In this document: piece by piece, positions 1-64,000 of the stretch | Numbering within the stretch: the first letter of the stretch is position 1 | How the letters are laid out: each line of letters begins with the position of its first letter | Source: Methanococcoides vulcani | GTDB taxonomy: Archaea > Halobacteriota > Methanosarcinia > Methanosarcinales > Methanosarcinaceae | DNA: 64,000 nt | Assembly (NCBI RefSeq): GCF_900111645.1 | Contig: NZ_FOHQ01000001.1 | Location: 505,468 to 569,467, forward strand | Reading direction: 5' to 3' | Notes under the pieces: model-generated | The model's input: the letters and a program-made list of their open reading frames with translations, nothing else | Databases searched by the model: none | What the model was told of the DNA's origin: nothing | Translations under genes and position numbers: made by a program

Positions 1-81
1 TCAATATCAGTGTTTTCTTCATCCTATCCTGCCCTACAATGGCAGTGAAAGGGTAGGTTGTTTTGGAATTGCTTTTCATAT

Positions 82-1800
82 TTAAGCACCCATCAGGTAT
101 TCTTCCAAAGTTATCACGGGCAGGGACTGTTCATGAATAATCAATTCACCACACTCCACTCTGGATATATACGGGTAGAGTATGAACTTGCTGCTCAGCA
201 CTCTAAGCCACATATCATCGGTTATTTCCACTTTGCCGTCCAAATGCAGTTTTCTTTTATTTTCAAGTCTAAGCTTCTCATCGTTATGAGTAACTTTTAG
301 TTCCCCTATCTCGTCACCGATGTCAATTTCCAGTGGGCTATCCGAGAAATGCAGAGGATACTTTAACTCCACCAGATTTGTATCTGCTCTAAACACGTTC
401 TTGAAGTATACAGAAACGATTGGGACATCTACATCATCGATATTTCGAGTGTATATAAGTGTGTGAGTACCGATGTCTGCGGATTCACCTGGTTTTATCA
501 CGGTTGAATGGACCGGAATATTATTTTTGGATAAACATGTGTAGACCGAATTGGCTGATATGTCTTTTATTGTTAAGGTATACCCTTCACCAAGGTCCCA
601 TTCTTCCCCTACTTTCAAGATTTTATCTTCATCGCTGTCCATTATTATTTTCGAAAGCCTGCCTGCACTTCCAAGAGCAGCAAATTTGTCTCCCTGCCAG
701 CCCATCACATAATATCCGTTTTTAAAATACTCTTTCTGGCAGTTCATCATCTCCGGATTTTTGTATGGGATCTTTACAGGTGTTGACTCATACACAAGAT
801 CTCCTTTTTCAACATTTTCGGTTGCTGTATTTACAGTAAGGTCCATTTGTTCGGTGCTCAGGTCATGTTCAAGATCATAGAAAAAGGATCCAAAGTTGTC
901 TGCAGTCCAGCTAAATGATGTTGCGTATTTCGGATTAAAAGCCGTGCCTCTGACATCATATTTTTTAACGTCATCATTTTGGGTGTATGGGTATGCCCTA
1001 TAGACATTTTTTGCAACCTTGAACTTGATGAAATCGTCAAGGATCGAAACTTCTCTGCCAGGCTGGAGATCAATAGGGACAGTATTCTTCAGTTCGATCT
1101 TCTTTTTTTCGATGTTTGTGACTTTGAACTCACCATACATATCTCCGACCTTAATCTCAATCGGATTCTCGGAATACTGGGTCACGCTCTTGAGACGGGC
1201 TGTAGGAGATTCTCCGAACATTATCCACTCAACGGTTGCAGTGATGGTTTTGTATTCTGTGCCGTTGATCTTGGTTTTGTATTCGAATTTTTCCCCTTCC
1301 TTGAGAACCTGTGTTGAAACCGGCACTGAGTTCTTCTGTAATTCGAATAAGCCCCCGTCTTTGTTCATGTCCTTGAGAACGAGTTTATACTCTTCACCAA
1401 GGGCGTAATCCTGGCCAATTTCCAGCGTTCTTTTACCATAACTAACAAGACTCTTGCTAAGCAGCAGGTCTTGGTTGCCGGCATTTAGGACCTTGTATTT
1501 ATCACCCAGCAGTGCAGTTGAACCGTAGCTTATCTTCAGCGTATAGGTCGCGTCCCCAACATCAACCCTGCCATCTTCAGAAAAGTTCAGCATCAGTGTT
1601 TCGTAGTACGTGCCAGAAGATGTGGAATAGTAAAATCCCGGGAAACCGGCAGCATCTATGATAACGCTTTCACCACTTTCAATACTTGAAATTGGTCCTC
1701 TCTCCTCCATGGCCGCACCCACCGAAACAAGTGAAAGTAGTATCATTAGGGACATTATTCCTGAGCCGATTCTTCCTTTGAAAGGGTTTTTTCCTAACAT
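82..1800 (-). CDS. S-layer family protein with two tandem S-layer duplication domains
   Basis: Secreted 572-aa protein of the Methanosarcina S-layer type, expected to sit in or on the cell-envelope lattice. A hydrophobic signal segment covers residues about 14-30, ending near VGAAM. Two related domains follow, each opening with a G-F/Y-Y motif (FPGFYY near residue 53; NGYYVMGW near 360) and containing the D-G/E-x-Y-x-L-x-I-K-D-I/M repeat unit. The protein stops soon after the second domain (LEEYLMGA). It lacks the Thr-rich stalk and C-terminal membrane anchor of major S-layer proteins, so it may be an accessory tile or be held by partners. The ATG has no adjacent ribosome-binding site; a GGAGGT lies 28 nt upstream with no canonical start in register. 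It is divergent from the cobN/ECF operon and shares its intergenic region. Confidence 0.82.
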   Translation of the reverse strand: MLGKNPFKGRIGSGIMSLMILLSLVSVGAAMEERGPISSIESGESVIIDAAGFPGFYYSTSSGTYYETLMLNFSEDGRVDVGDATYTLKISYGSTALLGDKYKVLNAGNQDLLLSKSLVSYGKRTLEIGQDYALGEEYKLVLKDMNKDGGLFELQKNSVPVSTQVLKEGEKFEYKTKINGTEYKTITATVEWIMFGESPTARLKSVTQYSENPIEIKVGDMYGEFKVTNIEKKKIELKNTVPIDLQPGREVSILDDFIKFKVAKNVYRAYPYTQNDDVKKYDVRGTAFNPKYATSFSWTADNFGSFFYDLEHDLSTEQMDLTVNTATENVEKGDLVYESTPVKIPYKNPEMMNCQKEYFKNGYYVMGWQGDKFAALGSAGRLSKIIMDSDEDKILKVGEEWDLGEGYTLTIKDISANSVYTCLSKNNIPVHSTVIKPGESADIGTHTLIYTRNIDDVDVPIVSVYFKNVFRADTNLVELKYPLHFSDSPLEIDIGDEIGELKVTHNDEKLRLENKRKLHLDGKVEITDDMWLRVLSSKFILYPYISRVECGELIIHEQSLPVITLEEYLMGA

Positions 1801-1902
1801 ATTTTTTGCTGAAATTGTAATATCCTATACCTCCTTTACAATATCTATTCATAACATGTTTTTGCTAAACTGCGATATTAGTTAAATCTTTTGATATAAT
1901 AA

Positions 1903-1957
1903 TAACATTTAATGTTACAAAAATAGATTATTGCCATATCTAATGTTACTAAAATAG
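1903..1957. promoter_or_regulatory. operator-like inverted repeat and 17-bp direct repeat in a divergent promoter
   Basis: TAACATT-T-AATGTTA is a perfect 7-1-7 inverted repeat at 1903-1917. A 17-bp element, TAATGTTACAAAAATAG at 1910-1926, recurs at 1941-1957 with one mismatch. The copies start 31 bp apart, about three helical turns. They lie just upstream of an AT-rich TATA-like stretch (about 1960-1968) and the plus-strand gene at 1995. Binding by a regulator is inference. Confidence 0.5.
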
Positions 1958-1994
1958 AAATATTTATTAACTATGATTCCATTGGGCACACCGG

Positions 1995-2585
1995 ATGAAA
2001 CACAGGAAAATTGCTCTAATTGCCGCCTTTACTGCTGGAATGATTGTTATTGCAGTTACGCTTTTGAATCCAGTACTCTCCGAGAAAGTACTGTATCATG
2101 AAGGGTTCGAAGAAGATTATGGCATAGCAGACAGTCCCATGCTCACCCATGCAGACGGTACGTTGTGTCTGGATACAGGCGAACCGATGAACATGAATGG
2201 GGGAGAATGGAGTAAAAATGTAACACTGCAACCTGCAAAAATATCATGGCATTGGTCTGGAGAAGACCTGAGCGGTTTCCAGCTCTGGATGAAACTTACT
2301 TTCAACAATCACAAGTCCATCTGTTATGTGGCAAGTGGTAGTATGAATCCGCTATCACAGGGAGAATTTTACCGGGACGAGGAGAATAGGATGAGGTTCT
2401 CGCCGTCCGTAGTAATATCAGGAATTCCAATGAATTCGGTAAAAAGAGATGTCAGGGAGGACTATGAAAAATACTGTGGCTCCTTTGGCGATGTGGAGAT
2501 TGTCCGGATAAGTGTAGGCATGAAAGATGAAAGCCCGGAATATCGAAACATGCTCAATATCTCGGATATCATGATATATACATAA
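1995..2585 (+). CDS. secreted or membrane-anchored protein of unknown function, first gene of the cobN/ECF operon
   Basis: I do not recognise the family. The 196-aa protein has a basic start (MKHRK) and one hydrophobic segment at residues 6-28, then a polar region rich in Asn, Ser and aromatic residues with three Cys, so it should act outside the membrane. No lipobox is visible. The ATG lies only about 25 nt past a TATA-like stretch and has no clear ribosome-binding site, so the message may be nearly leaderless. The lipoprotein gene starts 13 nt after its stop, which suggests co-transcription with the beta-propeller lipoproteins and the transporter. A carbohydrate-binding-like beta fold is possible but unproven. 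Confidence 0.65.
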   Translation: MKHRKIALIAAFTAGMIVIAVTLLNPVLSEKVLYHEGFEEDYGIADSPMLTHADGTLCLDTGEPMNMNGGEWSKNVTLQPAKISWHWSGEDLSGFQLWMKLTFNNHKSICYVASGSMNPLSQGEFYRDEENRMRFSPSVVISGIPMNSVKRDVREDYEKYCGSFGDVEIVRISVGMKDESPEYRNMLNISDIMIYT

Positions 2586-2598
2586 AAAGGTGATAAAT

Positions 2599-4095
2599 AT
2601 GCAAAAAACAATAATGGCCGTGTTGATCACATTACTAGCTGTTGTATTATTTTCAGGGTGCATAGCCCAAAGCGAAAACATGGATGTGATCGAAACCGAT
2701 AGTATTGCTCAGGTAATTGAAGAAGAACAGTCATACGATGAAAATGCAGAACCAAACACTGCATCTAAAACTATGCCTGTTGGCGATGAATTCCAGTCTC
2801 CATATATGGTGTGGGAGCTGGAACTTGAAAACGTCCCGGCAGAGAACATTTCACAGGGGTGGACAAATGTCAGGGAATGTACAAAATTCTCACCCGATGG
2901 CAAAACCGTGGTGGTGGGTACAGCAAATGGCCATATCCAGGCTATTGATGTGATAAGTGGAGAGGTATCCTGGGAGAAAACCGTCGCTGGAGCCATTTAT
3001 GACATGTCATTTTCAAAGGATGGAATGTACCTGATGGTGGGTGAAAAAAGCCAGGAGGGTTATATATACTCACTAAATGCCCATTCCGGGGAAGAAGTGC
3101 ACAGGTACAGGACTGCTGATGACCTTGGAACACATTCAGTTGCAAAATATCAACCTGCTGTGTACAGGATAATCACCACCAATGATTCCGTATACGTTGC
3201 TGCAAGCAGATACTGGAAGGACGATACGTACAGTCTGGCATCCAGGGTGTACAGATTCAATCCGGACGGAACTCTTGTATGGAAACTCCCCGCTTCAGGG
3301 AACTATGACCGCAGCATTAATTGGATTGATTCAAGCCTTGATGGAGACAATGTGGTCTTTGTAGCAGGTGACTGGACGAACTCGCTTGGAGTTGATGCAG
3401 TCGTCCACTCTGTTGATAAGAACGGTAATCTGAGATGGGATTTTGAAATTGAACCGCTTAAACCTTATTTTACTTCGGCTGCAGTCTGGCATGGGCTGGA
3501 TGTCTCGGATGATGGGGATCTTATAACCGTCCTTACAGGTGACGGGCGGGCATATCTGTTCAATGACTCGAATATAGGAAGGATAGCTAAGCCAGAGTGG
3601 CAAATAGAGGTCTCCACTCCACAGGAGGTGGCTGGAAGTGCCATATATGCCTATGGTGACAGTGCATATGTCGCCGCAGATGGAATCATCTATGTTACCG
3701 GGTCCACATTCCCGGCATACTACCCTGACAGCGTGCCAATGGAACATCCCGATGGAAATTCCCTTTTAGTATATGATTTTGATGGGAACCTTTCATGGAA
3801 GTATGGAATGGAAGGACACAGCAGTGGCATTTCTTTCTCAAAGGATAAACAGCAGTTCTCCCTGCTTGTCGGTAAGAACATCGTCACCGGAGATACATAC
3901 GCCCATGGATTATATGTCTTTGACAACCAGATCCCTGGAAGCGCTTCTTCCAAGATGTACTGGATGTTTAACACAGAGGGCATAGTTGTGGATTCGGACA
4001 TCTCAGCTGAAGGATACCAGGTAGCCATCGAGGTGCCTGTAGAATTGGAAAATGGGGATGTGATGGGGGAACACAGGTTGATACTTCTGAGGTGA
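2599..4095 (+). CDS. beta-propeller (WD40/PQQ-like) surface lipoprotein
   Basis: Predicted 498-aa lipoprotein: the signal segment ends in the lipobox LFSGC, giving a lipidated Cys at about residue 21. An Asp/Glu-rich linker follows, then repeated blades of the type F-S-P-D-G-K (near 95), FSKDG, FNPDG and SVDKNG with intervening Trp residues, typical of WD40/PQQ-like propellers. The start is the ATG behind AGGTGAT, not the upstream in-frame GTG. It is about half identical by eye to the next gene, including the shared HPxGNSL-V-YD-DGNL block. Placement before a CobN-like chelatase and an ECF importer suggests a surface receptor or scaffold for the imported ligand; that role is inference. Confidence 0.8.
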   Translation: MQKTIMAVLITLLAVVLFSGCIAQSENMDVIETDSIAQVIEEEQSYDENAEPNTASKTMPVGDEFQSPYMVWELELENVPAENISQGWTNVRECTKFSPDGKTVVVGTANGHIQAIDVISGEVSWEKTVAGAIYDMSFSKDGMYLMVGEKSQEGYIYSLNAHSGEEVHRYRTADDLGTHSVAKYQPAVYRIITTNDSVYVAASRYWKDDTYSLASRVYRFNPDGTLVWKLPASGNYDRSINWIDSSLDGDNVVFVAGDWTNSLGVDAVVHSVDKNGNLRWDFEIEPLKPYFTSAAVWHGLDVSDDGDLITVLTGDGRAYLFNDSNIGRIAKPEWQIEVSTPQEVAGSAIYAYGDSAYVAADGIIYVTGSTFPAYYPDSVPMEHPDGNSLLVYDFDGNLSWKYGMEGHSSGISFSKDKQQFSLLVGKNIVTGDTYAHGLYVFDNQIPGSASSKMYWMFNTEGIVVDSDISAEGYQVAIEVPVELENGDVMGEHRLILLR

Positions 4096-4099
4096 AAAG

Positions 4100-5782
4100 A
4101 TGAAATGGAAAATTATAATGATCTTACTTGCGGTTTCAATGATCGCAGGATGTGTTTCTGAAAACCCTGATACAAACAGCACGTCAGCATCAATTTCAGG
4201 GGATGTTGAAAATACGGCAGAGGCTGGAGTCCCCATCGACTCGATTCTCTTTATGCGGACTGGTGCCCTCATAAGTATGGGGAATGACGAAGAGGTTTCC
4301 ACCATTAATGTATATGATGGCGGGAAACAGCTGGTCTCACAAAGTGTGGGGGAGCGTGTGAAAGAGGTCTTTGCAGGTTTTGACTGGGACCAGAACGTGA
4401 AATACAGATTCGAGGTCGTAGCAGACAACAATGCGGTTAGCACATTGGACGTATATGCCCCTGCCAAGCCTGCGCTACTTAATGTGGATACGATCGAGCT
4501 TGAAGATGTGGAACCCGGCGAGATATGCAAGACCACAAATAATGTGGAAGGTGTCTTGAAGTTCTCTCCTGATGGCAGGTATCTTTGTATTGGGACCCAT
4601 AACGGTCATCTGCGTATTATTAATGTGGTTGAGGGGAATGAGATATTTGATGAAAAAATATCCGAAGGAAATATTATGTGTATGGAGTTCTCTCCTGACA
4701 GCAGCTCCCTATACGTAACAGAAAAGAGTATTGATGGATTTATCTACTGTTTCGATATCAATGGAACACAGCGCTGGAAGTTCAGGATTGCGGATGATCT
4801 GGGATCCGACCTCAAATACATGCCTTCTGTAAGAAAGGTAGTTTTCGATTCTGATGGGAATGTCTATGCTGCAGGCAGCCGTTATTGTGGCTGGGTCTCA
4901 GGGACGTTCAAATACAGTGCAAGGGTATACTCACTTGATCCCGAAGGTAATCTTCTCTGGAAGTTCCCGGATTCGGAGAACATGGACTCTGGGGTGTCAT
5001 GGATTGATGCAACACCGGATGGCGAATATGTGGTCTTCAGCACTGCAAATTTCGGGAAGTCTGAAAAATGGAAAGATGGAACAGTTCATGTCTTAAATGG
5101 AGAATCTGGAGAGGAACTGTGGAACTATAAGATCCCACCTCTGGAGCCTTATTTTAAATCGGTATCCGTCTGGTACAGCACGACCATCACACCTGATGGA
5201 AATTATGTGACCTCACTTGCAAGTGATGGACGCGGTTATCTATTCAACAACAAAGAGATCCTGCAGACCGGAAATTCAGAACCTGTGTGGCAAAAGAACA
5301 TATCCACACCTATTACCGTGAGCGGCATTCCAATCTATGGTAGTGCCAATTACGGCTACAACGTCAATGACAGCATCATATTCTCGGTAGGAAGTACTTT
5401 CTCAAAAGCTAAAGATAAGGATGCTCCGATCGAGCACCCCGGAGGAAACAGCCTGTATGTCTATGATCTGGATGGCAATCTCCTCTGGAAGTGGAGAGTT
5501 GAAGGCTATACAGGAGAGCTGGGGATTGCAGACCCCTACCTTGTTGCACCCATATCCCAGAATCTGGTGACAAACAACCTGGATGTCCACGGAGTCTACG
5601 TATTTGACATGTCCAAGAATGGTGGTGCCACATCAAAGCTTGTCAATGTGTACCGGACAGAGGGTATCACCATAGCAGCCGATATCTCCCCCGATGGCAG
5701 GTATATTGCAGCTTTCGAGGCTCCTGCAAGACTGGAGGACGGCAGCGTGATCGGAGATTACAAGGTTCATATTTTAAATTAA
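4100..5782 (+). CDS. paralogous beta-propeller surface lipoprotein with N-terminal extra domain
   Basis: A 560-aa lipoprotein, lipobox SMIAGC (Cys about residue 18). Compared with the preceding paralogue it carries roughly 100 extra residues after the signal, reading like a small beta-sandwich (TINVYDGGKQLVSQ onward). The propeller follows, with FSPDGRYLCIG, FSPDSSSLYV, LDPEGNLLWKF and ISPDGRY blades. It starts 5 nt after the previous stop behind AGGTGAAAAG. The tandem arrangement implies duplication followed by divergence, perhaps two receptors with different partners. The exact ligand cannot be read from the sequence. Confidence 0.8.
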   Translation: MKWKIIMILLAVSMIAGCVSENPDTNSTSASISGDVENTAEAGVPIDSILFMRTGALISMGNDEEVSTINVYDGGKQLVSQSVGERVKEVFAGFDWDQNVKYRFEVVADNNAVSTLDVYAPAKPALLNVDTIELEDVEPGEICKTTNNVEGVLKFSPDGRYLCIGTHNGHLRIINVVEGNEIFDEKISEGNIMCMEFSPDSSSLYVTEKSIDGFIYCFDINGTQRWKFRIADDLGSDLKYMPSVRKVVFDSDGNVYAAGSRYCGWVSGTFKYSARVYSLDPEGNLLWKFPDSENMDSGVSWIDATPDGEYVVFSTANFGKSEKWKDGTVHVLNGESGEELWNYKIPPLEPYFKSVSVWYSTTITPDGNYVTSLASDGRGYLFNNKEILQTGNSEPVWQKNISTPITVSGIPIYGSANYGYNVNDSIIFSVGSTFSKAKDKDAPIEHPGGNSLYVYDLDGNLLWKWRVEGYTGELGIADPYLVAPISQNLVTNNLDVHGVYVFDMSKNGGATSKLVNVYRTEGITIAADISPDGRYIAAFEAPARLEDGSVIGDYKVHILN

Positions 5783-5792
5783 GAGGTTGATC

Positions 5793-8700
5793 ATGAAAAT
5801 AGCATCTATAATGTGGAACTCTTATATTCCGGTGCTTGCAAGGGCGAGCGAGAAACTCGGGTTCGAACTAGCTGCATATGCCACCGGAGTTCTTGAAGAC
5901 GATCCCCAAAAGATGGAGGAGGCAGTTAAGGCGTGTGATGAGGCGGATGTGATCCTCCTCTATCATACGGATAATTTTTTTTGGGAAGAACTTGAGGAAA
6001 AACTAGAGTCTATAAAGGACAGGGTTCCTGTTGTATGTCTTGGACATGACCCGGCGTATTGGAAGCTTTCGACAGTGGGACCGGAGATTGTAGCCAATTG
6101 TTATTCCTATATCACCTTTAATGGTGAGGAGAACCTCACCAACCTCTTGCTTTATCTCGGAAAAGAAGCTTTGGGACTGGAACTTGAGGCCGGGCCCCCT
6201 AAAAAGGTACTATGGGATGGGCTGTACCATCCGGACGCATCGTACCAATTCCCAAACGTAGACAAGTATCTCCAGTGGTATAAGCCTGATAGCAGGAGGA
6301 CTGTCGGAATCCTGTTTTCGAGAACCTCATGGGTAAACAATGCTCTGGATATCGAGAATACCTTAATAAAAGAGCTTGAAAGTAGGGGTTTGGGCGTGAT
6401 ACCTGTCTTTACCTATTCTGTTAAAGATGATGAGCTGGGTGCCAGGGGGATGGACGAGGTCATCAACGAGTACTTTGTCAAAGACGGAAAACCCCTTATT
6501 GATGCTCTTGTGAAACTTTCACCTTTCTTTATCACAAGTAGCATCAACAAGACACATGATGAGGCAAATGCCAGAAATGGTATTGGCCTGTTAACGGAAC
6601 TTGATGTCCCTGTGTTCCAGCCCATTATTTCATACCATACGACAACGGAACAGTGGGAAGAGTCCAATGGTCTTAGCAGTGACATTGGCTGGAGCGTGGC
6701 CATGCCTGAGTTCGAAGGCGTTATTGAGCCTATAATAATAGGTGCAGGCCGAGTGCAGGATAACTATATAGAACGCATTCCCATAGTGGAACGTTGCTCC
6801 AAACTGGCATCAAGGGTGGAAAAATGGGTGCAGCTAAGGAATAAGCCGATCTCAGAGCGCAGGGTTGCTTTCATCCTTCATAACAATCCATGTGCAAGTG
6901 TCGAAGCCACTGTCGGTGGTGCTGCTCACCTCGATTCCATTGAAAGCACGGCACGGATATTGAACCGGATGCAAGATGAGGGGTATCAGATCAATCCGCC
7001 TGTAGATGGCAAGGAGCTCATCGACACCATCATGAAAAAGAAGGCGATCTCAGAGTTCAGATGGACGACAGTGGGAGAGATTGTTAAAAACGGCGGTTAT
7101 CTGGACCTTGTGGATAAAGAACAATATGAGGTTTTTTTCAATACACTTAGTCCGAAGGTCAAAGACAGAATGATCGATGCATGGGGTAATCCTCCCGGTG
7201 AGGCAAAGGACGGTGTGCCCGCTGCAATGGTCCATGAATGTAAGATAGTTGTGACGGGCGTGGGTTTTGGTAATGCGGTAGTCTGTGTGCAGCCAAAACG
7301 CGGATGTGCCGGTACCAGATGTGATGGAGAAGTATGCAAGATATTACATGATCCTGATCTTCCGCCAACGCACCAGTATTTGGCGACTTACCGATATCTT
7401 GAGAACACCTTTGGGGCAGATGTGCTGGTTCATGTGGGCACACATGGGAACATGGAGTTCCTGCCGGGCAAAGGTGTGGGTCTCTCTGGTGAATGCTACC
7501 CTGACATTGCAATAGGCAGTATTCCGCATCTGTATATCTACAACGCTGATAATCCGCCGGAGGGGGCAATTGCCAAGCGGAGGGGGCTTGCCACACTCGT
7601 TGACCATATGCAGACCGTTATGACTGGTAGCGGACTTTATGATGAACTGGAAGAACTTGATCGGTTGCTTGGGGAATACGAGCAGGCTAAACATGATCCC
7701 GGGCGTGCACATGCACTTGAGCACCTGATCTATGATGAGATCGACAAATCCAATCTCCGGTCTGAAATACGTCTTGAGGATAATATGCCCTTCGGCGATG
7801 TTGTAACCCGGACACATGAGGCCCTCGGAAAAATACGAAACACACAAATACAGAGTGGAATGCACATCTTTGGCCAACTGCCAAAGGGGGAAAGACGTGT
7901 CGAGTTCATAAACTCCATTTTGCGATATGATGATGCTGATGGAGGTGCTTCACTTCGCAGGATCATGGCAGGTCTGATGGAACTGGATTTTGACAAACTC
8001 ATTATTGATAAGGGTGCGGTATTGCCAGACGGCAGGTCCACAGGTCAGATCCTTGAGGAAATAGATGCCTTATGCAAAGATTTCATCAGGAAATGTCTGG
8101 AGGACAACACAACGGATGTATCTGCAATTGTGGGAGAGATACTCGGCGACCGCTTGCTAGGTACAGAGACAGGGCTTGCAGCAATCAGTGAACGCATCGC
8201 TGACCTTAACCTGCGGATAGAAGATTCAAAAGAGATTGAAAGCCTGTTGCATGGGTTCGATGGAGGTTATATTCCTGCGGGTCCTTCAGGCCTTATTACA
8301 CGGGGCAGGGATGACATATTGCCCACAGGCAGGAATTTCTATTCTCTTGATCCGTATAAGGTTCCTACCAAAGCCGCCTGGCGAGTTGGGAAGAAATTGT
8401 CACAGGCTGTGGTTGATAAATATGTAAACGAAGAAAGCAAGCTTCCCGAAAATCTGGCATTCTACTGGATGGCAAGCGACATCATGTGGGCAGATGGTGA
8501 AGGGATGGCACAGATAATGAGCTTGTTGGGTGTTGAACCTGTCTGGCAGGGCAACGGCAGGGTCAAGAGTTTTAAGATCATCCCGCAGGACAAGCTTGGA
8601 AGACCCAGAATAGACGTTACTCTCAGGGTATCGGGCATCCTTCGTGATAACTTCCCCAACTGTATCGAACTTATAGATGAAGCCATACAGGCTGTCGCAT

Positions 8701-9611
8701 CACTGGATGAACCACTGGACATGAACTATGTACGCAAGCATTCCCTTGAGATGGCAAAGGAGGGTACAAGCTGGCGGGATGCGACCCTGAGGATATTTTC
8801 AAGCAAACCCGGGACATATTCCGCTGGTGTACAGCTTGCGGTGTATGCCAGTGCGTGGAAAGATGAAAAGGACCTTGCTGAAATATTCCTTTACTGGAAC
8901 GGCTATGCCTATGGAAAGGACGTAAATGGGACAGAGGCTCACCAGCATCTTGCTAATAATCTGAAAACGGTTGACGCCACCTTCAACAAAGTTGTAACTG
9001 ATGAATATGATCTGTGCGGATGTTGTTGTTATTTTGGCGCCCATGGCGGGATGACCGCGGCTGCAAGACATCTTTCAGGAAAGGAGGTGAAAACATACTA
9101 TGGTGATACCAGAGAGCCCGGACATGTTGAGGTCAGAGACCTGGCCGACGAGATCAGGCGTGTGGTCAGGACAAAACTTCTGAATCCCAAGTGGATAGAG
9201 GGGATGAAGGAGCACGGATACAAAGGGGCAGGCGATATTTCCAAGAGGATTGGAAGGGTATATGGCTGGGAGGCATCCACTCAGGAGGTCGATGACTGGA
9301 TCTTTGATGACATAACAAAGACCTTTGTGCTGGATGATGAGACGCGGCAGTTCTTTGAAGAAAATAACCCGTATGCTCTGGAAGAGATCGGCCGCAGGTT
9401 ACTGGAAGCCGAGTCAAGGGGATTATGGGATGCTGATCCGGATGTGCTTGATGGGCTTAAAAATGCTTACCTTGAAATAGAAGGCTGGATGGAAGACCTA
9501 GCAGGGGAAGGGGAGTTCCAGGGCGGAGCCGTGGATATCATGACGACGGAAGATGTTCCCGACTGGAATGAGAAAATGCAAGAGATCAGAATGAAGATCA
9601 AGGCAGACTGA
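5793..9611 (+). CDS. CobN-like large chelatase subunit (CobN/Mg-chelatase H family)
   Basis: A 1272-aa cytoplasmic protein covering the whole CobN/BchH family length. Landmarks are HVGTHGN at 547-553 followed by EFLPGK, the PPTHQYLA block, ADNPPEGAIAKRR, and the C-terminal NPKWIEGMKEHGYKGA block. The family inserts or removes metals in tetrapyrroles with ATPase partners. No CobS/CobT or ChlI/ChlD gene is beside it, so the partner is elsewhere or not needed. Two Cys clusters are unusual: C505-x4-C510-x4-C515, and C1075-G-C-C-C1079 just before FGAHGG. The ATG at 5793 follows GAGGTT. Operon context with an ECF importer and surface lipoproteins suggests tetrapyrrole handling during uptake. Cobaltochelatase is the default alternative; HmuS-type haem dechelatases belong to the same family. 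Confidence 0.87.
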   Translation: MKIASIMWNSYIPVLARASEKLGFELAAYATGVLEDDPQKMEEAVKACDEADVILLYHTDNFFWEELEEKLESIKDRVPVVCLGHDPAYWKLSTVGPEIVANCYSYITFNGEENLTNLLLYLGKEALGLELEAGPPKKVLWDGLYHPDASYQFPNVDKYLQWYKPDSRRTVGILFSRTSWVNNALDIENTLIKELESRGLGVIPVFTYSVKDDELGARGMDEVINEYFVKDGKPLIDALVKLSPFFITSSINKTHDEANARNGIGLLTELDVPVFQPIISYHTTTEQWEESNGLSSDIGWSVAMPEFEGVIEPIIIGAGRVQDNYIERIPIVERCSKLASRVEKWVQLRNKPISERRVAFILHNNPCASVEATVGGAAHLDSIESTARILNRMQDEGYQINPPVDGKELIDTIMKKKAISEFRWTTVGEIVKNGGYLDLVDKEQYEVFFNTLSPKVKDRMIDAWGNPPGEAKDGVPAAMVHECKIVVTGVGFGNAVVCVQPKRGCAGTRCDGEVCKILHDPDLPPTHQYLATYRYLENTFGADVLVHVGTHGNMEFLPGKGVGLSGECYPDIAIGSIPHLYIYNADNPPEGAIAKRRGLATLVDHMQTVMTGSGLYDELEELDRLLGEYEQAKHDPGRAHALEHLIYDEIDKSNLRSEIRLEDNMPFGDVVTRTHEALGKIRNTQIQSGMHIFGQLPKGERRVEFINSILRYDDADGGASLRRIMAGLMELDFDKLIIDKGAVLPDGRSTGQILEEIDALCKDFIRKCLEDNTTDVSAIVGEILGDRLLGTETGLAAISERIADLNLRIEDSKEIESLLHGFDGGYIPAGPSGLITRGRDDILPTGRNFYSLDPYKVPTKAAWRVGKKLSQAVVDKYVNEESKLPENLAFYWMASDIMWADGEGMAQIMSLLGVEPVWQGNGRVKSFKIIPQDKLGRPRIDVTLRVSGILRDNFPNCIELIDEAIQAVASLDEPLDMNYVRKHSLEMAKEGTSWRDATLRIFSSKPGTYSAGVQLAVYASAWKDEKDLAEIFLYWNGYAYGKDVNGTEAHQHLANNLKTVDATFNKVVTDEYDLCGCCCYFGAHGGMTAAARHLSGKEVKTYYGDTREPGHVEVRDLADEIRRVVRTKLLNPKWIEGMKEHGYKGAGDISKRIGRVYGWEASTQEVDDWIFDDITKTFVLDDETRQFFEENNPYALEEIGRRLLEAESRGLWDADPDVLDGLKNAYLEIEGWMEDLAGEGEFQGGAVDIMTTEDVPDWNEKMQEIRMKIKAD

Positions 9612-11173
9612 TGAAACCGATACTGTTAGCTCTGGTTCTGGTACTTCTCACTCTTCCCCTGAGCACAGCACAGGACGTAGGATTTGCACCAGAGGAGATG
9701 TTCTCCTTTTCGGTGCAGGTCCCCTATGGTGCTAAAGAGGGTGGACTTGCAGTACAGGGCAGCAACCTCTCAGCATATCTTTTTGTGGAGAGCTTCCAAC
9801 ACGGGGACATGGATGTCAGAGTACATCTGGACCTTCCTGATGAGTTCGAGGTAAAAGACGAAACCGTGCAGATGTTCAGGCTTCACACCGAGTATGATGA
9901 TTGGTATCGGTTCATCGATTTTCATGTTCCGCCTGATGTACCTTGCGGGATATATACCATTAACACAACAGCATACATTGATTTTGGGGACCAGCATGAG
10001 ATAATCGAGCGCAAGACCACGCTCAGGGTCGCATCAAAGAATGAAATTTCTGACATGATCTCCATAGTCAGTGTGGTGATACCATCTGATGAAGATGGAG
10101 TGGGCGATCCAAGCAGACCGGAAAACTCCATCATTCTGCAGGAAGCCTCCCCATTCATCAACAAAATTAAAAAGATAGCTGGTATGGGTGATAGCAATGA
10201 GGATGTCAGGGTAAGCTATGTTGGAGTTGAGATCGAAAACAATGGTGATGAAGCAGTACCACTGATTGTGTCCTATGAGATCCTTGATATCAAGACCATG
10301 CAGGAGATCGGAGAGTTCAAACCAACCCTTATGGGCATGTCAAGCAAAACATTCAGCTATTCTAACATCATACTGCCTGCACGATCAAGTAAGGTCGTTG
10401 GCCTGCCTATCTACACCACAGATTCGGTAATGGGCGGCGAGTATCTGCTTCGTGCCCGGGTAACGGTCACTGGAAGTAACTGGGATGCCGCAACGTCTGA
10501 TAATAAGATCACTGCTATCTCCAGAAACTGGACTTCAGTAGTTGTCAGTTTAGTTGCCTTTTTCTTGAGCATTACTACCATCGGGATATTTGTGTCACGT
10601 TCAAACGAAATCATGAACAGCTTTAAAACTCGTCATCTTGTGATGATATCCCTCTTTGGTACTGCCTCCTTTGCGGCGGTAAATATCCCCATGACCTTCC
10701 TATGGGAGATATCCCATGCTGTATTTGGACCCTTCAGTTTCCTTTTCACGGGCATCTTTTATGAAGTGATCCTGTACATGCTGATTGTTGCAGCTGTGGT
10801 GCTGATACCAAAACCGGGTGTTGTGTTCCTGCTGCTGATGGTCCGTTACCTGTTAAATGGTATAGTGCTTGGACATTTTAATCCGGTATTCCTGTTATCC
10901 TATTCTGTCAATGCAATTATTCTGGAAATCATGCTGTATGCAGCAGGTACAACCAGAGGAAATATGGACAAGCTCAAGACAGGGCTGGCATGTGGAGTTG
11001 CAGATGCGATATCCCAGTATGTCTCCTTCAGTCTCTGGATGGTTTTGTACAGACTGTTCTACAGTGATTGGTACCTCAAAGCCAATATCCTCATTGACGG
11101 TTTTATCTACACTTTCATCGGGGCATGGCTAGGGATAAAACTTGGTAGCAAACTCAAGAAGGTGGTTGAATGA
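9611..11173 (+). CDS. ectodomain fused to ECF transporter S-component-like membrane domain
   Basis: A 520-aa protein. A signal peptide (residues 1-20, ending STAQ) leads into an extracytoplasmic region of about 285 residues that reads as two or three beta-sandwich domains (VRVHLDLPDEFEV; VSYVGVEIENNGDEAVPL). One membrane span lies near 307-329. About five to six further spans cover 345-515, with IPKPGVVFLLLMVRYLLNG resembling the K-P-G segment of ECF S-components. S-components give an ECF importer its substrate specificity. They are normally about 180-200 residues without a large exterior, so this is a fusion. It overlaps the chelatase stop (TGATG) and the downstream ATPase start (ATGA). The substrate is inferred only from the neighbours. 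Confidence 0.68.
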   Translation: MKPILLALVLVLLTLPLSTAQDVGFAPEEMFSFSVQVPYGAKEGGLAVQGSNLSAYLFVESFQHGDMDVRVHLDLPDEFEVKDETVQMFRLHTEYDDWYRFIDFHVPPDVPCGIYTINTTAYIDFGDQHEIIERKTTLRVASKNEISDMISIVSVVIPSDEDGVGDPSRPENSIILQEASPFINKIKKIAGMGDSNEDVRVSYVGVEIENNGDEAVPLIVSYEILDIKTMQEIGEFKPTLMGMSSKTFSYSNIILPARSSKVVGLPIYTTDSVMGGEYLLRARVTVTGSNWDAATSDNKITAISRNWTSVVVSLVAFFLSITTIGIFVSRSNEIMNSFKTRHLVMISLFGTASFAAVNIPMTFLWEISHAVFGPFSFLFTGIFYEVILYMLIVAAVVLIPKPGVVFLLLMVRYLLNGIVLGHFNPVFLLSYSVNAIILEIMLYAAGTTRGNMDKLKTGLACGVADAISQYVSFSLWMVLYRLFYSDWYLKANILIDGFIYTFIGAWLGIKLGSKLKKVVE

Positions 11174-12825
11174 TTGTTATTGAAGATCTATGGTACACTT
11201 ATCCAGGAAGAAACGAACCCACACTAAGAGGGATTGATCTCACCATCGAGGAAGGGGAGTTCGTGCTAATAACAGGTCCAACGGGATGTGGAAAAAGTAC
11301 ACTGCTAAAAATGCTCAACGGTATCATCCCGCATGAGTCGGGCGGGGAAATGACGGGAAAGGTCAACATCAATGATGTGAATACTGCTGATTCCTGTATG
11401 ATGGACCTTGCCCAGCTTACGGGACTGGTCTTCCAGAATCCTGATGACCAGATATTCTCGACTGTTGTTGAAGATGAGATTGCTTTTGGACCTGAGAATC
11501 TCTGTTTCTCAAAAAGCGAGATTGACAGAAGGGTTTTGGATTCGCTTGAGATGGTAGGTATGTCTGATCACAGATATGCACAGACCAGCAAACTCTCAGG
11601 TGGCCAGAAACAACGTATATGTATTGCAAGCATGCTGGCAATGATGCCGGGAATTCTGGTTCTGGATGAGCCGATCAGCCAGCTGGATCCAAAGGGTGCT
11701 GCCGATGTCATGCACACGATCCGGGAGCTCAACAGGAAACTGGACCTGACCATTGTTCTTGTGGAGCACCGTCTCCATGAGATTGCACATCTTGTCGACC
11801 GCATAGTTGTAATGGATGAAGGCAAGATCGTGCTCGATGCGCCCATTTCAAAAGCATTTGAACACATAGGGCTATTCCACAGTCTTGGACTCAGGATCCC
11901 TGAAACTGTAGAACTCTTCCACAGGCTTGGATATGACAGGTTGCCGCTTCTGGTCGATGATGCATTGGACATGCTTGGCAAACAGTCAGGATGTAATACG
12001 GTTCCACTCTACGAAAGCAGCGACTACCCCAATGAACAATGCAACAGGGGAGATCCTGTGATATCCATAACAGACGTATGGTTTGGATATGAAAAGGATA
12101 CAATGGTGCTAAAAGGTATAGACCTTGATATCCATGAAGGAGAACGCGTTGCATTGATGGGAACCAACGGTTCGGGAAAGTCCACTCTGCTGCTACATCT
12201 CTCAGCGATGTTAAAGCCCGATAAAGGAAGTGTTGAGATCATGGGAATTGATACCGGATCTAAAGGTCCCTATTCCTTTGCAAGTAAAGTGGGACTGGTT
12301 TTCCAGAATCCTGACCTTATGCTCTTTTGTGACAGCGTTGAGGAAGAAGTAAGGTTTGCACCTTCAAATCTGGGATTGGAGGACCCGGTACAGATGGCCG
12401 GGAACGCTCTTGAATCCATGTCGATCCTTGATCTGCGATTAGACCCTCCCCAGGCATTGAGCAGGGGGCAGAGGCTGAGAACGGCTGTGGCTTCTGTATT
12501 ATCCGTCCAGCCAAAGCTCATGCTTCTTGATGAGCCAACTACCGGACAGGATAAGCTTCATATCGAACAGATGATGGAACACTTTGTGAAAAATGACAAC
12601 ACCTTGGTTTTCTGTACACATGATGTTGAGACCGCTATACGTTATGCAACCCGGATCGTTGTTATGAACGAGGGAACCGTGTTAGCGGATGGTGACAGTA
12701 GAGGTGTCTTTAAGGATGTAGAAGTGCTTGAGCGGGCATCCTTGAAACAGCCTTGTGCTATGCAGATAGCTCGAAGTCTTGGGCTGGATGCATTTTGTGT
12801 GGATGAACTGGTGGAGATATTATGA
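11170..12825 (+). CDS. fused double ATPase of an ECF transporter (EcfA-EcfA')
   Basis: A 551-aa protein with two complete ABC nucleotide-binding domains, replacing the usual separate EcfA1 and EcfA2. Domain 1: Walker A GPTGCGKST (about 37-45), signature LSGGQ, Walker B VLDEPISQLD. Domain 2: Walker A GTNGSGKST (about 331), signature LSRGQ, Walker B LLDEPTTGQD. The second signature departs from LSGGQ (G to R), so the two ATP sites are asymmetric. Each half has the Q-loop FQNPD typical of ECF/CbiO-type ATPases. It powers the S-component/EcfT complex encoded on either side, with 4-bp overlaps at both junctions. Confidence 0.92.
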   Translation: MIVIEDLWYTYPGRNEPTLRGIDLTIEEGEFVLITGPTGCGKSTLLKMLNGIIPHESGGEMTGKVNINDVNTADSCMMDLAQLTGLVFQNPDDQIFSTVVEDEIAFGPENLCFSKSEIDRRVLDSLEMVGMSDHRYAQTSKLSGGQKQRICIASMLAMMPGILVLDEPISQLDPKGAADVMHTIRELNRKLDLTIVLVEHRLHEIAHLVDRIVVMDEGKIVLDAPISKAFEHIGLFHSLGLRIPETVELFHRLGYDRLPLLVDDALDMLGKQSGCNTVPLYESSDYPNEQCNRGDPVISITDVWFGYEKDTMVLKGIDLDIHEGERVALMGTNGSGKSTLLLHLSAMLKPDKGSVEIMGIDTGSKGPYSFASKVGLVFQNPDLMLFCDSVEEEVRFAPSNLGLEDPVQMAGNALESMSILDLRLDPPQALSRGQRLRTAVASVLSVQPKLMLLDEPTTGQDKLHIEQMMEHFVKNDNTLVFCTHDVETAIRYATRIVVMNEGTVLADGDSRGVFKDVEVLERASLKQPCAMQIARSLGLDAFCVDELVEIL

Positions 12826-13715
12826 TACGTGCAAGATCTATTTCAGAACCCACGATCAAGGATACAATAATCCATCGGATGGATCCCAGAGCAAAGATCA
12901 TAATGTTGGTGGCGGTTTCATTTATTGTTGTAGCCCTGGATAATCCTGAAACCATGTTGATCCTGTTCCTGACAGTTCTTGGTGGGTTCATACCTGCAAA
13001 AATGCCGCTCATAAAGCTGAAAACCCTGGGTTTCTTATTGTTACTTTTGATCTGGGGTACTATGTATTCCCAGGCCCTGTTCTATTCCCAGCTTCCAAGA
13101 ACTGTGATCTTCACGATAATAAGCCCGGACCTCCCGTTCCTTGGCTGGTTCACGCATGGTGGATTGTTCATATACAAAGAAGGAATCCATTACGGAGCCG
13201 TACAAGCCCTGCGGTCAGCTACCGTACTGTCACTTGGATTATTGATGGGCTGGACAACCGATCCAAGAGATATGTTAAACGGTCTTGTGAGACTTAAGAT
13301 CCCATACAGCGTGGCTTTTATGGTGGTCACAGCCGTACGTTTCCTGCCAATCGTTATTGCAGAGGTGGCAACTGTGGTAGCGGTCCAGCGGCTCAAGGGC
13401 TTTAAACCTACAAAATTCGGATATGGCATGATCAAGACAGCTTTGGGAATACTTACCCCCACTCTTGCCAATTGTGTGAGGCGGGCAGGTGTCCTTGCGG
13501 TATCGATTGAAAGCAGGGCGTTCCGTGCTAACCCGACACGCACATATCTTAAGGAACTTAGATGTTCCAATTTTGACATTGCAATCATAACGATCACAGT
13601 TTCACTTGCAATAGCCATCATAAGTGTCAAGATACTCTTTAACCTGTACACAAGTGAGGTTTATTATTCCACGTATTTAAGAGAGATTTATGCATTCGCG
13701 AGATGGTACCTTTGA
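12822..13715 (+). CDS. ECF transporter transmembrane subunit EcfT (CbiQ-like)
   Basis: A 297-aa membrane protein with about five to six spans (residues about 25-70, 75-90, 130-150, 165-185, 245-270). It has the long cytoplasmic coupling-helix region ending in the Ala-Arg motif SIESRAFRANPTR, matching the A-R-x motifs through which EcfT contacts the paired ATPases. The D-P-R-A-K motif near residue 20 is also typical of the family. The gene overlaps both neighbours, so it is translated from one message with the double ATPase and the fused S-component. Confidence 0.9.
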   Translation: MIRARSISEPTIKDTIIHRMDPRAKIIMLVAVSFIVVALDNPETMLILFLTVLGGFIPAKMPLIKLKTLGFLLLLLIWGTMYSQALFYSQLPRTVIFTIISPDLPFLGWFTHGGLFIYKEGIHYGAVQALRSATVLSLGLLMGWTTDPRDMLNGLVRLKIPYSVAFMVVTAVRFLPIVIAEVATVVAVQRLKGFKPTKFGYGMIKTALGILTPTLANCVRRAGVLAVSIESRAFRANPTRTYLKELRCSNFDIAIITITVSLAIAIISVKILFNLYTSEVYYSTYLREIYAFARWYL

Positions 13716-14479
13716 TAGAAATTAACGGTTTAACAAAGTATTTCGGGGATCTATGTGCTGTTGACCATATAGATCTTGAAGTTGGAAATGAGATATTTGG
13801 TCTTCTTGGTCCAAACGGTGCAGGAAAAAGTACCACTGTCAGGTTGCTCACCACACTGCTAACACCCAATAGCGGCTCAGCACGGGTCTGTGGATATGAT
13901 GTTGTAAAAGAACCCAACAAGGTACGGGAGTCCATAAGTTATGTGCCTCAGGATATGGCAGTTGACATAAAACTGACCGGACGTGAGAATGTACGGCTCT
14001 ATGCCAAGATATACCGTGTGCCTGACAGGGAAAATCAGGTGGATAATGTACTTGAACTGATGGAACTTACCGAGCGTGCAGATGACCTTGTAAGAACATA
14101 TTCCGGCGGTATGCGAAGAAGACTGGAACTGGCACAGGCCCTTGTGCACAAACCTAATGTATTGTTCCTGGATGAGCCTACCTTGGGACTGGATGTGGCT
14201 GCACGCAAAAAGATATGGGAACATATATCCATGCTACGAGAGCGAGGCATGACTATTTTCATGACCACGCACTATATGGAAGAGGCGGATGAGTATTGTG
14301 ACAGGGTTGCTATCATCGATAAAGGTAACATTGTAACTGTGGATTCGCCAAAGAACCTGAAACAACGTCTTGGGACTGGTGCTTCAATGAACGATGTTTT
14401 CCTTGAAAATATCAAAACTGCAGAAGAGGAAGGTTTTGATGCATTCAGGTTTAGAAGTATGTTGAGGAGGAGGACATGA
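13703..14479 (+). CDS. ABC-2 type transporter ATP-binding protein (DrrA-like)
   Basis: A 258-aa ATPase: Walker A GPNGAGKST (about 35), Q-loop VPQD, signature YSGGM, Walker B LFLDEPTLGLD, and the switch His in TTHYMEEAD. The GLLGPNGAGKSTTVRLLTTLL block is characteristic of DrrA/NatA-like ATPases that work with ABC-2 permeases. It overlaps the end of ecfT by 13 bp and is followed by its permease. In this operon it probably powers export, perhaps of a processed product or envelope component; the substrate is unknown. Confidence 0.92.
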   Translation: MVPLIEINGLTKYFGDLCAVDHIDLEVGNEIFGLLGPNGAGKSTTVRLLTTLLTPNSGSARVCGYDVVKEPNKVRESISYVPQDMAVDIKLTGRENVRLYAKIYRVPDRENQVDNVLELMELTERADDLVRTYSGGMRRRLELAQALVHKPNVLFLDEPTLGLDVAARKKIWEHISMLRERGMTIFMTTHYMEEADEYCDRVAIIDKGNIVTVDSPKNLKQRLGTGASMNDVFLENIKTAEEEGFDAFRFRSMLRRRT

Positions 14480-15201
14480 GGGCAATTATACATTACTTTG
14501 AGAGGGACTTTAAGAAATGGACACGCGGTAGGATAAATGTTTTCAGTTCACTTATGATGCCGGCTGCATGGCTTATACTGGTAGGGCTTACTCTTCCCAC
14601 AAAGTTCACGGATAACTATCTTGAATTCATAACACCAGGAATACTGGTAATGACCATGCTCTTCTCCTCACTTCAAGGAGGGTCGCTTATGATATTTGAG
14701 AAAATGCTGGGTTTTCTGAACAAATTCCTTGCAATGCCTGCACCCCGGGAGAGCATTCTCTTTGGAAAGATCATGTTCATCACCACCCGCGGCCTGCTCC
14801 AGACAACCGTGATACTCATAATTGCCACACTGCTTGGGGTGAGGTTGGAAAATCCGATGAACATTGTTCTAATCTATATTACACTGTTCCTATTCGGAGT
14901 GCTATTTTCGTCCCTTTCCACAACGGTAGCCCTTCATCTTAGCGACCACGATGGATATGCGGCAGTAAGCAGCATGGTGAGTATGCCGCTCTTCTTCACA
15001 AGCAGTGCGCTCATGCCTTATGATGTCATGCCTGAATGGTTAAGGTTTATGGCACACCTGAATCCTGTAAGCTATGCTATAGACAGCACACGGGAACTGT
15101 TCACAGGAGGAATACCGTTTGAAGGAATAGCAGGACTTGCAGTTGCTGCAGCAATAATGTTGATTATTGGTATCTATCAATTCAGGAAAGCCACTGTGTG
15201 A
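14476..15201 (+). CDS. ABC-2 type transporter permease
   Basis: A 241-aa protein with six predicted spans and the ABC-2 signature region LNPVSYAIDSTRELFTGG near residue 197. It starts behind GGAGGAGG and overlaps the ATPase by 4 bp. It is the partner of the DrrA-like ATPase and the last gene of the operon that begins at 1995; decayed transposase DNA starts soon after. No intrinsic terminator is obvious directly after the stop. Confidence 0.9.
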   Translation: MRAIIHYFERDFKKWTRGRINVFSSLMMPAAWLILVGLTLPTKFTDNYLEFITPGILVMTMLFSSLQGGSLMIFEKMLGFLNKFLAMPAPRESILFGKIMFITTRGLLQTTVILIIATLLGVRLENPMNIVLIYITLFLFGVLFSSLSTTVALHLSDHDGYAAVSSMVSMPLFFTSSALMPYDVMPEWLRFMAHLNPVSYAIDSTRELFTGGIPFEGIAGLAVAAAIMLIIGIYQFRKATV

Positions 15202-15245
15202 AGAACTCTGCAGAAAACCAACTTCCATATTTTTATTGTTTCTCT

Positions 15246-15566
15246 TTAACATCGTGTGGGTAAACTCAGTTTACCTGCCATTAAGAATATCATTGTATTC
15301 CTATACGTCTCAGTCTTTAACCCGTACAATCTCTTAAAAGCAGTCTTTATCTTGTTGTTCGATCCTTCAACAACACCATTACTGATATTTTCCTTAATTG
15401 ATTCCAGTATCCCATAAGAAATCCTTTTTATCATCTTTGCTAATGTGATAATTTCCTTGATGTTGCTGTGTGTTCCCCAATAATGCCATTTTTCAAGATA
15501 TTCTCTTATTACTTCTACATTTTTGATTTCCCACAATCGTTGAAGTCCAGAGAATTGCGATTAACT
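15246..15566 (-). pseudogene. C-terminal remnant of an ISL3-family transposase
   Basis: About 100 residues remain, in frame from roughly 15566. They read LWEIKN...NGVVEGSNNKIKTAFKR-YG...YRNTMIFLMAGKL, the end of an ISL3 DDE transposase (N-G-V-V-E-G-x-N-x-x-I-K motif). An in-frame stop lies just upstream, and the catalytic core and N-terminus are gone. It lies immediately downstream of the ABC-2 permease, so an insertion once bounded this operon. Confidence 0.7.
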
Positions 15567-15578
15567 GCTGATTTTTTC

Positions 15579-15890
15579 AAAGCAAATTTTTTTGGCTAAT
15601 TTTTTGAGCATTTCTCTTTATTTCCAGTAATTTCCTAAAGGAAATTCTATCAGTAGCTTGCTTTTCAAGTTCAGAATCAGATAAACCATGCTATTGTTGT
15701 AGTACTAGCACCTTAAGCATGACCATTTCATCGATGTTTGGTCTGCCACCTAACTCTGTTTTGTTGTTATACATCTCTGCTATAATTGGACGAAATGATT
15801 TCCAATCTATGAGAGATTCGATTTCAGAGAGCTTGTCTCCGAGATTTTCAAGACGCTTGTACTCTTCGTTAAAAGCAAAATTCGTTAAGG
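15579..15890 (-). pseudogene. N-terminal remnant of an IS5-like transposase with internal TAG
   Basis: Reading the minus strand gives EEYKRLENLGDKLSEIE...WKSFRPIIAEMYNNK...GGRPNIDEMVMLK-LVLQQ, then a TAG where family members usually have Trp, then HGLSDSELEKQATDRISFRK. This is the N-terminal domain of methanogen IS5/IS1182-like transposases. The fragment has no start codon, stops before the catalytic domain and is dead. The remainder of 15202-16197 is AT-rich and I see no other gene in it. Confidence 0.65.
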
Positions 15891-16197
15891 ATATAATATA
15901 AAATTATCATAATAGGTTATAAATTTTGCTTCTGTTGGAGCGGTTTATCGAAATCTCTATATTTTTAAATCTTACCATGTGGTTTAAAATTTGATTTTAT
16001 TCCCAACAGATTAAATTTTCATGGTTCTTATATTATAATATTTTTTCGAATTAGGATATGTGATAATGTAAAAATACATCGATTAACATTCAATTCCCAC
16101 GGTACTGCCAAAACCATCCATCTTCCTCCAGTACTTAACCATGTTTATATAGAACTGTAATAATGTAGCAGTACTGACAATAAATGAAGGTGATTCA

Positions 16198-16545
16198 ATG
16201 ATCGATTTCGCATGTAAGGAATTCAAAATTAAAGATGTGATAAAATGTGCTCTGAACCTGACGCGGGCTGACATGAAAGTATTGGAGTACTTCTTTGAAG
16301 AGCCTGATATCTGGAGCAAAACGGAGCAGATCGCAATTCTTACAGAACTCGATCTTTCAACCGTCCAGAGGTCTGTCAAGAAGCTGCATGAGAAAGGCAT
16401 ACTGACAAAATCACAGAACAACCTCGACGGAGGCGGATATTCATTCATCTACAGGATAAACAGCAAAACAGAGATCAAAGAGCTGATCATGGACATTGTC
16501 AGCAAATGGGTAACGAAGGTCGAACAGGAACTGGAGGACTGGTAA
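16198..16545 (+). CDS. winged-helix transcriptional regulator (TrmB/MarR-like)
   Basis: A 115-aa single-domain DNA-binding protein. Residues about 22-85 form a winged helix (LTRADMKVLEYF; SKTEQIAILTELDLSTVQRSVKKL; wing around NNLDGGGYSFIYRI), and a helical tail (KELIMDIVSKWVTKVEQELEDW) probably dimerises. It starts behind AAGGTGATT. A TATA-like TTTATATA lies at about 16145. The stop is adjoined by the ATG of the membrane ferredoxin gene, so it probably controls its own operon. Confidence 0.8.
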   Translation: MIDFACKEFKIKDVIKCALNLTRADMKVLEYFFEEPDIWSKTEQIAILTELDLSTVQRSVKKLHEKGILTKSQNNLDGGGYSFIYRINSKTEIKELIMDIVSKWVTKVEQELEDW

Positions 16546-17163
16546 ATGCTTAAGATAACACCTTATCTTGGTTCTTTGGTGGTCATAGTCTCTCTCGGGG
16601 GTCTTTGGTATCCGATCCTTGGTTACTTCATGTTCCTTGTTATGGGAACACTGTTCATAACCAGCCTCTTCAGAGGGCGTTGGTTCTGTGGGAATCTCTG
16701 TCCGCGTGGAAGCTACTTCGATTACGGTATAATCAAGATCTCAAAGAAAAGGAAGATCCCGAAGATCCTGTCAAGCATGTGGGTCAGGGTTCCTGCATTC
16801 ACGCTCATGATGGCTCTCATGATGTACCGTATCTCGGTAACATTTGCTGCACAGAACACCTTTGAGCTCATCGGTACCATCCTTGTCTCAATGTGTCTTA
16901 TGACAACCATCATCGGTACCATGCTTGGAGGCTACTTCAACACAAGGTCCTGGTGTAACGCCTGTCCAATGGGAACAATGCAGAGGGTCATCGGCGGTAA
17001 CAAACACCAGCTTAAGATGGATCATGAGTCATGTGTTGACTGCAAGCTTTGTGAGAAGGTCTGCCCGATGGAACTTGAAGTTCGTGATATCGGCAACAAC
17101 CCGGACTGCATCAAATGCGGACGATGTGTTGACAAATGTCCGAAGGATTCACTGTCATTCTAA
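16546..17163 (+). CDS. NapH/MauN-like membrane ferredoxin
   Basis: A 205-aa protein with about four spans and two kinds of Fe-S motif. Cytoplasmic-side CGNLCPRG (about 49) and CNACPMG (about 136) are the paired C-x3-C-P motifs of the NapH/CcoG/RdxA family. Two C-terminal 4Fe-4S motifs follow: CVDCKLCEKVCP near 165 and CIKCGRCVDKCP near 188. It likely passes electrons between a membrane carrier and soluble partners. It abuts the upstream regulator and precedes a large FAD/Fe-S oxidoreductase, a plausible redox partner. Confidence 0.87.
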   Translation: MLKITPYLGSLVVIVSLGGLWYPILGYFMFLVMGTLFITSLFRGRWFCGNLCPRGSYFDYGIIKISKKRKIPKILSSMWVRVPAFTLMMALMMYRISVTFAAQNTFELIGTILVSMCLMTTIIGTMLGGYFNTRSWCNACPMGTMQRVIGGNKHQLKMDHESCVDCKLCEKVCPMELEVRDIGNNPDCIKCGRCVDKCPKDSLSF

Positions 17164-17271
17164 ATGGAGAACATTGTTTCCAATTTTTCCTTTTTTAAGT
17201 TGGATAAAACTCAAAAATAATCTATAAAGTTTATATTGAAAAACGACCCACATTGTAAGGGGGAAGATCAT

Positions 17272-20200
17272 ATGGCAAAAAGCACAGCAAACCTCACCTC
17301 CTCCCAGGAGGAGGAACTCGGCGGTATATTTGGCGACCGCGTGAATTTCAGCAAACGTGAAAGACACTTCTACTGTCATGATGTCGGAGCACTTCCGTCA
17401 ATGGCAAAGATGATGCTAGGCAACACTGATCCGGCCGCGATAGTAAAATTGCGTACAGAGGACGACATTGTCAAGCTCATGGATTTCTCACGAAAATATT
17501 CTATTCCTATTGTCCCCCGTGCCGGAGCATCATCCGGTTATGGTGGTGTTATTCCTACAAAAGGCGGTATCATTGCAGATGTCAACCTGATGAACGACAT
17601 CATATCCATCGATCCTGAGAATATGACCGTAACTGTCGGAGCAGGTATCGTATGGGAACGCCTTGAGAGAAAGCTCAATGAAAAGGACCTTTCGGTCTGT
17701 GCCATGCCTTCAAGTGCCCCGGCTGCAACAGTAGGTGGCTGGCTTGCACAGAACGGTATCGGTTATGGTAGCTATGAATACGGCTGGTCACAGGACACCA
17801 TGGTCTCTGCAAGAGCAGTGCTTCCAAACGGCGAGGTCAGGGATTTCACAGGCGATGAAATGGACAGCCTCATCGGAAGTATGGGTACTGTTGGTATCAT
17901 TACCCAGATCACCCTGAAGATACGCAATGAGGAAGATACTGCATCTATCTCTGCGGATTTTGCTGATCCAGGGTCCATGCAGAAGGCTCTCCTGGAAGTA
18001 GCTGAAGAAAAAGTGCCACTGTGGTCTATCTCATTTATAAATCCCGATTGGGCAGGCATGAAGAATGAAATGCCATTTTCTACCCACCACGGCGAAACGG
18101 TTGTCGAGGACAGGCCGGAATTGCCTGCGTCATATATTTGTAACTTCATTTATCCTGGATCAAGGGATGTTAGTGCCCTTGAAAATATCATAACCCGCAA
18201 TGGTGGCAAGATCCTTTCTGAAGATATTTCCAAACATGAAGCCAGTGAATGGTTCCGTTCCATGAAGGTCAAGAGGCTTGGACCTTCGTTCATCCCTGCG
18301 GAGATCATCGTACCTGTTGAAAAGGTCGGTAAGGTCTTCAATGAGATCAAAGCTAAGATCGATCTTCCTGTACTTATGGAAGGTATGGTCGCAAAGGACG
18401 GGAATGTGATCCTCCTCTGTTTTATTCCCCATTCCGAGAGATCGTTCAAGTTCAACCTTGCATTCCCACTTGGTATCAGCATTATCAAGATCGCCGAGGA
18501 GAATGGTGGTAGGATCTATGCTTCAGGACTTTACTTTGCTAAGGAGGCAGAAAAGGTCTATGGTGACCGTCTTAAGAAGATGCTGGCACTGAAGCAGCAG
18601 GTAGATCCGGATGATATCATGAACCCGGAGACCATCTCCGGTAAAGGCATCCTTAAGACCGGAATTGCATTCTCCAAGGCTTTCGAACCGATCATGAGAT
18701 TCGTCGGAAACAGAAGCGGTGTAGGGAACGAGACGTTCAAAAAACAGAAGGATATCCCTGCAGACATCGTGTCCCATGCATACACCTGTGCACAGTGTGG
18801 TTACTGTGTTGAGGAATGTGACCAGTACTACGGTCGCGGTTGGGAATCCCAGTCCCCGAGGGGTAAGTGGTTCTTCATCAAGGAATACCTTGCCGGCAGG
18901 GACAAGATGATACAGGAGCAGGTCGACACTTTCCTTGCCTGTACGACCTGTGAGCTTTGTGACCACAGATGCCAGCTTGACCTTCCAATCAATGATTCCT
19001 GGATGACCATGAGGGAAGAACTGGTCGTAGAACGTGGCATGATGACCATCCCGCCGTTCGAGATCATGGCTTCCAGCCTGCTTAAAGAGCGTAACATCTG
19101 GGGAGAATACCTCAAGAACAGGGAAGAATGGCTGCCTGAGGACCTTAAGCCCAAGATCAAGGACAAGGCCGAATATGCTTACTTTGCAGGCTGTACCGCT
19201 TCCTTTGTGGAGAAGGATATTGCTGAAGCTTCAGTGCGTCTGCTGACAGATGCAGGTATGGAGATAACATATCTTGGCAAGGAAGAATCCTGCTGTGGTA
19301 TCCCAATGCTTGCTGCCGGTAAGTGGGATGTTTTCGAGAAGATCATGAGAATGAACATCGAGAACATGAAGAAGAAGGGTGTAAAGACCGTTATCACATC
19401 CTGTCCTGCATGCTGGCTGGTCTGGGACACTTTCTATCGCCAGTGGGCGGAGAAGCTCGGCATCGAGTATGATTTCGAGGCAAAGCACTATTCACAGGTG
19501 CTTCAGGACAAGCTTGACGTCCTTTCTGAGAAGTTCGTAACACCTCTTGACAAGGTCGTCACAATCCACGATGCATGTCACATGGGTCGTGCCGGTGGTA
19601 TCTATGAGCCACCAAGGGACCTGATCAAATCGGTTCCAGGCGTCGAACTGCGTGAAATGGAGCACAACAGGGCAGAAGGTCACTGCTGTGGTTCAGTGCT
19701 GACACTGGTTGCAGATCCGGATATTGCCAACGTAGTCGGTAACATGAGGCTGAAGGAGGCTGAGGATATCGGTGCTGACATTATGGTAGCTGCCTGTCCA
19801 TGCTGTCAGGTACAGCTGAGAATAGCTGCAGAGAAGAGTGGCAGTCCGGTGGATGTCCAGGACCTTTCAGCAACCGTTGCCCGAAGTATGGGATATGATA
19901 TTCCCGATACGACGAACACCGCACTTACAGCATGGGTGACATTCGACCAGATGATCGCGCTCCTCAAACCTGAGAACATGACCGACCTGATGGTGGAACT
20001 CTTGCCTCAGATGATGGCTGCAATGCCTGCTCCGCTGCGTGGTATGATGAAGATGGTCAAGTACGTGCCGGGCATGGACCTCATGATGAAGCCAATGATG
20101 CCTGTCATGATGCCAATGCTTTTGCCATCCATAATGCCAAAGGTGATGCCTGACATGCTCAAAGCTGTCGAGAAACGTGTTCAGATGTCCGATGACATGA

Positions 20201-20319
20201 AGGAACAGATGCCTGATCTCATGCCACAGTCAATGGAGAACCTGATGCCGAACATGCTTCCGCAGATCATCCCACTGCTGACGCCGAGGATGATCAAGTA
20301 TATCAAGGAAGATATGTAA
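17272..20319 (+). CDS. FAD-linked oxidase/Fe-S/CCG-domain oxidoreductase (D-lactate/glycolate dehydrogenase-like)
   Basis: A 1015-aa fusion, started at the ATG behind AAGGGGGAA rather than the in-frame TTG 36 nt upstream. Order: FAD-binding type-4 domain (about 40-220; PRAGASSGYGG and GGWLAQNGIGYGS), FAD-oxidase C-terminal domain (to about 470), two 4Fe-4S motifs (CAQCGYCVEECD and CTTCELCDHRC), then two CCG domains (AGCTASF...ESCCGIP and HDACHMGR...GHCCGS). These match GlcD+GlcF or DLD-type enzymes oxidising a 2-hydroxy acid or related donor. The last 115 residues are a Met/Pro-rich tail. A TATA-like CTATAAAG lies at about 17223. The NapH-like ferredoxin upstream may take its electrons. The actual substrate is not determined. 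Confidence 0.85.
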   Translation: MAKSTANLTSSQEEELGGIFGDRVNFSKRERHFYCHDVGALPSMAKMMLGNTDPAAIVKLRTEDDIVKLMDFSRKYSIPIVPRAGASSGYGGVIPTKGGIIADVNLMNDIISIDPENMTVTVGAGIVWERLERKLNEKDLSVCAMPSSAPAATVGGWLAQNGIGYGSYEYGWSQDTMVSARAVLPNGEVRDFTGDEMDSLIGSMGTVGIITQITLKIRNEEDTASISADFADPGSMQKALLEVAEEKVPLWSISFINPDWAGMKNEMPFSTHHGETVVEDRPELPASYICNFIYPGSRDVSALENIITRNGGKILSEDISKHEASEWFRSMKVKRLGPSFIPAEIIVPVEKVGKVFNEIKAKIDLPVLMEGMVAKDGNVILLCFIPHSERSFKFNLAFPLGISIIKIAEENGGRIYASGLYFAKEAEKVYGDRLKKMLALKQQVDPDDIMNPETISGKGILKTGIAFSKAFEPIMRFVGNRSGVGNETFKKQKDIPADIVSHAYTCAQCGYCVEECDQYYGRGWESQSPRGKWFFIKEYLAGRDKMIQEQVDTFLACTTCELCDHRCQLDLPINDSWMTMREELVVERGMMTIPPFEIMASSLLKERNIWGEYLKNREEWLPEDLKPKIKDKAEYAYFAGCTASFVEKDIAEASVRLLTDAGMEITYLGKEESCCGIPMLAAGKWDVFEKIMRMNIENMKKKGVKTVITSCPACWLVWDTFYRQWAEKLGIEYDFEAKHYSQVLQDKLDVLSEKFVTPLDKVVTIHDACHMGRAGGIYEPPRDLIKSVPGVELREMEHNRAEGHCCGSVLTLVADPDIANVVGNMRLKEAEDIGADIMVAACPCCQVQLRIAAEKSGSPVDVQDLSATVARSMGYDIPDTTNTALTAWVTFDQMIALLKPENMTDLMVELLPQMMAAMPAPLRGMMKMVKYVPGMDLMMKPMMPVMMPMLLPSIMPKVMPDMLKAVEKRVQMSDDMKEQMPDLMPQSMENLMPNMLPQIIPLLTPRMIKYIKEDM

Positions 20320-20334
20320 AACAGGAATGGGAAA

Positions 20335-20370
20335 GATGCTTCTTAGCATCATTTCTCGTTCTTTTTTGTA
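20335..20370 (+). terminator. hairpin terminator after the FAD/Fe-S oxidoreductase
   Basis: GATGCT-TCTT-AGCATC is a perfect 6-bp stem at 20335-20350, followed by a T-rich run (TTTCTCGTTCTTTTTTG). It begins 15 nt after the oxidoreductase stop. Confidence 0.6.
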
Positions 20371-20747
20371 TTCTTGGAAGCTGTTTTTTTCTTCTTTTCC
20401 TTTTTCTCTTTCTTCGGAAGGGAACTTACGTAACTGTACGATATGTCAAGCCATTTACGGAACTCGATCTCATCATCGTATACTGCCGGTGGTATCAGTG
20501 CATATTCTCTCATGCGCCTGCCGTTTGGTGTAAAAGGAGCTGCTTCATCGTACTCTTCATAGAGCTTTTACTGGTCTTCCTCTTGCAGGCGCAGCATGAT
20601 GCCATCGCCATGAACGCCGATGAACATGTTACCATTTACAAAATAGACAGGACTGCCGAACATCTTCCGAAACTCAACATCATATTCGGAAACTGCTTCT
20701 CCGATCAATTCCCCAAGTTCCTCTGAAGCTTTCTTCCACGCTGTCAT
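20349..20747 (-). pseudogene. TfoX N-terminal domain protein interrupted by TAA
   Basis: The frame reads MTAWKKASEELGELIG...RKMFGSPVYFVNGNMFIGVHGDGIMLRLQEEDQ, then TAA at 20568-20570 (codon 60). It resumes KLYEEYDEAAPFTPNGRRMREY...EFRKWLDISYSYVSSLP with a Lys-rich tail. Both halves match the TfoX_N family, so one nonsense change has broken an otherwise intact 132-codon gene. The stop is TAA, so pyrrolysine does not explain it. A sequencing error is the main alternative. Confidence 0.75.
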
Positions 20748-20826
20748 AATAAAAAAGATTGGGAAGATGGGATATATAAGTAACGTCAGAAATGTGTAAT
20801 GTCAGTTCTCGTTCTCATCCGGCATC

Positions 20827-20997
20827 TCATATTTTCTGTGGACAGACGATCGATAGCTCCTCTGTTGCTCTTCTGATGGAGCAAAATCCTTTCTTTTCTG
20901 CCCGGACTGGTGTAGGGATGGTTTTTTCCAGCCGAGAAATTCCAAGTCTGTCTTTCAGTAGAGTTAAGCGCAGCTTCTCTGCTTTCATTCCAATCAT
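20827..20997 (-). pseudogene. truncated ACT-domain-like protein
   Basis: A 56-codon frame reads MIGMKAEKLRLTLLKDRLGISRLEK, continuing to a TEELSIVCP motif, then stops. The L-x-L-x-x-x-R-L-x-I-x-R-L start and E-L-S-I-V-C-P end resemble the first half of small archaeal ACT-domain proteins (about 125-130 aa). The second half is absent. Family assignment is from memory of the motif and is moderate. Confidence 0.45.
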
Positions 20998-21026
20998 ATC
21001 GTTATTTAATTAGTCATATATTACAA

Positions 21027-21110
21027 GTGTTATTTTCATTCAACGAAAATAACACAAAATAATAACTCTGTATGAATGAATATGCAAAACATGTTATTTT
21101 TGGATAACTA
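21027..21110. promoter_or_regulatory. inverted-repeat operator region upstream of fetAB
   Basis: GTGTTATTTTC-ATTCAAC-GAAAATAACAC is a perfect 11-7-11 inverted repeat at 21027-21055. A related half-site TGTTATTTTT lies at 21092-21101 and runs into GGATAAC, giving GTTAT-6-ATAAC. A TATA-like TCATATAAC follows at about 21113, so the sites lie where an archaeal activator or repressor would bind. Control by metal is inferred from the downstream exporter. Confidence 0.6.
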
Positions 21111-21238
21111 CTTTCATATAACATTCGTGTGCAGTAGTGTTTAAAATCATTTACTGGCAGTGACTGGTGTATTATCCTGCTGGGTCATAAGGATTTTCCT
21201 ATAAACCTATCTCAACATCATAAGGTGACCAAAAGCTC

Positions 21239-21868
21239 ATGAGTTCAGAACTTTTGAATTATAAAGATATCTCCATCAGTTATGGTGAGAAAAAAGTATT
21301 ATCGCATTTCGATCTTGATATTAAACAAGGGGATCGGATCCTGTTGAAAGGCAGGTCCGGTGCAGGCAAGTCCACACTTTTAAAGATGCCAATGGGCTTT
21401 GCCCATCAAACAAGTGGAAACCTATATTTTAACAACAGTTTGCTTGATAGCAATACTGTATGGGATGCAAGGAAAAGGATCGCTTATGTATCTCAGGACC
21501 TTGACATCTATGAAGGTTCCGTTGATGAATTTATCGAGGAAGTATTTTCTTATTCGTTCAATGAAGGAAAACTTGACCGGACCAAGCTCAGAAGACTTCT
21601 TGTTTATCTGGGTTTTGAGAAGGATGTTCTTGATATGAATTTCGAAGAGCTCTCTGGTGGTGAAAAGCAGAGGATCGGCATTATAATGTCAGTGCTCATA
21701 GGAAAGGACATCTACCTGCTTGATGAGATCACTTCCTCCCTTGATGCTGCATTAAAGGAAAAGGTCGCTAATTATTTCCTGGAACGCAAGGAATGGACCC
21801 TGGTGATAATTTCCCACGATGATGTATGGGAAAAGGAAAATGTAAAGGTCGTACCGGTGGGTGTTTGA
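21239..21868 (+). CDS. fetA: ABC ATPase of a FetAB/YbbLM-type metal exporter
   Basis: A 209-aa ATPase: Walker A GRSGAGKST (about 41), Q-loop VSQD, signature LSGGE, Walker B IYLLDEITSSLD, switch His in ISHDD. The short length and the strict pairing with a UPF0014 permease (no gap) identify it as FetA/YbbL-like. In E. coli FetAB exports iron and raises resistance to oxidative stress. Start ATG is 10 nt behind AAGGTGA. The perfect inverted repeat upstream suggests regulated expression. Confidence 0.85.
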   Translation: MSSELLNYKDISISYGEKKVLSHFDLDIKQGDRILLKGRSGAGKSTLLKMPMGFAHQTSGNLYFNNSLLDSNTVWDARKRIAYVSQDLDIYEGSVDEFIEEVFSYSFNEGKLDRTKLRRLLVYLGFEKDVLDMNFEELSGGEKQRIGIIMSVLIGKDIYLLDEITSSLDAALKEKVANYFLERKEWTLVIISHDDVWEKENVKVVPVGV

Positions 21869-22666
21869 ATGGAAATCTATGATATTAGCTATCTGTCTCT
21901 GGTAGCATGTTTTCTTTTGCTTGTAATACCTGTTTTTGTAAGTCAGTACCTTAAACTCGGGATCATACAGGATACAGTTGTTTCGGTTTCAAGGATGGTC
22001 GTACAACTTGCTTTTGTGGGTGTTTTCCTGACAGTGCTCTTTGATCTGAACAACTCAATTGTGAACCTTTTGTGGTTATTGGTCATGCTCATCATGGCAA
22101 CCCATACTACAATAAGCGATGTCGGGCTTGATCTGAAGAAGTTGCTGGTACCAACTATATTTTCGTTTATAATAGGTAATTTCCTGGTACTTCTTTACTT
22201 CAATATGTTTGTGGTGAACCTCGAGAACCTTTTTGATGCCCGATTTTTGATACCCATATTCGGAATGTTCCTTGGAAATTCCCTTCGTGGCAATATCATA
22301 AGCATTAGCAGCTTTTATGATGCTATAAAAAGGAACGAGAATCGTTATCTGTACAGTTTGTCGCTGGGTGCGAAGAAGCATGAAGCAATTCTTCCCTATG
22401 CAAGAAAAAGTCTCGATCTGGCATTGAAACCCTCCATTGCAAATATGTCCACCATCGGTATAGTTGCATTGCCGGGAATGATGACCGGTCAGATCATTGC
22501 AGGTTCCAGTCCGATCCTTGCTATCAAGTACCAGATGGCTATAATGGTCGGGATATATGTATCCACTGTGATGACGGTAGCCATTGGCATATTTATGACG
22601 ATCCGTTCAAGTTTTGACGAGTATGGTATCCTTAAGCAAGATGTCTTCAAGTCAACAAATGCCTGA
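21869..22666 (+). CDS. fetB: UPF0014 family permease (FetB/YbbM-like)
   Basis: A 265-aa membrane protein with about seven spans and the UPF0014 signature GMFLGNSLRGN near residue 131, followed by the SLGAKKHEA and PSIANMSTIGIVALPGMMTGQIIAGSSP blocks. It directly follows fetA with no spacer, so the two are one operon. T-rich DNA after the stop (TTCTTCTTTTTGTTCTTTTG) is the likely terminator. Iron is the best-known substrate of the family; another metal is possible. Confidence 0.88.
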   Translation: MEIYDISYLSLVACFLLLVIPVFVSQYLKLGIIQDTVVSVSRMVVQLAFVGVFLTVLFDLNNSIVNLLWLLVMLIMATHTTISDVGLDLKKLLVPTIFSFIIGNFLVLLYFNMFVVNLENLFDARFLIPIFGMFLGNSLRGNIISISSFYDAIKRNENRYLYSLSLGAKKHEAILPYARKSLDLALKPSIANMSTIGIVALPGMMTGQIIAGSSPILAIKYQMAIMVGIYVSTVMTVAIGIFMTIRSSFDEYGILKQDVFKSTNA

Positions 22667-22801
22667 TCATACCATTCTCTTCTTTTTGTTCTTTTGTTGA
22701 ATTTCCTGCTTCTAAGACTACGAATTATTTTGTAGCTTAAATAAATGATATATATCTACGAGCCATTTGTTCATTTAGTTAACATTAAGGAAATGATAAA
22801 A

Positions 22802-23329
22802 ATGAATAGATATTTTGCATTAGGCCTGACACTTTTGTTAGTAATGGTCGTTGCATTTTCAATGGGCTGCACGGAAACCGCCTCCGATGGGCCGGCAGAT
22901 GAGGTAATTGGAGCTGATGAAGTAGCAGATGAAGGAACAGACCATGAAGCCGATGAAGATGCTGAAGATCAGCGATCAGAAGAAAATGCTGTTCAGGGAA
23001 TGATTATCTTCGATGAACCTGTGGAGTCCTTCTCTAATGCGACTATCTACCTGAAAGTTGAGGATGTAAGCCTTCAGGATGTTGCATCAGTTGTGATCTC
23101 AGAGGATACTATTACTGGTGTTTCCATGGATAGTGATAATATTGAGCCGGTATCATACCTGATCAATCACCCGGAACTTGACGAAAGAATGACATATTCA
23201 CTGTCAGTACATGTGGACGTGGATGGGGATGGAAGCCTTTCAAATGGTGACTATTACAGTACCTGGCACAACTCTGTACCTACAGATCCCGGGGTACATG
23301 ATCTTGATGTTCATGTGGAAATGATCTGA
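22802..23329 (+). CDS. acidic lipoprotein with YbaY/YscW-like domain
   Basis: A 175-aa lipoprotein, started at the ATG behind AAGGAAATG. The lipobox FSMGC lies near residue 20. An Asp/Glu-rich spacer (about 25-60) precedes a small beta domain: VQGMIIFDEP...ATIYLKVEDVSLQDVASVVISEDTI resembles the YbaY/YscW pilotin-like lipoprotein fold (x-V-x-L-x-D-V-S-x-x-D-x). The end, VDVDGDGSLSNGDYYST, looks like a calcium-binding-type Asp-rich loop. Function is unknown; likely on the outer face of the membrane. Confidence 0.65.
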   Translation: MNRYFALGLTLLLVMVVAFSMGCTETASDGPADEVIGADEVADEGTDHEADEDAEDQRSEENAVQGMIIFDEPVESFSNATIYLKVEDVSLQDVASVVISEDTITGVSMDSDNIEPVSYLINHPELDERMTYSLSVHVDVDGDGSLSNGDYYSTWHNSVPTDPGVHDLDVHVEMI

Positions 23330-23363
23330 TAATAACGTCTAAAGAAAAAAGGGGACTATCATT

Positions 23364-23693
23364 ATGGACTGTGTATCAAATCCCGTAAACGTTGATAAGT
23401 TCCTGATCCTTCCTATTGCTGAAGGGTCAAGGACTGTAACTGAAGTGCTTTCAAGAGAAGGTTCTTTCAGGATACTGGAAGTGCTTTCGGAATATCCGCT
23501 TTCTGTCAGGGAAATTTCCCGGAAGACCGGTCTTCCTTTTGTGGAGGTTGAAAATAAGGTACTGGCTTTGATGGAGTCCGATCTTGTAGAGATAAAGAGC
23601 ACATCCTCCGGTCTGGAGGGGAAAGAAGATATCTACGGACCTGCTAAAAGGTTTGTTGCATTCTCTTCTGAAGACAATAGTATGGTTGTATGA
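23364..23693 (+). CDS. small winged-helix DNA-binding protein
   Basis: A 109-aa ArsR-like winged helix. EVLSREGSFRILEVLSEYPLSVREISRKTGLPFVEVENKVLALMESDLVEI covers helices 1-3 and the recognition helix, and the wing ends near YGPAKRFVAF. It starts behind AAAAGGGGA and overlaps the next gene by ATGA. The next gene's N-terminus has the same domain plan (GSxKILDLLSEEPMSATDISKKLGL), so the pair arose by duplication and is probably co-translated. Confidence 0.78.
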   Translation: MDCVSNPVNVDKFLILPIAEGSRTVTEVLSREGSFRILEVLSEYPLSVREISRKTGLPFVEVENKVLALMESDLVEIKSTSSGLEGKEDIYGPAKRFVAFSSEDNSMVV

Positions 23694-25228
23694 GATCAAC
23701 CTCTGGTGCGAACATGGTCACTAAAAACGTTGAAAATAAGAACAAGGCTGAAACTGAAGATGCAGATCAGGAAAGTTCGGACAATGTAGTTGTGCTTCCG
23801 CTCAACGAAGATTCAAAGAAGATCACCCAGACGCTTTCCAATGAGAAGTCCCTGAAGATCCTGGACCTTCTTTCCGAAGAGCCCATGTCTGCAACGGACA
23901 TTTCAAAAAAGCTCGGTCTTTCCATTACCACTATCAAGTACAACATTGACAGTTTGCTGGAAGCCGATCTTATCAAGGTACACAGGATAAAATGGAGTTC
24001 CAAAGGTCGTGAGGTCAAGATATACGAGCCGGTACAGAAACTGATCATAGTAGCTCCGGGGAACATGAATGTCAACAGGGCTTCCATAATCAGCATGCTA
24101 CAACAGTATATCGGTGTTATCGGTGCTGCATTCCTTGGTGCTGCAGGGCTTCAGTATCTGTCAAGACCGGTTGCTATAGGGAATGGAGATGCCTTCACAG
24201 CACCTGCAATGATGGCGTATGATATGGAAGAGGAAGTCCTCCGTGAAGCACCTATGGATATGCTGGCTTCACCTGAAGCCGGTGAGGTCGTAGAAGAAGT
24301 TGCAAAGGCAGTTCCTGAAGAAGCGGCTCCTCAACTTATGGACAGCGTTCATACGTTCTTTTCGGACCTTTCCGATAACATCGGTCTCTGGTTCTTCCTG
24401 GGATGTCTTTTTGCGGTCCTGCTAATGGTAATAAAAGGGCGCTATTATGACAATGCCAGCAGTTCTACAAAGAGGTCCGTAAAACGCTATCTACTGCCGG
24501 TGATGCTTGTTGGTGTGGTGATGGCTGCACTTTCTGTGGGAATGGTTCCGGCAGAAGATGACCAATTCGTTTTCCCTGAGGTCGAGAAGATGCCCGCGGA
24601 CTATGTTTTCACGGAAGAGGACAATGGCAGTACAGTATCAGTAAAAGCTGGAAGTATTGTACGTATCGATCTTGATGCACCTTCGGATGGCTACTGGGAT
24701 CTTTCAGGACGTGATGACCTGTCCATAAAGGAAGAGGGATATGGATATTCATCATCATATAGCCCTGTGGATGATGATTCAGTCTATGGATGGACCTTTG
24801 AGGCCCTGTCCATTGGTGAGAAATCCATTATGGTGGAATACAATTCCTGGAACGGCCAGTCCTCTGTTCCGGAAGATTTCGAAATGACCCTGGTCGTGGA
24901 AGGGGATCATGAACTTTATCCTTCATTCATCGTGGATGGCTACTATTTCGGTAATGCGATCGAGATCAAAGAAGGTGAATGGATGCTTATCCGGCTGTTC
25001 GAATCCACAGCCGATACATATACCTGGAATATGACATTGACGGATGGTCTCCAGGTAAGAGGGGATGAATTCATCCCGCAATCAGAGGGGTCCCTTTATG
25101 GGCAGCATGAATGGGAAATTGAGGCAATTGCAGTAGGTGGGCAGAATGTCTCTGCTGTCTACATGCAGCCAGAGGTGAACCTTACAGGATACGAACAGAC
25201 CCTTGACCTTACGGTCAGGGTCCTGTGA
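23690..25228 (+). CDS. membrane-anchored winged-helix protein with two chagasin-like exterior domains
   Basis: A 512-aa one-component regulator architecture. A winged helix (about 45-120) is followed by three spans (about 135-160, 228-247, 268-287), which place the C-terminal 225 residues outside. That exterior has two repeats: VFTEEDNGSTVSVKAGSIVRIDL...DGYWDLS...GWTFEALSIGEKSIMVEYNSW, and a second from GYYFGNAIEIKEGEW to the end. The order of elements matches the chagasin/I42 cysteine-protease-inhibitor fold, but the NPTTG and RPW loops are altered. It probably senses an extracellular signal and relays it to DNA. It may instead start at the ATG at 23714. It overlaps the previous gene. Confidence 0.75.
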   Translation: MRSTSGANMVTKNVENKNKAETEDADQESSDNVVVLPLNEDSKKITQTLSNEKSLKILDLLSEEPMSATDISKKLGLSITTIKYNIDSLLEADLIKVHRIKWSSKGREVKIYEPVQKLIIVAPGNMNVNRASIISMLQQYIGVIGAAFLGAAGLQYLSRPVAIGNGDAFTAPAMMAYDMEEEVLREAPMDMLASPEAGEVVEEVAKAVPEEAAPQLMDSVHTFFSDLSDNIGLWFFLGCLFAVLLMVIKGRYYDNASSSTKRSVKRYLLPVMLVGVVMAALSVGMVPAEDDQFVFPEVEKMPADYVFTEEDNGSTVSVKAGSIVRIDLDAPSDGYWDLSGRDDLSIKEEGYGYSSSYSPVDDDSVYGWTFEALSIGEKSIMVEYNSWNGQSSVPEDFEMTLVVEGDHELYPSFIVDGYYFGNAIEIKEGEWMLIRLFESTADTYTWNMTLTDGLQVRGDEFIPQSEGSLYGQHEWEIEAIAVGGQNVSAVYMQPEVNLTGYEQTLDLTVRVL

Positions 25229-25243
25229 TCTATTTCTTAAACT

Positions 25244-25813
25244 TTAATTAATTTCAATGGACCTCAAGTATTCAGTAGGGTCCAGTAGTTTTTGAGGCAT
25301 TTTGTCCCCGAACCAATTGCCTCCGAGATAATCGCTGTCTTCAACGACAGGATCAGCTTCCCATAGCTCAAAGTGGAGCATGCTGGGATTCTTATTTTTT
25401 AATTTTTGGATATATTCGGGAGCATTCCCATCGATCTTGTCACTGTTCAGCACAGTCCCGACGTGACCGATCACCTGGCCGGCTTCAACTGTATCCCCGA
25501 CCTTTATGTTCGAGGAACCAAGCTCGCCGTATTTGCAGAAAAGTCCGGAATGGTTCCTGATGATGATGTAGTAGGTCTCATTCCAGTAAGAGATCATTTC
25601 AGGAGATGTCATTATCCCAATGTCGGTAACTTCCCCGTTCTCAATAGCAATGACAGGTTCACCTTCAGGTGCATAAAGATCGATACCACAATGATGCCGG
25701 TCTTTTCTGTCTTCCCAGAAGCTCCCGCTTTCTCCGTTTTCCCGGAGAATGTTCTCTGTCTTGTCAGGTAAGGGAAATGTTCTCATGTATTTGTTGATTA
25801 TGAACAAATTCAT
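25244..25813 (-). CDS. M23/LytM-like domain protein, probably catalytically degenerate
   Basis: A 189-aa protein started at the ATG behind ACAGGAATAT; an upstream in-frame ATG at 25849 would almost touch the divergent neighbour. The LytM fold is recognisable: H41-x3-D45, then APEGEPVIAIENGEV, VGDTVEAGQVIGHVG, and a LHFEL motif with H147. The three metal-ligand positions are present. The catalytic His of H-x-H is Met (M145), and the usual Y-G-H is Y-G-E (E97). Archaea lack murein, so a binding or scaffolding role is likely. No signal peptide is evident with this start. Confidence 0.75.
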   Translation of the reverse strand: MNLFIINKYMRTFPLPDKTENILRENGESGSFWEDRKDRHHCGIDLYAPEGEPVIAIENGEVTDIGIMTSPEMISYWNETYYIIIRNHSGLFCKYGELGSSNIKVGDTVEAGQVIGHVGTVLNSDKIDGNAPEYIQKLKNKNPSMLHFELWEADPVVEDSDYLGGNWFGDKMPQKLLDPTEYLRSIEIN

Positions 25814-25852
25814 ATATATTCCTGTCAGTCTTAACATGAGGTCGATCATAAT

Positions 25853-26152
25853 ATGTCAGAAAATCCACTTCAGGTAATTATCGATTCCGATGCAGAATTT
25901 TTCCAGCTTCTTGAGGAAACACGCGAGACTTCTTTCCCGGAAGATGGCATCCCCCTGAAATACAAGCTTCTTATGGCAATGGCCCTTGATGCATCAAAAG
26001 GTGCCGTGAACGGTGTAACCTCTCTTGCAGTACAGGCCATGGAAGCAGGTGCAACAAAGGAAGAGGTCATGCAGGCAGTAAAGGTCACCCATTACATCTG
26101 CGGTGTCGGAAGTGTCTATGTTGCTGCAAATGCTTTAAAGGATGTCCTTTGA
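25853..26152 (+). CDS. carboxymuconolactone decarboxylase/AhpD-like family protein
   Basis: A 99-aa all-helical protein of the CMD family: IPLKYKLLMAMALDASKGAVNGVTSLAVQAMEAGATKEEVMQAVKV is the family core. The catalytic C-x2-C of AhpD-type peroxidase partners is replaced by Ala-Val-Asn (KGAVNGV), so thiol reductase activity is unlikely. The ATG follows GAGGTCGATC. Its function in methanogens is not established. T-rich DNA follows the stop. Confidence 0.8.
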   Translation: MSENPLQVIIDSDAEFFQLLEETRETSFPEDGIPLKYKLLMAMALDASKGAVNGVTSLAVQAMEAGATKEEVMQAVKVTHYICGVGSVYVAANALKDVL

Positions 26153-26226
26153 TCCTTTTTTCTATTTTCCTTTCCTGATCTTATCAGTCAGTGCAGGTCA
26201 GTTGTTCTTGATCCGTTCATTTTCAC

Positions 26227-27030
26227 TCATCTTCCGCCATAAGGACGGACATGTTCCCATGTATTGTGGTATTCTTTAAAATCGTCCTTATTTTCATACA
26301 TTGAAGCATCTTCCCTTCTGTAGGTCCTGCGATCCTCTCCTATCGGACAGACCTTTATGCAGATCCCGCAGGGCGATACATAGCGTTTGTTCAATTCATC
26401 GCTAAAGGAAGCACAGGCTTTCTTGTCGGTTATTCCCTGAGGATAATTCTTTTCCTCAAGTGCATTCGATGGACACATTCTAACGCAACGCATACAATGG
26501 TTGCATAGCTGCTCTTCCATGGTGTTGTCCGATTCGAGCTCAGCAGTGGTGAAAATAGTCCCAAAGCGTATCCTTGGGCCGTATTCAGGAGTAAGAATCG
26601 TGTTGTTCACTCCAAAGTTCCCAAGCCCGGCAAGGAATGCAGCATGTCTATGTGAAAAGAAAGCAACGGGATTATCCAGAAGTACCTTGATAGAGCCGTA
26701 TCCGTCCCTTGGAACGAAGACTGAGGGGTATCCTTTCTCAGTAAGGAAGCTGGACAGGCGGTAAGTGTACTGGTCCAGCAGGCTGTTCATGGTTTTGTAG
26801 AGTTCCCTGTAATATATCGACGGGGAGGTCTCCAGTACCGGGAGGGTGACCGGCAGTCCGATGACGATCACAGACCTTGCTTCAGGGTAGATGGAATGTG
26901 GGTAGAACTCTTCCGGTATCCATGGTTGGAACAGGGGCTTTTCCCAGCGTTCAACATTGGCTACCCCTACCACAGGTATTTCCATTTCCCTGCACTTATC
27001 CAGAAGGGCTTCCTTCAGTTGCTGTTCCAT
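26227..27030 (-). CDS. QueG-like 4Fe-4S protein (epoxyqueuosine reductase family)
   Basis: A 267-aa protein with a QueG-like N-terminal flavin/cobalamin-fold region (ARSVIVIGLPV; FFSHRHAAFLAGLGNFGVNNTILTPEYGPRIRFGTIFT) and two 4Fe-4S motifs: CNHCMRCVRMCP near 181 and a C-G-I-C-x3-C-P cluster (CGICIKVCP) near 221. It lacks the C-terminal HEAT repeats of bacterial QueG. Archaea make archaeosine rather than queuosine, so the substrate probably differs. Start ATG is behind GAGGTC. Confidence 0.78.
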   Translation of the reverse strand: MEQQLKEALLDKCREMEIPVVGVANVERWEKPLFQPWIPEEFYPHSIYPEARSVIVIGLPVTLPVLETSPSIYYRELYKTMNSLLDQYTYRLSSFLTEKGYPSVFVPRDGYGSIKVLLDNPVAFFSHRHAAFLAGLGNFGVNNTILTPEYGPRIRFGTIFTTAELESDNTMEEQLCNHCMRCVRMCPSNALEEKNYPQGITDKKACASFSDELNKRYVSPCGICIKVCPIGEDRRTYRREDASMYENKDDFKEYHNTWEHVRPYGGR

Positions 27031-27090
27031 AGGACCTCATTCCTTTGAATTGCATTCCCTTGAATTAATTAGTAGGTATGTGAAAAGCTA

Positions 27091-27606
27091 TCAGCTCTTC
27101 TGCTGTTTCTTATATTCAGCTGCAAGCTCCACATATGCTGCAGCGTTTTCTTTGATCATACTAACATCCTCAGGGTTGGCTTCCCTTCTGACCTTTCCGG
27201 GAACTCCTGTGATCACGCTATTAGCCGGGAATTTCTTTCCGGGGGGAACTAAGGCATTGGCACCAACGATCGAATTCTCTCCGATCTCGACCCCGTCAAG
27301 CACTGTGGAATTCATGCCTATGAGGACATTGTTCCCGATCCTGCAGCTATGCAGGACTGCACCATGACCCACAGTTACGTCGTCCCCGATCTCGACCTTC
27401 AGGGGAGGGTCGGTATGGATCACTGAATTGTCCTGGATGCTTGTACGGTTTCCGATCTGTATCCTGTCCATGTCTCCTCGAATAACTGCATTGAACCAGA
27501 TGCTTGAGTGATCACCGACAACAACATCTCCGATGATCTCTGCAGAATCCGCAACAAAAGCAGTTTCAGCGACAAGAGGTTCCTTGTCTTTGAATTTTGA
27601 CAGCAT
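27091..27606 (-). CDS. gamma-class carbonic anhydrase-like hexapeptide protein (CamH-like)
   Basis: A 171-aa left-handed beta-helix protein, started at the ATG behind AGGTGAT. Hexapeptide repeats run through IIGDVVVGDHSSIWFNAVIRGDM...IGNRTSIQDNSVIH...VEIGDDVTVGHGAVLH...IGNNVLIGMNSTVLDGVEIG. The three metal-ligand His are seen in DNSVIH and GHGAVLH. It lacks the acidic loop of secreted Cam and has no signal peptide, so it is a cytoplasmic CamH-type enzyme or a related acyltransferase-fold protein. Confidence 0.85.
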   Translation of the reverse strand: MLSKFKDKEPLVAETAFVADSAEIIGDVVVGDHSSIWFNAVIRGDMDRIQIGNRTSIQDNSVIHTDPPLKVEIGDDVTVGHGAVLHSCRIGNNVLIGMNSTVLDGVEIGENSIVGANALVPPGKKFPANSVITGVPGKVRREANPEDVSMIKENAAAYVELAAEYKKQQKS

Positions 27607-27615
27607 GTGTATCAC

Positions 27616-28000
27616 CTGATTAGATTGTTTATTTTTATCTGGGAATGGTCTTTCTTTCTCAGAATTGTAGCAAATTCGTCTTGTAGCTATTATATGAACT
27701 TATCTCTATGAAACCATTTCCTGTCTGTTCACATATGTTCCATAATGGTCAGATACTAGCCTGAGTTTCTCCTGAACGATATCCAATGTTCAATTTCCAT
27801 TATCTGTTTATATGATGATCTGAAAAGTCATATTGGGGAAGGTACATTGTGGCGGATCACTACCGGATATTTATCAGATATTGACCGGATGGGCTGCAGT
27901 TTTCCACAGCATTGTAGTGTAGCAGGACCTGAGGATATTCCTATGAGTGGTCCAAAGATCGTATGAAAGACTAAATTGGGAGAAATGGGAGGATATATCT
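27616..28000. other. intergenic stretch without a recognised gene
   Basis: About 385 bp between the CamH-like gene and the DUF2769 gene. An in-frame extension of the DUF2769 ORF reaches back to 27947, but its ATG has no ribosome-binding site. I see no tRNA, clear hairpin or conserved ORF here. Confidence 0.5.
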
Positions 28001-28252
28001 ATGGAAATGAGCCCGGAAGAAATGCAGAAGAAAAAGGAAATGGTATTATCGATGTGTGTTTGCGCCAACTGTCCCTCGTGGGAGGAATGTGGGGAAGAGG
28101 GCGGATATTGTTTCCCTACGATTGCTAAAAGTGGCTGTATAACCGAGGAAAAGGGTTGTATCTGTGGAGGCTGCCCTGTTACTGAAAAAATGGGTCTTAA
28201 GAACGTATACTACTGCACACGTGGTTCTGAAAAAGAACAGCTTGGGATGTAA
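28001..28252 (+). CDS. DUF2769 Cys-rich small protein
   Basis: An 83-aa protein, started at the ATG behind GGGAGGATAT. It has ten Cys in the pattern MCVCANCPSWEEC...YCFPTIAKSGC...GCICGGCPV...YYCTRG, the DUF2769 signature common in Methanosarcinales. The Cys spacing suggests a Zn or Fe-S site. The function is unknown. It converges with the radical SAM gene downstream. Confidence 0.8.
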   Translation: MEMSPEEMQKKKEMVLSMCVCANCPSWEECGEEGGYCFPTIAKSGCITEEKGCICGGCPVTEKMGLKNVYYCTRGSEKEQLGM

Positions 28253-28280
28253 TGTTCATCCCTTTTGAATTCTTTTTTAG

Positions 28281-29261
28281 TTATGCTGCCCGGTAGTACA
28301 TTCCATTCTCGGATAGGATCTCAATGATCTTCTGTTCTTCGACAAGTCCTTCAATTATCGGGGAAAGGTCTTCTTTATCAATATCCAGAGATTGAACGAC
28401 CTGCTCAAATGTACAGGGTCTTCGAAGTATGAGGTCATAGACCTCGTCCACAAGGTTCTCATGTTTTATGTTCGATCTCTTTCTTTTCAGGCCTTTCAGT
28501 ACCAGTCTTACTCTTTCCCTTCCCAGTTCTTCATCGAACTTCTGTGCGATCTCCTTGAGCCGTGTTTCAGATACCGGGACAATAAAATCCTCAGCAGGTG
28601 GTCGGCTTGTGGTCAGTACCTCGATCTCATCCGGATCGATGTACCTGAGAACTTCGGCCAGCTTCTCGATCTCCTGCTCGCTTGAATTTGTAGGATAGTC
28701 ATTACTCGAGTCAAGTAGCATGACCTCTATGGCAACCTTCGGACCTTTCATTTTCTGCAGTTCTCTCAGGCCTTCGATGATATCCTGAAGTTCGATCCCG
28801 GGTGCAGGTCTGTTGATGGCCTGGAAAGTATCTTCATTTCCTGATACCAGCGTAGCAACCACAAGATCTGCTTTTGAAAGGTTCTTCCTGACATCCTCTC
28901 TGTTCATGAGGGATGAATTCGTAATTACACAAATTGGAACATCGCTGATCTTTCTTATCTGTTCGATCATGTTACCCAGTTCCAGGTTCAGTGTAGGTTC
29001 ACATGTTCCTGAAAATGTTATGTAATCAAGGTCATCCACTTTCTTGTGATAGTTTGTGATGCCATCGATCACTTCTTCAGTTGTTACAAGACCTGTAGCT
29101 TCTGAAGGGGTTGATATTTTCCAGTCCACATGTCCGAGCTGGCAGTAGACACAGTCGAAATTGCAGTTCTTCCTGAACTCGCCCTTTTTGATCACATCAA
29201 TTCCAAGCGACCTTCCAAGCCTTCTTGAAAGGATTGGTCCGTAGATGATCCTTGATTTCAT
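28281..29261 (-). CDS. radical SAM protein with C-terminal winged helix
   Basis: A 326-aa protein. The radical SAM motif C-N-F-D-C-V-Y-C lies near residue 35 and is preceded by GPILSRRLGRSLGID, the signature of the archaeal/bacterial wyosine-like, MoaA-type subgroup. TFSGTCEPTLN and ICVITNSSLM form the SAM-binding elements. The last about 75 residues (ENLVDEVYDLILRRPCTFEQVVQSLDIDKEDLSPIIEGLVEEQKI) are a winged helix. The start at 29261 follows GATGTGAT; an in-frame ATG eight codons upstream is possible. The substrate is unknown. Confidence 0.82.
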   Translation of the reverse strand: MKSRIIYGPILSRRLGRSLGIDVIKKGEFRKNCNFDCVYCQLGHVDWKISTPSEATGLVTTEEVIDGITNYHKKVDDLDYITFSGTCEPTLNLELGNMIEQIRKISDVPICVITNSSLMNREDVRKNLSKADLVVATLVSGNEDTFQAINRPAPGIELQDIIEGLRELQKMKGPKVAIEVMLLDSSNDYPTNSSEQEIEKLAEVLRYIDPDEIEVLTTSRPPAEDFIVPVSETRLKEIAQKFDEELGRERVRLVLKGLKRKRSNIKHENLVDEVYDLILRRPCTFEQVVQSLDIDKEDLSPIIEGLVEEQKIIEILSENGMYYRAA

Positions 29262-29328
29262 TTTTATCACATCTGTTGATGGCATTCCGGTTTTTCTGTG
29301 CGATTCTGCAGTTTACTTCTCTGCCTGA

Positions 29329-29844
29329 TCATTTCCTGATCATAGGCTTCCCGCATTCCGGACAGGTCATCTGGGCACAGGGAACCCCTGGCTGGTGAAC
29401 TTGTTCATAACCACAGCTCGGGCATTTACATTCTCCTCCGGGTCCGGCAGTTCCGGCGCCTTTACCTCCGCGGAATCCTCTTTGTCCCCTTCCCTGACCC
29501 TGATTCTGTCCTCCAACTGGTCCCTGACCCATCGGTCCTGTTCCGTCCTTTCCTGGCATTGTATAATCTCCTCCTTCTACTCGAATTGATTTTCCATGTA
29601 CGAGAGCATCTGCAATCTTCTGCAGTGTTCTCTGGAGCGTCCTTTGAAAGGTCGACTGGTGTATTTCCATTGTTTGAGCTGCATTGTCCTGCTTCATCTT
29701 TTCAAGATAGCTCAGCCTAAGGGTTTCCAGTTCGTCAATGGTTATGTTGACCTCTTCCAGATCTTTCAGGTAAACACCTGATGGTTTGAAATGCCTTACA
29801 TTGTGGTCAAAATTAACCATTCTTCTTTTTCTCGGGCGTCCCAT
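29329..29844 (-). CDS. DUF134 HTH protein fused to Gly-rich linker and zinc ribbon
   Basis: A 171-aa protein. Residues 1-95 are a DUF134 HTH (GRPRKRR start; VNITIDELETLRLSYLEKMKQDNAAQTMEIHQSTFQRTLQRTLQKIADALVHGKSIRVEGG). Residues about 95-130 are a DUF5320-like Gly/Gln-rich stretch (DGTGPMGQGP). Residues 138-168 form a zinc ribbon, CPSCGY...CPECGKP. DUF134 proteins are usually separate from DUF5320 partners, so this is a fusion. No ribosome-binding site is seen; the ATG is 2 bp past a perfect 20-bp palindrome, which suggests a leaderless, self-regulated gene. Confidence 0.8.
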   Translation of the reverse strand: MGRPRKRRMVNFDHNVRHFKPSGVYLKDLEEVNITIDELETLRLSYLEKMKQDNAAQTMEIHQSTFQRTLQRTLQKIADALVHGKSIRVEGGDYTMPGKDGTGPMGQGPVGGQNQGQGRGQRGFRGGKGAGTAGPGGECKCPSCGYEQVHQPGVPCAQMTCPECGKPMIRK

Positions 29845-29846
29845 AG

Positions 29847-29866
29847 TTATGCATTATAATGCATAA
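29847..29866. promoter_or_regulatory. 20-bp perfect palindrome at the DUF134 gene promoter
   Basis: TTATGCATTATAATGCATAA is fully self-complementary. It ends 2 bp before the ATG of the DUF134 gene and adjoins a TATA-like TTTATCTATATTA on the minus strand, so an occupied site would cover the transcription start. Autoregulation by the encoded HTH protein is the simplest inference. Confidence 0.6.
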
Positions 29867-30174
29867 TATAGATAAAGCTTTTGGATTTATTCTATGGATG
29901 TAACGGTTAATGGGAGAATGTTTAATGTGGGTGGGGTAGGGGAGGTGCAGATCTTACCCCCCGCACAGCACGTTGGGGATATATACAAAGAAAAATATGG
30001 CAACGGGGTTTTGCATATAATTCGCACAATAGAATATGCCCTCTAAAATGAATTATTAAATCTAAATAGTACATTCTATTATTTTTTAAATAGTATGTGG
30101 GTTGCAAATAAATAAGTGCTTTAACATAAATACACCATATATAATAAATTCCATTTCACAAAGGGGGATACAGA
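29867..30174. other. intergenic region with direct repeats ahead of a secreted acidic protein gene
   Basis: About 310 bp without an ORF I can support. TAAATAGTA occurs at 30063-30071 and 30087-30095, 24 bp apart, and AATAG-6-CTATT overlaps the first. A TATA-like ATATATAA is at about 30137. These may form the promoter of the gene at 30175. Confidence 0.4.
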
Positions 30175-31473
30175 ATGAGAACAATTATTCGATTTTTTAT
30201 ATTTATGCTTCTGACCGTAGCAGCGGTAAGTACTGCGAGTTGTTACCCTGTTACTGAAAATACAATAGAGACTGATGATACTTCTATTGATGCGGGGATC
30301 ACACCGAATTCCCAATTGTATTTTCTTGACAAAGCAACAGATAACATCAATCTTGCACTGACCTTCGACCAGGACGAAAAGGCAAAGAAGGGACTGAACA
30401 TTGCAAGGGAGCGGTTGCTGGAAACCAGGGAAATGATCAATGAAAATAATGTGGAAGGGGCACAAATTGCCAGATCTGGTCATGAAGATGTGATGAATGC
30501 AGTTCAGTCTTCCGTTGGTGAAATTGAACAGGATGATTCAATGGAAGAGATAGAGGATGAGATCATAATCGACAAGGAAGTTGAGGAGCATATCACAGAG
30601 ATAGAAGATGTAATTGAAGAAACAAAGATCAAGATCGAGATAAAAGGCGACTTGACATCTCAACAACAGGAACTCATCAATTCCCTTCTAGCTGATATGA
30701 GGAGAAGTGCCGCAGAGGTGGAGATCGAAATTGAAAATGAGAAGGAAAAGACAAAAATAAAATTGAAAGAAGAAACCCAGAAGAGTGACGAAGAAATAGA
30801 TGATGAGATCCAGAGGATCGAAAGTGATGTAGGGGTTTTCGAACTCCACGACAGAAGGATGAATGACATGCAAAGCAAAGCGCAGGAACATATCTCTGCT
30901 CTGGAGAAGAACGTCAACTGTGGCTTGTTGCCATCTTCTGTCGTCATTCCAGTTGATGTTTCAGAGTATTCTGAAGAAACCGAACTTTCCCCAAATGAAA
31001 CGCTCCAGCTTGCATGGGATATCTTAAATGACTCCGAAACAAAGGATAACTGGGAGGATGCAAAAGACACAGCAGAACTGGCAAAGGACCTTGCGGACAA
31101 GGTAAACCAGAAATATGGAAGGGGAATCGGATTCTGGAGCAATAATGAAGAGTGTCCTGCTGCAGAAGAGGAATCCGACGAAGATGAGGATGAGGAAGAG
31201 ATTGACATCGAGGTAGAAGTAAAGGATGACAAGGCAGAAGTAAAAATAAAGATCAATAAGAGTAAGGATGAATTTATTCTCAATACTACTAATATGGAAG
31301 AGATCATATCCGAGATCAAGAACAGAACCTCATTGACAGATGAACAGATCGATCAGTATATGGAGTTTGAGATAGAAGAAGACGATGAAGATGGGGAAGA
31401 GTCGGATGAGGTCGAAACTGAGGAACTACATGAAGAGGGTGATGAGGTAAAGGACGAGGAAGAGAAAGACTAA
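30175..31473 (+). CDS. secreted DUF5667 protein, highly acidic
   Basis: A 432-aa exported protein. The signal segment covers residues 1-22 and a Cys near 23 follows Ser-Ala-like residues, so it could be lipidated. A DUF5667-type helical domain (NSQLYFLDKATDNINLALTFDQDEKAKKGLNIARERLLETREM) covers about 40-110. The rest is strongly charged, alternating Glu/Lys helices with Asp/Glu-only stretches (ESDEDEDEEEIDIEVEVKDDKAEVKIKI) and an acidic C-terminus. The composition suggests cation binding at the cell surface. Start ATG follows AAAGGGGGA. The family function is not known. Confidence 0.75.
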   Translation: MRTIIRFFIFMLLTVAAVSTASCYPVTENTIETDDTSIDAGITPNSQLYFLDKATDNINLALTFDQDEKAKKGLNIARERLLETREMINENNVEGAQIARSGHEDVMNAVQSSVGEIEQDDSMEEIEDEIIIDKEVEEHITEIEDVIEETKIKIEIKGDLTSQQQELINSLLADMRRSAAEVEIEIENEKEKTKIKLKEETQKSDEEIDDEIQRIESDVGVFELHDRRMNDMQSKAQEHISALEKNVNCGLLPSSVVIPVDVSEYSEETELSPNETLQLAWDILNDSETKDNWEDAKDTAELAKDLADKVNQKYGRGIGFWSNNEECPAAEEESDEDEDEEEIDIEVEVKDDKAEVKIKINKSKDEFILNTTNMEEIISEIKNRTSLTDEQIDQYMEFEIEEDDEDGEESDEVETEELHEEGDEVKDEEEKD

Positions 31474-31515
31474 AGGTTTATGTTTATCAAAAACCTAACC
31501 TTTTTCACTTTTATT
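31474..31515 (+). terminator. hairpin terminator after the DUF5667 gene
   Basis: AGGTTT (31474-31479) pairs with AAACCT (31491-31496) and is followed by AACCTTTTTCACTTTTA. Confidence 0.5.
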
Positions 31516-31786
31516 CAAAATACCTCACCAACACCTTCACCGTACCTTTCCCATAATTTAATTTCTTCCCATTCTTTATTTTATCCTTGATCCTCTTCAA
31601 TGTACTCCTGTGTTCAATACCTATCTCCCGCACATCATCAGGAGTCAGACCAAGTACCCATTCATGAAAGTTCTTGATATCAAGATAGGTCTCAACCGCA
31701 TTTCCTTCAAGCTCCTGCATATCAATATTGTTGGCTTCCTTCCCAATGTAAACAACGCCATCAGTATGGATATACCTGCGTTTCAT
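31511..31786 (-). CDS. small basic protein of unknown function
   Basis: A 91-aa protein with no recognised domain. DGVVYIGKEANNIDMQELEGNAVETYLDIKNFHEWVLGLTPDDVREIGIEHRSTLKRIKDKIKNGKKL reads as a compact alpha/beta protein ending in a basic helix, possibly nucleic-acid binding. The segment LTPDDVREIGIEHRSTLKRIKDKI has helix-turn-helix-like spacing. No ribosome-binding site is evident. It is convergent with the DUF5667 gene. Confidence 0.6.
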   Translation of the reverse strand: MKRRYIHTDGVVYIGKEANNIDMQELEGNAVETYLDIKNFHEWVLGLTPDDVREIGIEHRSTLKRIKDKIKNGKKLNYGKGTVKVLVRYFE

Positions 31787-31878
31787 CTGTCTAATTTCTT
31801 ATTGCTATCCAGCGCCACTAAAAAAAGAAACCGGATGACCAAAAAGCGCCATTCAGCATTAATTCACCAAAAAAGCCC

Positions 31879-33645
31879 TTAGTACCCAAGTGCCATCCGA
31901 ATAAGCACTATCAGTCCAACGAACAGGTTGAGCACGATCAATCCACCGATCACCATGGCACCCATCTTGATCTTTCCGGTATCCATGTCAAGGATGGAAA
32001 GGGCATTCTGGATGGAATCCATTGTGTCATTTGCTTTTGAAAGTGTTTCCTGGGATTCCGTCAGATTCGCATTCAGGTTGTCAAGTAGCTGGTCTATGCG
32101 TGGCTGCTCTTCTGTCCTGACGTTCTTCAGCACTCCGTGAAGTTCATCCAGTGTCTTTGGGATTATTCCGGGCTCTTCCACCCACTTGTTTGATAGGAGT
32201 TCGTACTTCCTTTCGAGCTTCAGGGACTGCCTGTAGTAGAAGGTCTTCTGAGCTTTGAGCAGGTCGTAGTTCCTCTGGTAGCCATCGAACTTTGTGCTGA
32301 GTGAAGCAGATATTATGGCACCGTGTGGCTGCATCGACATCATTGAGTATTTAGGCCCCTTCGCAACAGCCATTTTCATTTTTGAAATGGCTTCCATGCT
32401 GGGTTTTGCTATTTCGGGAGTGTAAGTGGCTGCTGCTGTACGCATTTCACGTTCTTCAACGGCCATATCTCTTGAAATTTCCCTGTCAATGTCCGTTCCG
32501 GAGGTTCTCTCTGCTCTCCTGATGAAATGATCGTCAGTTATCTTTTCATGCCTGATCGCTGTACCTGTCCTTTCGATCTCGGCTCGGTGTGGTTCTTCCT
32601 CTTCGATGAAACCATTGTCAGTTATTCTTTCATGCCTTATCGCCGTATTTGCTCTTTCAATATCGGTTCGGTGTGTTTCTTCCTCTCTGATGTCTTCTGC
32701 ATGAACTCGTTCCCTTGCAATATCCTCGGCACGTGTTCCTTCCCTTACAAAATCGTCCCGGTGAGGTCTTTCCGTTGCAATGTCTTCGACATAGGGTCCT
32801 TCCTTTACGATATCACCTGCATGAATATTTGCTCCGGCAATGGATATGGATCCCATGTTTATGTCGAATTTCTTCTCCGGGAAAAGCTCAATGACATTTG
32901 CAAGCTGGGAAGTGACCGTATCCTTTCTTGCAATCAGTCCTTCATAATATTGCTTGTCCTTCCGGATCATCTCCAGCTGACCCTGTACGCTGGGGCTGAG
33001 ATCGGCTATTGAAACCGGCACTTTTCTTTTCGTCACAAAAAGTTTCTTGATTTCCTTAAGCACTTCTTCGCTAACTTCCAGATTATCATCAAGGGAATCA
33101 AGTATATCCTCGATCATTGGCTGTTCAATGGTATTGAAGCGTTCAAGTGCTTCTTTTGCATTGTAGATACCATTGGCAAGGACACCCGGTTCCTGATAGA
33201 ATATATCATGGATCTCTTTTCTGACAGATGCAAGTCTTGCCATTATCTGGAACTTCTTAATGACATCCTGCATATTGGACAACATGTCCCAGAAATCAAA
33301 GCTGAAATCGGTTACGTCTTCAACTCCCATTTCAGCAAGCTTGTTCTTAAGACGTGTCTCTTCCTGTCGAAGTGCATTCAGCCTGTCCTTTTCCTCATCC
33401 CAGAGATCATCTTCATCCCTTGGTGTCATTCTTCTTATTGTCAGCAGCTCTTCTGCTTCCTTAAGTGTTGATTCGAGCTGTTCCCCGACAGCTTCAATGG
33501 TCGAACCAATGACCGCAAGTGCCAGTCCTGCCTCTTCTGCTGCATTTCCGGCAGACTCTGCCGCATTACCTGCCTGGTAAATAGCTTTCCCGGCAGTGTA
33601 TAGACCGCCTGTACAAACACCCGCAACGACATCAAACCATCCCAT
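31879..33645 (-). CDS. coiled-coil membrane protein with charged decapeptide repeats
   Basis: A 588-aa protein I do not recognise. Residues 1-60 are hydrophobic and small-residue rich (GVCTGGLYTAGKAIYQAGNAAE). Long coiled coils follow at about 60-260. A run of about ten-residue repeats with consensus H-x-x-D-I-x-x-E-x-x spans about 275-390 (HAEDIREEET, HRTDIERANT, HRAEIERTGT). A second coiled coil is at about 440-550, and one transmembrane span ends the protein (VIGGLIVLNLFVGLIVLIRM). The two halves share an NYDxL/KQYYEGL...EEPRIDQLLDNLNANL element, so there is an internal duplication. Start behind GGAGG. A structural or envelope-tethering role is guesswork. Confidence 0.7.
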   Translation of the reverse strand: MGWFDVVAGVCTGGLYTAGKAIYQAGNAAESAGNAAEEAGLALAVIGSTIEAVGEQLESTLKEAEELLTIRRMTPRDEDDLWDEEKDRLNALRQEETRLKNKLAEMGVEDVTDFSFDFWDMLSNMQDVIKKFQIMARLASVRKEIHDIFYQEPGVLANGIYNAKEALERFNTIEQPMIEDILDSLDDNLEVSEEVLKEIKKLFVTKRKVPVSIADLSPSVQGQLEMIRKDKQYYEGLIARKDTVTSQLANVIELFPEKKFDINMGSISIAGANIHAGDIVKEGPYVEDIATERPHRDDFVREGTRAEDIARERVHAEDIREEETHRTDIERANTAIRHERITDNGFIEEEEPHRAEIERTGTAIRHEKITDDHFIRRAERTSGTDIDREISRDMAVEEREMRTAAATYTPEIAKPSMEAISKMKMAVAKGPKYSMMSMQPHGAIISASLSTKFDGYQRNYDLLKAQKTFYYRQSLKLERKYELLSNKWVEEPGIIPKTLDELHGVLKNVRTEEQPRIDQLLDNLNANLTESQETLSKANDTMDSIQNALSILDMDTGKIKMGAMVIGGLIVLNLFVGLIVLIRMALGY

Positions 33646-33649
33646 AACA

Positions 33650-33976
33650 TTGCCTCCTATCTTAAGATCGATCTACAGAATACAACACAAATTCTCTGTC
33701 TAAATACAAAATAAAATAATACATTACAGTATCTGCAAGTATCCTGTTTGTTGCTCCCCGGTCAACATGGTGACCAGTTTACTTTTATATGCCTCGTCGG
33801 ATATAAACATTGCCGACAGTTAATATAATTTTTATAAAATTTTTAAAAAAATGTTTGAGGAATTCTTTTCTCATAATGATCAAAAGACTGAGAATAACTG
33901 ATATGTTTTTTCATTCCTCTTAAGGTATAGGCAAAAAAAGTAAAGCTGAATGACCGAGTATGGTCAAGTTCAGCCA
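33650..33976. other. AT-rich intergenic region with one inverted repeat
   Basis: About 330 bp with no ORF I can support. GGTCA-ACATGG-TGACC at 33760-33775 is a 5-6-5 inverted repeat upstream of the coiled-coil protein gene and may be an operator. The remainder is mostly A/T runs. Confidence 0.35.
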
Positions 33977-34552
33977 TCAATCAGTGATCTTATTCAGGAG
34001 CCATGCCATGTTCTGACCAAGAGTTTCCATGGTCTGGACGCCTTCTCCATCTGAATCCACATCGCCAGGCATGAGCCCCAGTCCCACGTTCCAGTAGCTT
34101 GAGCCCGGGATTATCATTTCAGATATCGTGAAGAAATGGTTGATGGAGTCGAAAGCATGGATTCCCCCTGCTCTTCTTACAGCCACTACAGCTGCTCCGA
34201 CCTTGCGTTTGAAAAGCTCTCCATTTGCTTTACCAACGAATCCAGCCCTTTCGATCAGGGCTTTTGTTTCTGCACTCAGGTCTGCAAAATATGTCGGGGT
34301 TGCAATTATGATGCCATCGGCTTCGATCATCTTTTCAATACATTCATTGATAATGTCATTCTCAATGACACAACGCTTGTCCTTTTTATCAAAACATTTC
34401 ATGCAGGCGGTACAGCCACGAACGGCATTACCACCAAGCTGGACAATTTCGGTCTCAATTCCTTCCTTCTCAAGTTCTTCCAGTACATGTCCGACAAGGC
34501 GTGATGTATTCCCTTCTTTTCTGGGACTTCCATTGAATGCTACAACTTTCAT
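33977..34552 (-). CDS. iron-sulfur flavoprotein (Isf-like)
   Basis: A 191-aa flavodoxin-fold protein, started at the ATG behind GGGGAGG. It shows the FMN-binding [12 protein letters not shown] loop and the compact Cys motif CTACMKC-x7-C (about 48-61), the C-x2-C-x2-C-x7-C pattern of Methanosarcina Isf. Isf carries FMN and a 4Fe-4S cluster and takes electrons from ferredoxin, possibly for O2 or peroxide reduction. [18 protein letters not shown] completes the family pattern. Confidence 0.87.
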
Positions 34553-34685
34553 TATTGTCCTCCCCTTTTCCGAAACAAATAGAATTAACAATATGATACG
34601 AACATTATTGATACGAAATAGGATCAATTAAAAAAAGAAAAAGTAAGTGGCTTTATTATCAATATACTATCAGTAGACTAATAAT

Positions 34686-35027
34686 TTAATCGTTAGCCTT
34701 CCTCATACTTTTCATCTTGTCAAGCTCAGCCTCAAGTTCCTGGATCTTCATTTCATCGATCTTATCTGAAAGGCTTTCCAGTTCCTTATCAGCCATTTTG
34801 ATCGTACCGTGGAGCTTTTCAATGATGTTCTTCTCCAGATTAAGCCTCTGCTTCTTAGTTTCACTCACAAGGTCTTCAACAAGGATCTTTCCTTCTTCTT
34901 TGCTCATTGCACCCTGTTCGATCTTTTCCTTGACGAAATCCTTAATTCTTTCTTCAGATAGTGCTGCCAGTCCTGCACCAATCAAAGCTGTTGCCCCTAA
35001 CAGACCCATTTTCTTCATCTTGTCCAT
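34686..35027 (-). CDS. phasin-like coiled-coil protein
   Basis: A 113-aa protein: a hydrophobic N-terminal helix (MGLLGATALIGAGLAAL) is followed by EERIKDFVKEKIEQGAMSKEEGKILVEDLV, the PhaF/phasin-like element (helix-x-G-x-L/M-x-x-E-E-G-K). A charged coiled coil (EKLHGTIKMADKELESLSDKIDEMKIQELEAELDKM) ends the protein. Start behind GGGAGTGAA. Polyhydroxyalkanoate is not expected in methanogens, so the role is unknown; membrane-associated scaffold is one reading. Confidence 0.65.
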   Translation of the reverse strand: MDKMKKMGLLGATALIGAGLAALSEERIKDFVKEKIEQGAMSKEEGKILVEDLVSETKKQRLNLEKNIIEKLHGTIKMADKELESLSDKIDEMKIQELEAELDKMKSMRKAND

Positions 35028-35449
35028 TTATTTTCACTCCCACTGTTTATTTATAATATACTTTTGAGCTTACTTTTTATTTTATTAAAGCTGCTTATCG
35101 GGTTCTTGCAGGGTGCAATAGGTTGGTTGTAACACATATGGTGGCCACAACTGTTCTGCCAGACACTGATCTCTGTATCATGTCCATTCTTCAATATTTC
35201 AGCATAAATATGAACGTCAATACTGTATTGATCCAAAAAATCTACAATACCCCTAATTGCATTTCCCCGTTAGAATAAAAAATGTGTTCAATTTAATATA
35301 TATTTATTGGAAGATCTCAAGGTAGATCTGTTGGGGAAGATGGTTATTGATCTACTTTGTACCCGTTGAAACAGCAAAACTCGAAATCACCGCATAATTA
35401 AACGATAAGCATTGAAATAATTTTCAATGCATTGAGGGCTGAAGAGATC
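35028..35449. other. intergenic region with one doubtful small ORF
   Basis: The minus strand at 35051-35236 encodes 61 residues from a TTG (GNAIRGIV-like residues continue upstream without a start). It has a CGHHMC element and C-terminal Lys-rich segment, but no ribosome-binding site. It could be a real peptide, a decayed gene or chance. The rest is AT-rich. Confidence 0.3.
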
Positions 35450-35983
35450 TTATGTTAATTCTCTCTTCAGTATCTTATGTGCAATATTTAGCTTCTTGAA
35501 TTTCTCAGTGTCTCCAGTTGGCATATCCGGGTGCAACTTTTTTGCCATCGACTTGTATTTTTTATTAATGATCTCAAAATCGGTCTCATCATGGTCACAG
35601 TCAAAAAACTCTCGCGCCTCTTTGCGCCGATTATAAACATCTGAATCCTCTTTGAACTCTGAAATAAAATCGGATAATGTTTTTTCTTCAGAAAGGACCC
35701 GATTTACTTCGATCTCAATTACTTTGGATAGGACATGAAGATTTTCGACATATTTACTTTGCAGGTTATGGCTGTAATGCATTCGATGGTCTGATAGGTA
35801 CCAGGTTGCAGAAGCTTTAGCTTTTTTCATTGCTATACGTTCAAGAGGGATATCAATGTCATTTTCGTTAACACCGATCCTTCTTAAAACCGTAACAATA
35901 TTATTCTTAAATTGCATAGCTCTTCGATTGCCAGCATCCTTAATAATGATCGAATCGATTTCGTGTCCTTTTATTTTTACCAT
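35450..35983 (-). CDS. J-domain protein with C-terminal DnaJ-like domain
   Basis: A 177-aa protein whose last 60 residues are a J-domain: REFFDCDHDETDFEIINKKYKSMAKKLHPDMPTG-DTEKFKKLNIAHKILK, with the HPD motif intact near residue 153. HPD stimulates the ATPase of DnaK-type chaperones. The N-terminal 110 residues are of unknown fold and rich in charged residues. The J-domain sits at the C-terminus, unlike classical DnaJ. Start behind GAGTGA. A specialised co-chaperone is likely. Confidence 0.8.
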   Translation of the reverse strand: MVKIKGHEIDSIIIKDAGNRRAMQFKNNIVTVLRRIGVNENDIDIPLERIAMKKAKASATWYLSDHRMHYSHNLQSKYVENLHVLSKVIEIEVNRVLSEEKTLSDFISEFKEDSDVYNRRKEAREFFDCDHDETDFEIINKKYKSMAKKLHPDMPTGDTEKFKKLNIAHKILKRELT

Positions 35984-36111
35984 TTAATTCACTCATTTTC
36001 GTTTTTGAAGACTGCACTAGTACTATGCTCCTTTATAAAATCATATGCATATTCTGGGGTATTATTGGTGCTTAAAACCAATAAAATTTAAAGATAGTGG
36101 GGGCAAAAATC

Positions 36112-36384
36112 ATGGTAAAATATTTTGTAGAATCGCCACACACTTCGGAGGAATGTCCAAAAGCGGTGGATGAAGTGCTCGCAATGGGAACTGACGTATT
36201 GAAACAGTATGATTTCGGTTGCATGGCTGGTGTACACACAGGCTGGGTTATTTTAGATGCTGAAAATGAATCAGAAGCTTTAAAAGTTGTTCCCAGTTTC
36301 CTGCGTAGTAAAGCACGGGCAATCGCGTTAAACAAGTTTACTCCTGAGGAGATTAAGAAATACCACGAGGAACATGACGAATAA
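36112..36384 (+). CDS. small conserved hypothetical protein
   Basis: A 90-aa protein started at the second ATG (MVKYFVES), behind GGGGGCAAAAATC. MVKYFVESPHTSEECPKAVDEV, FGCMAGVHTGWVILDAENESEAL and VVPSFLRSKARAIALNKFTPEEIKKYHE suggest a ferredoxin-like alpha/beta fold (beta-alpha-beta-beta-alpha-beta) with two Cys. I cannot assign a function. A hairpin with a T-rich tail follows. Confidence 0.6.
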   Translation: MVKYFVESPHTSEECPKAVDEVLAMGTDVLKQYDFGCMAGVHTGWVILDAENESEALKVVPSFLRSKARAIALNKFTPEEIKKYHEEHDE

Positions 36385-36421
36385 TCTGCAATTGATAACT
36401 TTTTGAGCTATCCCATATTTC

Positions 36422-36457
36422 TTGCCTAATACAAAATACGTATTGGCAATTTTATTT
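36422..36457 (+). terminator. hairpin terminator after the small hypothetical gene
   Basis: TTGCCTAATAC (36422-36432) pairs with GTATTGGCAA (36440-36449) with one bulged T, followed by TTTTATTT. A second CGTATTGG occurs at 36475-36482. Confidence 0.55.
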
Positions 36458-36581
36458 AAGTAATAACATAATTGCGTATTGGTGTTTTGGATAAGCTCAT
36501 TATTTTACTTTTTTATTTTCACAAAGATTAAGAAATTATTATAAGAGTTCGTTTTTTGCTGTTACCTATATCCAAAAGAAT

Positions 36582-36669
36582 TGGTGCGAGAGAAGGGATT
36601 CGAACCCTTGTACTCCTACGAGACTAGGCTCTGAACCTAGCGCCTTTGGCCTGGCTGGGCAACCCTCGC
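36582..36669 (-). tRNA. tRNA-Leu (anticodon CAG)
   Basis: The minus strand folds as a class II tRNA. Acceptor GCGAGGG/CTCTCGC has one G-T pair, anticodon arm CTAGG-TTCAGAG-CCTAG gives CAG, a long variable arm follows, and the T arm is AAGGG-TTCGAAT-CCCTT. The 3' CCA is encoded. No intron is seen in the anticodon loop. Confidence 0.95.
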
Positions 36670-36883
36670 AACGCGGTTAGCCAATAGTAGCGTTTTTCAT
36701 TATTAAGCGTTGTGGTTATGGGAATCTGTTGGCTTAATTCGATTGCCTGGAACCAATTATAGAAAGTAGAAAATCCGTTCTTTTCTTTATGATCTAGGGG
36801 AATATAGTTATTTTTAGAGAACTAGACCTTTGATATTGAGGAAAATAAGAAAAAGAGAGGGATGTAAGGTGTTACATCCACTT

Positions 36884-37078
36884 TTAGTTTGTTTCAAGAG
36901 CTACAAGAGAAAGGCCTAATTTCTTTTCAAGCTCTTTTACTTCTTTGACAGCGTCATCGCCGAGAGCTGCATATTTGGTACCCTCTTCTGAAAAAGCAAT
37001 AAGGGTTACACCCAGCTTTCCTTCTGCAGCACCAATAGCGTCCATATTTTCTTTACTTAATTTTGAGAATGTCCACAT
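36884..37078 (-). CDS. small conserved hypothetical protein
   Basis: A 64-aa protein (MWTFSKLSKENMDAIGAAEGKLGVTLIAFSEEG...LEKKLGLSLVALETN) started at the ATG behind GGTGATAGAT. It contains two related Glu-Lys-Lys/G-x-L-G-V/L-S/T-L-I/V-A segments, suggesting a small internal duplication. No family function is known to me. A TATA-like AATATACT lies upstream on the minus strand. Confidence 0.65.
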   Translation of the reverse strand: MWTFSKLSKENMDAIGAAEGKLGVTLIAFSEEGTKYAALGDDAVKEVKELEKKLGLSLVALETN

Positions 37079-37209
37079 ATCTATCACCAGTATTACATTA
37101 TACTTTCTGGGTAATATACTTTATCCTAAGTTTAGGAAGTTGTCAGTGTTATCTATTATCTTATAATTAGAAAAGTTACAACTAAAAGCTTTCAATACTG
37201 AAAAAAGAT

Positions 37210-37315
37210 CCGGGGGCGTATTCAAAAGAGGTTTGGAGGTTGTCTTGAATACCCCGGTCTTCAAAAGAGTCAATAAAGGAGTCGATCAAGAGAAGAAGAA
37301 ACAGGACTCTTGATC
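37210..37315. ncRNA. candidate structured RNA: two tandem hairpins in an intergenic gap
   Basis: CCGGGG-GCG-TATTCAA (from 37210) pairs with TTGAATA-CCCCGG (ending 37257), with only a GCG bulge and a short loop-side bulge. GATCAAGAG (37284-37292) pairs perfectly with CTCTTGATC (37307-37315). They lie in the roughly 390-bp gap between two minus-strand genes, without an ORF and without an immediate T-run on either strand. The RNA nature is inference. Confidence 0.35.
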
Positions 37316-37466
37316 TAATTTATAGATTGTTGTCGTTCATATATAGTATAATCCATTTCGAATCGGCGACTGATGCGTAAAATGGAATGTGGTATCAAAA
37401 TGGACAACGGCTTTAAAATAGTACAAAGCCTTTTGAATGGCCTAAAAAAAGAAGGTGGATGGCATA

Positions 37467-38372
37467 TCATGCCATCAGTTTCAGGATAAGGGCCTTCTGT
37501 GCGTGCAGGCGGTTCTCTGCCTGGTCAAATACTACGGAATGAGGACCTTCCATGACCTCTGCTGAGATCTCCTCGCCTCGATGTGCAGGCAGGCAGTGCA
37601 TTACGATCACATTGTGTTTTGATAGACCGACCAGTTCGGAATTGATCTGATAGTCTGCAAGGTCGCTTAGCCTTTTCTCTCTCTCTTCCTCATCACCCAT
37701 GGATACCCATACATCGGTATACAGTACATCTGCATCCCTTGCGGCTTCCTGTGGGTCGTTCGTGACGTTGATATTTCCGCCCAGTTCCCTGCCCTTTGCC
37801 ACGATATCGGCATTTGGTTCATAACCTTCAGGGCATGCAACAGCGATCTCCATGCCAACGAGAGCACAACCGAGGATAAGTGAATTACAGACGTTGTTAC
37901 CGTCACCTATCCATGCGAACTTCAATCCTTTAAGGCGGTTCTTGTATTCGCGGATGGTCAGGAAATCCGACAGGATCTGGCATGGGTGTTCAAGGTCGGA
38001 AAGTGCATTAATGACCGGTACCTGTGAATGTTCAGCCAGGTCCTCTACGGTCTTGTGGCTGTTCACCCTTGCAGTGATCCCTGCAACATAGCGGGAGAGC
38101 ACTTGGGCAGTGTCTGAAACGGTTTCACCGCGTCCGATCTGTATATCCCTTGAATTAAGATAAATGGAGTGTCCACCAAGATCGCTCATCGCAACCTCGA
38201 ATGAAACCCTTGTTCTTGTGGATGATTTTTCGAATATCATCGCAAGGCTTTTGTTCTTAAGCAGGTCTGTGACCTTTCCGCGTACTCTCTTCTCCTTGAG
38301 GTCTTCTGCCATATCAAGGATCTCGATGATCTCATCGGATGTAAGGTCGGTTATTGATAGTAGATGTTTCAT
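37467..38372 (-). CDS. argF: ornithine carbamoyltransferase
   Basis: A 301-aa enzyme that condenses carbamoyl phosphate and ornithine to citrulline in arginine synthesis. The carbamoyl-phosphate motif STRTR is at 51-55, H-P-C-Q near 130, and [10 protein letters not shown] near 259 carries the catalytic Cys. Length is typical. The start is behind GAGTTGATAAC, the same leader found at carS. purD lies 22 bp upstream in the same direction, so the two may be co-transcribed. argH is far away at 62-63.6 kb. Confidence 0.96.
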
Positions 38373-38394
38373 GTTATCAACTCAGGTTTGAGAG

Positions 38395-39696
38395 TTAACC
38401 ACGGATCTCTTCCATGTGGTCTATTCTTCTCTGGATAAGCTCAGGCTTTCCAATATCACTTCTGAAATGGAGGTCTCCAATAATGTTCTCAAGTGCATTC
38501 TGGGCGATCTTCTCAGCTTCATCGATGGTGTTCTCGATACCCACAACAGCTACAGCCCTGGAACCGGTAGTATAGACTTTTCCATCTTTCTCATATACAC
38601 TTGAATAGAATAATATCGCATCACCGATATCGCCAACGATGACTTCTTTGTCCTTTGTCGGTTCGTCAGGATATCCTGCAGGTACTGCATACTTACAAAC
38701 AGTTGCCTTGTGAGCGAACTTCACTTCAAGTTCATCAAGTGTTCCATTGGCAACTGCGGACATGACATCCACCATGTCGGTATCGAGGAGTGGTAGTACG
38801 TTCATTGCCTCCGGATCACCGAATCTTGCATTGAACTCGATGACCTTTGGTCCTTCCTTTGTAAGGATGAACTGCCCGTAAAGGATTCCCTTAAATGGTG
38901 TGCCTGTTGCTTCATGGAGGGCTTTCACGGTTGCCTTCATTATCTCCCTTGCAGGTTCGATATCATCAACATTCATGAAAGGAAGAAGCTCGTCGGAATT
39001 GGAATATGATCCCATTCCACCGGTGTTTGGTCCAAGGTCGTTCTCAAAGGCACGTTTGTGGTCCTGCACACATGGTGTGAATGCAAGGTTCTTTCCATCA
39101 ACAAATGCCTGTAATGTGAACTCCTCACCGATCAGGTTCTCTTCCACAACGACATTGTCACCATCAAGGAGTGATCTTGAATATTCAAAAGCAGCCTTTG
39201 TGTCAGGCAACTGGTCACCCATGACCTTGACACCTTTGCCACCGGTAAGTCCTGCAGGCTTGATCGCAACGTTGCCTAATTCCTCAATATATTCTTCAAG
39301 TCCTTCCTCACTGGAGAATACCTTGAATGCAGGACAGCCTTCGATGTTGTTGTCCTTCATGAAATTGCGTGCCCATGCCTTGTCGAACTCGATACGTGCA
39401 ACATCTTTCCTGGGTCCCACTGCTCCGATCCCGACATCCTCAAGGGCATCTGCAAGACCGGCTGCAAGAGGTGCTTCCGGTCCGATAAAAGCGATCTCTA
39501 TGTTCTTTGATCTTGCGTACTCGACTACCTTTTCCACTTCTGTCTCTTTAATCAAAAGGACATCTTCGCACAAGCTGGCAATTCCCGGATTCTTCTTTGC
39601 CATAACTGAGAACATAGTGGGTTTGCGTTCACTTCTTGCAACAGCATCTGCAATAGCATTTTCTCTGCCGCCGCCACCAACGATTAGAACATTCAT
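38395..39696 (-). CDS. purD: phosphoribosylamine-glycine ligase
   Basis: A 433-aa ATP-grasp enzyme making glycinamide ribonucleotide in purine synthesis. It starts [19 protein letters not shown]. The ATP-grasp region shows [25 protein letters not shown] and [15 protein letters not shown]. The [11 protein letters not shown]-type element appears as [20 protein letters not shown]. Length is normal and the start follows GAGGTTATA. PurP elsewhere in the window gives the archaeal version of a later step. Confidence 0.96.
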
Positions 39697-39736
39697 CTGT
39701 ATAACCTCATTTGATCAAAAAATGTATCGATATTAA

Positions 39737-40227
39737 TAATAAATTTATTTTATTATATTATTGAAAAATAACGTTGATCTGTTTATTTAAATCTATTAAG
39801 GGAGCTAGTTTTCTTTGTATTAAATAAATAGTTTCCGACATGGTTGCTTTGTTAATGTCTGCATTTCGTTAATTTGGGCTGATATCTCCGCTTCATTATA
39901 AAAAACAATCGAATTATCGTACATTTCTATCGAATGAAGTCCAATAGCTTTCTAATTAAATCTGGAGTGAACACGAAATGGTTTCCCGCAAAAACTGTTC
40001 ATACTCAAAGCCGCTGTATATGGTGCCAAGATCTGTTTTCTCTTGAGGAGAATACAGATACACGGTCTGTGCTACGTTGGACAACAATACCACCAAAAAT
40101 ATGACCATAAATTATCATCTATGGAACAATCCTCGTATAATAGTATATAATGGCAATATAAGCGTAGGCGAGATAACTGTCTGATATTAACTAATTACAA
40201 AAGAATCAGATCGTAAATTCAACAATA
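39737..40227. other. AT-rich intergenic region without a recognised gene
   Basis: About 490 bp between purD and the cupin/hcp terminator. No ORF over 40 codons with a ribosome-binding site is seen. Long A/T runs next to purD probably contain its promoter. Confidence 0.5.
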
Positions 40228-40271
40228 AAAAAAGATCTAGAGGTCTTCTTAGATTTAAGACTGACCTCTAC
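40228..40271 (-). terminator. hairpin terminator of the hcp-cupin operon
   Basis: On the minus strand TAGAGGTC pairs with GACCTCTA across about 17 nt (plus-strand arms 40239-40246 and 40264-40271), followed by GATC and seven T. Confidence 0.7.
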
Positions 40272-40282
40272 ATATGATTTCT

Positions 40283-40597
40283 TCACTCTTTCAGTTTTAC
40301 AACGAGGAAACGGAACAGGCTATCACTTTCATTCCTCAATAAATGAGGTATTGCTTTCGGGCTTTCGATAAGCATATCCTTTGAGACCGTTTCTTCCTCA
40401 TCTCCGATCACAACAATCCCGGTCCCTTCGAGCACATAGAAGAACACGTTCATTGGTGTCTTGTGTAACTTAAGGGCTTCTCCGGGTTTAAGCTCAAGGT
40501 GTACGACCTGTACCTGATCGGTATCAAAGAGTCCTTTGGCAAGTACTTTGTGAGGGTTTTCTTTCTCAGGTGCTTTCTCCAAATCTACAATTTTCAT
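40283..40597 (-). CDS. cupin-domain protein
   Basis: A 104-aa single-cupin protein started at the ATG behind GAGGAAATT. It shows VVHLELKPGEALKLHKTPMNVFFYVLEGTGIVVIGDEEETVSKDMLIESPKAIPHLLRNESDSLFRFLVVKL. The metal-site His pattern is reduced (LKLHKTP, IPHLLRN), so metal binding is uncertain. It lies 27 bp downstream of hcp, in the same direction, and before a shared terminator, so it is probably co-regulated with hcp. Confidence 0.82.
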   Translation of the reverse strand: MKIVDLEKAPEKENPHKVLAKGLFDTDQVQVVHLELKPGEALKLHKTPMNVFFYVLEGTGIVVIGDEEETVSKDMLIESPKAIPHLLRNESDSLFRFLVVKLKE

Positions 40598-40624
40598 AAT
40601 TTCCTCGTCTCCATTAATCAATGT

Positions 40625-42244
40625 TTATTTTAAGAGTCTCTCCATATCCTCTTCTACGGTGGTGTTCAAAGTTATGTTGAACTCATCGACCAGCACGTTG
40701 AGGACATTCGGTGACACAAAGGCCGGAAGCTTTGGTCCGAGGGTAATATCCTGTATTCCAAGTCTTAACAGGGCAAGCAACACAAGGACTGCCTTTTGTT
40801 CGTACCATGCGATATTGTACGAGATCGGTGCTTCGTTAACATCTGTAAATCCAAGTCTAGACATAAGTCCTTGTGCAATGATGACCAGTGAAAATGAATC
40901 ATTACACTGTCCTGCATCCAGTACCCTTGGAATTCCATCAATGTCCCCAAGGTTAAGTTTATTGTAGCGATATTTTGCACATCCGGCGGTAAGTATGACA
41001 GTATCCTTTGGCAGTGCTTCTGCAAAATCCGTATAATACTGCCTGTCCTTGTGGCGACCGTCACATCCTGCCATGACAATGAACTTCTTTATCTTGCCTG
41101 CTTTGACGGCATCAACGACCTTGTCTGCAACAGAGAGTACGGAGTTGTAAGCAAAACCGCCCATGATGGTACCTTCTTCAAGTTGGACAGGGGGTTCGCA
41201 TTTCTTAGCCTGTTCGATTATCGCTGAGAAATCTTTTTGTCCGTCCTTTCCGGTAAGATGTGCAACCCCATCAAAACCAACAGAACCGGTAGTGTATATT
41301 CTGTCAAGATATGTATTCTTTGGAGGTACGATACAGTTAGTTGTCATCAGTATAGGTCCGTTGAAGCTCTCGAACTCCTGCTTCTGATGCCACCATGATC
41401 CGCCGTAGTTCCCGACAAGGTGTTCGTACTTTTTAAGTTCAGGATATGAGTTTGCAGGCAGCATCTCACCGTGAGTATAAACATCGACACCGGTTCCCTC
41501 AGTCTGATCCAATAGTTGTTTCAGGTCCTTTAGATCATGACCGCTTACGAGAATTCCGGGATTGCCTCTTGTTCCAATATTGACCTGCGTAGGTTCTGGA
41601 TGTCCGAATGTAGTGGTATTTGCCATGTCAAGTGTTGCCATTACATCAAAACCTTTTTCCCCACATCTTAGGACCAGTGACATGAGGTTCTTATCATTTA
41701 GGCCGTCATCCGTGGTTGCCACAAGGCCTTCTTCTATAAATGAATTAACTTTTTTATTGGTATGCCCAAGCATCATAGCATGATGTGCATATGCTGCAAT
41801 TCCTTTGATACCAAAGATCAACAGTTCTCTTAATGATCGGATATCTTCGTTCTCTGTTGCAAGTATGCCGGTATTCCTGTCCTTGAGGTTTTCAGGGTTC
41901 AAAGTTGCGATCTCGGGCAGATCGTTCTCATCAAGTGCATTGTTATCCAGAAGTTTCTGCTTGATCTCATCCTGAAGCTTGAATCCTCTGTCAATGCGGT
42001 CCTGAATTCCGGTCGCTCTGAAATCGGTATTCGTTATGGTTGAGAACAGTGCATCGAGCATAAAATCATCAGTGCTCTCTTCAGAAATGTCTGCCTTTCT
42101 TGCTTTCTGGTTGTAGAATGCAATGCTCTTAAGCACATAGATGAGATCGTCCTGAAGGTCTGCGACCTCACCTTTCTTACCGCACATTCCGTTCTTTGTG
42201 CAGCCTTCTCCGTTCATTGTTTCTTCACACTGGTAACAGAACAT
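40625..42244 (-). CDS. hcp: hybrid-cluster protein (hydroxylamine reductase)
   Basis: A 539-aa redox enzyme with an N-terminal 4Fe-4S motif C3-x2-C6-x8-C15-x5-C21 and the hybrid-cluster ligands downstream, including the GHDLKDL region, the [13 protein letters not shown] segment, the TNCIVPP motif and [11 protein letters not shown]. Hcp proteins reduce NO or hydroxylamine and protect against nitrosative stress. Start ATG follows AAAGGTGATAAA. Upstream TACYGGTAT repeats overlap the promoter, consistent with an inducible gene. Confidence 0.95.
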
Positions 42245-42315
42245 TTTATCACCTTTATTTTGCAGGTCGGTCGGTCAGTAGGTAGGGGGACTCATTAGCT
42301 CAAAATTATGGTCAG

Positions 42316-42349
42316 TACCGGTATATTTGAGATACTGGTATTTATAAAG
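42316..42349 (-). promoter_or_regulatory. hcp promoter with two ATACYRGTA operator-like sites
   Basis: On the minus strand a TATA box (TTTATAAAT, about 42341-42349) is followed by ATACCAGTA (plus 42333-42341) and ATACCGGTA (plus 42316-42324). The copies start 17 bp apart and lie over the expected start site, a repressor layout. A weaker copy, TCCGGTATA, occurs at 42395-42403. Nitrosative control is inferred from hcp. Confidence 0.5.
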
Positions 42350-42512
42350 GTAGTTTCCACTTTGATACTTCAAAACGAATACTTCTAAGCCCACTCCGGT
42401 ATAGGCTATGTAGCTGCATCTATTTATAATGCGAACAGCAAAAATTCATAATGTTAAATCAAGTCAAAAAAGTCTGTTGCAGCAGTACAAATTCACTGCT
42501 GCATGCATATTT

Positions 42513-43058
42513 TCAGTTGTCAGCAAGCAGATCACTGGCACGTACAAGGGGGATCAGCTTAACATTGATCTCATTGAGGTTCTCTGTTGCACCATCTTCA
42601 CGGTCCACAACAGTGATCACTTTATCAATGATACATCCGGCTTCACGTATAGCACCGATGGCCTCCAGAACAGAACCGCCACTGGTGGTCACATCTTCAA
42701 GCAGTATGATCCTGTCACCTTCTGTAACATCACCTACGAACCTGCCGCCGGTACCATACTCTTTGGCAGATTTGCGTATTAGCAGGAGTGGCATGTTCGT
42801 CTCAAGAGATACGGCTGTGGCTACTGGAACGCCACCCAATGCCACACCACCAACAATATCGATGTCCATTTCTTTGATCTTTGCAGCAGCCTGCTTTGCA
42901 ATTATCTTCAATGTGCCCGGGTCGGAACTGGCTTTTTTGATGTCGATATAATACTTGCTCTTCTTTCCTGATGCGAGTGTGAAGTCCCCGAACTTGACAG
43001 CCCCGCAGGCTTTGAGTGCATCTATAAGCTCTTCCTTATCGTTTGATGATGTTGTCAT
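42513..43058 (-). CDS. pyrE: orotate phosphoribosyltransferase
   Basis: A 181-aa enzyme converting orotate and PRPP to OMP in pyrimidine synthesis, started at the ATG behind AAAGGATCAC. It shows GDFTLASGKKSKYYIDIKKA near the N-terminus and the PRPP loop IILLEDVTTSGGSVLEAI, with MDIDIVGGVALGGVPVA. It lies 28 bp downstream of carS in the same direction, so probably one transcript. Confidence 0.95.
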   Translation of the reverse strand: MTTSSNDKEELIDALKACGAVKFGDFTLASGKKSKYYIDIKKASSDPGTLKIIAKQAAAKIKEMDIDIVGGVALGGVPVATAVSLETNMPLLLIRKSAKEYGTGGRFVGDVTEGDRIILLEDVTTSGGSVLEAIGAIREAGCIIDKVITVVDREDGATENLNEINVKLIPLVRASDLLADN

Positions 43059-43086
43059 TGTGATCCTTTCCTTTTTTCTGGTGTTT

Positions 43087-43647
43087 TCACCATGGCTCTT
43101 TCTTGACACCCATGAAATATCCTATGACATTCGTCACAAGGTGAAGCAGGGGCGTGATGATCAGTATAACTAATATGATCTTGAATGTGAACTGTTCGGA
43201 GAACCAGTAGGGTGATGCAAGGTAAGCAAATAACCATGCTCCCAAGACGAAATCAAGCTGGTCTACAACAGGTAGCGGAGCTCCACGTTTTAATCCCATA
43301 CGACGCTTGAAGAAGCTCATGAACATATCCCCGAAAAGGGAACCAAAGGCAAGTGCGAATACAAGGATGGTAGAGTTCAGTCCACCTGTTCCGAATGTGG
43401 GGAGTTGCGCTCCCAGTATTACCGGATAGCTTTCGATCAGCCTCATCTGTAATAGTCCTGCGAGAGTACCGCATATAAGCCCTCCAAAGAAGCCGCGGAA
43501 GGTCTTGCCATCACCAAGGATGCGCCTGCCGTCGGACATTGTTTTTCCTCCATCGATGGGCCTGCCGCCTCCAAAGACAGCTGCAAAAGGATTCGGAAGA
43601 TATGCAGGAAGCATTAACCATATTGCAAGAACAATTAGCTCGATCGT
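43087..43647 (-). CDS. carS: CDP-archaeol synthase, apparent ACG start
   Basis: A membrane CTP:2,3-di-O-geranylgeranylglycerol phosphate cytidylyltransferase (CarS/DUF46) of archaeal lipid synthesis. GGGRPIDGGKTMSDGRRILGDGKTFRGFFGG is the signature; about five spans. The first ATG (43614) starts inside the conserved segment, at MLPAYLPNP. The frame continues upstream as IELIVLAIWL, matching a normal first span, and reaches ACG at 43645-43647. There the leader CTGAGTTGATAACA is identical to the argF leader, whose ATG aligns with this ACG. Either ACG initiates or an ATG has mutated. Confidence 0.85.
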   Translation of the reverse strand, partial: TIELIVLAIWLMLPAYLPNPFAAVFGGGRPIDGGKTMSDGRRILGDGKTFRGFFGGLICGTLAGLLQMRLIESYPVILGAQLPTFGTGGLNSTILVFALAFGSLFGDMFMSFFKRRMGLKRGAPLPVVDQLDFVLGAWLFAYLASPYWFSEQFTFKIILVILIITPLLHLVTNVIGYFMGVKKEPW

Positions 43648-43864
43648 GTTATCAACTCAGTAGATTTTGCTATAATCTGCTTCATTGATATATAAAACCA
43701 ACTCTAATATCCACTTCTATTTCTTTCTCTACCTGCTTCTCTTCCTCTCTTCTTCCCTTCCTTTCTTTCATTCACCCATTCTTCTTTAGATTCTTCCTTC
43801 AATTAATCATATATTTGATATGTACCCAGTTATCTTGCAATACAGTAAAAAATGGAGGTATATC

Positions 43865-44356
43865 ATGAGCATAATAGAAAATCTGAAAGAAGCGTTTGCC
43901 GGTGAATCAATGGCAAACAGGAAGTACCTTGCTTTTGCAAAAATGGCTGATAAAGAAGGTTTCACAAAGATCGCCAAATTGTTCAGGGCTGCAGCCGCTG
44001 CAGAAACAGTACATGCTCACAATCATCTGAGGGTTCTGGGAGAAGTAAAGAGCACTGAGGAAAATCTTCAGGAAGCAATAGCTGGCGAGACTATGGAATT
44101 CAGCGAAATGTATCCTGCCTTTATCGAAGAAGCAGAGAAAGAAGGCAACAAGAAAGCTGTCCGTAGCTTTGATCTGGCAAATAAGGTCGAGAAGGTCCAC
44201 GCTGAACTTTACCAGAAAGCACTTGACAATATGGATGACAATGAAGAAGTTGACTACTATGTCTGTGAGGTCTGCGGGTATACTGTAGAAGGTGAAGCAC
44301 CTGAAAGGTGTCCGGTATGCGGAGCTGTACATTCAAAGTTCACGAAGGTAGACTGA
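43865..44356 (+). CDS. rubrerythrin
   Basis: A 163-aa non-haem diiron protein that reduces peroxide in anaerobes. An N-terminal ferritin-like domain (ENLKEAFAGESMANRKYLAFAKMADKEG; ETVHAHNHLRVLG; AGETMEFSEMYPAF; EKVHAELYQKAL) precedes a C-terminal rubredoxin domain with C-x2-C pairs YYVCEVCGY and ERCPVCGAV. Start behind ATGGAGGTAT. A TATA-like CATATATTT is at 43808. A hairpin follows the stop. Start choice drops 15 upstream in-frame residues. Confidence 0.93.
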   Translation: MSIIENLKEAFAGESMANRKYLAFAKMADKEGFTKIAKLFRAAAAAETVHAHNHLRVLGEVKSTEENLQEAIAGETMEFSEMYPAFIEEAEKEGNKKAVRSFDLANKVEKVHAELYQKALDNMDDNEEVDYYVCEVCGYTVEGEAPERCPVCGAVHSKFTKVD

Positions 44357-44375
44357 ATCAAAATGACTTTTCTTT

Positions 44376-44412
44376 AAAGGCGGGTATTACCGTCCTTTAT
44401 TTTATTTCATTT
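44376..44412 (+). terminator. hairpin terminator after rubrerythrin
   Basis: AAAGG (44376-44380) pairs with CCTTT (44394-44398), with an inner GG/CC pairing, followed by ATTTTATTTCATTTT. Confidence 0.55.
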
Positions 44413-44560
44413 TATCTTTTCTTTTCCAGAGAAACGTACTGACTCGGGATGATTTTAATATCCTTTACTTGCATTTAATTAGTTTGCAGATGTTATTCAT
44501 ATCAGCAGTTTCAGGATAGTACCGATACATATTTTAATAGAAATAACAATTGTGAATTCC

Positions 44561-45547
44561 ATGAAAGAAAGCAAAGACCTCGTAAACAGCAGTAACATCA
44601 TGCTGGTAGCGGTATTGACCATGCTGCTCCTTGCTGCCCTTATAACTGTGGGCATGCTGACTCCACTTATAGTCAGGCTGACCACAGGTGTTGAGATGGG
44701 CATGACTGCTGAGTATTTTAACAACAGGAGCGCTCTTCCAACAGCAGCGCTGGTAATACTGCTTACGATGGGTTTGCTTTATGGTTATTTTGGTGCGAAG
44801 AGAACGTTGTTCGTTGGCGGTCTCACTGTGGCGATCTCCATAGCATTTGCTTTTCTATCCCCTTTTGGAAACCTTCCTCTTGATGTGACCGTGCCTGTGG
44901 TGAGCATGGCTCTGGTCGCTACATCCTATAAGATATATATGTCTCTGCAAAGGGATTCCCGTGCAATGAAACTGCGCGGTGTCAGTGCACATGTGATCCA
45001 TCTCGGGATAATCCTTATCCTGATCGGGATCGTTGCCAGCAGTAATTTGAAAGTAGATGGTTCTGCTGTGGTTTCCATGGATTCTGCCGGCTAGTTCGAA
45101 GGGCAGAACTACATGGTTTCGATGACCGGAATGGATTCCACTTTCGAAGGCTCCCAATATAAGCAGTATCCAGGTTCTTCCTATGCAACCTATGTGGACT
45201 TCGATGTCTACAAAAAAGGCATTTATTTTGATAGCGGACAGGTCAAATACATCACCGATTTCAAATGGGGTCAGACGTACACAACCACCTACGTACATCG
45301 CGGTATATTCGAAGAACTGTTCATCGCACCTAAAGCACTTAACGAGACCAGTGGGGAGGTCAGCATATATGTGAGGACCGTACCGTTCATAACATTCATC
45401 TGGGGTGGTTTGTTCCTGATGCTCGCCGGTATGATAGTTCTTGGAGTGATCGATTATTCAGCTGACGGAAAGGTAACAACTCCTATGGCTAAGATAAAAG
45501 GAACAAGGAAAAAGGCTTCAGAAAGCCGGAAGGGGGGGAAGAAATGA
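44561..45547 (+). CDS. ccmF: CcmF C-terminal-half protein with in-frame TAG (possible pyrrolysine)
   Basis: Membrane protein of cytochrome c maturation (haem ligation). Residues 1-175 have three to four spans with LRGVSAHVIHLGIILILIGIVASSN. A TAG follows at 45092-45094 in MDSAG-TAG-FEGQNYMVSM. The frame then continues without interruption through a periplasmic beta region (SSYATYVDFDVYKKG) to a final span (FITFIWGGLFLMLAGMIVLGV). Both sides together match a CcmF C-terminal half of 327 codons plus TAG. All other intact CDSs whose stops I read end in TAA or TGA, apart from the next gene. The promoter TATA (about 44529-44539) makes the ATG nearly leaderless. Alternatives are true termination with a second small gene, or a pseudogene. 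Confidence 0.7.
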
Positions 45548-46617
45548 ACTTTGGAATGATCCTCATATGGATAGCCTTCATTCTGGGTGCCGGCTCAGTG
45601 ATATATTCCATCATCCACCTGCGTACAAATAATGCTCATGCAGTTTCACTTTCCAGAAAGCTTGAGTTGGGCTGCACAGTGCTCATTACACTCGCCATCC
45701 TGATGCTTATCTACTACCTGCTCACGGTATCAGCATCCTATGTTTATGTTTACATGCATTCAAGTATCGACCTTGAATTTGTCTATCGCCTTTCCGCATT
45801 GTGGGCAGGCCAGGAAGGTTCATTCCTGCTCTGGACATGGTTCACCCTGCTGATGCTTCTGGCAATGCAGTATACAGGCCACACAAAAGAGCTGTCCGAT
45901 ACCAGGCTAATGAACATCACACGTGCAATATGCCTGTGCATCGTTACAGTTTTCCTTATGTTGCTGGTATTGAAGAATCCGTTTTCCATGTATTACGGGG
46001 GTGTAGGTGCATACGTCGACATTTCCAACTGGAACCCATTTGTATCAGCATACCCGCTTGTGGACGGACAGGGTATGAACCCTCTTCTGAGAAATCCCTG
46101 GATGGCAGTGCATCCTCCCGTGCTGTTCCTTGGCTATGCAGCTTTCACCCTTCCATTTGCAGCTGCCCTTGCTACACTGCTCATCGATGATGAAAGGTGG
46201 ATCAAGATATCAAGGGACTGGATGCGTCTAGCATGGCTTTTCCTTACAGCAGGTATTGGTCTTGGCGGGTTCTGGGCATACGAGGTTCTTGGATGGGGTG
46301 CATGGTACTGGACATGGGACCCTGTGGAGACCTCATCATTGATCCCATGGATAACTGCGACTGCTTATCTGCATTCCCAGACAAGGGTCCAGCAAGGGGA
46401 ATACAGATTCCTTGCACCGATGCTTGCAGTGGTGTCTTTTATACTGGTCATATTCGCGACATTTGTTACCCGCAGTGGGATGTGGGTGTCGGTTCATTCG
46501 TGGCAGGACTTTACTCTCGAAGGCATGATTATCGCAATTTTCCTGCTGGTACTGCTTGGTTCAAGTCTTGTACTGCTTGTGAGAAGATACTTCGAGGAAA
46601 ATGAAGATCGATGTTAG
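45544..46617 (+). CDS. ccmF: CcmF N-terminal-half / CcsA-like haem-handling protein, ending in TAG
   Basis: A 357-aa membrane protein with about nine spans and the WWD haem-binding domain GLGGFWAYEVLGWGAWYWTWDPVETSSLIPW near residue 240. Conserved His flank it: NPWMAVHPPVLFLGY (near 187) and TAYLHSQTR (near 276). It starts behind GGGGGAAG and overlaps the preceding half by ATGA. Bacterial CcmF joins both halves in one protein in the opposite order. The ORF ends at TAG; read-through would add six codons (YNDEEH) to a TGA at 46636-46638. Confidence 0.85.
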   Translation: MNFGMILIWIAFILGAGSVIYSIIHLRTNNAHAVSLSRKLELGCTVLITLAILMLIYYLLTVSASYVYVYMHSSIDLEFVYRLSALWAGQEGSFLLWTWFTLLMLLAMQYTGHTKELSDTRLMNITRAICLCIVTVFLMLLVLKNPFSMYYGGVGAYVDISNWNPFVSAYPLVDGQGMNPLLRNPWMAVHPPVLFLGYAAFTLPFAAALATLLIDDERWIKISRDWMRLAWLFLTAGIGLGGFWAYEVLGWGAWYWTWDPVETSSLIPWITATAYLHSQTRVQQGEYRFLAPMLAVVSFILVIFATFVTRSGMWVSVHSWQDFTLEGMIIAIFLLVLLGSSLVLLVRRYFEENEDRC

Positions 46618-46682
46618 TATAATGACGAAGAGCACTGAGGGAAAATCAAGGGCAATGAAAATAGTCTTCCCAAAAAAGATGA

Positions 46683-47387
46683 TCAGGTGAATCTGAAATA
46701 GATTCTCCTGTTGTTCTTTCCTTTATTCTCTGCCTTGAATATCTCTATGTGTGGGATCTCCCCGGTATTTCTTACATGTGTTCCGCCACATGCCTGATCA
46801 TCAACATCAGGAATTCTGATCACACGTATTTCTTCTATCTCCGGAGGGAAAGCATCCTTGAGCTTGATCACGGAAGGTATTGTAAGTGCTTCTTCTCTTG
46901 GAAGGATATCAATTTTCACATCCAGTGCTCTGTCGATCACGTTGTTGACCTTTGCTTCGTATGAGCTGATCTGATCCCTGTCAAAGTTCTCCAGATTGAA
47001 ATCCACACGTGTTTTTTCCTCTGCGATCTGGTTTCCGGATATCTTCGCGCCGGTCTCATTGTGTATGATGGCACTGAGGATGTGGGATGCAGTATGGTAG
47101 TTCATGAACAGGGTACGCTTGTCCCAGTCAATGATCCCCTTTACCTTGTCTCCTTCTTTCAGCCCCGGCTCACTGACCTCATGGCTGATATGTCCGTCGA
47201 ACTTCCCCGTGAAGACAACCTTGTACTCTTTTCCTTCATTGATCAGAACGCCGGTATCATGTGGCTGACCACCGGATTTCGGATAAAAGGCAGTCCTGTC
47301 AAGGACAACGAATTTGTCGTCCTTCACACTCGTCACAGTAGCTTCGAATTCTTTGACGTAACAGTCTTTCAGATAAAGTGCTTCCAT
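46683..47387 (-). CDS. alaX: alanyl-tRNA editing protein AlaX
   Basis: A 234-aa trans-editing protein that hydrolyses Ser- or Gly-mischarged tRNA-Ala. An N-terminal beta domain (VLDRTAFYPKSGGQPHDTGVL) precedes the editing core with zinc ligands HTASH near 98-102 and C-GGTHVRNTGEI near 205. The length fits AlaX-M type (editing core plus N-terminal AlaRS-like domain). It has no strong ribosome-binding site and may be leaderless. It converges with ccmF. Confidence 0.93.
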   Translation of the reverse strand: MEALYLKDCYVKEFEATVTSVKDDKFVVLDRTAFYPKSGGQPHDTGVLINEGKEYKVVFTGKFDGHISHEVSEPGLKEGDKVKGIIDWDKRTLFMNYHTASHILSAIIHNETGAKISGNQIAEEKTRVDFNLENFDRDQISSYEAKVNNVIDRALDVKIDILPREEALTIPSVIKLKDAFPPEIEEIRVIRIPDVDDQACGGTHVRNTGEIPHIEIFKAENKGKNNRRIYFRFT

Positions 47388-47448
47388 ACTAAATAATTCA
47401 AAAAGGTACTTAATAAATGTTATTTTGGAAAAGTGATCATGGACATGA

Positions 47449-48504
47449 TCACATCTTCACTCTTCCGATATCGATGTAGTCGATACCAGCTTCTGTAGGG
47501 ATCGCATATAGCATGCTTTTCCTGACACTGTTCGCAAGGCGGATGGCCCTTGACATTACAGGAAGTGCAAATTCATGGTCTGACGGAATTGAATGTACCA
47601 GATATTCCGAGTGAGGTATCTTTGTAGGTGATTCCACCTGTGCATAAACACGGAAATGACTGCCGAACTTAAATCCTGTTTTCGGCACGACTCCCTTCTC
47701 ACGAAGGTCTGTGTATACACTGTTCTTCAGGAGAAACTCCGGCTCGATCTTCGATGCGATCTCTGTGAACGACTCGCTATCCAGTGCATTATCCTGACGG
47801 TCCATGATATTGATCACGTTGTTCTCCATCAGGTAGCGTGATTCCACAAGTGAAAGCTGTAGCCTTTGCTTATCAAGTGGTTTGCCATAGAAACCATTTT
47901 CAAAGAGCGTGGTGGATGCATCCTCATCCCAGATTATGACCCTGTCCTCGAGGAACGTGGCATCGGCAGTGATGTCCGGGTAAAGCGAATCTCCCATTCC
48001 TCCTTTTATCCTCGGTCTCTTTACCTCGTAGAACGTGATGTCACTCTCTTCATCCACGATCGCAAGTATCATCTGTTTGCGGACATTTTCCGCCGCATTC
48101 AGCGATCGAAGGAGATCCCTGAGTGGCATTGGTATCCTTTCAGACCTGACATAGACGAACTGTTTTGCAGCACCTTTTCCAGGATGGCTTCCACGTGGGT
48201 AGACCCGGAAATCAGTAACTCCGGGCTGGACGTAGAATCCTCTTTCCCTGATGTCCTTGTAAACAATGTACTTTAGCTCGAATGCTGGCTGCAGGGTTGA
48301 AGCCTTTTTGAAAAATCCGGCAAAATCAAGCACTTTGCCCTCATTCTCCACTTCGATCTTCCCGCGGTATGCAAGATAGGCAGCTTCAATAAGTGTAAGT
48401 TCCAGCCCGTTGTCCTTGGGCCTGCCGTAATAACCTGTATTGTAAAGTTCGTTTATTGCTTTCTTCTCTACAAGTACACGGTCTTTGATTATCTCTGCTC
48501 TCAA
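47449..48504 (-). CDS. endA: tRNA-intron endonuclease, tandem-duplicated form
   Basis: A 351-aa splicing endonuclease. The protein is two fused copies of the about 175-aa unit, as in the duplicated archaeal class: NELYNTGYYGRPKDNGLELTLIEAAYL versus FENGFYGKPLDKQRLQLSLVESRYL. The C-terminal copy keeps the catalytic residues (FRVYAQ, Tyr; SEYLVHS, His; SVRKSMLY, Lys); the N-terminal copy (FRVYPRGSH...NVRKQMILA) looks structural. Start is TTG behind GGAGTGA, overlapping the cfbB stop by 4 bp, so it is translationally coupled to the F430 genes. Confidence 0.94.
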   Translation of the reverse strand: MRAEIIKDRVLVEKKAINELYNTGYYGRPKDNGLELTLIEAAYLAYRGKIEVENEGKVLDFAGFFKKASTLQPAFELKYIVYKDIRERGFYVQPGVTDFRVYPRGSHPGKGAAKQFVYVRSERIPMPLRDLLRSLNAAENVRKQMILAIVDEESDITFYEVKRPRIKGGMGDSLYPDITADATFLEDRVIIWDEDASTTLFENGFYGKPLDKQRLQLSLVESRYLMENNVINIMDRQDNALDSESFTEIASKIEPEFLLKNSVYTDLREKGVVPKTGFKFGSHFRVYAQVESPTKIPHSEYLVHSIPSDHEFALPVMSRAIRLANSVRKSMLYAIPTEAGIDYIDIGRVKM

Positions 48505-49973
48505 GCTTTTTCACTCCTGTATTTTGCTGCTGCGTCTACAAAAGATGTGGCAAATTCCCTGTATGAAACTGCTTCCAGATGGGCATATGCTCCAAGTGTA
48601 TTATTTGTGATCAGGCCATCCCATCCGTCTTTTATCCCGGTTCCCCGTGAAAGTTTTATCGCGAACTTTGCGTCGGATGGTATCTCAGTTATCTCGGAAT
48701 GGTGGAACTCATGTCCAATGAAAGAATTTCCGGATTTGCCAATGATCGTATCCACATCAAGTGCTCCGATATTGTAGCTGACCACACGTTTGTGACCCAT
48801 AAGTGAATGGCCGGGAAGTGCTCCCACCATCTCATGTGTGGACTCAGGCATTTCTGCCATATGGTATGTTCCCTCTCCTTTCACACCTGTGGTAATACGC
48901 TCTGTAAGATACATCAGGCCACCGCATTCCCCATATATGGGAAGTCCGTTCTCGGATGCCTGTTTGATATCCTGCCTCATGCTCTCGTTGGCTTCCAGCT
49001 CGGATGCGAAAAGTTCAGGATACCCGCCTCCAAGATAAAGGGCGTCTACATCCGGCAGATGGCTGTCATGAATAGGGCTGAAATACTCGATCCTGGCTCC
49101 TGCAAGCTCAAGAAGTTCAAGATTATTGTGATAGTAGAAGTTGAATGCCTCATCAAGTGCAATTCCGATAACCGGTTCTTCACCTTCTGGTTTGCGTGAT
49201 GTGAACACGGAAGTTTTCGGTATTTCCACGGCTTCAGCCTGTCTTGCAAGCTCCAGTACTTTATCGATGTCTATGCCTTCAGATACCCTCTTTTCAATGG
49301 CAGCGATACGCTCATCAAGATCATTTATCCGGCGTCTCTCTTCAATGGCCGGAACAAGTCCCAGATGACGCATGGATATCTGCATTGCATTGTCCCTTGG
49401 GATTATTCCCAGCACAGGGAGGCCTGTGAAGTGTTCCACAGCTTCCTTTGCTTTGCTGGCATGTCTCATGCCACCGATGTTGTTCAGTATCACCCCGACG
49501 ATGTTGACATCAGGATCGAAGTTATTGTAGCCGTTGACAAGGGCGGCGGCAGAACGTGTGATACTGCGGGCATTGATTATCAGTATTACCGGGCAGTTGA
49601 GCATCTTGGCTATCTGGGCAGTGCTCCCGATCTCACCAAGGCTTTCCAGTCCTTCGAAAAGTCCTCTCACACCTTCGATAACAGCGATATCGGCTTTCCC
49701 ATCGACCTCGCATGCATGTGTGAACACATCAAGTACCCCTTCCTCTTCCATGAGGTACCCGTCAATGTTGCGTGCCCGTCGACCGGTGATCTCGGAATGG
49801 TAGCTTGGATCGATGTAGTCAAGGGCGACCTTGAATGGCTGCACACTGTAACCTCTTGAAGTGAGGGCTGCAAGAAGTCCTGCTGTGATGGTGGTCTTGC
49901 CTGAAGATGACCTGTCGGCTGCCAGGAGAATTCTTGGCATGTCCATTTTTCTGTCCGCTGTTTCTGCTGGCAT
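48501..49973 (-). CDS. cfbB: Ni-sirohydrochlorin a,c-diamide synthase
   Basis: A 490-aa CobB/CbiA-like amidotransferase making the a,c-diamide of Ni-sirohydrochlorin for coenzyme F430. The N-terminal P-loop synthetase shows ADRSSSGKTTITAGLLAAL. The C-terminal glutamine amidotransferase domain shows the Cys nucleophile in YGECGGLMYL and the late HEFHHSE motif. The cfbA-E-D-C-B order identifies it as CfbB rather than cobyrinate a,c-diamide synthase. It begins 14 bp after cfbC. Confidence 0.93.
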   Translation of the reverse strand: MPAETADRKMDMPRILLAADRSSSGKTTITAGLLAALTSRGYSVQPFKVALDYIDPSYHSEITGRRARNIDGYLMEEEGVLDVFTHACEVDGKADIAVIEGVRGLFEGLESLGEIGSTAQIAKMLNCPVILIINARSITRSAAALVNGYNNFDPDVNIVGVILNNIGGMRHASKAKEAVEHFTGLPVLGIIPRDNAMQISMRHLGLVPAIEERRRINDLDERIAAIEKRVSEGIDIDKVLELARQAEAVEIPKTSVFTSRKPEGEEPVIGIALDEAFNFYYHNNLELLELAGARIEYFSPIHDSHLPDVDALYLGGGYPELFASELEANESMRQDIKQASENGLPIYGECGGLMYLTERITTGVKGEGTYHMAEMPESTHEMVGALPGHSLMGHKRVVSYNIGALDVDTIIGKSGNSFIGHEFHHSEITEIPSDAKFAIKLSRGTGIKDGWDGLITNNTLGAYAHLEAVSYREFATSFVDAAAKYRSEKA

Positions 49974-49987
49974 GAGATGTTCTCTTT

Positions 49988-50782
49988 TTACCTTGTAAGT
50001 TCTCTAAGGCGTTCATCGTCAAGGGCTTTTGGCATGACCGAAGTATCCCTTTCCATGATGGCCCTTGCAAGTTTGCGATAGATCTGTGCTATATTGGAAT
50101 CCGGTGCTTTTTCTATAACAGAGAAACCATCCCTCTCACAGTCCTGCACAATCTGTTCCTTTGGAATGAATGCCATAAGCTCGCTTCCGATCTCTGCTGC
50201 GAACTTTGTGACTATCTCCTCTTCACGGCTGACACTGCGGGAGTTGCAGATGATGCCGCTAAGTGGCGTGTTGATCTTTGCAAGTCCTCTGCATATGTTG
50301 TTCGCTGCATAGAGGGGCATGTATTCACCGGAGGTCAGCACGTAGGCTTCCTTCACAAGTCCCTTGCGTATAGGTGCGACAAAGCCGCCACATACGATAT
50401 CTCCGGGGACGTCATAGATGATGAGGTCCATTTCATTAAGTGATTTTGAGATCTTCTTAAGGGTCTGGATGGCAACGATAATACCACGTCCTGCGCATCC
50501 GATACCAGGTTCTGGACCGCCGACCTCGACGCATTGTACGCCTTTGTAGCCTTTAAAGATCACATCTTCTTCTTTCACATCGACCCCGTCACGCAGAAGG
50601 TCAAGAATGGTTGGTATGCGCTTGCCTCCAAGCAATGTGATGGATGAGTCGCTCTTAGGGTCACAGCCGATGATCATTACCTTGTATCCTTCATCTGCAC
50701 AGGCAGCTGCAACGTTGGACGCGGTGCTGGATTTGCCGATACCGCCTTTTCCATAGATGGCTATTCTTTTGTGTACGTTCAT
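49988..50782 (-). CDS. cfbC: NifH-like reductase of Ni-sirohydrochlorin a,c-diamide reductive cyclase
   Basis: A 264-aa ATP-dependent reductase with the nitrogenase iron-protein plan: P-loop GKGGIGKSS near 11, GCDPKSDSS near 42, [16 protein letters not shown] (first cluster Cys) near 94, and [12 protein letters not shown] (second Cys) near 130. With CfbD it reduces and cyclises the F430 precursor to the six-electron-reduced seco form. The gene is 15 bp from cfbD. Confidence 0.95.
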
Positions 50783-50797
50783 CTGTGAATGCTCCGT

Positions 50798-51913
50798 TTA
50801 AAGTGATTCCTTTGCAACTTCCCTTAATGTGGCACCGAACTCTGACTCGACGATATGGTTAACACCAAGTGTCTTTGGATGGAGGTCGATCTCCACGAGT
50901 ACATGTTCATGTCCAAGTTCCTTGAGAGGCAGTACCTGTCTTGGTCCGTTGGTGACAGAGATGATCTCCATGTCAGAGAGATGGTCCATTGGTATGGCGT
51001 GTGGAACTCCGGTGATAACAGCAAAGTCATAGTCGCTGTATTTCTCCTGTATCAGTTGGTCTATGGTAGTTCCTGTTATTGGATACTCGTCCAGGCCGCC
51101 AATGATCTCATGGACCTTCAGACCTTTTTCCTCAAAGTCCTTCATAATGCACTCTGCATGATGGCGTACCCTTGGAAGTCCCAGGTTCTGGTCGATGTTA
51201 GCCATGTTAATGATATTATCAGCTTTGCCAAGTTGCTCAGCGACCTCGTTCACAGCAAGTGTGATATCTGCGAACATGTATCCGGTCTCTTTCTTGGCGT
51301 TCATGATGGTAATTCCACGTTTTCCTTCTTTAAGCAGCTCGATGATCCTCTGTGCTACCTTGTACTTCACATCACCGCGGGATGGTGCAAGGTATTCCTT
51401 ACTTGCAGCACCGTGACGCAGTTCGACATTGGTCGCTTCTTCCAGAAGGTGCTGCTGTCTCTTGAATTCCTCTCTGTCGATGATCCCTGCATCAAGGGCG
51501 GATTCCAGTGCAAAGAGCACACCTTTAGTGTTGTTCCTGTATCCTGCATGAACTTCCACTTCAATTACAGGTACATCAAGATTGGCTTCCATTACAGGTT
51601 CATGCATTTCCTCGCCAATGATCATGCTTGCACAGGTTCCCACAACTCCGATGAGCTTTGGGTGGAACATATCGTTTACCTTATGGAGTATATTGACAAG
51701 TGCATCATGTCCTCCGAAAACGAAACCACTTTCATCAAGGGCTGTTGTTACAACATGTATCCCGTCCTCTTCCAGCAATCTTGCATGCTTGAAAGAGCAT
51801 CCAGGTGGGCCGTGAAGTATTGCAACATCAACGTTCAGGTCCCTCAAAGTATACAATGCGGCCACGATGGAGCTTGGTCGTGGGTGTATGATCGAAATAT
51901 TCTTGTTGTCCAT
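50798..51913 (-). CDS. cfbD: NifD-like catalytic subunit of Ni-sirohydrochlorin a,c-diamide reductive cyclase
   Basis: A 371-aa nitrogenase-alpha-like protein, about the usual CfbD length. [18 protein letters not shown] near 34 and [15 protein letters not shown] near 90 supply cluster-binding Cys. It also contains NPRQ-type substrate regions such as [15 protein letters not shown]. It acts with CfbC in F430 synthesis. Start behind GAGGAACTGTC. Confidence 0.95.
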
Positions 51914-51942
51914 GACAGTTCCTCATTTTTCATTGATCCGTT

Positions 51943-53337
51943 TTATCTGAAACATTTAACACATAATATAATTATATCGCCAATACTGGTATATTGCAAA
52001 GCTGCGGATAGTCCGTCCTCAAATGATCCCGCATAATATGCGTCATCATATTTTATATCACGCATCCGGCTTCCTACCAGTGCAACTCTGTCCAGAGATC
52101 TGCCATTTTTCAGCAAGAAGTCAGATACATCTTCAGGCGGAAGGCCTTCACATACCTGTTCAGCTTCCTCTCCCAGAACCATGACGAGTTTCCCATCGTT
52201 AGTGTCTGAGGTCATCCCGGATGCATAATCAAGAGCTCTTTTTACAGATCGGATGTCCATGCCCGAATTGGAATTATCTATCAGTATCCTGCCTTCGAGT
52301 TCTCCTCTTACCATCCTGCCTGTAAGGCCTCTGAAATTCCGGAATGTATCAATGATATGTTCTTCTTCAATTCCCATGGCAAGTGAGATGGCAGTAGCAG
52401 CGGAAAATGCAGTTCTATAGGCGGAGAGGTCGAATCCATCCTCCATGATCGCTTCCATTGTTCGATCAATTGTGGAGATGACAATACGATCGCCATATCT
52501 CTCAAGATTTACATCTGCAGTGCTCTTGTTAGCATCACTGGACTGATTTCCATCACTAAATGTGGTCATCTTAAGATTTTTCTCTGCGGCTCTTTGTAGT
52601 GCTTTTTCAGCACTGAGGTTAATTACGGCAAGGCTTCCATCCTTTGCGTTGTCCAGCATTTGCAGTTTTGCATCGCTTGCAAGGGCAGTATTATTTGCTA
52701 TCCCGTAATCCTGTTCAAGAGATGTTATGACACCGATATCAGCACATCCTGTGCCGCCTATGGATGTTTCAAAGATGAACACGTCAGGCCTGATATTTTC
52801 CTCTTCTATCTTTCCGATAGCAGAAAGGATACTTCCGGGAGCTATGCTGAGACCTTTGTGAATGATGGTCGCAACACCGTCCTTCCAGTGTTCAAGTCCT
52901 CTTGATGTGTGGAGCACGACATCCATACTTCGTGAAAGGATGTCTGCAAGGATCGAAGCTGTACTGGTCTTGGCTTTTGTACCGGTCAGCTCGATGACCT
53001 TTGAACCCGAAAGCCTGCCACTTTCCAGAATAAGTTTTCCAACCATCGTATGATGGGTAATGACAGTGTTCCCCTTTTCCTTTGCACTTTTCAGTACATG
53101 GTATTCGGGATTCAGATGCACAGGTGAAACAATTATTTCTGCAGGTTTAAGTTCAAAAATTTCATTTGAAGAAAGAACAGGGAATATCTGCTGCAGACCA
53201 TAAATTGTATTTTTGTCCAGTGTATCATAGACATCAATGGCACGAACATTGTATCCAAGTCGCACCATTTCTTTTGCAATTGGTATGCCGGCGTGCGTCA
53301 GATCGAGCACAATAGCGTCCCTCTGGCCTGCAGTCAT
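51943..53337 (-). CDS. cfbE: coenzyme F430 synthetase (Mur ligase-like)
   Basis: A 464-aa Mur-ligase-family enzyme performing the last step, closure of the cyclohexanone ring from seco-F430. The ATP loop reads GTKAKTSTASILADIL near 114; later IDNSNSGMDIRSVKRALDYA matches the Mur ligase D-N-x-x-x-x-D motif. The N-terminal domain begins with VLDLTHAGIPIAKEMVRLGY. No ribosome-binding site is obvious; it is 17 bp downstream of cfbA. Confidence 0.94.
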   Translation of the reverse strand: MTAGQRDAIVLDLTHAGIPIAKEMVRLGYNVRAIDVYDTLDKNTIYGLQQIFPVLSSNEIFELKPAEIIVSPVHLNPEYHVLKSAKEKGNTVITHHTMVGKLILESGRLSGSKVIELTGTKAKTSTASILADILSRSMDVVLHTSRGLEHWKDGVATIIHKGLSIAPGSILSAIGKIEEENIRPDVFIFETSIGGTGCADIGVITSLEQDYGIANNTALASDAKLQMLDNAKDGSLAVINLSAEKALQRAAEKNLKMTTFSDGNQSSDANKSTADVNLERYGDRIVISTIDRTMEAIMEDGFDLSAYRTAFSAATAISLAMGIEEEHIIDTFRNFRGLTGRMVRGELEGRILIDNSNSGMDIRSVKRALDYASGMTSDTNDGKLVMVLGEEAEQVCEGLPPEDVSDFLLKNGRSLDRVALVGSRMRDIKYDDAYYAGSFEDGLSAALQYTSIGDIIILCVKCFR

Positions 53338-53354
53338 ATTCTGTATGTTGTAAA

Positions 53355-53750
53355 TTATAGTACTTCTGATGCTCTGTCGAACACAAGGTCTGCGAGGAGT
53401 TCGTGGTGACCCAGTGGTTTACCATAGACGACAGGAACTTCCTTTCCATCTACTGCAAATTTACCTTCGTTTGTTTCAGGGTCAAGTTTGAGGATCTCAG
53501 GGATATCTTCTGTGATGTGTACGCCTGATGCGAGGAATACTGGTACTGCTGCGATCTTTGTAACACCTGTGCCTTCAAAAGATGCGAGTCCCTCTTCTAC
53601 GGATGGGCCGCAGTTCTCCATGAAGCCTGTTTTGATAATATATTCGGGGTGCTTCTTTGCAATGGTGTCTGCGATCTCTGTAACAACTTCCTTGTTGTAA
53701 GGCAGTCTGCTTCCGTGTCCAATAGCTAAGATTCCTATCTTTTCGCTCAT
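53355..53750 (-). CDS. cfbA: sirohydrochlorin nickelochelatase
   Basis: A 131-aa small CbiX-type chelatase that inserts Ni into sirohydrochlorin (first committed F430 step). It shows [16 protein letters not shown] with the active-site His near 11 and [16 protein letters not shown] with the second His near 76. The start at 53750 follows AGAGGTATA; an upstream in-frame extension lacks one. It is the first gene of the cfb operon. Confidence 0.95.
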
Positions 53751-53781
53751 TTTTATACCTCTGATATTAATTTTTATGTCC

Positions 53782-53807
53782 ATGGTGTTCATACGTTTGC
53801 ACACCAT
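53782..53807. promoter_or_regulatory. inverted repeat in the cfb operon leader
   Basis: ATGGTGT (53782-53788) and ACACCAT (53801-53807) form a perfect 7-12-7 inverted repeat, 31 bp upstream of cfbA and downstream of a TATA-like TTTTTATGTA (about 53838). It could be an operator near the transcription start or a leader hairpin. A nickel link is inference. Confidence 0.4.
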
Positions 53808-54001
53808 TTGTGTTACTCACTAGATAATGTGATTACATAAAAACAATTCGGATTTTATCCGCTGGACATCTGGAGAACTGACTGAGTAACTATTGACTGA
53901 TTGACTGATTGTTAAATATGAAAAAAAAGAACTAAAGAACGAAAAAGAAAAGAATGACAGTAAGGCTCAATAAAAAAAGCCCACAAAAGAATTAAAAATG
54001 A

Positions 54002-54622
54002 TCAGACGGCGTCGTATTTGCCATCATCCTCCTTATAACTGTCAGCTCCCATCATGGCAGCTTCGATGGAATCAATGCCGTCAAGCCATTCTGCAACAAG
54101 TCCGTATGGTAGTTCCTCCATTGAAGATTCTGGGAGTGTCTTACCGTCAAGCACAAGTGCTCCTACCTGAGCTACGTAACCAATTGCGGAATCAATGTCT
54201 TCTGCTTCTTCAGCTTCCACTGCTGCACTGATAAGTTCATCGAGCTTTGCTTTCTTGTCGAAGCCTTTGCCAATGTAGCATTCACATGCAGCAAAGCTTC
54301 CCATAAGGGATGTCTGGAGTGATTCGATCATAAGGTCAATATCTTCGGACATTGGTTCGACCTCTGTCAGCGCAATTTCCCTGATATCATCAAGTATTGC
54401 CATGGCATCTTCTGCAGGAAGTGCATTGCTTTCATATTTTGCAATTACTTTGAGACATGAGAGAATGACATCATCCGCCATGTTCACAAATACAGCACCT
54501 TCCTTCTCAGAGCTTTCTTCTTCCTTAAATTCGAATCCGCTTTCCTTTACCTGTCCAAGCCAGTTGTTCCAGCGGTCCGTCGTATAAAATTCATGATCGA
54601 TCTTTTCATGAGATTCTGGCAT
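54002..54622 (-). CDS. DUF2150 family protein
   Basis: A 206-aa acidic cytoplasmic protein found across methanogens, function unknown. It starts MPESHEKIDHEFYTTDRWNNWLGQVKESGFEF and contains ADDVILSCLKVIAKYESNAL and FAACECYIGKGFDKKAKLDELISAAVEAEEAED. The start is the ATG behind AAACGAGGTATC. It lies downstream of UPF0179 and egsA in the same direction. Confidence 0.82.
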   Translation of the reverse strand: MPESHEKIDHEFYTTDRWNNWLGQVKESGFEFKEEESSEKEGAVFVNMADDVILSCLKVIAKYESNALPAEDAMAILDDIREIALTEVEPMSEDIDLMIESLQTSLMGSFAACECYIGKGFDKKAKLDELISAAVEAEEAEDIDSAIGYVAQVGALVLDGKTLPESSMEELPYGLVAEWLDGIDSIEAAMMGADSYKEDDGKYDAV

Positions 54623-54703
54623 CTTGATACCTCGTTTTATTGTCACTTATAGGTTTATGTAGGACATGTTTCCAGTATTCATATAAAAGACATTCGAACC
54701 GTT

Positions 54704-55156
54704 TCAGAGCAATAGTTCTACTTTTTTAAGTGAAACTGGTTGTTCTGATTCGAGATCCACACTCTCCATCACTTTATTGATGGTGCATTTGTCCCCATTA
54801 CGCAGGCCTTTTGGATAGCACAGGTCATATGTCTCAGCATCCAGTTCACCATCGCAATTTGGTGCCTGGTATCGAATAGTTGCGCCCTTGATCGCCTTTT
54901 TGGAGTCGATAGCTGCAATTATGGGTGCTTTTATAACGTCCACTACCAATGCGCCGGTATCATGGACAAAGCACTCACGGGTGGTCTGGTTCCTTACCTT
55001 GACTATCCTGTACCTTCTTCCTTTTTCAAGACCCATGCAGGTGTTCTTCAACTTGCAATGTTGGCATTCAGGTGTCTCACCTTCGAAAAAGAACTCTTCG
55101 CCCTCCTTTGCAAGCCTGGTTCCAATGAGTGTTATAGCGGTATCCATGTCCTCCAT
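54704..55156 (-). CDS. UPF0179 family protein
   Basis: A 150-aa archaeal protein: ITLIGTRLAKEGEEFFFEGETPECQHCKLKNTCMGLEKGRRYRIVKVR is the family signature. C-x2-C-x5-C plus a fourth Cys (RECFVHD) suggests a metal or Fe-S site. A second Cys pair lies at PNCDGE and DLCYPKG. The function is not established. Confidence 0.87.
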   Translation of the reverse strand: MEDMDTAITLIGTRLAKEGEEFFFEGETPECQHCKLKNTCMGLEKGRRYRIVKVRNQTTRECFVHDTGALVVDVIKAPIIAAIDSKKAIKGATIRYQAPNCDGELDAETYDLCYPKGLRNGDKCTINKVMESVDLESEQPVSLKKVELLL

Positions 55157-55274
55157 TTAATCACCTTGTGTATTATGAAACTGTAATAATGTATGTGAGT
55201 ATGATGTTTATCGTGAGTATTATGTTCCCATGTTCCGATAATATTGCTTATCCTATCTGCTTATAATAGCTTTA

Positions 55275-56381
55275 TTAGGATATTACCTTTGTTTTCCTCG
55301 CAACTATCTCGGCAGCATCAGGTGTCAGGCCTGTGGCAAGTATCGTATATCTTTCGGGACGGATGGTATGTGAGAGTACAAGTGCTTCTAATATATACTT
55401 ATCTTCAATTCCCATCTCCTCTGCGGTTACCGGAGCATTGATGATCTTCAGTGCATCACGTATCCTCTTCCAGTCACCGCCGTGCAGGTACATCATCATT
55501 ATCGTTCCAACACCACACTGTTCACCGTGAAGTGCCGGTATGGGTGCTACCTTGTCAAGTGCATGGCTGAACATGTGCTCGGATCCTGATGCAGGTCTTG
55601 AGGAGCCTGCAATGCTCATTGCAACACCACTTGATACAAGTGCCTTGACCACCATACGCACAGAACTTTCCAGTTCCGGTTTTATGGTATCAGCGGAATC
55701 GATCAGTATCTGTGCTGTCATGCTTGAGAGTGCTGCAGCATATTCGCTGAAAGGAACATTCTGGAGGCGATTTGCAAGTTGCCAGTCCAGGACTGCCGTG
55801 CAGTTGGAAATTATGTCTCCGCAGCCTGATGCAAGAAGCCGGTAAGGGGCATTTGCAATGATCTCTGTATCAGCAACCACCGCCATGGGTGCATTTGCCT
55901 GGATCGATGCTGTTTTTGTGCCATCTTTTATGGACGCTCTGGATGAGACGATACCATCATGTGATGCAGCTGTTGGCACACTTATGAATGGTACTTCGAT
56001 CTCGGTTGCTGCAAGTTTTGCAACATCTATGGATTTGCCGCTGCCGACCCCAAGCAGGTATTCCACGCCTGAATCGACCGCCTGTCTTCTTACCCTGTCA
56101 ACCTCTTTCAGGGATGCTGATTCAGAAACGATCATTTCCACGTTCTGTCCGCTGTCCACCAATGAATCATGGACAATGTCGCCGGCTATCTTTCTTGTGC
56201 TCTTGCCTGTGACTATCAATGCATTGTCAACAAGTTTCAGGTCTGCGCAGACATTCTTGACATCATCGATGACGCCATGTCCGACCACGACATCCCTTGG
56301 GAGTTGCATCCATTTCTTCTGTGCGTTCATATCCTGCGTCACGTCCATATGTGTATGGTTTTCTGGTATTCTCGAAACCAT
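55275..56381 (-). CDS. egsA: sn-glycerol-1-phosphate dehydrogenase
   Basis: A 368-aa NAD(P)-linked, zinc-dependent enzyme that sets the archaeal lipid stereochemistry. [15 protein letters not shown] near 116 and [16 protein letters not shown] near 137 mark the nucleotide-binding region. Zinc ligands are in [20 protein letters not shown] (near 253) and LHGEQCGVG (near 269). The N-terminus may begin at a later Met (56348 or 56333). carS in this window belongs to the same pathway. Confidence 0.95.
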
Positions 56382-56439
56382 ATATTAATAAGTATTAGTG
56401 CTATTAGGTTGTTCCTATAGCTCTGTCAAGTGATAATCA

Positions 56440-57291
56440 ATGTGTCCGTTCGTAGATAAAATTATGCAATTTGTTAACGAGTACTATCTCGATCCCATTT
56501 TTCAGGATAGTGGATATAATCCCGTGAATACCCTTACGTGGGCACTGATTCTGGGGATCTGTGTATTTGCAGTGGCAAAACTGCTCGACAAATGGGATGT
56601 TAAGGTGGATGAAAGGTTTGTATTCTCCATTGTTCCTTTTATTCTCGCAGGTTCTTCCCTGAGGGTCATGGAGGATGCCGGTATATTTGAACCACCTCTT
56701 AGTTACCTGTTCATAACCCCGAACATCTATTTCGTCGTGTTCATTGCTACTGTCATATGCCTTCTTTTTTCAAGATGGCTTTATTCCTCAGGCAGGGTCA
56801 CTGACTGGAACAGGTCCTTTGCATTACTGGGACTTGGCTGGTTCGCACTGAACATCATAGTCCTTCTCGTTGTGGAAGATATAGAGCGCCCTTTCAGCCT
56901 TATTGCAATACTTTCTTCCGGGACACTGTTTGCAGGTGCAATGTATTTCCTGCTGGAAAAGGTCGGCTGGCCTTACATAAATGACCATCTCAATCTGATG
57001 ATCATCTGGGCACATCTCTTGGATGCATCCTCAACCTTTATCGGAGTTGATACCCTTGGTTATTATGAGAAACATGTCGTACCTGCCTATCTTATTGATC
57101 TGACAGGTACAGCGTTGGTGATGTATCCTCTGAAACTGGCCATATTCCTGCCGGTGATATATCTCCTGGACACACAGTTCACGGCAGATGAAGAGTCAAG
57201 GAATCTGAGGACATTCGTGAAGATGGTGATCATAATACTGGGCCTGTCCCCTGCATGCAGGAACACTATTCGTATGGCTTTTGGGATCTGA
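56440..57291 (+). CDS. DUF63 family membrane protein
   Basis: A 283-aa archaeal membrane protein with about seven spans: NTLTWALILGICVFAVAKLL, SIVPFILAGSSLRVMEDAGIFEPP...LFITPNIYFVVFI and WAHLLDASSTFIGVD are the DUF63 signature blocks. Function unknown. Start behind AAGTGATAATC. The next gene starts 6 nt after its stop. Confidence 0.87.
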   Translation: MCPFVDKIMQFVNEYYLDPIFQDSGYNPVNTLTWALILGICVFAVAKLLDKWDVKVDERFVFSIVPFILAGSSLRVMEDAGIFEPPLSYLFITPNIYFVVFIATVICLLFSRWLYSSGRVTDWNRSFALLGLGWFALNIIVLLVVEDIERPFSLIAILSSGTLFAGAMYFLLEKVGWPYINDHLNLMIIWAHLLDASSTFIGVDTLGYYEKHVVPAYLIDLTGTALVMYPLKLAIFLPVIYLLDTQFTADEESRNLRTFVKMVIIILGLSPACRNTIRMAFGI

Positions 57292-57296
57292 TAGCA

Positions 57297-57986
57297 ATGG
57301 ATGATACTGCAATTGACGAGACTGCGATGGACGATGCTGCAGTGGAAGATGTTGATAATTTGGCCTTTGAGGATAGGCAGATCTGTAAAAGAGGGTTGTG
57401 CGATGTACGCAACTACATTTCCGGATTGATGCCTGAGATCTCAGCAGTGGTCGTGCTGTTCGTACTATCCGGTATTGCCGGCTATTTCTACACGGCATTG
57501 AATCCTGCATCGTCTGATATTGCGCTGGAGGGTCTGGAAGATCTAATTGAACTTATCATGAACATGACGCCCATAGAGATCCTGCTGTTCATATTCTTCA
57601 ACAATGCCATTAAGAGCCTGATGGCCTTTGTCCTGGGGCTGGGTTTTGGTCTTATTCCTCTGTTGTTCGTGATCTCCAATGGTTATATCCTTGGTGTTGT
57701 GACCTACCTTGAATCTCAGGAGAACGGCTTCACTTACATATTCCTGGGTATCCTGCCTCATGGCATCATTGAGCTTCCGATGATCCTGATCTCTGCAGCT
57801 ATGGGTCTGCGGATGGGGATTAATGTCCTGAACGCAATGGCAGGAAATGATGTTGACATAAAAGGGGAATTTAAGCAGGGGATAAGTGTGTTCTTCCGCT
57901 TTATTGCGCCTATGCTTTTGCTGGCAGCCGGAATTGAAACATTTATAACGCCTGTGGTGATCGGTCTGTTCACAGGTACTATATGA
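57297..57986 (+). CDS. SpoIIM-like stage II sporulation protein M family membrane protein
   Basis: A 229-aa membrane protein with about five to six spans. An acidic N-terminus (MDDTAIDETAMDDAAVEDVDNL) precedes LLFIFFNNAIKSLMAFVLGLGFGLIPLLFVISNGYILGV and FLGILPHGIIELPMILIS, the SpoIIM/DUF95 signature. The start at 57297 lies just after the DUF63 stop; an upstream in-frame start would overlap it. Function in archaea is unknown. A hairpin follows the stop. Confidence 0.86.
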   Translation: MDDTAIDETAMDDAAVEDVDNLAFEDRQICKRGLCDVRNYISGLMPEISAVVVLFVLSGIAGYFYTALNPASSDIALEGLEDLIELIMNMTPIEILLFIFFNNAIKSLMAFVLGLGFGLIPLLFVISNGYILGVVTYLESQENGFTYIFLGILPHGIIELPMILISAAMGLRMGINVLNAMAGNDVDIKGEFKQGISVFFRFIAPMLLLAAGIETFITPVVIGLFTGTI

Positions 57987-58010
57987 TCACATTGTGAGTG
58001 GTCATTTTTT
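57984..58010 (+). terminator. hairpin terminator after the SpoIIM-like gene
   Basis: TGATCAC (57984-57990) pairs with GTGGTCA (57998-58004) with one G-T pair, followed by six T. The stem overlaps the stop codon. Confidence 0.65.
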
Positions 58011-58126
58011 GTTATTGTTTTTCTGTTATTGCTTTGTCATTGGAATGCAGGATTTTATCTGATATGCGATAATAAGTCTTTTATAACCACTGAACTATTC
58101 TATCACAAAAACCCGGAGAACAAAGG

Positions 58127-59284
58127 ATGATCGACAGGAAAGAGATTATTGAGATTGCTGAGAGCTATTACACTGATAATATCAAGATCGGAGCAGTTGC
58201 TTCCCATTCAGGGCTGGATGTTTATGACGGCGCTATCGAGGAAGGTTTTGAGACCTTCGCGATATGCCAGTCCGGACGTGAGAAGACATACACCGAGTAT
58301 TTCAAGTCCAAGAGGGATGCCGATAACAATGTTGTACGCGGTATCGTTGATGACTATGCTGTCTATGACAGGTTCGATGAGATCCTGCGTCCTGAGAACC
58401 AGCAGAAGCTCGTGGACGACAACATTCTTTTCGTCCCTAACAGGTCCTTCACCTCATACTGCGACATCGATGCGGTCGAGAACGATTTCCGTGTCCCTAT
58501 GGTCGGTAGCAGGAACATGCTCCGCAGTGAGGAAAGAGGTCTTGACCAGGACTACTACTGGCTTCTGGAAAAGGCAGGTCTCCCCTTCCCTGAGCGTATC
58601 AACGATCCGGAAGACATCGATGAGCTTGTGATGGTAAAACTCCCTCACGCAGTCAAAAAGCTCGAACGCGGTTTCTTCACCGCAGGAACATACAGCGAAT
58701 ACGTGGAGAAATCCGAGTCCCTGATCAAGCAGGGCGTTATCACAAGAGAAGCTCTCAAGGATGCAAGGATCGAGCGTTACATCATTGGTCCTGTGTTCAA
58801 CTTCGACCTGTTCTACTCTCCGATAGAGGAAGAGATGAACAAGACCGAGCTGCTCGGAATCGACTGGAGGTTCGAGACAAGCCTTGACGGTCATGTAAGG
58901 CTTCCTGCACCACAGCAGATGACCCTCGCAGAGCACCAGCTTACTCCTGAGTACACTGTCTGTGGACACAATTCCGCAACACTTCGTGAATCTCTCCTCG
59001 AGGAAGTCTTTAAGCTCTCAGAGGCATACATAAAAGCATCCAAGGAATACTACGACCCCGGAGTTATCGGTCCGTTCTGTCTCCAGACCTGCATTGACAA
59101 GGACCTGAACTTCTACATCTATGATGTTGCCCCAAGGGTAGGTGGCGGTACCAACGTCCACATGTCCGTAGGTCATCCATATGGCAACACCCTCTGGCGC
59201 AAGCCTATGAGCACCGGAAGGCGTGTGGCACTCGAGGTCCGCCGTGCCATCGAGTCCGGTCAGCTCGACAAGATCATCACATAA
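58127..59284 (+). CDS. purP: 5-formaminoimidazole-4-carboxamide ribonucleotide synthetase
   Basis: A 385-aa archaeal ATP-grasp enzyme making FAICAR from AICAR and formate. It shows IGAVASHSGLDVYDGAIEEGF, FAICQSGREKTY, VPMVGSRNMLRSEER and the C-terminal YDVAPRVGGGTNVHM with SGQLDKIIT end. It replaces bacterial PurH transformylase. Start behind GGAGAACAAAGG. The codon usage is rich in C-ending codons compared with neighbours, suggesting high expression. Confidence 0.95.
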   Translation: MIDRKEIIEIAESYYTDNIKIGAVASHSGLDVYDGAIEEGFETFAICQSGREKTYTEYFKSKRDADNNVVRGIVDDYAVYDRFDEILRPENQQKLVDDNILFVPNRSFTSYCDIDAVENDFRVPMVGSRNMLRSEERGLDQDYYWLLEKAGLPFPERINDPEDIDELVMVKLPHAVKKLERGFFTAGTYSEYVEKSESLIKQGVITREALKDARIERYIIGPVFNFDLFYSPIEEEMNKTELLGIDWRFETSLDGHVRLPAPQQMTLAEHQLTPEYTVCGHNSATLRESLLEEVFKLSEAYIKASKEYYDPGVIGPFCLQTCIDKDLNFYIYDVAPRVGGGTNVHMSVGHPYGNTLWRKPMSTGRRVALEVRRAIESGQLDKIIT

Positions 59285-59307
59285 GTCAATCCACATCAGT
59301 TGAAAAG

Positions 59308-59337
59308 CTCCTTTCAAAAGGAGTTTTTATTTTTTTA
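59308..59337 (+). terminator. hairpin terminator after purP
   Basis: CTCCTT-TCAA-AAGGAG (59308-59323) is followed by TTTTTATTTTTTT. Confidence 0.8.
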
Positions 59338-59523
59338 TTTTGTTGTACATTAGTTATTTGCACTTCTCTTTATAACCGGAGCTTGCTCTTGATTTTATTC
59401 CTTAATCCTTGATCCCGGTTATTGATCAGTTTTAACAGTATGCAATAGTTATTATATTTCATTCCTCATATCTCTTAATAGGATTATATTTGTCTGATAT
59501 TTTTGCCGAAATGGTTTTATACC

Positions 59524-59539
59524 AATTATTATAATAATT
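59524..59539. promoter_or_regulatory. 16-bp palindrome upstream of the DUF5371/pilin genes
   Basis: AATTATTATAATAATT is perfectly self-complementary and lies 63 bp before the DUF5371 gene, next to a TTTTATA TATA-like element. The remainder of 59338-59602 is AT-rich, and I see no gene in it. Confidence 0.4.
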
Positions 59540-59602
59540 ATTATTATGATGAGACTGGTTGTGTGTATGTTCACATGATGTTCTTATCAGGAGAAGGTTC
59601 TC

Positions 59603-59809
59603 ATGAAAATTGTACATGCACAAACTGTACTTACTGAGGACCAGCTTGAAGCACTTAAGAAAAAGAGCAAAGAACCCTCTACAAAGGATGCCCTGAGTAC
59701 AGCGGTTCAGCACTATCTTGAGTGCGAGTACACTGAAATGAGTGATGAGATGTGGACTCACAAGCTAGAGAAAGTAGTACAGAAGAAGCAACAGAAAAGT
59801 ATTAATTAA
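59603..59809 (+). CDS. DUF5371 small protein
   Basis: A 68-aa protein: MKIVHAQTVLTEDQLEALKKKSKEPSTKDALSTAVQHYLECEY, then a basic coiled tail. The first half reads like a ribbon-helix-helix (beta strand VHAQTVLT, helix QLEALKKK, turn, helix TKDALSTAVQHYLE), so DNA binding is possible. Start behind CAGGAG. It lies 32 bp before the pilin gene. Confidence 0.75.
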   Translation: MKIVHAQTVLTEDQLEALKKKSKEPSTKDALSTAVQHYLECEYTEMSDEMWTHKLEKVVQKKQQKSIN

Positions 59810-59841
59810 ACCTAACCTATATAAAAGTGGAGGAATATAAT

Positions 59842-60231
59842 TTGTTTAAAATGAACAGAAATGAAGACGCAGTATCTCCGGTCATCGGTGTAATCCTGAT
59901 GGTCGCAATCACTGTGATCCTTGCTGCTGTTATTGCAGCATTCGTGTTTGGAATGGGACCATCCGAGATGGCACCACAGTCAAGTCTTAGGATGAGTAAC
60001 GTATCCACATCCGGTTTCTCACTGGAACATCAGGGTGGAGATATAATCAAATATGATGGTATTAACATTACTGTCGATGGTTCCGATATCGGTGCAATCA
60101 ATGGTTCTACAGGTACTCTGAGTGCTGGTGAAACTATATACATATCAACTACTGTAGCTAATCTTGATGCTGTCAAGATCGTTGATATAAACAGCCAGCA
60201 GTTGATTTCAGACTTTACTGTAAATATTTAA
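59842..60231 (+). CDS. archaeal type IV pilin-like protein
   Basis: A 129-aa exported pilin. The start is TTG, 8 nt behind GGAGG, giving MFKMNRNEDAVSPVIGVILMVAITVILAAVIAAFV. This is a class III signal with a basic/acidic head, the D-A-V-S-P-V-I-G processing region and a hydrophobic helix. The mature part (SLRMSNVSTSGFSLEHQGGD...) is a short beta-rich domain. The TTG start matches the ATG of the broken downstream copy (MFK). It is processed by an EppA- or FlaK-like peptidase elsewhere. A strong hairpin ends the transcript. Confidence 0.82.
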   Translation: MFKMNRNEDAVSPVIGVILMVAITVILAAVIAAFVFGMGPSEMAPQSSLRMSNVSTSGFSLEHQGGDIIKYDGINITVDGSDIGAINGSTGTLSAGETIYISTTVANLDAVKIVDINSQQLISDFTVNI

Positions 60232-60248
60232 ATTTAAATATTTGCAAC

Positions 60249-60285
60249 ATGGTGCTTAAATTAGCACCATTCTTTTTTTCTTTTC
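60249..60285 (+). terminator. hairpin terminator after the pilin gene
   Basis: ATGGTGC-TTAAATTA-GCACCAT (60249-60270) is followed by TCTTTTTTTCTTTTC. Confidence 0.8.
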
Positions 60286-60557
60286 TAATTAATGCCGCAA
60301 TACATTTATTGATGAGCTTTTGTGCGGTGCCTTACCTCTACTCGCAAACCATTGGATCGGTTCTTTGAGATTCATAATCTGATGTCTAATAACTGCAATA
60401 ATTTCTATTTTTGCCCAATCATATGTCTGGATTTATAATTTACACGATTTGTTCTTAGATTACATCTACTGATAATTAGAAATGAATTATTAAGTTCTGA
60501 GGACATACCAATATTTAAATGGGAATTGCACATTGTACACATATTGGAGAATCTAAA

Positions 60558-60755
60558 ATGTTTAAGATAATTAATAACGAAAATGCAGCATCTCTGGCCA
60601 TCGCTGAGATTACGATGCTTGCGATTGGTATAATTATTGCTGCTGTTCTTGCAGCGTACGCACTTGGGATGTGAGCTCCCGATGTAGCACCACAGTCGAA
60701 TATTCTAAAATTAAGAAATGAATGGTGCAATAACTGCACCAACTATTCATTTTAA
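60558..60755 (+). pseudogene. degenerate pilin paralogue
   Basis: The frame reads MFKIINNENAASLAIAEITMLAIGIIIAAVLAAYALGM, then TGA at 60672-60674, then APDVAPQSNILKLRNEWCNNC and a TAA. It is a copy of the upstream pilin N-terminus (MFK; GMGPxxMAPQS becomes GM-stop-APDVAPQS). The processing motif has decayed (SPVIG to SLAIA) and most of the mature domain is deleted. GGTGCA-ATAAC-TGCACC (60724-60740) near its end resembles the terminator of the intact copy. Confidence 0.75.
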
Positions 60756-60794
60756 ATTCAATTTACATTAAAAAAAGCTGTTGAAGCGATCCTC

Positions 60795-62045
60795 TCACTT
60801 CAACGTGCATTCCGTTATTTCGTTCTCAACACTTGTACTCATAACCGCAGCGATCTCACTCACATCCCCGCCCTGTCCAAGTGCCCACATAAACTTCACC
60901 AGAGCAACCTCTGGCAGCATATCTTCACCTTCTATTGCGCCGGCTTTCAGGATATCCCTTCCAGTATCGTAAACGCGGTCACAGATACGTCCGTTGAGGC
61001 ACTGTGATGTCATGACCACCGGGATGCCTGCTTCTGTGGCACGCCTGATATTCGGGATCCAGTCGGTGGAAACGTGGCCAAGTCCGGTTCCTTCGATGAC
61101 GATGCCTTTGTAGCCGGAGTCGATGTAGTATGAGAGGATGTCCGGGTCGGCACCGGGTACGAATTTTACCAGGGCGCATTTTGGTTCAAGGGTGGCTTTA
61201 ACTTCCAGTTCGTGGGTGCCGCGTTTTGTGTATGGCAGGATCGTCTCGATTCTTTTTGTGGAATAGTCCACATAGCCGATCGGGTTGCAATTGATGGACT
61301 GGAACGCATCCCTTCTGGATGTGTGCATCTTTCTGACCTTTGTGCCGTAATGGATGGCACACCTGTCATCGCAGGTGGTATCGTGCATGACCACGCATAC
61401 TTCTGCAATGTCACTGACCGCGACCTTTGTGGCACAGATAGCGTTCATGGCATTATCACTGCTGGGCCTGTCAGCACTGCGCTGGGAACCCACGAAGACG
61501 ATGGGTACCGGGGTTTTGAGCATGAATGAAAGGGCTGCTGCGGAGTACATCATGGTGTCTGTTCCGTGGGCAACGATGATGCCGTCAGCGCCATTCTCGA
61601 TCTCTTCAGCAACAGCGCGGGCAAGTTCTGTCCAGTATTCGGTCTTCATGTTCTCGGACAGGATGTTGTACACAACCCTTCCGCTGATGTTTGCGATCTC
61701 TGTGATCTCCGGGATGGCATCCACGATATCGTCAGCAGAGAACTGTGCGGTGACAGCGCCTGTGCGGTAGTCCACTTTACTGGCAATGGTGCCGCCGGTG
61801 GAAAGGATGGTGACCTTTGGGAGCTTCTTTGATGGTTTTGCTTTTTCAGCTTTTTCTTTCTTCGCTGCGCTTTTCGGTTGAGCTTTCTCAAGCAGCGTTA
61901 TGGTTGCGCCTTCAGGGTCAATACCCGCATTGTAGCCACTGACCATCTTGAACACAACATGATCGGTGGTGGTTGGCATCACAATGCCCTCGTAAACATT
62001 TCCGTCCTTCTCTATCCTAATCCTGTCACCAAGTTCAAATTCCAT
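60795..62045 (-). CDS. gatD: glutamyl-tRNA(Gln) amidotransferase subunit D
   Basis: A 416-aa L-asparaginase-like subunit that supplies ammonia to GatE for making Gln-tRNA(Gln) in archaea. An N-terminal beta domain ([20 protein letters not shown]) precedes the asparaginase core: [19 protein letters not shown] (catalytic Thr), [18 protein letters not shown] and [12 protein letters not shown]. Start at the third ATG, spaced 6 nt from GAGGG. GatE is not in this window. Confidence 0.95.
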
Positions 62046-62090
62046 CATCATCCCTCATCAATATGATCTTTCGTTATTTTCAGCCATTTC

Positions 62091-63566
62091 TCAGGTACTC
62101 ATGCAGTCATCTACGACGCCGAACAGTGCTTCCATAGCGCTGTCAACGTTAGCCTTCAGTTCCCTGAGGCTGTTCTCATCCTCTGTTGATCTTGCCCTGC
62201 AATTGCTGATCAACTGCTGCATGGTGTCCGGGGATGGTCCACCGGTCACAGTTCGCTTCCTGACATTCAGTATCGGATCTAGTGCCTCGTTGACCATCTC
62301 CTCGGTAAGTCCTCTTCCGCTTAAGCTCTCCCCGATAACATTGTGGGCGACCGCATCGATCTCGCCAAGGGTAGGCTCGCCATTTCCACGTGCAAGCACT
62401 CCAACTATCTGATGTGCTGTCCTGAACGGGATGTCACAGACACGAACCATGGTGTCTGCAAGTTCGGTTGCAGTTGTAAAGCCTGCTGTTGCCAGACCTG
62501 CCATGTTCTCCTTGTTGATCTTCATCGTTGCTATCATTCCGCTCATGATCCTGACAGATGCCCTTGTTGTCCTGAGGGAGCGCCAGATGTTTGGTGTTGC
62601 TTCCTGAAGGTCACGGTTATAGCTTAACGGCAATGCCTTGCAGATGGATATCAGCGACATCAGTGAACCGATGGCAACACCGCTCTTTCCTCTCAGCAGT
62701 TCGGCAGTGTCGGGGTTCTTTTTCTGCGGCATGATGGATGAAGTGGAAGCATACCTGTCATCCAGTTCAATGAACGCGAATTCGGATGTAGACCAGATAA
62801 CGAGCTCCTCGGCCATCTTGCTCAGGTTTATCATAAGATTTGCGAAAACCGATGCTGTCTCTATCAGGAAATCCCGTGAGCTTACGGCATCCATGGAGTT
62901 CTCAACAATTCCGTCAAAACCGAGGAGTGTTCTTGTCCTTTCCCTGTCAAGATCAAAACCTGTGGATGCAAAAGCAGCAGCACCAAGCGGGCTCATGTTC
63001 ACACGTGAGTAGCAGTCCCTTGTACGCTCGAAGTCACGACCGATGGCATTTGCATGCGCTGTCAGGTGGTGTGCCAGCGTTGTTGGTTGTGCGTGCTGCA
63101 GGTGTGTGAATCCCGGCATAAGCGTGTCAACATTTTCCGAAGCTACATCTATCAGCGTGTTGCGAAGTCCGATCAGGTCTTCCATGACCAATAACAGTTC
63201 ATCCCTGAGCGTAAGCCTGATGCAGGTAGCGACCTCGTCGTTGCGTGACCTTCCGGAATGCATACGTCCGCCGACATCCTCGCCTACTATGTCAATAAGC
63301 CTTGATTCAAGTGAGATGTGAATATCCTCATAAGTGTGGTCGAGCTTCTCGATGCCTTCCTCTCTGATCGTCAGGAGACCTTCCAGTATCTTCTGGCAGT
63401 CCTCTGCCCTTATCACATTTCTCTCTTTGAGCATGACCGTGTGTGCAAGGTCTACGAGGATATCCGAATTGAATATCCACTTGTCAGCGCTCATTGATGA
63501 GGTGTACTCTATGATCTCTTCATCAGGGACGGACGCCAGTCGCCCTCTTCTTAAAATATCGCTCAT
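62091..63566 (-). CDS. argH: argininosuccinate lyase
   Basis: A 491-aa enzyme splitting argininosuccinate into arginine and fumarate. It shows HSGRSRNDEVATCIRL near 103, MPGFTHLQHAQPTTLAHH (catalytic His) near 156, and the mobile signature loop SSIMPQKKNPDTAEL near 277. Full length. Start behind GAGGTATTTA. It completes arginine synthesis with argF; argG is not seen here. Confidence 0.96.
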   Translation of the reverse strand: MSDILRRGRLASVPDEEIIEYTSSMSADKWIFNSDILVDLAHTVMLKERNVIRAEDCQKILEGLLTIREEGIEKLDHTYEDIHISLESRLIDIVGEDVGGRMHSGRSRNDEVATCIRLTLRDELLLVMEDLIGLRNTLIDVASENVDTLMPGFTHLQHAQPTTLAHHLTAHANAIGRDFERTRDCYSRVNMSPLGAAAFASTGFDLDRERTRTLLGFDGIVENSMDAVSSRDFLIETASVFANLMINLSKMAEELVIWSTSEFAFIELDDRYASTSSIMPQKKNPDTAELLRGKSGVAIGSLMSLISICKALPLSYNRDLQEATPNIWRSLRTTRASVRIMSGMIATMKINKENMAGLATAGFTTATELADTMVRVCDIPFRTAHQIVGVLARGNGEPTLGEIDAVAHNVIGESLSGRGLTEEMVNEALDPILNVRKRTVTGGPSPDTMQQLISNCRARSTEDENSLRELKANVDSAMEALFGVVDDCMST

Positions 63567-63749
63567 TAAATACCTCGGGATGATCTAATATCTATAAATT
63601 TGTCAGGTTATGTAGCGTGGTATGCCACAAAGACTTAAAAACGAATCGGTTTCCCTTATACATCCCGACGTTCATTGATGAAAATACAGAAAAATGGAGA
63701 ATAACTGAAAAAAGGAAAAGCAGAATCAGGAGGCGGGGATGGTGGTTAT

Positions 63750-64000
63750 TTAGGAAGCTGGATGTGGATCTCTGTTCCCTTGTTCTCTCCTTCGCTTTCT
63801 GCCCGGATCTTGCCTTTGTGAGCTGTGACGATCTCCTTACAGATATATAAGCCCAGACCGGTACCGCCATATTTGCGTGTTCTGGTAGCATCTATCTGGT
63901 AGAATCGCTGGAAGAGCATTGGAATAAGGTCTGGCGGGATACCTATGCCTGTATCCTTCAGGATGAGATGGAGGTATTCATCCTCCTCTTCAACAGTGAA
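63750..64000 (-). CDS. sensor histidine kinase, C-terminal ATPase domain (partial)
   Basis: Only the last 83 codons are in the window; the gene continues past 64000. The frame shows the G1 box KDTGIGIPP, F box LFQRFYQ, and G2 box YGGTGLGLYICKEIV, then GKIRAESEGENKGTEIHIQLPK and a TAA. These are HATPase_c motifs of a two-component kinase. Its sensor part and partner are outside the window. Confidence 0.9.

Follow-up and report, generated by a model that had tools for sequence, protein, structure and literature searches.

The window, a stretch of 64,000 nucleotides from Methanococcoides vulcani, holds a run of nine forward-strand genes between positions 1995 and 15201, all of which are present at the positions given in the original prediction. 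The first encodes a small protein of 196 residues with an N-terminal transmembrane or signal segment (1995-2585), which is conserved in Methanosarcina and gave no match in Pfam and no meaningful match in the PDB. It is followed by two paralogous beta-propeller lipoproteins (2590-4095, lipobox FSGC, and 4100-5782, lipobox IAGC), both with PQQ_2/WD40 matches in Pfam, a cytoplasmic CobN/ChlH-family chelatase H subunit (5787-9611), a fusion protein with a membrane domain (9611-11173), an ECF double ATPase, EcfA-EcfA' (11170-12825), EcfT (12822-13715) and an ABC-2 pair made up of a DrrA-like ATPase (13703-14479) and a DrrB-like permease (14476-15201). The double ATPase scored 442 bits against TIGR04520 (cut-off 315), EcfT matched the CbiQ/EcfT family, the ABC-2 proteins matched their respective ATPase and permease families, and the CobN-like protein is full-length, with 1300 bits against CobN-Mg_chel; translation probably starts from the ATG at 5793, since homologues begin at residue 3. 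Because neighbouring genes are separated by 4 bp or overlap by 1-13 bp, a single operon for all nine is credible.

While these genes are real, the nine-gene unit is incomplete. On the reverse strand, a gene for a secreted protein with two S-layer domains (TIGR01567/PF07752; 82-1800), syntenic in Methanosarcina, heads a divergent operon, and directly behind it lies a gene for a fused ChlI-ChlD (VWA) chelatase ATPase, which keeps these neighbours in Methanosarcina. The start codon lies at position 79, so that only the 5' end (1-79, reverse strand) is in the window and the remainder lies to the left (669 residues; G000:C5:503537-505546, equal to L005:13538-15547). The two operons diverge from an intergenic promoter region (1801-1994) with a TATA-like ATATTTATTAA near 1959, and the full unit is thus eleven genes. 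The ChlI-ChlD protein passes the 'putative cobaltochelatase' model TIGR02442 (878 bits, cut-off 779), which places an AAA+ (I) and VWA (D) partner near the H subunit, as in class I (ATP-driven) chelatases. The reported lack of an adjoining CobS/CobT-like gene was therefore an artefact of the window's left edge, crossed by the second operon. Cobalamin genes, likewise taken to be absent, are represented by CbiC in the genome and by a CbiX/CfbA-family chelatase within the window (53379-53717), and with both premises gone the argument built on them is unsupported.

The fusion protein agrees in outline with an ectodomain joined to an S component, comprising a signal peptide, two modelled Ig-like domains and, from about 10530, a membrane domain with approximately six predicted helices, but it gave no firm match to an S-component family. 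The match of this domain to PF09819 was weak (E 0.02), the AlphaFold2 confidence of the transmembrane part was below 50 (pLDDT), which precluded a fold-based assignment, and a PDB fold search with the model returned generic Ig-like matches. The ECF parts A-A' and T are thus matched by family, while the S domain is placed by position and its predicted helices. Compared with known BtuFCD (corrinoid/siderophore-type) and ECF vitamin/metal importers, the locus has ECF A-A'-T and an S-like membrane domain, the latter fused to two Ig-like ectodomains and not of the CbiM/NikM family, as no CbiM match was found in the Pfam search of the locus. The propellers resemble BtuG, a surface propeller lipoprotein with which Bacteroides catches corrinoids (PMC6143338), in being surface-type propeller-fold lipoproteins in an uptake locus; the likeness is one of working principle, and the PDB search gave no sequence match to BtuG.

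In the phylogeny, the CobN-like protein fell into a fourth clade, apart from true CobN and from HmuS (96/89 with the motif masked), and the true CobN group (100/95) left it out, in support of the original view that this is not a plain cobaltochelatase. It passes NF004646 (2223 over 1468) and also the BchH model TIGR02025 (857 over 829), and scores 815 against the CobN model TIGR02257, under the cut-off of 822. The hallmark of the clade is Gly-Cys-Cys-Cys-Tyr-Phe-Gly (GCCCYFG), a pattern that a survey of 393 genomes of the phylum found in 85, against 1 for the reversed control. Its cysteines, Cys1079-Cys1080-Cys1081 (9021-9029, forward strand), align with L1207-D1208-H1209 of HmuS, in which His1209 is a metal ligand, and with Ser-Asp-Asp of CobN. 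According to this alignment, the triple-Cys site lies where HmuS, ChlH and CobN have a metal ligand; the site geometry likewise derives from it, the AlphaFold2 model of the protein having a pLDDT of only 39. A second putative site residue, His553 of the GTHG motif (7443-7445, forward strand), is equivalent to His538 of HmuS. The protein thus has the H-subunit family, the GTHG motif and an ATPase/VWA partner in common with cobaltochelatase CobN, which works with CobST or ChlID (e.g. PDB 7c6o, 9uk9), but differs in clade, in GCCCYFG replacing the DSDD-type acidic metal site, with Cys-Cys-Cys for Asp-Asp, and in the lack of a cobalamin operon here. The three-part architecture is also that of magnesium chelatase ChlH, ChlI and ChlD, with I and D fused here, although ChlH belongs to another clade, has His at the Cys1081 position and acts in a chlorophyll context that is absent from this locus.

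Gene order across the eleven-gene set is conserved in 18 Methanosarcina genomes with only 45-75% protein identity, which excludes chance association. The ECF genes co-occurred with the CobN-like gene in 18 of the 21 sampled genomes of that genus, as anticipated, but elsewhere other importers replace them, and the partner of the CobN-like gene is ChlID instead of CobST. Around the Cys-clade CobN genes of 20 other genomes, ChlID was found within 6 kb of 14 of 21 genes and a BtuF/C/D-type component within 6 kb of 19 of 21, ECF genes taking the place of the BtuFCD-type importer in Methanosarcina and in the window. In M. acetivorans, the sister paralogue lies next to an importer of the SBP_bac_5/BPD (nickel/peptide) type, whose NikC-type permease passes the 'nickel transporter permease' model NF045474 (332 over 300); the M. 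acetivorans gene tags returned nothing from the literature. With these ECF, BtuFCD-type and SBP_bac_5/BPD neighbours, one chelatase family is paired with importers of three kinds, two of them common carriers of metal chelates. In a single lineage (L174), a member of the same clade lies within CbiD - TP_methylase - CobN - CbiA, an arrangement that points to cobalt/corrin synthesis. The other sampled species of Methanococcoides are without the locus, which is therefore accessory rather than part of the F430 or B12 pathway.

A link to nickel is suggested by NikR genes, which adjoin 3 of the 20 loci (0.23 expected, P about 0.002), in one case (L185) directly behind ChlID, although two of these three genomes have 4-5 NikR copies, which weighs against the link. 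NikR dyads, searched for with the consensus from PMC545781, were found upstream of four loci with 11-13 of 14 bases matched, while none was found in the promoters of the window (including 1801-1994) and of Methanosarcina, and the only NikR of the source genome is not adjacent to the locus. The half-site T[AG]TTAC was enriched (29 vs 8 expected), but also in control promoters (51 vs 29, about 1.8-fold), so only full dyads count as evidence. An Rfam scan of L005 and five Methanosarcina loci gave no riboswitch at the gathering threshold. M. marburgensis, compared here at the level of the CobN family, produces CobN1 and NikR1 abundantly only when Ni is limiting (PMC12350162).

The sequences show that surface proteins (the S-layer protein, the two propeller lipoproteins and the Ig-domain receptor part), an ECF importer, a class I chelatase (Cys-clade CobN and ChlI-ChlD) and an ABC-2 transporter are inherited together. 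The capture, import and chelatase steps originally proposed are thus joined in one conserved unit, and we consider a metal-chelate acquisition system with an ATP-driven thiolate chelatase the leading reading (probability roughly 0.45). The metal would most likely be nickel, then cobalt; the ligand and the direction of transfer (removal or insertion) we infer. In this scheme the propellers and Ig domains would bind a metal complex at the surface and the ECF module would bring it into the cell; the complex is probably a tetrapyrrole carrying its metal or a chelate of similar type. ATP hydrolysis by ChlID would then drive CobN, the metal would pass between His553 and the thiolates of Cys1079-1081, these drawing it from its ligand, and the ABC-2 pair could return the emptied ligand outward. 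A more specific form, which we regard as doubtful, is that an unrecognised ATP-driven subfamily of methanogens and related archaea with a triple-thiolate site acts on a nickel tetrapyrrole (e.g. F430 of dead cells) or other nickel chelate brought in from outside, strips off the metal and lets the empty ligand be sent out again, giving a nickel-scavenging cycle with interchangeable importers. Against stripping counts that ChlID/CobST partners are otherwise known for metal insertion, and that HmuS, the one proven de-chelatase, needs no ATP and has no ChlID-type partner. Archaeal CobN-like proteins are common, and their functions are unclear according to a 2025 structural study of HmuS (PMC12583661). 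They split here into groups with their own active-site signature, partner ATPase and specific transporters, the Cys-clade enzyme having previously been filed under vitamin B12 synthesis. If true, the nickel reading would explain how methanogens supply the metal of a key cofactor in sulfidic, nickel-poor settings, and would provide a first example of an ATP-driven chelatase in which cysteine thiolates may be at work.

A possible, if somewhat unlikely, alternative is ATP-driven insertion. Here the importer would bring in a metal ion or a metal-free tetrapyrrole, and when nickel (or cobalt) is scarce Cys-CobN and ChlID would insert it into the ring, to which the cysteines would offer it, so substituting with high affinity for CfbA/CbiX, the small chelatase. 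Textbook inserting chelatases pair an H subunit with a ChlI/ChlD motor, and ChlID is adjacent here; Kaster et al. (PMC3087415) suggested nickel chelatases of CobNS type for F430, and the Ni-limitation response of M. marburgensis CobN1 and the CbiD-CobN-CbiA cluster agree with it. However, CfbA/CbiX is already encoded in the genome, the locus is missing from the other sampled species of the genus, the propellers, Ig receptor and BtuFCD-type importers are better suited to a bulky complex than to a free ion, and the ABC-2 pair is left without explanation.

Scavenging of haem or another iron-tetrapyrrole, with iron freed after import as by HmuS/BtuS (PDB 9d26), is distinctly improbable, even though the superfamily, the cleft His and the setting of surface capture and import are shared, the BtuF protein of a related locus weakly matches IsdE, and M. 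barkeri CobN-like 'BtuS' proteins respond to iron source (PMC10846266). HmuS is anchored in the membrane, depends on NADH instead of ATP, and carries LSLDHxxEFMGG (His1209, Glu1212), whereas the window protein has Cys1081 and Gly1084 at those sites and no hydrophobic segment, hence no N- or C-terminal HmuS-type membrane anchors. Since it is cytoplasmic, has an ATPase partner, does not group with HmuS and carries Cys where HmuS has its His ligand, the HmuS analogy fails for this protein and suits instead the genome's two other CobN proteins (C8 and C9), which are secreted, have both anchors and group with HmuS. By position, MSBRM_0518 also appears to be of the secreted type, and NikR and the nickel-type importers indicate otherwise than haem. 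A surface or envelope role, with the ECF module supplying a precursor and the propellers and ABC-2 pair exporting or positioning the tetrapyrrole-derived cofactor, is very improbable, as it leaves the NikR and import links, with BtuFCD-type genes the commonest neighbours, unaccounted for, despite the S-layer and propeller genes and an ABC-2 pair that is kept with Cys-CobN in many lineages, more widely than the ECF genes and often in loci without them. The window protein is without the methionine-rich insertion of HmuS, and the insertions in the Methanosarcina CobN homologues are rich in Glu, Lys and Asn.

All nine genes of the original prediction (window positions 1995-15201) were found, with neighbours either 4 bp apart or overlapping by 1-13 bp, in a 2.31 Mb archaeal genome of 15 contigs (window at G000:C5:505468-569467). 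The functional unit is wider than these nine genes and includes divergent genes upstream: an S-layer-domain protein (82-1800, minus strand) and, directly behind it, a fused ChlI-ChlD gene (ChlID) with its start codon at position 79 and its body beyond the window. The latter passes NCBIfam TIGR02442 'putative cobaltochelatase', which overturns the earlier view that no CobS/CobT-like gene adjoins, formed where the gene body was invisible. The unit has class I ATP-driven chelatase architecture, and its ATPases and T component carry ECF features, while the S domain is placed by position and topology only. The locus is a real, conserved system, related as a variant to chelatase-importer systems already known.

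When 150 genomes of the order were searched with the S-component fusion, full-length matches came from 18 of 21 Methanosarcina genomes (genus group g6) and from a single Methanosarcinales MAG; the eight other sampled members of the window's genus gave none. Methanosarcina, related to the window's genome at family level, keeps the order ChlID - S-layer <- -> 196-aa protein - propeller 1 - propeller 2 - CobN - S-fusion - EcfAA - EcfT - ABC-2 ATPase - ABC-2 permease, with a few of the propeller genes broken and protein identities of roughly 45-75%; the set from ChlID to the ABC-2 permease is one inherited unit. The patchy distribution of the unit points to horizontal acquisition by the window's lineage or to repeated loss. 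A short ORF directly behind the operon (15246-15536, minus strand) looks by eye like a transposase remnant, which would fit horizontal transfer. The nearest CobN relatives (85% in the C-terminal domain) belong to family group f2, not to Methanosarcina, and in one f2 genome the small first gene survives as a remnant of 82 aa immediately before CobN. Methanosarcina CobN carries highly variable, repeat-like insertions rich in Glu, Lys and Asn at a point roughly between residues 786 and 798 of the window protein, which itself has no insertion there. At locus L073:439-5226 a more distant Ig/S-component fusion, accompanied by ECF A-A' and T genes of its own and by a secreted gene, adjoins a glutamyl-tRNA reductase (HemA)-like gene; CobN is absent there.

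The window's genome encodes four CobN-family genes. In a maximum-likelihood tree of the C-terminal domain, from which the motif columns were removed, the window CobN (5787..9611, plus strand) and 43 relatives formed a single clade (support 96/89), apart from characterised CobN (100/95), which upholds the prediction that this is not a plain cobaltochelatase. Its sister is a paralogue adjoining a nickel/peptide-type importer (joint support 100/98). HmuS joined the two secreted CobN of the window's genome (100/97), a join made less sure by the long HmuS branch, and was the best PDB match of one of them (C8). These HmuS-like proteins of 1546 and 2085 aa (L009:300-4940, plus; L011:1052-7309, minus) are C-terminally anchored, and no chelatase ATPase or transporter gene was seen beside them. 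Another CobN gene, at about 591 kb of G000:C5 (L007:3274-7032, minus), is split by an in-frame TAG that may be read through as pyrrolysine; its cluster also holds a CbiX-like protein, NflD-like and NifH-NifD fused proteins, BtuCDF and two ChlI/ChlID genes.

In HmuS a cation is held between His538 (HFGTHG) and His1209 (LSLDHxxEFMGG), which lie opposite one another in the cleft; Glu1212 supports His1209 (PMC12583661). At the aligned site HmuS reads S-L-D-H-V-Y-E, CobN D-S-D-D-Y-F-Q, ChlH D-V-S-H-Y-F-D and the window protein G-C-C-C-Y-F-G (Cys1079-1081), while the first cleft histidine is retained as His553. GCCCY[FY]G was present in all examined clade members except one (L119, GCCYYFG); in the sister group the motif reads ECCHI[YF]G. 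As a DNA pattern, the heptapeptide matched 85 of 393 genomes of the phylum, compared to 1 for the reversed control. Given this near-uniformity, the cysteines at the metal position can be regarded as a trait that the clade strongly conserves. By this position in the alignment they may bind metal; the CobN structure model was too poor to use. The window protein differs from CobN in clade and acidic motif, and from HmuS in motif, membrane anchors and Met-rich insertion, and is of a distinct kind. With so clear an active-site signature, the function of archaeal CobN-like proteins, a long-open question, becomes testable.

Neighbourhoods were sampled in 20 further genomes of other families, holding 21 Cys-type CobN genes. 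Within 6 kb lay ChlID in 14/21, a BtuF-type binding protein in 17/21, any BtuF/C/D component in 19/21 and an ABC-2 pair in 5/21. In family group f2 and in genomes G112, G113 and G115 such a pair stands downstream of CobN. In G133, which we take to be M. acetivorans, a sister CobN some 12 kb away is accompanied by an SBP_bac_5 protein (best NCBIfam match nickel NikA, below cut-off), two ATPases and two permeases, one passing the nickel transporter model NF045474. The expected co-occurrence of ECF genes with the CobN-like gene holds in Methanosarcina; elsewhere, other importers take their place. Chelatase and motor are the constant part, and the importer is swapped among ECF, BtuFCD and NikABCDE-like types; no other observation argues as strongly that what the importer carries is the substrate of the chelatase or its metal. 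Genes for archaeal pilin and type IV pilus assembly recur on the flanks of the BtuFCD - Cys-CobN loci (L120, L169, L171, L176, L178), and in many of these loci a small protein (about 145-250 aa) with no Pfam family stands immediately before BtuF (e.g. L120:11016-11450, minus; L185:2764-3513, plus).

The sequence shows a single inherited unit that combines surface-type proteins, an importer, an H subunit, an ID motor and an exporter-type ABC system. Most likely, a metal chelate would be caught and imported, whereupon ATP-driven transfer would move the metal to or from the Cys site and the empty ligand would be exported. The main rival to metal removal is insertion under metal scarcity. Removal is favoured because a small chelatase of the CbiX/CfbA family is already encoded in the window (53379-53717, minus strand), because cobalamin genes, originally held to be absent, were found in the genome, and because the remaining species sampled from the genus manage without the locus.

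As to the metal, nickel is supported by NikR genes that adjoin 3 of 20 loci (L182, L184, L185; 0.23 expected), in L185 directly behind ChlID. Compared to the NikR consensus GTGTTAC-N13/14-GTAACAC, in either orientation (PMC545781), upstream dyads matched at 13/14 bases in L171, 12/14 in L169 and L121, and 11/14 in L185. In M. marburgensis, CobN1 and NikR1 were abundant only under Ni limitation (PMC12350162), and the nickel-type importer beside the sister CobN likewise counts toward nickel. Since no NikR dyad was detected in the window and Methanosarcina promoters, the nickel assignment for the window's locus is carried over from relatives. The main counter-evidence points to cobalt: in L174 (5139-11931, plus strand) a Cys-type CobN lies within the run CbiD - tetrapyrrole (corrin) methylase - CobN - CbiA. 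Iron is backed only by analogy within the superfamily and by M. barkeri 'BtuS' proteins that respond to the iron source (PMC10846266); by position, MSBRM_0518 appears to be of the secreted CobN type.
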